Source of the DNA: Pseudolabrys sp.
Lineage (GTDB): Bacteria; Pseudomonadota; Alphaproteobacteria; Rhizobiales; Xanthobacteraceae
Reading direction: 5' to 3'
Assembly: GCA_029255525.1 (NCBI GenBank)
Contig: JANLJK010000310.1
Coordinates: 1-34,384 of the forward strand
DNA length: 34,384 bases
The stretch's first letter is position 1. Each line of letters opens with the position of its first letter. Below, in pieces: positions 1 to 34,384 of the stretch. The position numbers were made by a program, and so were the translations under genes. The notes under the pieces were generated by a model that ran no database searches, was not told the DNA's origin, and worked only from the letters and a program-made list of their open reading frames with translations.

Positions 1-565
1 CGGGCAGGTTCTTGACGTCGGCGGAATAGGCCACGTTGCCGATGCGGAAGCCCAGAGACGAGATGTCGCCATGGTTCTGCAGGATGGGCGTGGCCTCGAC
101 ATCGCCGCCCTGCCCGGAAAGCGTGACCGTTTCGCCCGGCACCAGTCGCCGCTCATGCGCGATCGGCGGATATTCGCTGCCCGGCGGCGTCATGAAGCAA
201 TAGCCGAAGCGGGCGTGCATCGAGCGCGAGGTCGGCTCGTCGAGATAGACGTCGACCTTGCGCCGCTTGTGGACGAACAGCGGCCGCAGGTCATCGATGC
301 CGTGGATGTGGTCGGCGTGCTCATGCGTGATGAGGACGCCGTCGACCCAGTCGACCTCGGTGTCCAGAAGCTGGTAGCGCAGGTCCGGCGAGCAGTCGAT
401 CAGGACGCGCGTTCTGTGGCCCTGCGCGTTGGTCCGGGTGATCAGCATCGAGCAGCGGCGGCGGCGGTTCTTCGGGTTGTTCGGGTCGCACGAGCCCCAG
501 CCGAGCGCGACGCGCGGCACGCCCATGGAGGAGCCGCAGCCGAGGATGGTGTAGGTAAGACTCAT
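1..565 (-). CDS. MBL-fold metallohydrolase, PhnP-like (partial, runs off the window start)
   Basis: Minus-strand translation begins MSLTYTILGCGSSMGVPRVALGWGSCDPNNPKNRRRRCSMLI and contains the metallo-beta-lactamase motif THEHADHIHG; ATG (563-565) overlaps the tatD stop (562-564). Confidence 0.88.
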   Translation of the reverse strand, partial: MSLTYTILGCGSSMGVPRVALGWGSCDPNNPKNRRRRCSMLITRTNAQGHRTRVLIDCSPDLRYQLLDTEVDWVDGVLITHEHADHIHGIDDLRPLFVHKRRKVDVYLDEPTSRSMHARFGYCFMTPPGSEYPPIAHERRLVPGETVTLSGQGGDVEATPILQNHGDISSLGFRIGNVAYSADVKNLP

Positions 566-1356
566 GCTGCTATTTCAATGGCCTGAGGGACTTTATCGAA
601 AAGCCGGTAGAAGTTTTCCGTGGTCTGCCGGGCGATCTCGGCCGGGGTCACGCCGCGCACGCCCGCCAGCATCTTGGCCGTTTCCGCCACGAACGCCGGT
701 TCGCAGCGTTTGCCGCGGAACGGCACGGGCGCGAGATACGGCGAGTCTGTTTCAACCAGAATACGGTCGGCCGGCAGCGCCTTGGCGAGATCGCGTAAGG
801 GTTCCGAGGTCTTGAAGGTCAGGATGCCGGTGAAGCCCACATAATGCCCCAGATCCACGGCGGCAAAGGCCAGATCGCGGCCGCCGGTGTAGCAATGCAG
901 CACGGCCTTGAAGGCGCCCTGCCGCATCTCGTCTTTCAAGATCCGCGCCATGTCGTCGTCGGCTTCGCGCGTATGGATCACCAGCGGCAGGCCGGTTTCA
1001 CGCGCCGCCGCGATGTGCTGGCGGAAATGAGCGGCTTGATGCTCCTTCGGCCCGGTGTCGTAGTGATAGTCGAGCCCCGCCTCGCCGATCGCCACGACCT
1101 TGGGATGCTGGGCGATGGCGATGAGCGCCCCGGCATCGATCTCGGGCTCTTCATCGACGTGGTGCGGATGGGTGCCGACCGAACAGAAGACGTCGGGAAA
1201 CCGCTCCGCGATCGCCAGGATTTGCGGATGTCTTTTCACGCGGGTCGAGATCGACACCATCCGGCCAACCCCGGCCGCGCGGGCCCGCGCCACCACTGCG
1301 TCCAGCTCGGGCGCGAACTCCGGAAAGTCGAGATGGCAGTGGCTGTCCACCAGCAT
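562..1356 (-). CDS. tatD: TatD family DNase/hydrolase
   Basis: MLVDSHCHLDFPEF start, GEAGLDYHYD, LVIHTREA, ETDSPYLAPVPFRGKRCEP motifs typical of TatD. Confidence 0.93.
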   Translation of the reverse strand: MLVDSHCHLDFPEFAPELDAVVARARAAGVGRMVSISTRVKRHPQILAIAERFPDVFCSVGTHPHHVDEEPEIDAGALIAIAQHPKVVAIGEAGLDYHYDTGPKEHQAAHFRQHIAAARETGLPLVIHTREADDDMARILKDEMRQGAFKAVLHCYTGGRDLAFAAVDLGHYVGFTGILTFKTSEPLRDLAKALPADRILVETDSPYLAPVPFRGKRCEPAFVAETAKMLAGVRGVTPAEIARQTTENFYRLFDKVPQAIEIAA

Positions 1357-1359
1357 GCG

Positions 1360-2988
1360 TCAGGCCTTGTCCTTCGGCTTGGGCTGCTTGTCTTGCTTGT
1401 CTTTCTTGGCGCCCTTCTCTTTGGGCGGCTGCGGCTCGGCGTCCGGCTCGATATAGCGCGGGAACACCGGCGCCGGCGGCGGTAGCGTCGTGCCGGGCGT
1501 GATGCGCTGACCCGGTGCCAGCGCCGCGAAGCTGCGTTCGTCCGCGGGCACGGCCAGGATGTCGAGGAGCTTGCCGGCCGACGCCGGCACGAAAGGCTGC
1601 GCCAAGATGGCAACCTGACGGATCACCTCCGCCGTCACGTAGAGGATGGTGCCCTGCCGCTGCGGATTGGTCTTGGCCTGCGCCCAGGGCGCTTCGGCGG
1701 CGAAATAGCGGTTGGCGTCCGCCACCACGGCCCACACCGTGTGGAGCACCTGATGCAGCTGATAGGTCTTCATCTGCTCGCGCGCGGTGGCGACCATGGC
1801 ATCGGCCGCGGCCAGGATGGCTTGGTCCTCGGCGGTGAACGCGCCCGGCTCAGGCAACACGCCGCCGAAGGCCTTGGCGATCATCGACAGCGAGCGCTGC
1901 GCCAGGTTGCCGAGGTCGTTCGCCAGGTCCGCGTTGATGCGGTTGACGATGGCCTCGTGGCTGTAATTGCCGTCCTGGCCGAACGGCACCTCGCGCAGGA
2001 AGAAATAGCGGAACTGGTCGACGCCATAGGTGTCGGTCATCGTGAAGGGGTCGATGACGTTGCCGACCGACTTCGACATCTTCTCCCCGCGGTTGAACAG
2101 GAAGCCGTGGCTGAAGATGCGCTTCGGCACCGCGACACCGGCCGACATCAGGAAGGCCGGCCAGTAGACCGCGTGAAAGCGCACGATGTCCTTGCCGATG
2201 ACGTGCAGGTCGGCCGGCCAGAAGCGCTTGAACTTCTCGCTGTCGGTGTCGGGGAAGCCGGCGGCGGTGATGTAATTGGTCAGCGCATCGACCCACACAT
2301 ACATGATGTGCTTGGGGTTGCCGGGCACCTTGATGCCCCAGTCGAAGGTGGTGCGCGACACCGAGAGGTTCTGCAGGCCGCCCTTTACGAAGCTCGCGAC
2401 CTCATTGAGCCGCTCCTTCGGCAGCACGAAGTCGGGGACCTTTTCGTAGAGGTCCAGAAGCTTCTGCTGATAGGCCGAGAGCTTGAAGAAATAGCTCTCC
2501 TCCTCCACCCACTCGACCGGCGTGCCGGTCTTGGTGGCGATACGCTTGCCGTGCTCGTTGAGATGCGTCTCGTCCTCGGCGTAATAGGCCTCGTCGCGCA
2601 CCGAGTACCAGCCGGCGTATTTGTCGAGGTAGATGTCGCCGTTCTTCTCCATCGCCTCCCAGATGGCGATCGAGGAGCGGTGATGGCGCTCTTCCGTCGT
2701 ATGGATGAAGTCGTTGTTCGAGCAGTTCAGCCGCTCAACCATCTTCTCGAACAGCGGCACGTTGCGGTCGCGCAACTGGCGGGCGGTGAGCCCCTCCTTC
2801 GCCGCCGTCTGCTGCATCTTCTGCCCGTGCTCGTCGGTGCCGGTCAGGAAAAAGACGTCGTAGCCGTCCAGCCGCTTGAAGCGGGCGATGGCGTCGGTGG
2901 CGACCGCCTCATAGGCGTGGCCGATATGCGGCGCGCCGTTCGGGTAGGAGATCGCGGTGGTGATGTAGAAAGGGGTCTTGTCGGCCAT
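1360..2988 (-). CDS. metG: Methionyl-tRNA synthetase
   Basis: [22 protein letters not shown] (HIGH) and [12 protein letters not shown] (KMSKS); start taken at MADKTPFY rather than the longer ORF start. Confidence 0.96.
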
Positions 2989-3251
2989 CGTCTTGTTTTG
3001 TCTTCCCCGGGCGGGCGCCGGGCGAAACGCCCCTGGCCCGGTCATCCCGTATGCGGCGGCACGACCGCCCTGCCCCGGCCATCCCTCTCGAAAACCACGG
3101 GTTTTTCAAGGATCTGGACAGCCCGGACAGGCCCGCCATGACGAGTCAGAGGGTTAGGTAGCAACGCCTAAGGGGTGGGGCAAGTTGGCCCTCTCTCAGT
3201 CGGCGATGCACGACGCAGTAGCCGCGACTGAGGCAGCGGCCGCTCTTCCCG

Positions 3252-4514
3252 CTACCACGCCTGCGCGCTGGCCCGGTCGAACAGGCCGGTGGATGCGGAT
3301 GCGTAGCGGCCGGAATCGCGGCGGCCCTTGCCGCGGGCCACCAGTGCTGGCGGCGTGCCGTTCATGCTCGCCACCACGACCATGCGATCGACCTCGCCGT
3401 CGAGGAAGGCCTGCAGGAACTTGTCGTAATCCTTGAAGGACACGCAGCCGTTCGACTGGCCGTTGGGGCCGAGCATATAAGTATGCGCCAGGATGCCGTC
3501 GCGGCCGTGCATCTTGTCTTCGTCGACAGGATTGAGACGGATGGCGCGCACGCCGTGGAACAGCTTCTCGCGCATCGTCAGCTTGTAGACGTTCGGCGGC
3601 GTCGCCCCGCGCATGCGCACGTGGATGTAGCGCGGATCGTCCATCTTCTCGCCGAGGCCGGAATGCGCCTCGAGCTTGTCGCCGTTGGGCAGATACACGG
3701 TCCGCGCCGAGATGTCGTAGACGGCGGTGCGGGCGTCCCGTTCGATGAGCTCCGGGCCCTTGTTATGAACCGGCTGCACGACCGCGGGCTTCTCCACGAC
3801 CGGCGGGGGCGGCGGCGGTGCGACCATGGCGACCTGCTGCGGCGCCTCGGCCGGCGGCCGCACGGCTTCACGCACGGCTGGATAAGGCCGCGGCAGCGGC
3901 ACCATGGCCGTTGCTTGTTCCGGGGCGGCCTTCACCGGCGCCGGGCTCACCGTCACAGGTGGCGGCAGGCTGGCGAGCTGCATTGATGTGGTTTGTGCAG
4001 AGCTGGCCTGATCCAATTGGATAGACTTGATATTTTCCCGTTGAGTGGGGCGTGGCGGGGCCCGTGTCGGTAGCGGTACGGGGACAGGCGCAGCCTCCAG
4101 AGCCGGCAGGGATGCCAGCGCCCAGCGCGCGCCGAAGCTCTCGCCAGCGCCTCTGACGCTTTCGGTCCCTTCGGCAACATCGGTCGCTACCGGTGCTGGC
4201 GGGAAGGCGTCAGGGGCGGCGGCCAGGATCGGGCCGTATTGGCCGAGGGCAAACGTGCCCTGCCCCAATGCTCCCAGACCCATGGCGGCTTGCGTACGGA
4301 GCTGCGGATGGGCGCTGATGGCGTTATTGGCGATCTTGAGGGCGGCGACCGTGGTTCCGACGACCAGCACGGAGCCGATGGCGAGGATGGCGACCGAGGC
4401 GATGAGGCCGTCGCCGAGCGCGCGCAGCGCCGGCAGAATCCGGCGATAGTCACCGAGTGAGATACGACCGTCGAAAGAAGTGACGTCGCAGAACGCCGCG
4501 GCCGTATCCGACAT
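3252..4514 (-). CDS. Membrane-anchored DUF2778/Tlde1-domain protein (L,D-transpeptidase-like fold)
   Basis: N-terminal hydrophobic segment, Pro-rich linker, C-terminal GILAHTYMLGPNGQSNGCVSFKDYDKFLQAFLDGEVDRMVVV typical of DUF2778. Confidence 0.75.
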   Translation of the reverse strand: MSDTAAAFCDVTSFDGRISLGDYRRILPALRALGDGLIASVAILAIGSVLVVGTTVAALKIANNAISAHPQLRTQAAMGLGALGQGTFALGQYGPILAAAPDAFPPAPVATDVAEGTESVRGAGESFGARWALASLPALEAAPVPVPLPTRAPPRPTQRENIKSIQLDQASSAQTTSMQLASLPPPVTVSPAPVKAAPEQATAMVPLPRPYPAVREAVRPPAEAPQQVAMVAPPPPPPVVEKPAVVQPVHNKGPELIERDARTAVYDISARTVYLPNGDKLEAHSGLGEKMDDPRYIHVRMRGATPPNVYKLTMREKLFHGVRAIRLNPVDEDKMHGRDGILAHTYMLGPNGQSNGCVSFKDYDKFLQAFLDGEVDRMVVVASMNGTPPALVARGKGRRDSGRYASASTGLFDRASAQAW

Positions 4515-4654
4515 AATCTACGCTACTCGAACCCGAATGCTTACAGGGACGGCTTCGCGGGCCGCAAAGCGACCGCGCGCAGCGTTGAGTGATGCGTCAA
4601 TATGCGGGGATTAAGGTTAAACGGCTGTAAACGCGGCTAGCGTCGCGCCCGGGC

Positions 4655-4906
4655 TTATTCCGGCGCGACTTCAAGGATCTTCTGCGCGCTCTTTTCGGAA
4701 TCGTAGATCGAAACTTGAACGATCGGATAGGCCTTCTTGATGGCGAGGCCGGCGGTCTCGGCCTCTTCGGCTGTGTCGAAGGCCTTCTTGGTCTGGCGGT
4801 CGACCTGGAGCCGGAAACGCCCGAGCGCTGGACGGCTTTGACCGAGCTTCGGCGGCGCGACCTCGTCGGCGGGTTCCTTGCTCTTCACCGTGATCTTCGC
4901 GGCCAT
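4655..4906 (-). CDS. Conserved small hypothetical protein
   Basis: ORF with start at MAAKITVKSKEPADE; charged soluble protein, no recognised domain. Confidence 0.6.
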   Translation of the reverse strand: MAAKITVKSKEPADEVAPPKLGQSRPALGRFRLQVDRQTKKAFDTAEEAETAGLAIKKAYPIVQVSIYDSEKSAQKILEVAPE

Positions 4907-5017
4907 GCATGTGCTCCTTAGGGCGTGCCGGACGGAAAGCCCGGCATTCCCTCCATATAAGCGCGCCGCCGGCATCTGGCGAGCGCGCCGTAGCGACCGG
5001 ACTGTGGCGAATGTATC

Positions 5018-6709
5018 TCAGGCCCGGGTGTCCGCCGGGGCTTTGGCGCCCGCGGCCAGGCCTTGCTGCCTCAAGGGAAATTCGCAGCGGAAGATCAGCC
5101 CCTCGGCCCGGAAGTCGAACGTCGCCGTGCCCTTGAGCTCATGACGGATGCTTTCCTCGATGAAACGGGTGCCAAAGCTCTTTCTCTCTGGTGCCGTCAC
5201 CGGCGGCCCGCCCTGCTCGGCCCACTGCGCCGTAACAGTCGCGCCGCCCGGCGCATGCGGCTGCACCGACCATTCGATGGCGACGCTCCCCTCCGGCTGC
5301 GTCAGCGCGCCGTATTTGGCGGCGTTGGTGTAAAGCTCGTGCAACACCATGCCGATGGTGAGCGCGGCGCGCGGATAGAGCGGCACCGGCGGGCCTTTCG
5401 CCGCAATCCGTCCGGGGCCGGAAACGCTGACGCAGACTCGCTGCACCAGTTCGGCCATGTCGGCTTCCACCCACTCGCCTTCGCTTAAGGCATCGTGCGC
5501 CTGCGACAGCGCGACCAGACGGCCGGAAAAGGTCTCGAAGAACGCGGTGAAATCGTCGGCCTTGGTCGCGCTCTGGCGCGCGATCGACAGCACCGTGGCG
5601 AGCGAGTTCTTCACCCGGTGATTGAGTTCCTTGATCATCTGGCTCTTGGTCTCCTCGTCGCGGATAAGCGACGCAGAGGCGCTGGCCAAGGTCTCGCTCA
5701 CGGCATTGAGCTCGACGATGCCGGTATTGAAGCTCGCCACGCGTTCGCGGCGGCTCAGCGCCAGGGCGTTGTCGCGCAGACGCCAGATCGGCGGCGTGAC
5801 GTAACGGCTGTAGAGCACGGCGAACAGCAGCGAGCAGATCAAGCCAAGCGCGCCGGCGGCGCCGACTGCGATGGCCGCCTGCCGCACCGACTGATTGACG
5901 GCGGAGACCGGCATCGCGGTGATCACCGTCCAGCCGGAGAGCGGCGATTTGTAATAGCCGTCGATCACAGGTGCGCCGTCCAGCGTGGTCGAGCTGACCA
6001 CGCCTTCGGTGCCCGTGAGTTTCTGGATGAAGCCGTCGCTGGCGCTGCGGCCGACGAAGTTCTCGTGGTCGCGGGTGCGGGCGATGACGCGGTGGTTGCG
6101 GTCGATCAGGATGACCAGCCAGTCCTGGCTGACGGCGCTGCTTTGCTGGATCAGCCGCAGGAATGTCTCGGGCGGGATCGCGATGTTGAGAAAATGCGCG
6201 GCACCCTCATACATGACCGGGACGTTGAGCATCACATAGCGCTGGCCCGTCGACGCGCCGGTGTAGAGGTCGGAGATGACCGGCTGCATGGTGCGCAAGG
6301 CGGCCTCGTCCGAGGCGTTGAGCACCGTGTCCTTGGTCTGCGACAGCGGCTCGCCCCAGGCGCGCGCGGTATTGAGCAATTGCCGTCCGTCGGGGCGGCG
6401 CAGGCCGACCAGGCTGCCCGGGAACATGCCGGCGACACGCGACGCGTGCTGATAGAAAGCGGCGAGATCGCCCTGCGCCAGCGATTGGGCGTAGGCCAAA
6501 GTCCGTAGCGTGCTCAGGCCGCCGGTGATCTCGCGGTCGATGCTGCTGGAGAGGTCCTTGGCGGTGTTGACGAGGTCGTGCTCGGTCGCTGCCCGCTCGG
6601 AGTTGACATAAAGGACGGCGAGCACGGCACCGGCGAGGATAAAGGGAACCGCCGTGAGGGCGCCGAGAATGCCGAGATGGAACCGAAAATTATGCTTGCG
6701 GCGGCGCAT
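5018..6709 (-). CDS. Sensor histidine kinase, HWE family, with extracytoplasmic PDC/dCache-like sensor
   Basis: N-terminal TM, long periplasmic domain, second TM, KELNHRVKNSLATVLSIARQSA H-box, HELYTNAAKYGAL N-box, QWAEQGGPPV (WxE). Confidence 0.88.
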   Translation of the reverse strand: MRRRKHNFRFHLGILGALTAVPFILAGAVLAVLYVNSERAATEHDLVNTAKDLSSSIDREITGGLSTLRTLAYAQSLAQGDLAAFYQHASRVAGMFPGSLVGLRRPDGRQLLNTARAWGEPLSQTKDTVLNASDEAALRTMQPVISDLYTGASTGQRYVMLNVPVMYEGAAHFLNIAIPPETFLRLIQQSSAVSQDWLVILIDRNHRVIARTRDHENFVGRSASDGFIQKLTGTEGVVSSTTLDGAPVIDGYYKSPLSGWTVITAMPVSAVNQSVRQAAIAVGAAGALGLICSLLFAVLYSRYVTPPIWRLRDNALALSRRERVASFNTGIVELNAVSETLASASASLIRDEETKSQMIKELNHRVKNSLATVLSIARQSATKADDFTAFFETFSGRLVALSQAHDALSEGEWVEADMAELVQRVCVSVSGPGRIAAKGPPVPLYPRAALTIGMVLHELYTNAAKYGALTQPEGSVAIEWSVQPHAPGGATVTAQWAEQGGPPVTAPERKSFGTRFIEESIRHELKGTATFDFRAEGLIFRCEFPLRQQGLAAGAKAPADTRA

Positions 6710-6911
6710 CGGGTGACTGGGACGTCTCTGGTGCCGTCAGCGGCCCCGCGTCGAACTTAGAGGAAGCGCGGCGAAAGTCCAAAGCGGCCTGTATGAGGCA
6801 TGCTGAAACTTTTGCCGCAGGCCGCGCGGGCGGCGGTGCGATGTCGCCTTGTGGAGGACCTGCGTTCTCCGTCACCCTGCGGCTCCTGATTCCCGTTACC
6901 GAGGATGGACA

Positions 6912-7187
6912 ATGCCGGCAATGCTGAAGACGACCGCCTTGGCGGGGCTCTTGTCCCTCTTTATGTCTTTCGTTCTTTCCGGACTGTTCGCCCCCACCCC
7001 GGCGGCCGCCGCCGCGATGCGCTGCAGCGGCGAGCAGACCGCCTGCATCGCCGCCTGCAAGAAGAGTTCGCCGGCCGCGGCACTGTCGATGTGCATCACC
7101 AATTGCGGCCAGCGTCAGGCCATTTGCATGAAGACGGGCTGCTGGGATAGCGGCACGGAGAAATACTGCGGGCTGTTGCGCCAATAG
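6912..7187 (+). CDS. Small secreted Cys-rich protein
   Basis: Signal peptide MPAMLKTTALAGLLSLFMSFVLSGLFAPTPAAAAA followed by a ~56-aa Cys-rich domain (C..CIAAC..CITNCGQRQAIC..C..C). Confidence 0.6.
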   Translation: MPAMLKTTALAGLLSLFMSFVLSGLFAPTPAAAAAMRCSGEQTACIAACKKSSPAAALSMCITNCGQRQAICMKTGCWDSGTEKYCGLLRQ

Positions 7188-7214
7188 AGCGCGGGGACCA
7201 GGCCGAACGTCAGT

Positions 7215-8264
7215 TCACGGCAGCCCGCCTATATGCGCGGCCGGTTCGTCCATGGATGGGTCCCAACAAACGACGCGGTTTCTTCCTCGTGTCTTGGCGA
7301 CGTAGAGGGCTTTGTCGGCGCGGTCTATCGCGACCTCGACGGACTTATGCGCATCCAATGCCGCGAGCCCGACCGATACCGTGACGAAGAAATCTCCTTT
7401 GCCCTGCGCTTCATGCGGCAGCGACGCGAGCTCTTCGCGCAGGCGGTCCATGATGACGTGCGCGGTTTCCACGGGGGTGTCTGCCAGACACAGCAGGAAT
7501 TCCTCGCCGCCGTAACGGAAGATCTTATCGTAAGGGCGCAGATGGTTCACAATATAGTGCGCAAAGTCTATCAAGACCTTGTCGCCAGCCAGATGACCGT
7601 AGCTGTCATTGACGGATTTGAACTGGTCCAAATCGATCATCGCAATCGAACAGGAATGGTCGCGCCTGACGAATTCGTGCTGTTCACGCAGCTTGGTCAG
7701 CATTTCGATGCGATTATTGACGCCCGTCAACGGGTCGAGATTGAAGAGCGCGCCTTCCATCTCGCGCTGAACTGTCACGATTTCCAATCGCATGCGCTTC
7801 AACGCGGTCAGGAAGCGCTCGAAGTCCTTGACCGAGATTGGCACGCCGTCAGCGGAGGCGCGCAGCAGACTTGCTGCATACTGATGCATGCGCTCGTGCT
7901 CGATGCCGATCTCAACGAATCCTGGATGGCGTTCGAGGCCTGCGATGCCGGATTTATAATACCATTGTCCGAACCGGCAGGTTCGATGCGCGTTCTGGCT
8001 GGCGTCGCGTTCATCCGGCGCCAATCGGCAGATCAAGGTGCCGTAAAGCGTTTCGGTCCATTGGTCGTGGTTGTACAAAGCCTGTTCGAGTTCCTTCAGC
8101 GTGGTACGCATCTGCTCGTCGGACATGTGGGGAAGCGGCATGGGGACACTCGTCGGAGGCAGTACCGGAAGCGTTCGGTTCATCCCGAAATGACCTGCCG
8201 CGCTTGGGATGCCGGTCCGGCGAGGATGCGCCCCCTCCCTTCCCATGGGGAAGTAATCTTGCAC
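7215..8264 (-). CDS. Diguanylate cyclase with N-terminal CZB (zinc-binding) domain, DgcZ-like architecture
   Basis: NHDQW, AHRTCRFGQWYY and HERMHQ features of the CZB domain; GGDEF domain with RPYDKIFRYGGEEF (I-site RxxD plus GGEEF). The start may be internal (MNRTLPV or MPLPHMS). Confidence 0.85.
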   Translation of the reverse strand: MQDYFPMGREGAHPRRTGIPSAAGHFGMNRTLPVLPPTSVPMPLPHMSDEQMRTTLKELEQALYNHDQWTETLYGTLICRLAPDERDASQNAHRTCRFGQWYYKSGIAGLERHPGFVEIGIEHERMHQYAASLLRASADGVPISVKDFERFLTALKRMRLEIVTVQREMEGALFNLDPLTGVNNRIEMLTKLREQHEFVRRDHSCSIAMIDLDQFKSVNDSYGHLAGDKVLIDFAHYIVNHLRPYDKIFRYGGEEFLLCLADTPVETAHVIMDRLREELASLPHEAQGKGDFFVTVSVGLAALDAHKSVEVAIDRADKALYVAKTRGRNRVVCWDPSMDEPAAHIGGLP

Positions 8265-8521
8265 CGCAATAATTTTTAGAAATCCGTCACGCGAATCGCT
8301 TAGCCTTTGGGCATGGCGGTTCGTACCTTACGGATCGAGAGGCAAGCTGGTCAGTCGGGACCTACACGACCCCGGACGCGCGTTTGCCTGACACCGCCAC
8401 AAACCCCGCGACAACTGCCGTTCTTGTACCCGCGCGCTCGATCTCGGCTTGACCCGAGTTCTGGTGGCGTGGGCCGTTGGCGTATGCACTTCACATGCTT
8501 TCTATCGAAAGGAGTCGGCCT

Positions 8522-9256
8522 TTGGCTAAGAACCTCGCGAAGAAGAGACGCCGTCATGAGCGCATGCTTGGATCCGCCGAGATCATAGAGTTCCAGAACT
8601 CGAAATTCGAAGCTGAACGCGCGCTTCCCCCGATCAAGGCGCTCAACCCGACCCAAGCCGACTATCTCGACGCCCTTCGCAAGTCGCCCCAAGTCATCGT
8701 GCTGGGGCCTGCCGGCACCGGCAAAACCTGGATCGCGGCCACCCACGCCGCCGACCTCTACCGCAACCGCAGCATCGACAAGATCATCCTGACGCGGCCG
8801 AACGTGCCATGCGGCCGCTCGCTCGGCTTCTTCCCCGGCTCGCTCGAGGACAAGTTCGCGCCCTGGGCCGTGCCGGTCACCGAGGCGATCAAGGAACGCA
8901 TCGGTAAGGCGGCCTTCGACATCGCGCTCAAGAACGGCTCGATCGAGATGGTGCCGTTCGAGGTCATGCGCGGGCGCTCGTGGAAGAACGCCTTCGTGCT
9001 GCTCGACGAGGCGCAGAACTGCACGCCGGCGGAGATCAAGACGTTCCTGACCCGTATCGGCGACGACTGCACCGTCGTCATCAATGGCGACGTCAGCCAA
9101 TGCGATCTGGCCGCCGACAGCGGGCTCAAGGTGGTCATCGACATGATCGCCGGTCAGAACCTGCCGGTGCCGGTGGTTTCGTTCGGGCGTGAGGACATCG
9201 TGCGCTCCGGCGTCTGTGCCATGTGGGTGCACGCCTTCGCCGAGGCCAACCTCTAG
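8522..9256 (+). CDS. PhoH family ATPase-like protein
   Basis: VIVLGPAGTGKTWIAA Walker A, VLLDEAQNCTPAEIKTFLTRIGDD, GDVSQCDL; TTG start (8522) chosen because AAAGGAG lies just upstream; ATG 8498 is the alternative. Confidence 0.88.
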   Translation: MAKNLAKKRRRHERMLGSAEIIEFQNSKFEAERALPPIKALNPTQADYLDALRKSPQVIVLGPAGTGKTWIAATHAADLYRNRSIDKIILTRPNVPCGRSLGFFPGSLEDKFAPWAVPVTEAIKERIGKAAFDIALKNGSIEMVPFEVMRGRSWKNAFVLLDEAQNCTPAEIKTFLTRIGDDCTVVINGDVSQCDLAADSGLKVVIDMIAGQNLPVPVVSFGREDIVRSGVCAMWVHAFAEANL

Positions 9257-9272
9257 GCGCGGTCGAGACGTC

Positions 9273-9300
9273 GAGCCCCGGATCAGGTCGTCCGGGGCTC
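9273..9300 (+). terminator. 10-bp perfect hairpin after phoH (no U-tract)
   Basis: GAGCCCCGGA (9273-9282) / TCCGGGGCTC (9291-9300), loop 8 nt, 17 nt after the phoH stop. Confidence 0.45.
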
Positions 9301-9402
9301 GTGCGGCTGGCCGCCAGGCCGGTGGCCCGCCCGATTTTTCGGTTGCGGAACAAGGCGCTCCTGGCGCAAACAGCGGCCCGAAGCGAAAGCCGGGGGCTGT
9401 TC

Positions 9403-10029
9403 ATGACCGCGATTCAGAAATGGGGCTCAGGCCTCGCCGCCACCGCTGCGGCCTGCGCGGCGGCCTATCTGTGGCTCGACCGGCCGATCGCGCTGACTGC
9501 GCACGCGTATCACGTCTATCAGAACAGCTTCGCGCTCCTCACCTATATTCCTGAACCGCTGGTCCCCCTCGCCTGCGCGGCCTTCGCGCTGACGGGGCTG
9601 TGGGCGCTGGCCGGCCGGCCGCTTTCATCTTGGGGCACCGTGGCGGTCCTGTGCAGCATCAGCGTGCTGGTCACCGAGCTGTCGAAGAGCCAGCTCAAAT
9701 ACGTGTTCGGCCGCACCTGGCCGGAGACTTTCGTGCAGAACAATCCGTCCTTCATCCGTGACGGCGTGTTCGGCTTCAACTTCTTCAAAGGCGGCGCGGC
9801 CTATGCCTCGTTCCCGTCGGGCCATACCGCGGCGATCTGCGCGCTGGTCTCGGTGTTGTGGATCATGGCGCCGAAGCTGCGGCCGTTGTGCATCCTGGCT
9901 GTGCTGGTCGTCGTCGTCGGCCTCATCGGCGCTGATTATCACTTCCTCAGCGACATCATCGCCGGCGGCTTCGTCGGCACGTCCATCGGCTGGATGACGG
10001 TGGCCTTCTGGCGCGCGCGCCAATCGTGA
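9403..10029 (+). CDS. PAP2 family phosphatase
   Basis: Multiple TM segments; KYVFGRTWPE, FPSGHTAA, GADYHFLSDIIAG motifs of PAP2. Confidence 0.88.
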   Translation: MTAIQKWGSGLAATAAACAAAYLWLDRPIALTAHAYHVYQNSFALLTYIPEPLVPLACAAFALTGLWALAGRPLSSWGTVAVLCSISVLVTELSKSQLKYVFGRTWPETFVQNNPSFIRDGVFGFNFFKGGAAYASFPSGHTAAICALVSVLWIMAPKLRPLCILAVLVVVVGLIGADYHFLSDIIAGGFVGTSIGWMTVAFWRARQS

Positions 10030-10664
10030 GTATGCCGGTCATGCGACCTTCCGTACTGCTGCTGGCACTTTGCGCATTGTTGCCGGTGCCTGCCTTTGCC
10101 CAGACCAAGCCGGGCAAAATCGACATCAAGGATGCCGCCACGCTGATCGGCAAGACGCTCGACGAGGACACGCAATACGCCGCCGGCGGCCCCGACGCCG
10201 CGCGCGTGACCGTGAACGACTGGAGCTACGGTTTCGCCTTCGACGATCCGGGTTTGCAGCGTCTCGCTAGCACCAAAGAAGGCGGCAAAGGCACCGCGCT
10301 GCTGTCGACCGTGATGATTTACAACCAGCGCTGCAAGCGGACCGATAAAGCCGTGCCGTTCGCCTTCGACGGCGACGAGCGCTTTCCGCTCAAGGGCAGC
10401 GTCGCCAAAGGCCGTCGCGCCGAAGCCTGGGTGCATTTCAGCAAGAACAATGCTTATGAGCCCGCGCCCACCAGGATCGGCATGACGTTTTCCGAGAACG
10501 ATGGCGCGCTCTATTTCAAACTCGATCCGGCGCAATTGGCGCGTTACGAGCGCATCGCGCTCTGCCCGACCGCGGCGGCGCCTGACGCCAAACCCACGCG
10601 CTGCGCGATTTTCAGCCTCGCCGGCTTCGTCCGCGCCTACGACTTCGTCTGCGATGCCAGATAA
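10026..10664 (+). CDS. Secreted hypothetical protein
   Basis: Signal peptide (MRPSVLLLALCALLPVPAFAQ); GTG start overlaps the PAP2 stop; ATG 10032 or 10041 possible. Confidence 0.6.
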   Translation: MSMPVMRPSVLLLALCALLPVPAFAQTKPGKIDIKDAATLIGKTLDEDTQYAAGGPDAARVTVNDWSYGFAFDDPGLQRLASTKEGGKGTALLSTVMIYNQRCKRTDKAVPFAFDGDERFPLKGSVAKGRRAEAWVHFSKNNAYEPAPTRIGMTFSENDGALYFKLDPAQLARYERIALCPTAAAPDAKPTRCAIFSLAGFVRAYDFVCDAR

Positions 10665-10670
10665 CCGACG

Positions 10671-12977
10671 CTAGAGCGCGACGATGGTCGGCGCGACGGT
10701 CATCTCGGCCACGAAGGCGACGCGATCGCGCCCGCCGATCTTGGCGGCATAGAGCATCTCGTCGGCCCGGGCGATCAGGAACTCGGCCGTGTCGTCCTTG
10801 CGATATTCGGTGATGCCGAAGCTGCAAGTTACCGACGGCATGTTGTCGTAGGCGAGCGAGCGGATGCCCCCACGCAGCTTCTCGGCGAGTGCCACGGCTT
10901 CCTTGATCTGCAAGCCGGGCGTCAGGACCATGAATTCCTCCCCGCCCCAGCGGGCCAGCACGTCGCTGGTGCGGATGTGCGCCGAGACGAAGTGTGCAAT
11001 TTCAACCAGGACTCTGTCGCCGGCCTGATGGCCGTAGGTGTCGTTCACGTGCTTGAAATGGTCGACGTCGAACAAAATGAGCGACAGCGGCATGGCATAC
11101 CGCTGCGCGCGCAAAATTTCGCCGGCGAGTACGCGGTTGAACTTGCGGCGGTTATAGATACCGGTCAGTGGGTCCGTGGCGGCGCGGAAATCGAGGTGAC
11201 GCGCAAGCTCTTCGAGTTGCAGCCGCTTCTCGAGCTGCACGTTGTCGTACAGCGAACGCTCGCGCCCGACCAGATAAAATACCGCGAGAATGGCCATCTG
11301 TAAGGTGACGATGATGCCCAGCACGCGACTGGCGAAGATGCCCTGCGGCGAATTGAGCGTCACCAAGGACCAGTCGCCATGCAGCAAGGCGCGCCGTTGC
11401 ACATAGTCCCGGGTGTTATCGACGACCACCCAGGCCGGATTGAATACTTCCTCCTTGAGCAGCGGACGCGTGTTCAAGTTGCCGTAATCACGCGCGAGCG
11501 CCTGCCGGATCGCCTCGGGTTGCGGCCACATCATCCGGTACATCATCGATGGCCGGTTGGTCATGACCACGACGCCATCGCCGTCGACGATGAAGAATGA
11601 ACGTTCGAAGTGGCGCAGGCTGCCCTCGACGGTATCGATGTTCTTGACCATGACGGCGGCGCCGACGATTGAGCCGCCTTCGGCGCGGACCGGAAAACTC
11701 GCATAATAGTTACGGGTTTGACTGCCAGGATCGACAGTAAAATGAAAGCCTGCCTGTCCGACCAAGGCGGCGACGAAATAAGGCGCGTTGGCGTTGTTCC
11801 GGTTGCGCGCCGCGTTGCCCTTCGCGGCACCGGCGACCACGTGGCCAGACAGGTCGAGCAAAAAACCGTCGCTGGCGTCGGACACCGCGACATCGCGATT
11901 CAGCACCGAGATGGCGCGGGCATTGTCGCCGCCCGCGGATAGCAGGTCGCGCACTTCGGGCGTTTCCGCCGCTGCTTTGGCTGCATTTTCGACGGGTGCG
12001 GTTTCACCGGCAAGACGGCTTGCGATGAGGTCGAGGTCGCCAAGCGCGGCCGTTTCAACATGGCTGCGATAGACGCCACCGAGGTATTCCGTCAGGCACC
12101 AGCCCACGACCAGGATCGATGTCATTACGAAAAGCGTGCGCAGAAACTGCCGTTGCATGAAAGCCGAATAACGCGGCGAGGCCACGCTATCGACCTGCCG
12201 TTGGCTCCAGGCGCCCCAGAGGCTGAACGCGATGAGGCACGCCAATAGCGCGCGCACGAGTTGGATCGGCGTGTGCGTGACATCGGAGAAGACCGCGTAG
12301 TCGACCATATCGAACGGCAGAAAATCGGTTTCAGGTGCGATGAGCCCGCTTGCGCAGGCATAAAGCGCGAAGCCGATGGCAGCCGACATCTTCCAGCGCC
12401 GGTTCGCCGACGCGGCCGTTCTCGCATGCAAGGCGAGCACAAGGCCGGTGGCCAGCGCCGCCGGGAAGCCGATGCCATAGCGTCCGAAAGCATTGGCGCT
12501 GAGCAGGCCGGCATGAAATGCGCCGACGGCCATGAAGATCGCCAACGGAAGATAAATCCAGCGTCCCGGCGCCTTGTAACCGAGATAGACGGCATCGAGC
12601 CGCGCGAACTCCGCGAGCGCCAGGAAGGAGATCATCATTGTGGCCAGGCGCACGACGGTGAACGACACCGAGTCGCCGATGACCAGCGCCAGCAGATCGA
12701 GCCATTCAAGCATGCCGTGAAGAAAGCCGAAGGCCGCCATGAACAGCCATGGCATCCGCTGTTCCGCTCCACGTGCGAGCGCAAGGCTGACCCATCCGAG
12801 CAGCACAAAGGCCAGCCCGTAAAAGAAGAAGATGAAGTCGAGTTGCGCGGCGAAAAAGACGGCCATGGAAACCTGGAAGCGCGATCGAGCGGGCACCTGC
12901 GATGCGCAGGTCTTGGCATTCCAATGCAAGGCAGTGGGCGCGCGCGGCGCCTGCTTCCGCGCCGTTGTAAGGGACAA
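10671..12977 (-). CDS. Membrane diguanylate cyclase with N-terminal 7-8 TM region, PDC-like sensor and GGDEF domain
   Basis: Multiple hydrophobic segments, sensor domain, then DPLTGIYNRRKFNR...RTSDVLARWGGEEFMVL (I-site plus GGEEF); start uncertain (MAVFFAAQLDFIFF also plausible). Confidence 0.85.
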   Translation of the reverse strand: MSLTTARKQAPRAPTALHWNAKTCASQVPARSRFQVSMAVFFAAQLDFIFFFYGLAFVLLGWVSLALARGAEQRMPWLFMAAFGFLHGMLEWLDLLALVIGDSVSFTVVRLATMMISFLALAEFARLDAVYLGYKAPGRWIYLPLAIFMAVGAFHAGLLSANAFGRYGIGFPAALATGLVLALHARTAASANRRWKMSAAIGFALYACASGLIAPETDFLPFDMVDYAVFSDVTHTPIQLVRALLACLIAFSLWGAWSQRQVDSVASPRYSAFMQRQFLRTLFVMTSILVVGWCLTEYLGGVYRSHVETAALGDLDLIASRLAGETAPVENAAKAAAETPEVRDLLSAGGDNARAISVLNRDVAVSDASDGFLLDLSGHVVAGAAKGNAARNRNNANAPYFVAALVGQAGFHFTVDPGSQTRNYYASFPVRAEGGSIVGAAVMVKNIDTVEGSLRHFERSFFIVDGDGVVVMTNRPSMMYRMMWPQPEAIRQALARDYGNLNTRPLLKEEVFNPAWVVVDNTRDYVQRRALLHGDWSLVTLNSPQGIFASRVLGIIVTLQMAILAVFYLVGRERSLYDNVQLEKRLQLEELARHLDFRAATDPLTGIYNRRKFNRVLAGEILRAQRYAMPLSLILFDVDHFKHVNDTYGHQAGDRVLVEIAHFVSAHIRTSDVLARWGGEEFMVLTPGLQIKEAVALAEKLRGGIRSLAYDNMPSVTCSFGITEYRKDDTAEFLIARADEMLYAAKIGGRDRVAFVAEMTVAPTIVAL

Positions 12978-13246
12978 CTCTTACTAAAACTACGCTGAAG
13001 TATTGTTAATTGGTGCTGTCAGGAAGTGATTACCTGTCGTTGCGCCTTTTGCGTGTGCCCCGACAGGCTGCACCTGATTTGCTGGCGGTGTGACGGTCCG
13101 CCGGCCACCGAAAGCCTGCGATTGAACCAAAGGCGGCTAAGTTCCGACCAAGCCGTGGGTGGCCAATGACGGCCGGCCGAAGAGACGACGCCAGCCGCGG
13201 CATCGCTGCAGCGGCGGTGTGCGATGGCATTTTGGAGGACGTGACG

Positions 13247-15100
13247 ATGAGAGGCTTGGCGCGGGTTTCGACCCTGGCGATTGTGTGCGCGATGGGCTGG
13301 GCGTTTACCCTGCCCGCGTCGGCGTTGGAGATGCTGGATACCAGCCGGCTGCCGCGCGTCACCGGCGCCAAGGACTCCTTCGCCAGCCCGGCGACCACGA
13401 TCTATTTCACGCCGGATACGGTCGCGCGCACGGCCGAGGCCACGCGCAAGGCGCTCGCGGCCGGCGGCTGGCAGCTTTATAGCGCGCCGCATACCGCGCG
13501 TGCGCAAGTGCCGACCATGGAGATCATGACCTTCAAGAAAGGGCCGCAGGCGCTCAACGTCTACATCACGCAGGCGCCGGCGCGGGGCAATGCGACCAGT
13601 GTGAGCTATACGGCGATCACGCTGTTGAACGATCTGCCCTTCCCGGCCGGCGCGGCCGATATCGAATTCGATCCGAACCGCCCGCTGCTCACTTGCGTCA
13701 GCGCCGAACCGGTCGACCAACTGCTCGCTTATTACCGCAAGGAGCTCGGTGCGCGCGGCTGGTCGCTGTGGTCGGCCAAGGCTGGCAAGCTGCCGGACGG
13801 CGGGCCCAATGGCGAGCTCACCGAAAAAGGCGCCTACGGCTATTACATCCGCGAGAACCAGACGCCGCTTATTCTGGTGCTGCAGCGCGTCGCCGATGGC
13901 CGCACCAAGATCGACATCAAGAGCGTGCCGGCCAAGGTGCTCGCCGATGCGCGCGAAGCCGAGCTCAACCGCGACAAGCCGAAGACCGTGGCGGAGCCTG
14001 CGCCCGCCCCGGCAAAGCCGCAGCACACCGCCGCCGACGACATGGCGGATCAGATGATGAAGCAGGCGCAGGACATCATGCGTCAGGCGACCGCCGATGC
14101 GTTGTCGGGCGCGAAGGCGCCGACACCGAAGCCGGCGACGGAACCCGCCGCGCCATTACGTGCGCGCGTCGACAGCGATGTGCCAGTGCCGATGCCGGAG
14201 AATGCCGACGACATCGATTACAATGCCGCCGATGGCAAGCTCGACTATGAGAGCACGGCAAGCGTCAGGTCATTGGCGGCCTTCTATCGCGAGGCGATGA
14301 AGGCAGAGGGCTGGCGCGAGCATAAGACGGTCATCAACGGACCGAAAATGACCGTGCTCGACTTCTCCAAGGCCGACAAGAAGATCTCGTTCACGCTGAT
14401 GCAGATGGGCGCCAGCACCAATGTGAAGGCGGACGGCTCCGGCCTCATCTCGGCGGCAGCGTCCGCAAAGAAGGATGACGCCTCTGTTGCGGTGAGCGCC
14501 GCGCCGGCTTCCGCGGAGGATCTGACCGCCGAAGAATCCAGCGGTCTACCGGTGCCGAAGCGGCGCACCTTGACACAGAGCGAGCGCACGCCGTTCCGTC
14601 AGCAACTCACCGTCAATATTCCGCTCGAACTTTCGGCCGTGCTCGGCTTCTACCGCCGCGAGCTCGAAAAGCGCGGCTGGAAAGAGGACGTCAAAGGCGC
14701 CGTCATCGCCGCCGACAAAGCGAATGTGGCTTTCACGACTCCGGAAGGCAGCGCCGTGCTGAAGCTTGCCCGCAAGGACAATGAGACGACCGTCACGCTT
14801 CGTGTGAGGAACCCGGAAGCCGCCAAGAAAGCGGGCGTGTTGCCGAATGCCGGCCAGACCAAGGTGCTGTTCGGCAACATGACTGCAAGCGAGGCCTCGA
14901 TCACCATCGACAACAAGACCATCAAGATCGGCGCCGGTGTCGGCGCTAAGAAGCCGGACGGCCCGACGCTCGACCTCAAGCCCGGCAAGTACAAGGTCAC
15001 GCTGAAGGGCGGCCAAAGCGAAGAGATCGACGTCGCGGCCGACGAGGCCTGGGGACTTCTGGTCGGGCCCGGCGGCGTGCTGCCGTTGAACGTCTATTGA
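13247..15100 (+). CDS. Secreted protein with four divergent ~85-95 aa repeats and a C-terminal beta-rich domain
   Basis: Signal peptide MRGLARVSTLAIVCAMGWAFTLPASALE; repeated (F/Y)YRxELxxxGW motif; start chosen at MRGLARV. Confidence 0.75.
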   Translation: MRGLARVSTLAIVCAMGWAFTLPASALEMLDTSRLPRVTGAKDSFASPATTIYFTPDTVARTAEATRKALAAGGWQLYSAPHTARAQVPTMEIMTFKKGPQALNVYITQAPARGNATSVSYTAITLLNDLPFPAGAADIEFDPNRPLLTCVSAEPVDQLLAYYRKELGARGWSLWSAKAGKLPDGGPNGELTEKGAYGYYIRENQTPLILVLQRVADGRTKIDIKSVPAKVLADAREAELNRDKPKTVAEPAPAPAKPQHTAADDMADQMMKQAQDIMRQATADALSGAKAPTPKPATEPAAPLRARVDSDVPVPMPENADDIDYNAADGKLDYESTASVRSLAAFYREAMKAEGWREHKTVINGPKMTVLDFSKADKKISFTLMQMGASTNVKADGSGLISAAASAKKDDASVAVSAAPASAEDLTAEESSGLPVPKRRTLTQSERTPFRQQLTVNIPLELSAVLGFYRRELEKRGWKEDVKGAVIAADKANVAFTTPEGSAVLKLARKDNETTVTLRVRNPEAAKKAGVLPNAGQTKVLFGNMTASEASITIDNKTIKIGAGVGAKKPDGPTLDLKPGKYKVTLKGGQSEEIDVAADEAWGLLVGPGGVLPLNVY

Positions 15101-15105
15101 AGAAA

Positions 15106-15138
15106 GTCATTCCGGGGCGCGCGCGAACCCGGAATGAC
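15106..15138. repeat. 33-bp palindromic intergenic element (minimal copy)
   Basis: GTCATTCCGGG (15106-15116) and CCCGGAATGAC (15128-15138), perfect 11-bp inverted repeat between convergent genes. Confidence 0.75.
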
Positions 15139-15141
15139 AGC

Positions 15142-16165
<1,024 letters not shown>

Positions 16166-16173
<8 letters not shown>

Positions 16174-16837
16174 CGGTCGCCGTCTCCGCCTCTAAGTGTT
16201 CGAGGCCCGGATGCAGCCGCATCTGCACCGTGTTCCAGATGCGCTCCGCGACGATATCGCGCGGGGCGCGGCCGTCGACGACGATGATGCGCTTGGGCTC
16301 GCGGTCGGCGAGCGCCCGATAGGCGGTGCGCAGTTGCTCGTGGAATTCGACCGACTCGGATTCGAAGCGGTCGGCCGCCGCTTTGCCGCGCCGCGACTTG
16401 GCGCGCGCGAGCCCCACGGCCGCCGGCACGTCGAGCATGAAGGTCAATTCCGGCCAGCAATCGCCGACGGTGACGCGTTCGAGCCCGCGGATCAGCTTGC
16501 CGTCGACGTTGCCGAGCACGCCCTGATAGACGCGGGTGGAGTCGATGAAGCGGTCGCAGATCACCCATTTGCCGGCCTCGAGCGCCGGCCGGATGGTGTT
16601 GTTGACGTGGTCGTCGCGCGCGGCCGCGAACAGGATTGCCTCGGTCTCGGAGCCGAGCGGCTTGGCGATGCCCGACAGGATGATGTGGCGGATGATCTCG
16701 GCGCCCGGCGAGCCGCCCGGCTCGCGCGTCAGCACCACCTCGATGCCGGCCGATTTGAGATGCGCGGCGAGCGTCGCCGCATGCGTGGACTTGCCGCTGC
16801 CCTCGCCGCCTTCGAAGGTGATGAAATGTCCGCGCAT
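16166..16837 (-). CDS. tmk: Thymidylate kinase
   Basis: GHFITFEGGEGSGKSTHA, LTREPGGSPGAE, DRFIDSTRVYQG; overlaps the holB start. Confidence 0.95.
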
Positions 16838-16846
16838 CTACTGTCC

Positions 16847-16982
16847 GTCATTCCGGGACGCCGCCATAAGAGCGGCTACGCGCGTCTTCGACGCGCTATG
16901 GCGGCGGGCCCGGAATCCATACTCCGCAGCGCCGGGGTTATGGATTCCGGGCTCGCGGCCTTCGGCCGCGCCCCGGAATGAC
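16847..16982. repeat. 136-bp composite palindromic intergenic element with nested hairpins
   Basis: Same 11-bp terminal inverted repeats (16847-16857 / 16972-16982) as 15106-15138, enclosing hairpins CGCCGCCATA/TATGGCGGCG, GCCCGGAATCCATA/TATGGATTCCGGGC and GCGGCC-TTC-GGCCGC. Confidence 0.85.
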
Positions 16983-17025
16983 AAGGTGAGAGTGGCGAGG
17001 CCGAGAGCGCACCGAAGGTACCTCA

Positions 17026-18264
17026 TCATAACTTTTCCGCCCCGGCGCGGAACAGCGCGATTGCCATTTCAGTCACAGCATCCAGGGCGCGCTGCGGCAG
17101 CGAGCCGCGCTCAACGCTTTCGGTCGCCTTCAAAGGCTGCGTCAGGATCAGCGTGTCGTTGCGCCAGACCTTGAGGTTGCCGATCGGCTGGCCTTGCGCG
17201 ATAGGCGCGGCCACCGGCCCGGTATAGGCGATGCGGGCGATCAGGCGGTCGCCGCCGGCCTTCGGCATCATCACCCGTACCGGCCCGTTCGCCATCAAGG
17301 CGACGCGGCCGGTGGCGCCGCCATACACCTTCGCCGTGCCGATGACCTGGCCTTCGGCGAACAGGATGCGCTGCTCGAAGCTGCGGAAGCCCCATTCCAG
17401 GAGCTTCTTGGCCTCGTCGGCGCGCTCCTTCGCGGACTTGAGACCGTTGACCACCACGATCAGCCGCAGACCGTTCTGCACCGCCGAGCCGACCAGACCG
17501 TAACCGGCATCCTTGGTGAAACCGGTCTTGAGGCCGTCGGCGCCGATGCCCATCGGCAGCAGCGGGTTGCGGTTCGGCTGCTTGATCTTGTTCCAGGTGT
17601 AATCGGTCTGCCCGAACAGCTTATAGAAATCGGGATAGGTCAGGATGATGTGGCGGGAGAGCGTGGCGAGCTCGCGGGTCGTCACCTTGGTGCCGGGATC
17701 GGGCAAGCCGTTTGAGTTTGTGAACACCGACTGCGTCAGGCCGATCTCTCTCGCGCGCTGCGTGATCTTGGCGCCGAACTCGGCTTCGTTGCCGGCGATC
17801 GCCTCCGCCAGGACGATGCAGGCATCATTGGCCGACTGGATGATCAGGCCGTGCAGCAGGTCGTCGACGCTGACGCGGCTGTGGAGCGCGGCGAACATGG
17901 TCGAGCCGCCGGACGGCGCGCCGCCTTTGCGCCAGGCATTCTCGCTGACCGGGTATTCGTCGGACAGATTGATGCGGCCTTGCTTGATCTCGTGGAAGAC
18001 GTATTCGGCCGTCATCAGCTTGGCGAGCGAGTCCGGGAAGATCAGCTTGTCGGGATCGCGCTCGAACAGCACACCGCCATTGTCGGCGTCGATCAGGATG
18101 GCGTGCGGCGCCGTGATCTGCGGCTCGTCTTTCTTCGGCTGGGCGGTGGCGTCGCGCTTCTGCGCCCAGGCCGGCAGGCCGCAGGCCACGACGGCGATCG
18201 CGGCCGCCGCCAGGGCTGCCATCGTCCAACGTCCGATCATCGGGGAAGCGCGCCGGGCCATCAT
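17026..18264 (-). CDS. D-alanyl-D-alanine carboxypeptidase (penicillin-binding protein, peptidase S11)
   Basis: PDSLAKLMTAEYVF (SxxK), SANDACIVLAEAIAG (SxN), DGLKTGFTKDAG (KTG), signal peptide. Confidence 0.93.
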   Translation of the reverse strand: MMARRASPMIGRWTMAALAAAAIAVVACGLPAWAQKRDATAQPKKDEPQITAPHAILIDADNGGVLFERDPDKLIFPDSLAKLMTAEYVFHEIKQGRINLSDEYPVSENAWRKGGAPSGGSTMFAALHSRVSVDDLLHGLIIQSANDACIVLAEAIAGNEAEFGAKITQRAREIGLTQSVFTNSNGLPDPGTKVTTRELATLSRHIILTYPDFYKLFGQTDYTWNKIKQPNRNPLLPMGIGADGLKTGFTKDAGYGLVGSAVQNGLRLIVVVNGLKSAKERADEAKKLLEWGFRSFEQRILFAEGQVIGTAKVYGGATGRVALMANGPVRVMMPKAGGDRLIARIAYTGPVAAPIAQGQPIGNLKVWRNDTLILTQPLKATESVERGSLPQRALDAVTEMAIALFRAGAEKL

Positions 18265-18342
18265 CCATGCCTTTCGTCGCCGGATTCGCCCAAACGGCGG
18301 ATCACGACGAACAATGGCGATGATGTGGCGAAAAAATACGGC

Positions 18343-19254
18343 TCAGTAAAGGCCGCGACCGCTCATGAAGCTGCCGCGGCTTTCGACCGCGGGCGTGGCG
18401 AAGGAAGAAACCGGCGCGGCGGTGCGCTCCGCCGGCTCATCCGGCACGGAGCGGACCGAGGCGAGCGCGAAATCCGGCTGGCGCTGTGGCGCTGCTGGCG
18501 CCGCGGTGACGGTCTGGTGGTCGCTGTCGTCGCCCAGGCGGTAAGGCCGCTCGGGCGGCAGCGCCGGGGCCCGGCTGGCGACCTGGGACATCGGACGGGA
18601 ATCGAAATAGGGCGCGAAGGGCTTGCCGGCGGAGGCGACCATCACCGGCGCCTGGGCCGGTGTGCCCTCCCGCAGGGTCGCGACCAGCTTGCGGTCGTCG
18701 GAGCCTTGGAGCGGGGCGCGGCCGATATACTCGACCTTCACCTTGGCGACGCCGTGGCCGTGGAAGTCCAGGAGCCTCGCGGTCTTGACCGACAGATCGA
18801 TGAGGCGGTTGCCGACATAAGGCCCACGGTCGTTGACGCGCACGACGATGGACTTGCGGTTGGCCATGTTGGTGACGCGGACATAAGACGGCAGCGGCAG
18901 CGTCGGATGCGCGGCCGTGATCGACTCCATGTCGAAGATTTCGCCATTGGCGGTGTAGCGGCCGTGGAAGTCGTCGCCGTACCAGGAGGCGAGCCCGACC
19001 GCGCTGTAATGCGGGTCCTCTTCCGGGACATAGACGCGGCCGGCGACCGTATAGGGCTTGCCGACGCGGTAGACGCCGCCGCCCTTCGGCACCGGCTGGC
19101 CGGGCTCGACCACGCGGGCGCTGGCGGCCACGCCGTATTTCGGATCGATCTTGCTGGAGACGCCGCTCGAACAGTTCGCGAGCGTCAGGCAGCCGGCGCC
19201 CAGGGCGAGCAGGCGCGCACAACGGCTGAACTGGCCGATCCCCCCGAAATCCAT
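18343..19254 (-). CDS. rlpA: Septal ring lytic transglycosylase RlpA family lipoprotein
   Basis: GLASWYGDDFHGRYTANGEIFDMESITAAHPTLPLPSYVRVTNMANRKSIVVRVNDRGPY; start at MDFGGIGQF; Cys after LTLAN. Confidence 0.92.
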   Translation of the reverse strand: MDFGGIGQFSRCARLLALGAGCLTLANCSSGVSSKIDPKYGVAASARVVEPGQPVPKGGGVYRVGKPYTVAGRVYVPEEDPHYSAVGLASWYGDDFHGRYTANGEIFDMESITAAHPTLPLPSYVRVTNMANRKSIVVRVNDRGPYVGNRLIDLSVKTARLLDFHGHGVAKVKVEYIGRAPLQGSDDRKLVATLREGTPAQAPVMVASAGKPFAPYFDSRPMSQVASRAPALPPERPYRLGDDSDHQTVTAAPAAPQRQPDFALASVRSVPDEPAERTAAPVSSFATPAVESRGSFMSGRGLY

Positions 19255-19556
19255 GCTGCGACCTTGAATCCCCTGCGAAGCGCTCACATTAACCTGAACG
19301 GGCCGCCTGGGAAACCTCCAGCGCGACGTCGTGGTAAACGAACGGTTGTCCGCAAGGCCGTCGCGGGGCCAGCACGTTCGCGTAGACGCCTTTGCCGTCA
19401 AGGACTTAAGGCGCGGCCCTCGGCTTCTTGGCGCAACGGCCGGCTTTGAGACCCCTTGCAACGGCGCGCCGCATCGACCATTGGATGACCCGCGCGCGCG
19501 ATAGCCGCCCTGCCCGGTTTTCGGGACGAGGACCGGCGTCCGGTGCGCTCTGCGAT

Positions 19557-19646
19557 GGAAGGGTGGCCGAGTGGTTTAAGGCACCGGTCTTGAAAACCGG
19601 CGTGGGTGCAAGCCCACCGTGAGTTCGAATCTCACCCCTTCCGCCA
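19557..19646 (+). tRNA. tRNA-Ser (anticodon TGA at 19591-19593)
   Basis: Acceptor GGAAGGG/CCCTTCC, D-arm GCCGAGTGGTTTAAGGC, anticodon arm CCGGTCTTGAAAACCGG, long variable arm GTGGGTGCAAGCCCAC, T-arm TGAGTTCGAATCTCA, encoded GCCA 3' end. Confidence 0.97.
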
Positions 19647-19704
19647 TTTTGGCCCCTCGGGTAGCGATCCCTCGCCGCGTGATTGTTTGCGCTTTCGCTA
19701 CCCG

Positions 19705-19920
19705 TCACCGTTCGTCGTCAATGGCGATACTGAGTTGGTAGCGGGTGTGCCGCAGCTCGCCTGTTTTTTTTGAGTGCCCCCTTCTCGACAAGGTCTTGCA
19801 AGTCTCTTGTTGCCGTGGCGCAGACGCTCGCTGCAAAACTCGGCCAGCATGCCCTTGGCCTGACCGACGACCAGACTGTTGAGCTGATCGCTCCCCGCGC
19901 CTTGCACGCCATCGTGTGGT
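19705..19920 (-). pseudogene. Frameshifted C-terminal remnant resembling a winged-helix tail of a Fic-family protein
   Basis: Minus-strand frames join as ...SFAASVCATATRDLQDLVEKGALKK / KTGELRHTRYQLSIAIDDER*, with a frame change at an 8-nt homopolymer (T8 on the + strand, ~19763-19770). Confidence 0.4.
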
Positions 19921-20081
19921 TGGCCGCTTGACGCAGGTCAATATGGCGCCGGAAGGCCATGCCAATTGTACATCAGTTGGGCGCGAAATGACGCCTCCTG
20001 TGTGCCGGGATTGCGAAGCTTAGGCCCTGTCAGGGCAATGCCTCCTCCATCGCCGGCAATGCCCTCCCGAAGGAGAGGCCG

Positions 20082-21776
20082 ATGACCGACATGCGCGAAA
20101 GCCTGCCCGAGACCTTGCTGGCCGAACAACTGATCGACGCCATTCCCAGTCCTATTTCATACAAGGATGCCGACGGCCGATATCTCGGCTGCAATGCGGC
20201 CTTCGAAGCCTATTGCGGACTTAAACGTGAGGTCCTGCTTGGCAAGACCGTCTACGACATCTGGCCCAAGGATCTTGCCGACAGCTATCGCGCAGCGGAT
20301 CTCGAGGTCCTGCAAAGTCCGGGCAGGCATATCCACGAAGGTGAGTTGATCTACGCCGATGGCAGTCGTCGCCAGGTCGTATTTTACCGCACCACCTTCT
20401 TGCGAGCGGACGGCAGTCTCGGCGGGATTGTCGGCATCGCCTGGGACGTCACAGACAGGGTCCGCGCCGAACAGGCGCTACAGGATCAACTTCGTTTCGC
20501 CGAGCAAATGATCGACACCGTGCCCAGCCCGATTTTCTTCAAGAAACCGGATGGGCATTACCTGGGCTGCAACCGGGCCTTCGAAGAATTTTGCGGCCTG
20601 AAGCGTAAAGATATCATCGGCAAGACCGCATTCGATATCTGGCCGTTGGAGTTGGCCCAAACCTACCATGTTGCCGACGAAGCTTTGCTGGCGAAAGGCG
20701 GCGTCCAGGTTTATGACGCGCTCCTCCGCTCGGCCGATGGTGTGGATCACAACGTGATCTTTCATCGCGGGGTCTTCAGGAAGGCCGATGGCAGCATCAA
20801 CGGCATTATCGGCGTGTTTTGGGATGTCACCGAGCGTAAGCGCGCGGAGCAAGCCTTGCGCCGGAGTGAGGAGCGGTTTCGGCGCATGGTGGAGAACGCG
20901 CCATTCGGCGTTCGCCTGACCGATGACAATGACGCTATCGTTTTTACCAACCGCAAATTTGAGGAATTGGTCCATTACCCGCTCGAACGGATAGAGACGC
21001 TGAAGGATTGGCAAACCCTTGCCTATCCGGACGAGAAATACCGTGCCGAAATCATGGCCCAGCAAGCCAAGGACATCGATCTCCTGCGATCCGGAGAATT
21101 GGCGTCGTCGCCGGTACGGGAAGCCCAGATCATGTGTGGCGATGGTATCGTGCGGGATATGGAGATCGTTGCCACGATCGAGGACAATCTCGTCTACTGG
21201 GTCTTCAATGACGTGACCGCGCGTAACCGTGCCGAGCAGGCATTGCGCGAAGTACTGCAAGCCGAGGCCCTGCACGATCCGCTGACCGCGCTCTTCAACC
21301 GACGCTATCTGGACCAGGAGATGGAGCGTGAATTCTCGCGCGCAGCTCGCTCGGGCAAGCCGGTATCGATCGTGATGGCCGATGTCGACCACTTCAAGCT
21401 GGTCAATGACAACTTTGGGCACGATTGCGGCGACAAGGTGCTGCAAGCCATCGCGCGGATACTGAGCACACATATTCGCAAGGGCGACACGGCCTGCCGC
21501 TATGGTGGCGAGGAGTTCACTTTGGTGATGCCGGACGCTCCCCTGGACACGGCCGACGAGCGGGCAAATCGTCTGTGTGAGTTGGTCCGTGACATGTCGA
21601 TCTCCAGCAATGGCAAGCCCATCGGCGCCGTGACCATGTCGTTTGGCGTCGCCGCCTATCCTCAGCATGGCGATACGCCGGAAAAGGTCATCAAGGCGGC
21701 CGACGAGGCGCTGCAGCGCGCCAAGAAGGAAGGACGGAATCGCGTCGCTTCCGCATATCAGTACGTCGTGTCTTAG
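20082..21776 (+). CDS. Diguanylate cyclase with three PAS domains (PAS-PAS-PAS-GGDEF)
   Basis: Two near-duplicate PAS segments (PSPISYKDADGRYLGCNAAFE... / PSPIFFKKPDGHYLGCNRAFE...), a third PAS, then DPLTALFNRRYLDQ...RKGDTACRYGGEEFTLV. Confidence 0.92.
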   Translation: MTDMRESLPETLLAEQLIDAIPSPISYKDADGRYLGCNAAFEAYCGLKREVLLGKTVYDIWPKDLADSYRAADLEVLQSPGRHIHEGELIYADGSRRQVVFYRTTFLRADGSLGGIVGIAWDVTDRVRAEQALQDQLRFAEQMIDTVPSPIFFKKPDGHYLGCNRAFEEFCGLKRKDIIGKTAFDIWPLELAQTYHVADEALLAKGGVQVYDALLRSADGVDHNVIFHRGVFRKADGSINGIIGVFWDVTERKRAEQALRRSEERFRRMVENAPFGVRLTDDNDAIVFTNRKFEELVHYPLERIETLKDWQTLAYPDEKYRAEIMAQQAKDIDLLRSGELASSPVREAQIMCGDGIVRDMEIVATIEDNLVYWVFNDVTARNRAEQALREVLQAEALHDPLTALFNRRYLDQEMEREFSRAARSGKPVSIVMADVDHFKLVNDNFGHDCGDKVLQAIARILSTHIRKGDTACRYGGEEFTLVMPDAPLDTADERANRLCELVRDMSISSNGKPIGAVTMSFGVAAYPQHGDTPEKVIKAADEALQRAKKEGRNRVASAYQYVVS

Positions 21777-21809
21777 CGCATTGATGTCGTTTGCCGCGCG
21801 TTCTCGCGG

Positions 21810-22700
21810 TCAGTCGACATGCGCTTTCAGCCCCTGCACCAGCGCGTCGAACACGGCGCGGCAGCGTGGTGTGGTGCGCAGATTCTCGTGCATGACGATC
21901 CAGGTGTCGAGCTTGAGATCGAAGGCGCCGGGCAATACCTGCATCAGGTCGGGGTCGCGTTTGGCGATGGCGACCTGGCAGATGCCAATGCCGAAGCCCG
22001 CGCGGATCGCCGCCAGTTGGGCGATGTCGCTGTCGGAGCGCAGCGCGAAGTGAACGTCGGCGAAGCCGGGGATGCGGCTGCGCATGGCGCGGATGGCCGG
22101 GGTCTCGCGGTCGTAGCCGATCAGGCTGTGCGCGCCGAGCGCGGCGATATCCTGCGGCGCGCCGTGGCGGTCGAGATAGCGCCGATGCGCGTGCAGGCCG
22201 AGCGCGACGGTGCCGATGCGCTGCACCACCAGCGCCTCCTGCATCGGCTGCACCATGCGTACGGCGACGTCAGCGTCGCGCCGGAGCAGATTCTCGATCT
22301 CGTTCGACAGCACCAACTCTATTTCGAGCTGCGGATAGCGCTCGCGTAACGCCGCCAGGATCGGCGGCAACACCTCGGCGCCGATGATCTGGCTGGCGCT
22401 CACCCGCACCGTCCCGCGCACCGCTTCGCCCTGCCCTGACGCTTCACGCACTAACGCTGCGGCGGTAGCGGCCAGCGCCTCAGCGTAGGGCTTCAGCGCC
22501 AGCGCGGCTTCGGTGGCCTCCAGTCCACGCTGCGAGCGGGTGAACAGCGCGAAGCCGACGGCCTGTTCCAGCGCGTCGATATGGCGGGCGATGGTCGGCT
22601 GGGTCAGCGCCAGAGCGCGGGCGGCGCCGGACAGGGAGCCTTCCTCCAAAACGGCGAGAAAGGTGCGGTACAGGTCCCAGGCGGGTTCCGACGAGCTCAT
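21810..22700 (-). CDS. LysR family transcriptional regulator
   Basis: N-terminal HTH: FLAVLEEGSLSGAARALALTQPTIARHIDALEQAVGFALFTRSQRG; effector domain follows. Confidence 0.93.
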   Translation of the reverse strand: MSSSEPAWDLYRTFLAVLEEGSLSGAARALALTQPTIARHIDALEQAVGFALFTRSQRGLEATEAALALKPYAEALAATAAALVREASGQGEAVRGTVRVSASQIIGAEVLPPILAALRERYPQLEIELVLSNEIENLLRRDADVAVRMVQPMQEALVVQRIGTVALGLHAHRRYLDRHGAPQDIAALGAHSLIGYDRETPAIRAMRSRIPGFADVHFALRSDSDIAQLAAIRAGFGIGICQVAIAKRDPDLMQVLPGAFDLKLDTWIVMHENLRTTPRCRAVFDALVQGLKAHVD

Positions 22701-22748
22701 CTATTTTAGTATAGTGATGACAAGAAATTATACAATTCCGTTTAGATG
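22698..22748. promoter_or_regulatory. Candidate LysR operator in the divergent lysR/SDR intergenic region
   Basis: AT-rich island in GC-rich DNA with nested inverted repeats CATCTA (22698-22703)/TAGATG (22743-22748) and GTATA (22709-22713)/TATAC (22729-22733). Confidence 0.45.
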
Positions 22749-22798
22749 GGCTGGAGGGCATCTTGCCGTCATCGAAACCGGCAAGGCGGAGGCCCTCC

Positions 22799-23833
22799 GT
22801 GACATCGAACCTGACGGCGCTCGTTCTGGGCGCGACCGGCGGTATCGGCGGCGAGGTCGCCCGTCTGCTGGTGGCGCGCGGCTGGACGGTGCGCGCCCTG
22901 CATCGCCAGCCCGAACGGGCAAAGGCCGGAGGCCCCGTCGGCGTCACCTGGATCGCCGGAGATGCCATGGCCGCGGCTGACGTTGCCACCGCGGCGAAGG
23001 GCGTCTCGGTCATCGTCCATGCGGTCAATCCGCCCGGCTACCGCAACTGGGGCGAATTGGTGCTGCCGATGCTCGACAACACCATCGCCGCCGCGCGCGT
23101 CAACGGTGCCCGCATCGTGCTGCCAGGCACGGTCTACAATTTCGGTCCCGATGTCTTCCCGGATGTTACCGAGCAATCGCTCCAGCATCCCCTCACCCGC
23201 AAGGGTGCGATCCGTGTCGCGATGGAGCAGCGTCTGCGCGATGCCTCGACGCGCGGCGCCAAGGTCTTGATCGTGCGCGCCGGTGATTTCTTCGGACCGC
23301 GCGCCGCCAATAACTGGTTCTCGCAAGGCCTGGTGAAGCCCGGCCGGCCGGTGCGCAGCATCACCAATCCCGGTCGCGCCGGCGTCGGCCATCAATGGGC
23401 CTATCTGCCCGACGTGGCGGAGACGATGGTGCAACTCCTGGCCCGCGCCGACGCGTTCGACGATTTCGCTGTGTTTCACATGCGCGGCCATTGGGACATC
23501 GACGGCACAGAAATGATCGCGGCGATCCGCCGCGTGGTCGGCCAGCCGGCGCTGAAGATCCGCGCCTTTCCCTGGCTCATGGTCCGCCTCGCCTCGCCCT
23601 TCGTGCCATTGTTCCGCCAGCTGTTGGAGATGCGGTATCTCTGGGCGACGCCGCTGCGCATGGACAATGCGCGCTTGGTGGCGATCCTTGGCGTCGAACC
23701 GCACACGCCACTCGACGAGGCCGTCCGCGCGACGCTCGCAGGCCTTGGTTGTCTTCCGGCATCCAGCGAGCTTGCGCCAGGTCACGTCGGCCATGATGTC
23801 GCGACCGACGCCGAACGTCGCGCCGCCTCCTAG
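22799..23833 (+). CDS. NAD(P)-binding SDR/epimerase family protein
   Basis: LTALVLGATGGIGGEVARLLVARGWTVRALHR Rossmann start; GTG start preceded by GGAGG. Confidence 0.85.
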   Translation: MTSNLTALVLGATGGIGGEVARLLVARGWTVRALHRQPERAKAGGPVGVTWIAGDAMAAADVATAAKGVSVIVHAVNPPGYRNWGELVLPMLDNTIAAARVNGARIVLPGTVYNFGPDVFPDVTEQSLQHPLTRKGAIRVAMEQRLRDASTRGAKVLIVRAGDFFGPRAANNWFSQGLVKPGRPVRSITNPGRAGVGHQWAYLPDVAETMVQLLARADAFDDFAVFHMRGHWDIDGTEMIAAIRRVVGQPALKIRAFPWLMVRLASPFVPLFRQLLEMRYLWATPLRMDNARLVAILGVEPHTPLDEAVRATLAGLGCLPASSELAPGHVGHDVATDAERRAAS

Positions 23834-24186
23834 AAGTCGAAGATGTCCGGGACCAGCGGTCCACCGCGCGTACGACATTCGCGCTGGCAATAGCGGTCGC
23901 ATCTGTCGGTGAGCTTGAGACAGCGTCCTTGCGGATCCGTCTCGAGGCATGCGGCCTGCCCCCAGGTACAATAGGACTGGCAGTTCGACCAGCAGGTGTT
24001 CGACGCAAAGACCGACTGCGAGCGCGATGTGCGCGGAAACGGCAGTTCGTTGCTATGCCGATTGTAACGCCAGGTTTCCGAACGTGTCGTGGCCGTCGAC
24101 GGATCGCCCGCGTGGCGGCTATCGGCGGCTTGGACGGAACCCGCGAGCGTCAGGAATAGCGATAGGGCAATCAAGACACGAGACAT
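23830..24186 (-). CDS. Secreted Cys-rich hypothetical protein
   Basis: Signal peptide MSRVLIALSLFLTLAGSVQAA; Cys-rich CWSNCQSYCTWGQAAC...CLKLTDRCDRYCQREC. Confidence 0.65.
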   Translation of the reverse strand: MSRVLIALSLFLTLAGSVQAADSRHAGDPSTATTRSETWRYNRHSNELPFPRTSRSQSVFASNTCWSNCQSYCTWGQAACLETDPQGRCLKLTDRCDRYCQRECRTRGGPLVPDIFDF

Positions 24187-24362
24187 GAGGTTTTCCTGTT
24201 CGGTGCGAAGGTTACCGCCGCCAAGCCCATTCCGCCACATGCTTTGGACGCATGCATCCTTGCATCCCCCAACTTCCGTGGATGGGGGCCGGACGCTATT
24301 GTGACAGTCCTAATTTTAGGCTCTTAGGAGGTGAAACGCGGGGGCGTTTTCAGGAGCAGCCG

Positions 24363-25181
24363 GTGACCGTCGCAGATCAGCATTCCGTCCAGGAGCCGCC
24401 CGCCCAGCGGTTCGGCACCGACGGCATCAAGCCCATGGGACGGCCGAGCCTCGTCACGCGCATCTTCATGCGCATCGTCGCCTTCGTCGAGCGGCTGAAT
24501 GTGAGTTTCAGCAAGGTCGGCAATCCGCCGATCTACGACAAGGCGGTGTTCCCCTGGGCGCGCGCGGTCGAAGTGGCGTTTCCCGCGATCCGAGCCGAGC
24601 TCGAGCGGGTGCTGACGCGTAAGGACGACCTGCCCGGCTTCCACGAGCTGTCGACGGACGTGACCACCATCAGTCAGGACCGCGGCTGGAAGACGTTCTT
24701 CCTCGCCGGTTATGGCTTCAAGTCAGAGAACAATATCAAGCTGTGCCCGCAGACCTGGGCAGCGTGCCAGAACATCCCCGGTTTGATTACGGTGATGTAT
24801 TCGATCCTGGAGCCGGGCAAGCATTTGCCGCCACACCGTGGGCCCTATAACGGCGTGCTACGGCTGCATCTCGGTCTGATCATCCCGGAGCCGCGCGAGC
24901 AACTGGGTATTCGGGTGGAGAACGAAGTCTATCGCTGGCGCGAGGGCGAGGCGGTGATCTTCGACGATGCCTACGAGCACGAAGCGTGGAACAAGACTCC
25001 GCATACCCGGGTGGTGCTGTTCGTCGACTTCCGCAAACCGTTGCGGTTTCCGGCCAATTTCCTCAACTGGCTGCTCTTGAGCCTCGCCGTGTTCACGCCC
25101 TTCATTCGCGAGGGCCTGGACAACCAGAAGGCCTGGGAGAAGAAGTTCTATGAGGAAGCGGAGGCGTTGCGGAATCGGTGA
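24363..25181 (+). CDS. Aspartyl/asparaginyl beta-hydroxylase family (LpxO-like) dioxygenase
   Basis: ILEPGKHLPPHRGPYNGVLRLHLGLIIP...WREGEAVIFDDAYEHEAWNKTPHTRVVLFVDFRKPL; C-terminal hydrophobic segment; GTG start is a guess. Confidence 0.85.
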   Translation: MTVADQHSVQEPPAQRFGTDGIKPMGRPSLVTRIFMRIVAFVERLNVSFSKVGNPPIYDKAVFPWARAVEVAFPAIRAELERVLTRKDDLPGFHELSTDVTTISQDRGWKTFFLAGYGFKSENNIKLCPQTWAACQNIPGLITVMYSILEPGKHLPPHRGPYNGVLRLHLGLIIPEPREQLGIRVENEVYRWREGEAVIFDDAYEHEAWNKTPHTRVVLFVDFRKPLRFPANFLNWLLLSLAVFTPFIREGLDNQKAWEKKFYEEAEALRNR

Positions 25182-25258
25182 TCGCCGAGCCGACGTTCCG
25201 CGCGCCGTGGCGATCTCCTGTCGGCTTCGGCTCGGCGTCTTGACCGATCGGCTATGCC

Positions 25259-26104
25259 TTAGGGGACTTGCTCGGCCGTTGCACTCGTACCCGCGCCCGA
25301 ACCTTTGTCGGTCCATTCCGGCGGCGTGCCGACAACGCCGCTGACGAGGCCTACCAAGCCGGGCTCGCGGCCGAACGCCTCGCACGCCGGATATTTCGGC
25401 GCGCCGCCCGCCAAGGATTGAATGCGCTCGATCGACGGTGGCGACGGAAGAGTTCCGAACGGACTCTTGCCGGTGACCAGCATCTTGCTGAAATCGTCTC
25501 CGAACGCGCTTGCGAACTCGTAGGCGTCGCCCGATGACGAAATCCGTGCCGAACCGGAAAGCGCATTCGCCCCACGGCCCCATACCATCGCGGCATTCTG
25601 CCGCCCATCGTGGCCGAGCGCTTCCGCTTCCACGGAGAGTGTACCGAGCCCGATCGGAAGACGCGGCGTCGGAACGGGCACGCCTGGCAGCAAGACCGTT
25701 TTTGCGACGGATGCTGCTTTCGTTGCTGCGACTGCCTTCTCGTCGGTAGGGGTCATTTGCGTGACCAACGCACGGACGGTGAGGTCGGCGTCGTCTGTGG
25801 TCACCACCTTGAAGCGTTCACTGAGGCCGGCGCAGAGGGAGCGGTCGACCGCGTTTGCGATAAGCTTGCGCTGCTCGTCCGTAATCCCCTCCACCTGCGC
25901 CTTGGCCGCAAATGCCGTGGGCACGATCCTCACGGTGCGCGCCGCAAGCACTTCGTTCTTATTGACCGCGAGCTTCGATTTCGCGAACAGCCCATCGGAT
26001 GGCTTGAGGTCGTCATAGGACGTCAGGGAGCCGCCCCCATCCAGAGCGGCCGACGCGCAGCCGGACACCATGAATACCGTGGCGAAAATGGCGGTCATCC
26101 GCAT
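25259..26104 (-). CDS. DUF3313-like lipoprotein
   Basis: Lipobox [28 protein letters not shown]...VRIVPTAF..; DUF3313-like layout. Confidence 0.65.
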
Positions 26105-26378
26105 TGGCGGCCGCCGTGCCGGATATTGTCCTGGCCTGACTGTCGGATTCCGCAGCCCATACGCGCTTGGTCGGAGGTTATGCGAAGCCATTTGCGGCTG
26201 TACTCTGAGCGGGACTGGAAGATGCCGGCCGTATGCAGATGCACGGGAGATTTGGGCGGATATATGTTCCGGGCTGGTCGGTGGCGGCTGGATGCTCCGT
26301 CTTCGCCGGCATGAACGGGCATCCGCGGCTCCTCTACGGGTTGCTATTCGGCGCAATCGCCTCTACCTCCCTCCCCGC

Positions 26379-27722
26379 ATGCTTGATCTCGATAAGAATA
26401 CCGACCCCGCCGCCCCCAAGGTGAGCTTCGTGTCACTCGGCTGCCCGAAGGCGCTGGTCGACTCGGAGCGCATCATCACGCGCCTGCGCGCGGAAGGGTA
26501 CGAACTCACGCGCCAGCACCAGGGCTCGGACCTGGTCATCGTGAATACCTGCGGCTTCCTCGACAGTGCCAAGGCGGAATCGCTCGGCGCCATCGGCGCG
26601 GCGCTCAAGGAAAACGGCAAGGTCATCGTCACCGGCTGCATGGGCGCGGAACCCGAGAATATAACGGCCGCCTATCCGGGCGTATTCGCCATCACCGGTC
26701 CGCAGGCTTACGAGAGCGTGTTGGAGGCCGTGCACCGCGCCTCGCCACCGCAGCACGATCCGTTCATCGATCTGGTGCCGCCGGAAGGCATCAAGCTGAC
26801 GCCACGGCACTACGCCTATCTGAAGATTTCCGAGGGCTGCAACAACCGCTGCACCTTCTGCATCATCCCGAAGTTGCGCGGCGATCTCGTCTCGCGGCCG
26901 GCTGCCGACGTGCTGCGCGAGGCCGAGAAGCTGGTTGCCGCCGGCGTCAAGGAGCTGCTGGTCATATCGCAGGACACATCCGCTTACGGCGTCGACATCA
27001 AATACGCGGCGAGCAAATGGCGCGACCGCGAGGTGCGCGCCAAGTTCGTCGATCTGGCCGAGGGCCTGAGCGAACTCGGCGTCTGGGTGCGGATGCATTA
27101 CGTCTATCCCTATCCGCATGTCGACGACGTCATCCCGCTGATGGCCGACAAGAAGATCCTGCCCTATCTCGACATGCCGCTGCAGCATGCCGCACCCGAC
27201 GTGCTCAAGCGCATGAAGCGCCCCGCCTCGCAGGAGAAGACGCTGGAGCGCATCCAGCGCTGGCGCGAGATGTGCCCGGACCTGACGCTGCGCTCGACTT
27301 TCATCGTCGGGTTTCCCGGCGAGACCGAGGCTGACTTTGAAATGCTGCTGCAATGGCTCGACGAGGCCGCGCTCGATCGCGTCGGCTGTTTCAAATACGA
27401 GCCGGTCAAGGGCGCGACCGCCAATGAACTGGCCGAAGCCGTGCCCGAAGAGGTGAAAGAAGAGCGCTGGCACCGCTTCATGCAGGCACAGCAAAAGATT
27501 TCCGCGCGCCGTCTCAAGCGTAAAGTGGGAACGCGCCAGCAGGTGATCATCGACGAGGTCGGCCCGACCGTGTCGAAGGGCCGCTCGATGGCCGACGCGC
27601 CGGAGATCGATGGCACCGTCTATGTCGCCAGCCGTAGGCCGCTGCGTGTCGGCGAGATCGCCACGGTGAAGATCGAGCGCGCCGACGCCTACGATCTGCA
27701 CGGCTCCGTCGTCGGATTCTAG
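26379..27722 (+). CDS. rimO: Ribosomal protein S12 methylthiotransferase
   Basis: [56 protein letters not shown] (radical SAM CxxxCxxC), C-terminal TRAM. Confidence 0.95.
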
Positions 27723-28744
27723 CCGCCGTCGAGCGAAAATAGCCCGAGGCCCGATCGCACCTCGTCGAGCGTCGCCTGCGTGACGGCTTTCGCTTTTGCG
27801 GTGCCGGCGCGCAAAAGATCGAGCACATAGCCCGGATCGCGCGCGTAGGCCGCACGACGCTCGCGGATGGGCGCCAGCAATTCTTGCAGGATGGAGTCCA
27901 GTCGCCGTTTCACGGCTACGTCGCCGAGCCCGCCACGGCGGTATTGTGCTTTCAGCTCGGCAACAGCCGTCTCATCGGTGTCGAACGCATCGAGATAGGT
28001 GAAAACCACATTGCCTTCGACCGTTCCCGGATCGCTCGCGCGGACGTGGTTGGGGTCCGTGTACATACGGTGTACGGCTTGGCGTATGTCGTCGGGCGTC
28101 GCCGATAGCGGGATGGCGTTGCCCTGCGATTTGCTCATTTTCGCTTTGCCGTCGATGCCAGGCAGCCGCCCAATGCGCGGGATGACGGCCTCGGCCTCCA
28201 CGAGCAACGCGCGGCCGGTCTGGTTGTTGATGCGCCGCACGATCTCATTGGTCTGCTCGATCAGGGGCGCCTGATCCTCGCCGACGGGGACGATAGATGC
28301 TCTGAAGGCGGTAATATCAGCGGCCTGGGAAACCGGGTAACATAGGAATCCCGCTGGGATATCGCGGCCGAAGCCGCGCGCGCGAATCTCATCTTTGATC
28401 GTCGGGTTGCGCTCGAGGCGAGCGACGCTGACGAAATTGAGATAGAGCGTGGTCAGTTCGGCCAAAGCCGGCAAAGCTGATTGCACGCAGATCGTTGTCT
28501 TCGCCGGATCGATGCCGACGGCGAGGTAGTCCAGCGCCACGGCGAGAACGTTGCGGCGCACCTTCTCCGGGTCGTGCGCATTGTCGGTCAGTGCCTGCAG
28601 GTCGGCCAGCAACAGGAACTGACGATGCGTGTCCTGCAACGTCACCCGGCTTCTCAGTGATCCGACATAGTGCCCGATATGGAGTGGTCCGGTCGTCCGG
28701 TCCCCGGTGAGAATGATCGGCGCTTGAGATAGATCGATTGGCAT
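27719..28744 (-). CDS. trpS: Tryptophanyl-tRNA synthetase (streptococcal/lactococcal-type subfamily)
   Basis: [37 protein letters not shown] (HIGH), [43 protein letters not shown] (KMSKS); GGAG 8 nt before the ATG. Confidence 0.95.
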
Positions 28745-28792
28745 TCGGCGTCTCCAGTGCGGAGCCGCCGTGAGCGGAAGACCTGATCGCTT

Positions 28793-28825
28793 AAAAAAAA
28801 CGCCGCCTGCCGGTTCACGGCGGCA
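28793..28825 (-). terminator. Intrinsic terminator (attenuator, regions 3:4) in the trpS leader
   Basis: GGCGGC (28819-28824 on +) pairs with GCCGCC (28802-28807), 11-nt loop, plus a G-U closing pair, followed on the minus strand by an uninterrupted U8 (28800-28793). Confidence 0.85.
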
Positions 28826-28860
28826 GCGGGTCAAATTGAACAAATGACGACGTGCCGCTC

Positions 28861-28899
28861 CTAGAGGGAGCGCCACCAATAAGCCCGGGCGGGTTTCAT
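28861..28899 (-). CDS. trpS leader peptide with tandem Trp codons, MKPARAYWWRSL*
   Basis: Minus strand ATG AAA CCC GCC CGG GCT TAT TGG TGG CGC TCC CTC TAG; an in-frame upstream ATG at 28911 would give MVDVMKPARAYWWRSL*. Confidence 0.82.
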   Translation of the reverse strand: MKPARAYWWRSL

Positions 28900-28921
28900 C
28901 ACGTCGACCATGGGCGGTGAA

Positions 28922-28957
28922 TGCCACGCAATAGGGCCCCGCGCAAGCCACCGTCAA
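28922..28957 (-). promoter_or_regulatory. Candidate promoter of the trpS leader transcript
   Basis: Minus strand TTGACG (28957-28952), 17-nt spacer, CTATTG (28934-28929); predicted start near A28922. Confidence 0.6.
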
Positions 28958-29000
28958 CCCTGCGACGTGTCCTGCCGATTGGATGGCGCGGTGCGGCAAT

Positions 29001-29038
29001 AAAAAAGTGACGGCCGCGGCGGCCGAGCCGCGGCCGTC
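29001..29038 (-). terminator. Rho-independent terminator of the LTXXQ gene
   Basis: 12-bp perfect stem GACGGCCGCGGC (29009-29020)/GCCGCGGCCGTC (29027-29038), 6-nt loop, U6 on the minus strand (29006-29001). Confidence 0.85.
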
Positions 29039-29077
29039 CACTCCATTGCCCAATATGGGGGACGGACAGTGGAGCGA

Positions 29078-29770
29078 TCAGAACGGGCCGCGCGGTCCCG
29101 GCGGCGGTGGCGGCGGCATGAGCGCGGCGCGCTGATCGGCCGAGAGCGTGTCGTAGAGCGCGCGTGCCGGTCCGCTGACCGCCTGCAGGAATTCGGCGCG
29201 GGCGGCGGCCTGTTTTGCCGCGAACTCAAGGGCATCCGGCATCGACGGTGGCGCTCCGGCTGTCACGGGCAATTGCGCGCAGATCTGATGCAGCTTGGCG
29301 ACGGCGGGTTCCGCTGCCTCTTCAATCTTGCGCCAGACTTCCTTCTGCGCGCCCTGGAGCTGCAGCTTGCTCTTGATGTAGCCGGCCATCGCGGCGTGGC
29401 GGTTGATGCCTTCCTCGCAGGAGGCGCGGTCGAACGGCGGTGGTCCGGGCGGCATATGCATTGCCGGCAGGGGACCGGCCAAGGGCTCGCCCGCCATCGG
29501 GCCGTGCGGCGGGCGCGATCCTATAGCCTCGTCGCCTTGCGGCGGCATGCGGCCGGCGCCAAAGGGCGGCTGCGGCCGTGCGGCCTGGGCGAGTTGCACC
29601 AGAGTGCCGCCCGTGTCCCGGCCCGCGCCATACTGGAAGCCCGACGGCATCCGCGCCTGCTCCTTGGCTGGCATCGCCACGCCATGGTCGGAGGCCGCCC
29701 GCACGGCAACGCTGGTCCCAACCGCCACCAGGGCCGTCGCCAGCAGCAAGGCTTTGACCGAAAGCTTCAT
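29078..29770 (-). CDS. LTXXQ-motif (Spy/CpxP-like) periplasmic protein
   Basis: Signal peptide MKLSVKALLLATALVAVGTSVAVRA; Pro-rich middle; helical region with LQLQGAQKEVWRKIEEAAEP and LSADQRAAL. Confidence 0.75.
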   Translation of the reverse strand: MKLSVKALLLATALVAVGTSVAVRAASDHGVAMPAKEQARMPSGFQYGAGRDTGGTLVQLAQAARPQPPFGAGRMPPQGDEAIGSRPPHGPMAGEPLAGPLPAMHMPPGPPPFDRASCEEGINRHAAMAGYIKSKLQLQGAQKEVWRKIEEAAEPAVAKLHQICAQLPVTAGAPPSMPDALEFAAKQAAARAEFLQAVSGPARALYDTLSADQRAALMPPPPPPGPRGPF

Positions 29771-29996
29771 GTTCGTACTCCTTCTCGACGTCGCCTGCAG
29801 GCGCTGTTCTCCTTCGGCATAGTTGCGTTGGTGTGGTCGTGGCGTTGAAATTTGTTTCGGCGGCTTCTCGTTTTGTTTCTGGCTGGCGGTATCGGCCCGG
29901 ATTCCGCCTCGATCGGGTTCGCGTCCGGCGCGATTTGACAAAGATCATGGTCCGGTATGGCAATCCCGCCACGTTCGTGACACGCAGGACCATCCC

Positions 29997-30737
29997 GTGC
30001 TGATTGCCCTCTTCGCCGATATCCATGCCAATCGACAGGCCTTCGAGGCCTGCCTGGACCGGGCTCAGGATCAAGGCGCTCAACGTTATGTGTTGCTCGG
30101 CGACTACGTCGGCTATGGCGGCGATCCGGACTGGGTCGTCGACCGCGTCATGGACATGGTCGACAAAGGCGCCGTCGCCGTGCTCGGCAACCACGACAGC
30201 GCCGTAAGCGCGGCGCGTGAGCAGATGAACCCCGAGGCGCAGTTGGCCATCGAATGGACCAGCGGCGTTCTCGACACGGCGCAGCGGCGTTTCCTGGCCG
30301 ACCTGCCACTGACGCGCTCAGAGGACGATCGCCTTTACGTCCATGCCGATGCCAGCGATCCCAAAAAGTGGATTTACGTGCAGAGCACGCTGGAAGCCTC
30401 GCGTAGCCTGAGCGCCACGCATGAGCAGCTCAGCTTCTGCGGGCATATCCACCGCCCGGCGCTCTACAGCCTGTCGTCGACCGCCAAGATGACCTCCTTT
30501 ACGCCGCAGGCCGACGTGCATATCCCGCTGCTGCCGGGACGGCGCTGGCTCGGCGTGCTCGGCTCGGTCGGCCAGCCGCGCGACGGCAATCCGGACGCGG
30601 CCTATGCCATGCTCGACACCGCCAAGCGCGAACTGACCTATTGCCGCGTCGCCTACGACATCGAGGCGGCGGCCGCGCGCATCCGCAGCCGAGGCCTGCC
30701 GCCGGTCCTGGCCGAGCGGCTGTTTCGCGGGATGTGA
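29997..30737 (+). CDS. Calcineurin-like metallophosphoesterase
   Basis: ALFADIHANRQAFEA (DxH), LLGDYVGYGGDPD (GD), VLGNHDSAV (GNHD), FCGHIHRPALY (GHxH); GTG start inferred. Confidence 0.9.
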   Translation: MLIALFADIHANRQAFEACLDRAQDQGAQRYVLLGDYVGYGGDPDWVVDRVMDMVDKGAVAVLGNHDSAVSAAREQMNPEAQLAIEWTSGVLDTAQRRFLADLPLTRSEDDRLYVHADASDPKKWIYVQSTLEASRSLSATHEQLSFCGHIHRPALYSLSSTAKMTSFTPQADVHIPLLPGRRWLGVLGSVGQPRDGNPDAAYAMLDTAKRELTYCRVAYDIEAAAARIRSRGLPPVLAERLFRGM

Positions 30738-30741
30738 GCCG

Positions 30742-32175
30742 ATGGTCAAGCCGCTGCTCCAACCCGGATCGGTGATCGACGGCTTTCGCATTGGCGAGCC
30801 GGCGCATCGCGGCGGCATGGCGACGCTCTGGCGCGTGACGCGCGACGGCGACACGACGCCGATGTTGATGAAGGTGCCGAAGATCGCCGAGGGCGCCGAT
30901 CCGGCCGCCATCGTCTCCTTCGAGATGGAGCAGATGATCATCCCGCGGCTGTCGGGCCCGCACGTGCCGAAGTGCTTCGGCGTCGGCGACTTCGCCGTGC
31001 AGCCTTATGTCGTGATGGAGCAGATCGCCGGCAAATCGCTGCTGTCGCGTCTGGGCAACCTGCCCTTGCCCTATGACGAGGTGGCGGCGATCGGCGTGAA
31101 GGTCGCGACCGCGCTCGACGATCTGCACCGGCAGCATGTCGTGCATCTCGACATCAAGCCGAGCAACATCATGTTCCGCGAGAGTGGCGAAGCCGTGCTG
31201 CTCGACTACGGCCTGTCGCATCACGAGCAGCTACCCGATTTGATGCAGGAGGAATTCCGCGTCCCCTTCGGCACCGCGCCTTATATGTCGCCGGAGCAAC
31301 TGCGCGATATCCGCAACGACCCGCGCAGCGATCTCTTCGCGCTCGGCGTGCTCTTGTATTTCTTCTCGACCGGCGAGCGCCCTTTCGGCGAGAGCGAGAC
31401 CTTGCGTGGCATGCGGCGGCGTCTGTGGCGCGATCCCGTGCCGCCGCGCAAGCTGCGACCGGACTATCCGCCGTGGCTGCAGGAAATCGTGCTCAAGTGT
31501 CTGGAGATCGAGCCGGCCTGGCGCTATCCGACCGCCGCGCAACTGGCTTTCGATCTTGCCCATCCCGATCAGGTGAAGCTGACGCACCGGTCGGAGCGGA
31601 TGCAGCGCGACTCCTGGGCCGTCGTCCTGCGCCGGCGCTTCAACAAAGACATCATGCAGGCGGCGCCGAAGAAGATGGCGGCGCAATTGTCGTCGGCGCC
31701 GATCGTGACGGTCGCCATCGACCTCGGCGAGGAAGCCGCGGCCGTCAATGACGCGCTGCGGCTATCGGCGCAGCGCCTGTTGGCCATGCTGCCGTCGGCG
31801 CGGCTTGCTTGCGTGAACGTGCGCAAGCTCGGTCGCATCGCGCTCGATACCACGCTCGACGAGCAGGGCCACAACAAGCAGATCGATCGTCTGGTGGGTT
31901 TGCGCGCCTGGGCGGCGCCGCTCAAGCTCGATGAAGAGCGCCTCACCGTGCATGTGCTGGAGGCGGTCGACCCGGCCGCGGCCATTCTCGAATTCGCCGA
32001 CGCCAACCGCGTCGATCATATTCTGATCGGCGCGCGGCAGGCGTCGGTGATGCGAAAATTGCTCGGCGGCGTGTCGGCCAAGGTGGCTGCGGAAGCGGAA
32101 TGCAGCGTGACTGTCGTCCGCCCGCCTCGTGGCAAAATGCCTGCGGCGCTGACTGCGCCACAGGCTTCTTCGTGA
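30742..32175 (+). CDS. Ser/Thr protein kinase fused to a C-terminal universal stress protein domain
   Basis: MKVPK (catalytic Lys), VVHLDIKPSNIMF (HxDxKxxN), LLDYGLS (DFG variant), PFGTAPYMSPEQL; C-terminal IVTVAID...DANRVDHILIGARQASVMRKLLGGVSAKVAAEAECSVTVVRPP USP-like. Confidence 0.88.
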   Translation: MVKPLLQPGSVIDGFRIGEPAHRGGMATLWRVTRDGDTTPMLMKVPKIAEGADPAAIVSFEMEQMIIPRLSGPHVPKCFGVGDFAVQPYVVMEQIAGKSLLSRLGNLPLPYDEVAAIGVKVATALDDLHRQHVVHLDIKPSNIMFRESGEAVLLDYGLSHHEQLPDLMQEEFRVPFGTAPYMSPEQLRDIRNDPRSDLFALGVLLYFFSTGERPFGESETLRGMRRRLWRDPVPPRKLRPDYPPWLQEIVLKCLEIEPAWRYPTAAQLAFDLAHPDQVKLTHRSERMQRDSWAVVLRRRFNKDIMQAAPKKMAAQLSSAPIVTVAIDLGEEAAAVNDALRLSAQRLLAMLPSARLACVNVRKLGRIALDTTLDEQGHNKQIDRLVGLRAWAAPLKLDEERLTVHVLEAVDPAAAILEFADANRVDHILIGARQASVMRKLLGGVSAKVAAEAECSVTVVRPPRGKMPAALTAPQASS

Positions 32176-32185
32176 TCTTCGGCGA

Positions 32186-32476
32186 TCAGCAACGGCCGCG
32201 ATAATAGCGGCCGCGATAATAATAAGGGCCGCACGGGCCTTGATAGGGGCCGGAATAGACGGTCACCCAACGGCAACGCTTGACCCAGCGATAGCCGTTC
32301 CAAAAGGTGCGACAGACTTGGACCAGTCGGGTCTTCTCGATGCTGCCGATCTGATCGGCGGCCGCGGCAATGCCGGACGAGGCAGCCGGTGTCAGCGCCT
32401 GCGCTTGAGAGGCCGGCAGAAGCAACGCCGCCGCGACCGTGGCGGCGGCAAGCGCTTTGAGCATGGTCATACGCAT
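32186..32476 (-). CDS. Small secreted hypothetical protein with Tyr/Gly/Arg-rich C-terminus
   Basis: Signal peptide MRMTMLKALAAATVAAALLLPASQAQA; CRTFWNGYRWVKRCRW; YYYRGRYYRGRC end. Confidence 0.6.
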   Translation of the reverse strand: MRMTMLKALAAATVAAALLLPASQAQALTPAASSGIAAAADQIGSIEKTRLVQVCRTFWNGYRWVKRCRWVTVYSGPYQGPCGPYYYRGRYYRGRC

Positions 32477-32607
32477 GGGTTGTCTCCGTTTGTCACAGCC
32501 GAGAGGAAGCGCCCTGCACTTCCCAATCGCCGTTAACTAAACGAAAGCACGCGTCGCCTCTGTTGATTTGAATCAAGCAAAGGTCGACTGCGTATTCATG
32601 CGTAGTC

Positions 32608-33498
32608 TCACAAGCGGTAAAATTCGACCGCGTTGTCGTGCAGCACCGCGCGTTGCTCAGCTTCGGTGTATTCGGCCAACACCTTGCGATAGAGGCCGAA
32701 GAAGTCGGCGTAACTCGCATGCAGCTTTTCGAGCGGAAAGTTGCTGCCGTAGATCGTGCGCTTTGCGCCGAAGATCTGGATCGTGTCGCGGATCATTTGG
32801 CGTGCTTGCGGCAAGGTAAGGCCGAGGCTGTACATGCCGAGCCCCGATATCTTCACATGCAGATTAGGGAACGCCGCCATGGCGGTAAGCGCTCCCCGCC
32901 ACTGCTCGATCGCCTGCGGCGTGCGGTCGGTGAGCATGCCGGCATGCACCAGGATCATCGGCACGTTGGGAAAGGCCTTGAGCAGTTCGACCGCGTAAGC
33001 CGCCTGCGGCGCATAGACCTGCAGCTCGAAATGCAGGCCGTACTTCTCCAACAGCGCGAAGCCGCGGCGGAAGTCCGGCGCGTTGCAATAGTCCGGTCGC
33101 GGCACCGATTGGCGCACCGGCGCGCCGTCCCAATACAGCATCTGACGCACGCCGCGCATATTAGGAAACTGCTTCTGCGCCTTCAGCGCCGCGTCGGCTT
33201 CGGGATCGGCCAGATCGACTTGCGCGACGATGCCATGCGGAAAGCCGTGCTGGTCGGCGATCTGCTGCAGCCAGCGCGTTTCGTCGAGCGGCCGGCCCCA
33301 ATTGGCGGTGACATGTACCGATTTGGTCACGCCTTCCGGCATGACGTCCCGCATGAACTCCTCGACCGGATAATCGCGGCGGATGCCGAAATAGTCGCCG
33401 AACATACGCGGGATCGGCGGCTCGGCGAGCCAGGGCACATCTTTGCGCAGCCAGATGTGGTGGTGGGTGTCGATCACCGGCCCGGTATAGGCAGTCAT
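32608..33498 (-). CDS. Amidohydrolase family (amidohydrolase 2) protein
   Basis: VIDTHHHIWLRKD start, VHAGMLTDRTP, IYGSNFPLEKL end motifs. Confidence 0.88.
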   Translation of the reverse strand: MTAYTGPVIDTHHHIWLRKDVPWLAEPPIPRMFGDYFGIRRDYPVEEFMRDVMPEGVTKSVHVTANWGRPLDETRWLQQIADQHGFPHGIVAQVDLADPEADAALKAQKQFPNMRGVRQMLYWDGAPVRQSVPRPDYCNAPDFRRGFALLEKYGLHFELQVYAPQAAYAVELLKAFPNVPMILVHAGMLTDRTPQAIEQWRGALTAMAAFPNLHVKISGLGMYSLGLTLPQARQMIRDTIQIFGAKRTIYGSNFPLEKLHASYADFFGLYRKVLAEYTEAEQRAVLHDNAVEFYRL

Positions 33499-33511
33499 CC
33501 GAATCCTCCCG

Positions 33512-34384
33512 CTAGGTCATTGTGTGCGCCACTTTGATCACGGCGCTTGTGAGCGTGTTTAGCTCATCCGGCGTGATTGTGAAGGCGGGAGCGAGATAAA
33601 TGATATTGCCGAATGGCCTTATGAACACGCCTATGTCCGCGAAGCGCGCGCGCAACATCGATAAGTTATCGATCCGGTCGAACTCGACCACGCCGATCGC
33701 GCCTTTCACGCGCACGTCTTTCACGTTGGGAAATTCGCGCGCGGGAGCCAGCCCCTGTTCGAGCGCGTCGGCGATGGTTGCCACCTGCGCGAGGCGCGGC
33801 TCGCGCTCGAACAGATCGAGCGAGGCATTGGCGGCGGCGCAGGCCAGCGCGTTGGCCATGAAGGTCGGTCCATGCATCAGCGCCTTCATCGGGTCGTCCG
33901 ACCAGAAGGCGTCGAACACCTTGGACGTGGCGATGGTGGCGGCGAGCGGCAGCGTACCGCCGGTCAAGGCTTTCGACAGCGTGATGATGTCGGGCGTGAC
34001 GCCGGCCTCCGTGCAGGCGAACATCGCGCCGGTGCGGCCGAAGCCGGTGAAGATTTCGTCGAAGATCAAGAGCAGGTCGTGCTTGTCGGCAAGCGCGCGC
34101 AGACGCCGCAGCACCGCGGCATCGTGAAACTTCATGCCGCCGGCGCCCTGCACTAACGGTTCGACGATGATCGCGGCGATGTTGTCGCCCTGTTTTGTCA
34201 ATAACGCATCGAGCGCGGCCGTATGCTCGTCGCTATCGGGCAGATTAGTGATGATGTGCTGCGGCAGGAGCCCTGCGAACAGCGCATGCATACCCTCGTC
34301 CGGATCGCAGACCGCCATCGCCCCGGTCGTGTCGCCGTGATAGCCGCCTTTGAAGGCGACGAACTTGGTGCGGCCGCGCGCGCC
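33512..34384 (-). CDS. bioA: Adenosylmethionine-8-amino-7-oxononanoate aminotransferase (partial; 5' end beyond window)
   Basis: FKGGYHGDTTGAM, LLIFDEIFTGFGRTGAMFACTEAGVTPDIITLSKALTGGTLPLAAT, HGPTFMANALACAAANASLDLF. Confidence 0.93.
   Translation of the reverse strand, partial: GARGRTKFVAFKGGYHGDTTGAMAVCDPDEGMHALFAGLLPQHIITNLPDSDEHTAALDALLTKQGDNIAAIIVEPLVQGAGGMKFHDAAVLRRLRALADKHDLLLIFDEIFTGFGRTGAMFACTEAGVTPDIITLSKALTGGTLPLAATIATSKVFDAFWSDDPMKALMHGPTFMANALACAAANASLDLFEREPRLAQVATIADALEQGLAPAREFPNVKDVRVKGAIGVVEFDRIDNLSMLRARFADIGVFIRPFGNIIYLAPAFTITPDELNTLTSAVIKVAHTMT

Follow-up and report, generated by a model that had tools for sequence, protein, structure and literature searches.

The minus strand of the window, by which we mean the whole 34,384-nucleotide stretch of DNA analyzed here, carries what is very probably a genuine ribosome-mediated attenuator, with tandem Trp codons in a short leader ORF as its sensor and an auxiliary tryptophanyl-tRNA synthetase (TrpRS) gene as its target. 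The complete model that we favor, and regard as likely, is a stalling attenuator that senses charged tRNA-Trp, followed by a long-range helix (3:5) that would free the Shine-Dalgarno (SD) sequence and thereby induce the spare TrpRS. The anatomy of a terminator/antiterminator attenuator, given in the original prediction for this DNA, is present; that prediction missed both the covarying 3:5 helix and the hairpin that hides the SD sequence.

The auxiliary trpS gene

27719..28744, minus strand: auxiliary tryptophanyl-tRNA synthetase gene (TrpRS II type, 341 aa), recognized from TIGR00233 and as the second TrpRS of the genome

The window TrpRS matches the TIGR00233 profile at 236 bits (cut-off 177), its translation contains both the HIGH and the KMSKS motif, and its nearest solved structure is TrpRS II of Deinococcus radiodurans. 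The genome encodes two TrpRS, the canonical one on contig 373 and that of the window on contig 310; the window gene is an auxiliary TrpRS and not the housekeeping enzyme. A Pseudoalteromonas luteoviolacea protein (L095), whose gene has no leader, is 62% identical to the window TrpRS and is flanked by aminotransferase, methyltransferase and LuxR genes (names read from the sequences, without database search), so that its locus looks like the indolmycin cluster with a resistance TrpRS described for that species (PMC5069768). Because of this relation, the window gene is best read as an auxiliary and probably inhibitor-tolerant TrpRS.

Open frames of trpS homologs span 337–350 aa. Extension of the window frame upstream to a TTG at 29053 was rejected, as the open frame there is attributable to chance and several homologs have stops shortly before the start. 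A strong intrinsic terminator at 29009–29038 (minus strand) probably closes the upstream gene (29078–29941), and trpS would therefore need its own promoter. At its other end trpS is convergent with a rimO-like gene on the plus strand (ORF 26070–27722), and the two genes overlap by 4 bases where their stop codons lie (27719–27722).

Leader ORF and promoter

28861..28911, minus strand: leader ORF MVDVMKPARAYWWRSL (16 aa), from the sequence and the WW leader in homologs
28941..28946, minus strand: putative −35 box TTGCGC, with conserved spacing to the leader ATG
28918..28923, minus strand: putative −10 box CATTCA, in A/T-rich columns −12 to −10 conserved in 80 homologs

As had been predicted, TGG TGG lies at 28878–28873 and the stop codon TAG at 28863–28861 of the minus strand, giving the short leader ORF with Trp codons (its translation being predicted) that is expected of a ribosome-mediated attenuator. 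A WW leader ORF at the same distance would arise by chance about 4e-4 times per upstream region (5 of 12,600 dinucleotide shuffles). The start of the leader had been placed at 28899, for a product of 12 aa; homologous leaders are ∼14–19 aa, and because their promoter boxes keep a constant spacing to the ATG equivalent to 28911, that ATG is most likely the start, for 16 aa. The boxes themselves emerged when 80 homologous leaders were aligned by their ATG, with T at 0.52/0.75 and G at 0.45 in −35 columns −36 to −34, and they displace the promoter TTGACG-N17-CTATTG of the original prediction, which is not conserved. A simple sigma-70 scan found no strong promoter. The same alignment of 80 homologs has no SD-like column upstream of the leader ATG, and the leader mRNA is most likely leaderless, with transcription predicted to start at the A of the leader ATG.

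Alternative pairings and a long-range helix

28867..28872, minus strand: region 1, CGCUCC, pairing with GGAGCG of region 2 (28861–28856)
28853..28861, minus strand: region 2, GGAGCGGCA, pairing with region 1 or, through GCGGCA (28858–28853), with TGCCGC (28825–28820)
28801..28828, minus strand: 3:4 hairpin (terminator hairpin) of the minimum-energy fold
28815..28824, minus strand: region 3 strand GCCGCCGUGA of the 3:5 helix, 10 perfect base pairs with 28773–28764
28764..28773, minus strand: region 5, UCACGGCGGC, which can pair with region 3 and also forms the 5' arm of the hairpin over the SD sequence

The predicted 1:2 and 2:3 pairings are both present on the minus strand, as is the 3:4 hairpin (28828–28801) with its T8 (28800–28793). 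The minimum-energy structure of the 110-nt leader, at −45.1 kcal/mol (z = −2.3 against shuffles), contains both 1:2 and 3:4. The mutual exclusion of 1:2/3:4 and 2:3 that defines an attenuator is found in the window and in homologs, where 3:4 and 2:3 are comparable in strength. A chance ORF with hairpins in a G+C-rich spacer could be imagined, given that hairpins form easily in such sequence, that z is only −2.3 and that the trpS frame itself is open up to 29053, but conservation and covariation across classes refute it and leave it a negligible probability: the Trp-codon ORF and the pairings, whose retention in homologs the original prediction had made its touchstone, are both kept across three proteobacterial classes.

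We measured covariation in 38 WWRS-type leaders (alignment A2). Helix 1:2 is 95.6% paired, with 10 compensatory cells versus 1.8 in shuffles, 2:3 is almost invariant, and 3:4 has 71% of its cells paired and no excess of covariation, so that of these three classical pairings 1:2 alone covaries. For the long-range 3:5 helix, pairing reaches 95.2% and compensatory cells number 31, versus 10.6 in shuffles, and the score is 0.328 versus 0.174. Strands 3 and 5 pair at −27.7 kcal/mol with their own partners versus −21.2 kcal/mol when permuted (0 of 20,000 permutations), and although the shuffle controls leave some relatedness, slid controls (30–65%) and partner swaps between species, which weaken 3:5 inside each group (z = −8.7, −3.3 and −8.7), lessen that worry without abolishing it. 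We know of no classical attenuator described with an extra long-range helix beside the ribosome-binding site of the gene.

Termination and access to the Shine-Dalgarno sequence

28793..28800, minus strand: U8 tract, from the sequence; absent in four congeners (L135–L138)
28746..28770, minus strand: hairpin hiding the trpS Shine-Dalgarno sequence GGAG (28755–28752), from folding and from sequestration versus shuffles

In the window, the hairpin and U tract of an intrinsic terminator are both there; the hairpin has a one-base bulge, and the tract is eight U long. The terminator scanner did not detect 3:4, probably because of the bulge, and 3:4 with U8 is plausibly an intrinsic terminator in this genome. 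The expectation that homologs would keep both the WW leader and the U tract upstream of trpS held for the leader and mostly failed for the U tract in the WWRS-type group, where by inspection only ∼3 of 38 leaders (L004, L020 and L142) have one beside the hairpin; the four close congeners lack it while keeping the leader and 1:2. What the window's own group does conserve is the SD-hiding hairpin and the 3:5 helix. Most Beta- and Gammaproteobacteria have clear terminators, as do the WWLA-type Alphaproteobacteria. We read this pattern as ancestral dual control, with termination lost or gained locally.

A classical transcription attenuator, for which 1:2, 2:3 and 3:4 suffice and the pairing of region 5 is incidental, would account for the U8 of the window, for the clear terminators of those other groups, and for the T-rich tracts of Rhizobiaceae trpE(G) attenuators. 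We consider it unlikely, since the four congeners and most of the 38-sequence group retain leader and 1:2 without a U tract, and since the covariation of 3:5 exceeds that of 3:4.

The SD sequence of trpS is sequestered by 6.4 kcal/mol versus 4.1 kcal/mol in shuffled upstream regions (p = 2e-8). A hairpin so much stronger than in shuffles, together with the missing U tract of most WWRS-type leaders, might suggest an erm-like translational attenuator, termination being irrelevant in most of the group and the U8 of the window accidental. This is quite improbable: U8 lies directly 3' of a strong hairpin in the window, related clades have terminators, and the common ancestor probably had both controls.

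What 3:5 would do to the SD sequence was judged from locked folds in groups of 38 and 36 sequences. The median cost of opening it is 6.7 and 7.2 kcal/mol, respectively, with 3:4 locked, versus 3.7 and 2.7 kcal/mol with 3:5 locked, an effect that is in part built into the comparison, since the strands overlap. In group A strand 5 is immediately followed by the anti-SD CTCC, which can still form 3–4 bp with GGAG beside 3:5, so 3:5 might conversely be the OFF state, stacked on the CTCC/GGAG hairpin and disrupted upon stalling through 2:3; this is very improbable, as in 67 of the 74 species the SD sequence opens at lower cost with 3:5 and as 3:5 consumes the anti-SD itself in several gamma species (e.g. 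L068, GCCGGAG/CTCCGGC). No covariation of the anti-SD:SD pairing was found within the 38-sequence group.

The best reading, and a fairly probable one, is thus a second stage coupled to the first through 3:5. The median gap between the 3:4-locked and 3:5-locked states is only 2–3 kcal/mol, and because they lie so close the modeled leader RNA is bistable, and which state wins can depend on kinetics. In equilibrium folding with region 1 masked, SD accessibility barely shifts (33 species lower and 10 higher, with a median below 1 kcal/mol), and the model therefore requires cotranscriptional kinetics.

Distribution of the leader

We found a TrpRS of the window type in 19 of 398 genomes of the order; its gene has the tandem-Trp leader in 18 of them and a single-Trp leader in the remaining one (L010). 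Leaders of the order are 15–16 codons long, with their stop ∼105–120 bases upstream of trpS; the same arrangement is also found in Beta- and Gammaproteobacteria, so that the device spans the Alpha-, Beta- and Gammaproteobacteria. When genes were classed as auxiliary or sole by the TrpRS count of each genome, 52 of 63 auxiliary trpS had a tandem-Trp leader, compared to none of 26 sole-TrpRS genes (Fisher p = 4e-14, related lineages not being independent). Among the 11 auxiliary exceptions, five have a single-Trp leader in the usual position, and in two more such a leader lies farther upstream. On a tree of 151 proteins, all leader-bearing TrpRS fall into one mainly proteobacterial clade (SH-aLRT 95), leader presence requires 12 label changes versus 50 in shuffles, and nested lineages that have this enzyme as their only TrpRS (Acinetobacter and Cupriavidus) lack the leader. 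Judged from these sequences, the device belongs to auxiliary, horizontally spread TrpRS and not to housekeeping trpS. The proposal that low charged tRNA-Trp induces its own synthetase through a Trp-codon switch thus stands as to the switch, which is conserved across classes, and needs correcting as to the enzyme, which is auxiliary and not housekeeping.

Auxiliary trpS copies on plasmids of E. coli, Klebsiella, Rhizobium, Agrobacterium and Variovorax (L185–L190) also have tandem-Trp leaders; the gene tables of these copies list no leader gene. At four loci with TrpRS of the window type (L041, L045, L062 and L150) no Trp leader was detectable; the first three are in two-TrpRS genomes, and the upstream regions of L041 and L150 are unusually A+T-rich. 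Loci of the trpE(G) family in the window's genus yielded no WW leader, so the device there is not a copy shared with a trp operon leader.

Related leaders at other genes

We also built a covariance model, R1, from 1:2 and 3:5 and searched 298 genomes of the order with it. R1 recovers the trpS element and, in addition, full-length copies (53–70 bits) before an isochorismatase gene in two families (f29 and f31), whose genomes sampled in the survey of the order yielded no auxiliary TrpRS. A trpE(G) leader (L212) is a weaker match. The isochorismatase is of the EntB/PhzD type (match to 2fq1, E 2.5e-38) and its gene stands alone; NCBIfam offers only generic names for isochorismatase-like proteins. 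At these loci (L202, L203, L204, L206 and L208–L211, at about 1501–1630) there is no U tract, and the leaders have 16 codons and end in FYWRFL, RYWRFL or GYWRFR; the device may here sense several aromatic amino acids. Whether R1 marks a portable family of two-stage switches, in which the terminator strand would be handed from 2:3 to the anti-SD segment in 3:5 and which would have spread with auxiliary TrpRS and, with a Phe-Tyr-Trp leader, before the isochorismatase gene, we rate as an even bet.

Comparison with known systems

In Firmicutes, a T-box at trpS senses uncharged tRNA-Trp by direct tRNA binding and induces the synthetase; the window device would likewise induce a synthetase when tRNA-Trp is uncharged, and would do so without direct tRNA binding. 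Neither a T-box nor any other Rfam family reached its gathering score in the window leader (the best chance matches have E 0.2 or worse), and the Rfam trp_leader covariance model had no match there. In ermC-like translational attenuators, drug-dependent ribosome stalling in a leader ORF exposes a hidden SD sequence. The window device likewise would free a hidden SD sequence by stalling in a leader ORF, with Trp-codon stalling in place of the drug and a terminator in addition. Lopatovskaya et al. reportedly compared attenuation across aminoacyl-tRNA operons in 2010 and may already have predicted some of the proteobacterial trpS leaders. Ribosome-mediated attenuation of the indolmycin-resistant TrpRS gene of Streptomyces coelicolor is said to have been described by Vecchione and Sello, also in 2010.

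An attenuator of trpS2 has been predicted for the auxiliary TrpRS of S. avermitilis (PMC1262725). Streptomyces trpS2 shares with the window a Trp-codon leader and terminator before an auxiliary TrpRS, and the same physiological logic, but belongs to another phylum, and the available part of that paper mentions neither a leaderless start nor a hairpin over the SD sequence nor a 3:5 helix. E. coli pheST, which the same paper cites for leader-peptide attenuation of an aminoacyl-tRNA synthetase, differs in its housekeeping PheRS, its Phe codons and its transcriptional control. Closer to the window in leader layout is trpL/trpE(G) of Sinorhizobium meliloti (rnTrpL and peTrpL), a leaderless mRNA starting at the AUG of a 14-aa leader with tandem Trp codons (PMC7298713), with the same 2:3/3:4 logic; it controls Trp biosynthesis instead, and its leader is typically WWWAR, compared to the WWRS of the window type. 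We found WW or WWW, leaderless-type promoter boxes near the ATG and a retained T-rich tract in 30 Rhizobiaceae trpE(G) leaders (L217–L246), whose 3:5-like complementarity is weaker (own −27.6 versus permuted −24.7 kcal/mol).

Proposed mechanism and significance

Transcription would begin at the AUG of the leader itself. With plentiful Trp-tRNA, the ribosome would complete the 16-codon leader and depart, allowing 1:2 to form and then 3:4 once transcribed; in the window U8 would then terminate transcription; should RNA polymerase read through, region 5 would fold onto the trpS SD sequence and block translation. With scarce Trp-tRNA, whether the cell is starved of Trp or its main TrpRS is inhibited, the ribosome would stall at UGG-UGG and cover region 1, whereupon region 2 would hold region 3, prevent 3:4 and let RNA polymerase continue. 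Region 5, once transcribed, would capture region 3 as 3:5 and strip the anti-SD arm off the SD sequence, so that trpS would be both transcribed and translated. The physiological role would then be tolerance of TrpRS inhibitors.

We thus report a sensor of tRNA-Trp charging that is conserved and unannotated and that precedes the backup TrpRS genes of many Proteobacteria, among them plasmid copies of E. coli and Klebsiella. It offers a testable reason why spare synthetases would not be expressed before the main enzyme is inhibited. The presence of 3:5 suggests that one stalling event may control termination and then translation, a feature lacking in classical attenuator models.
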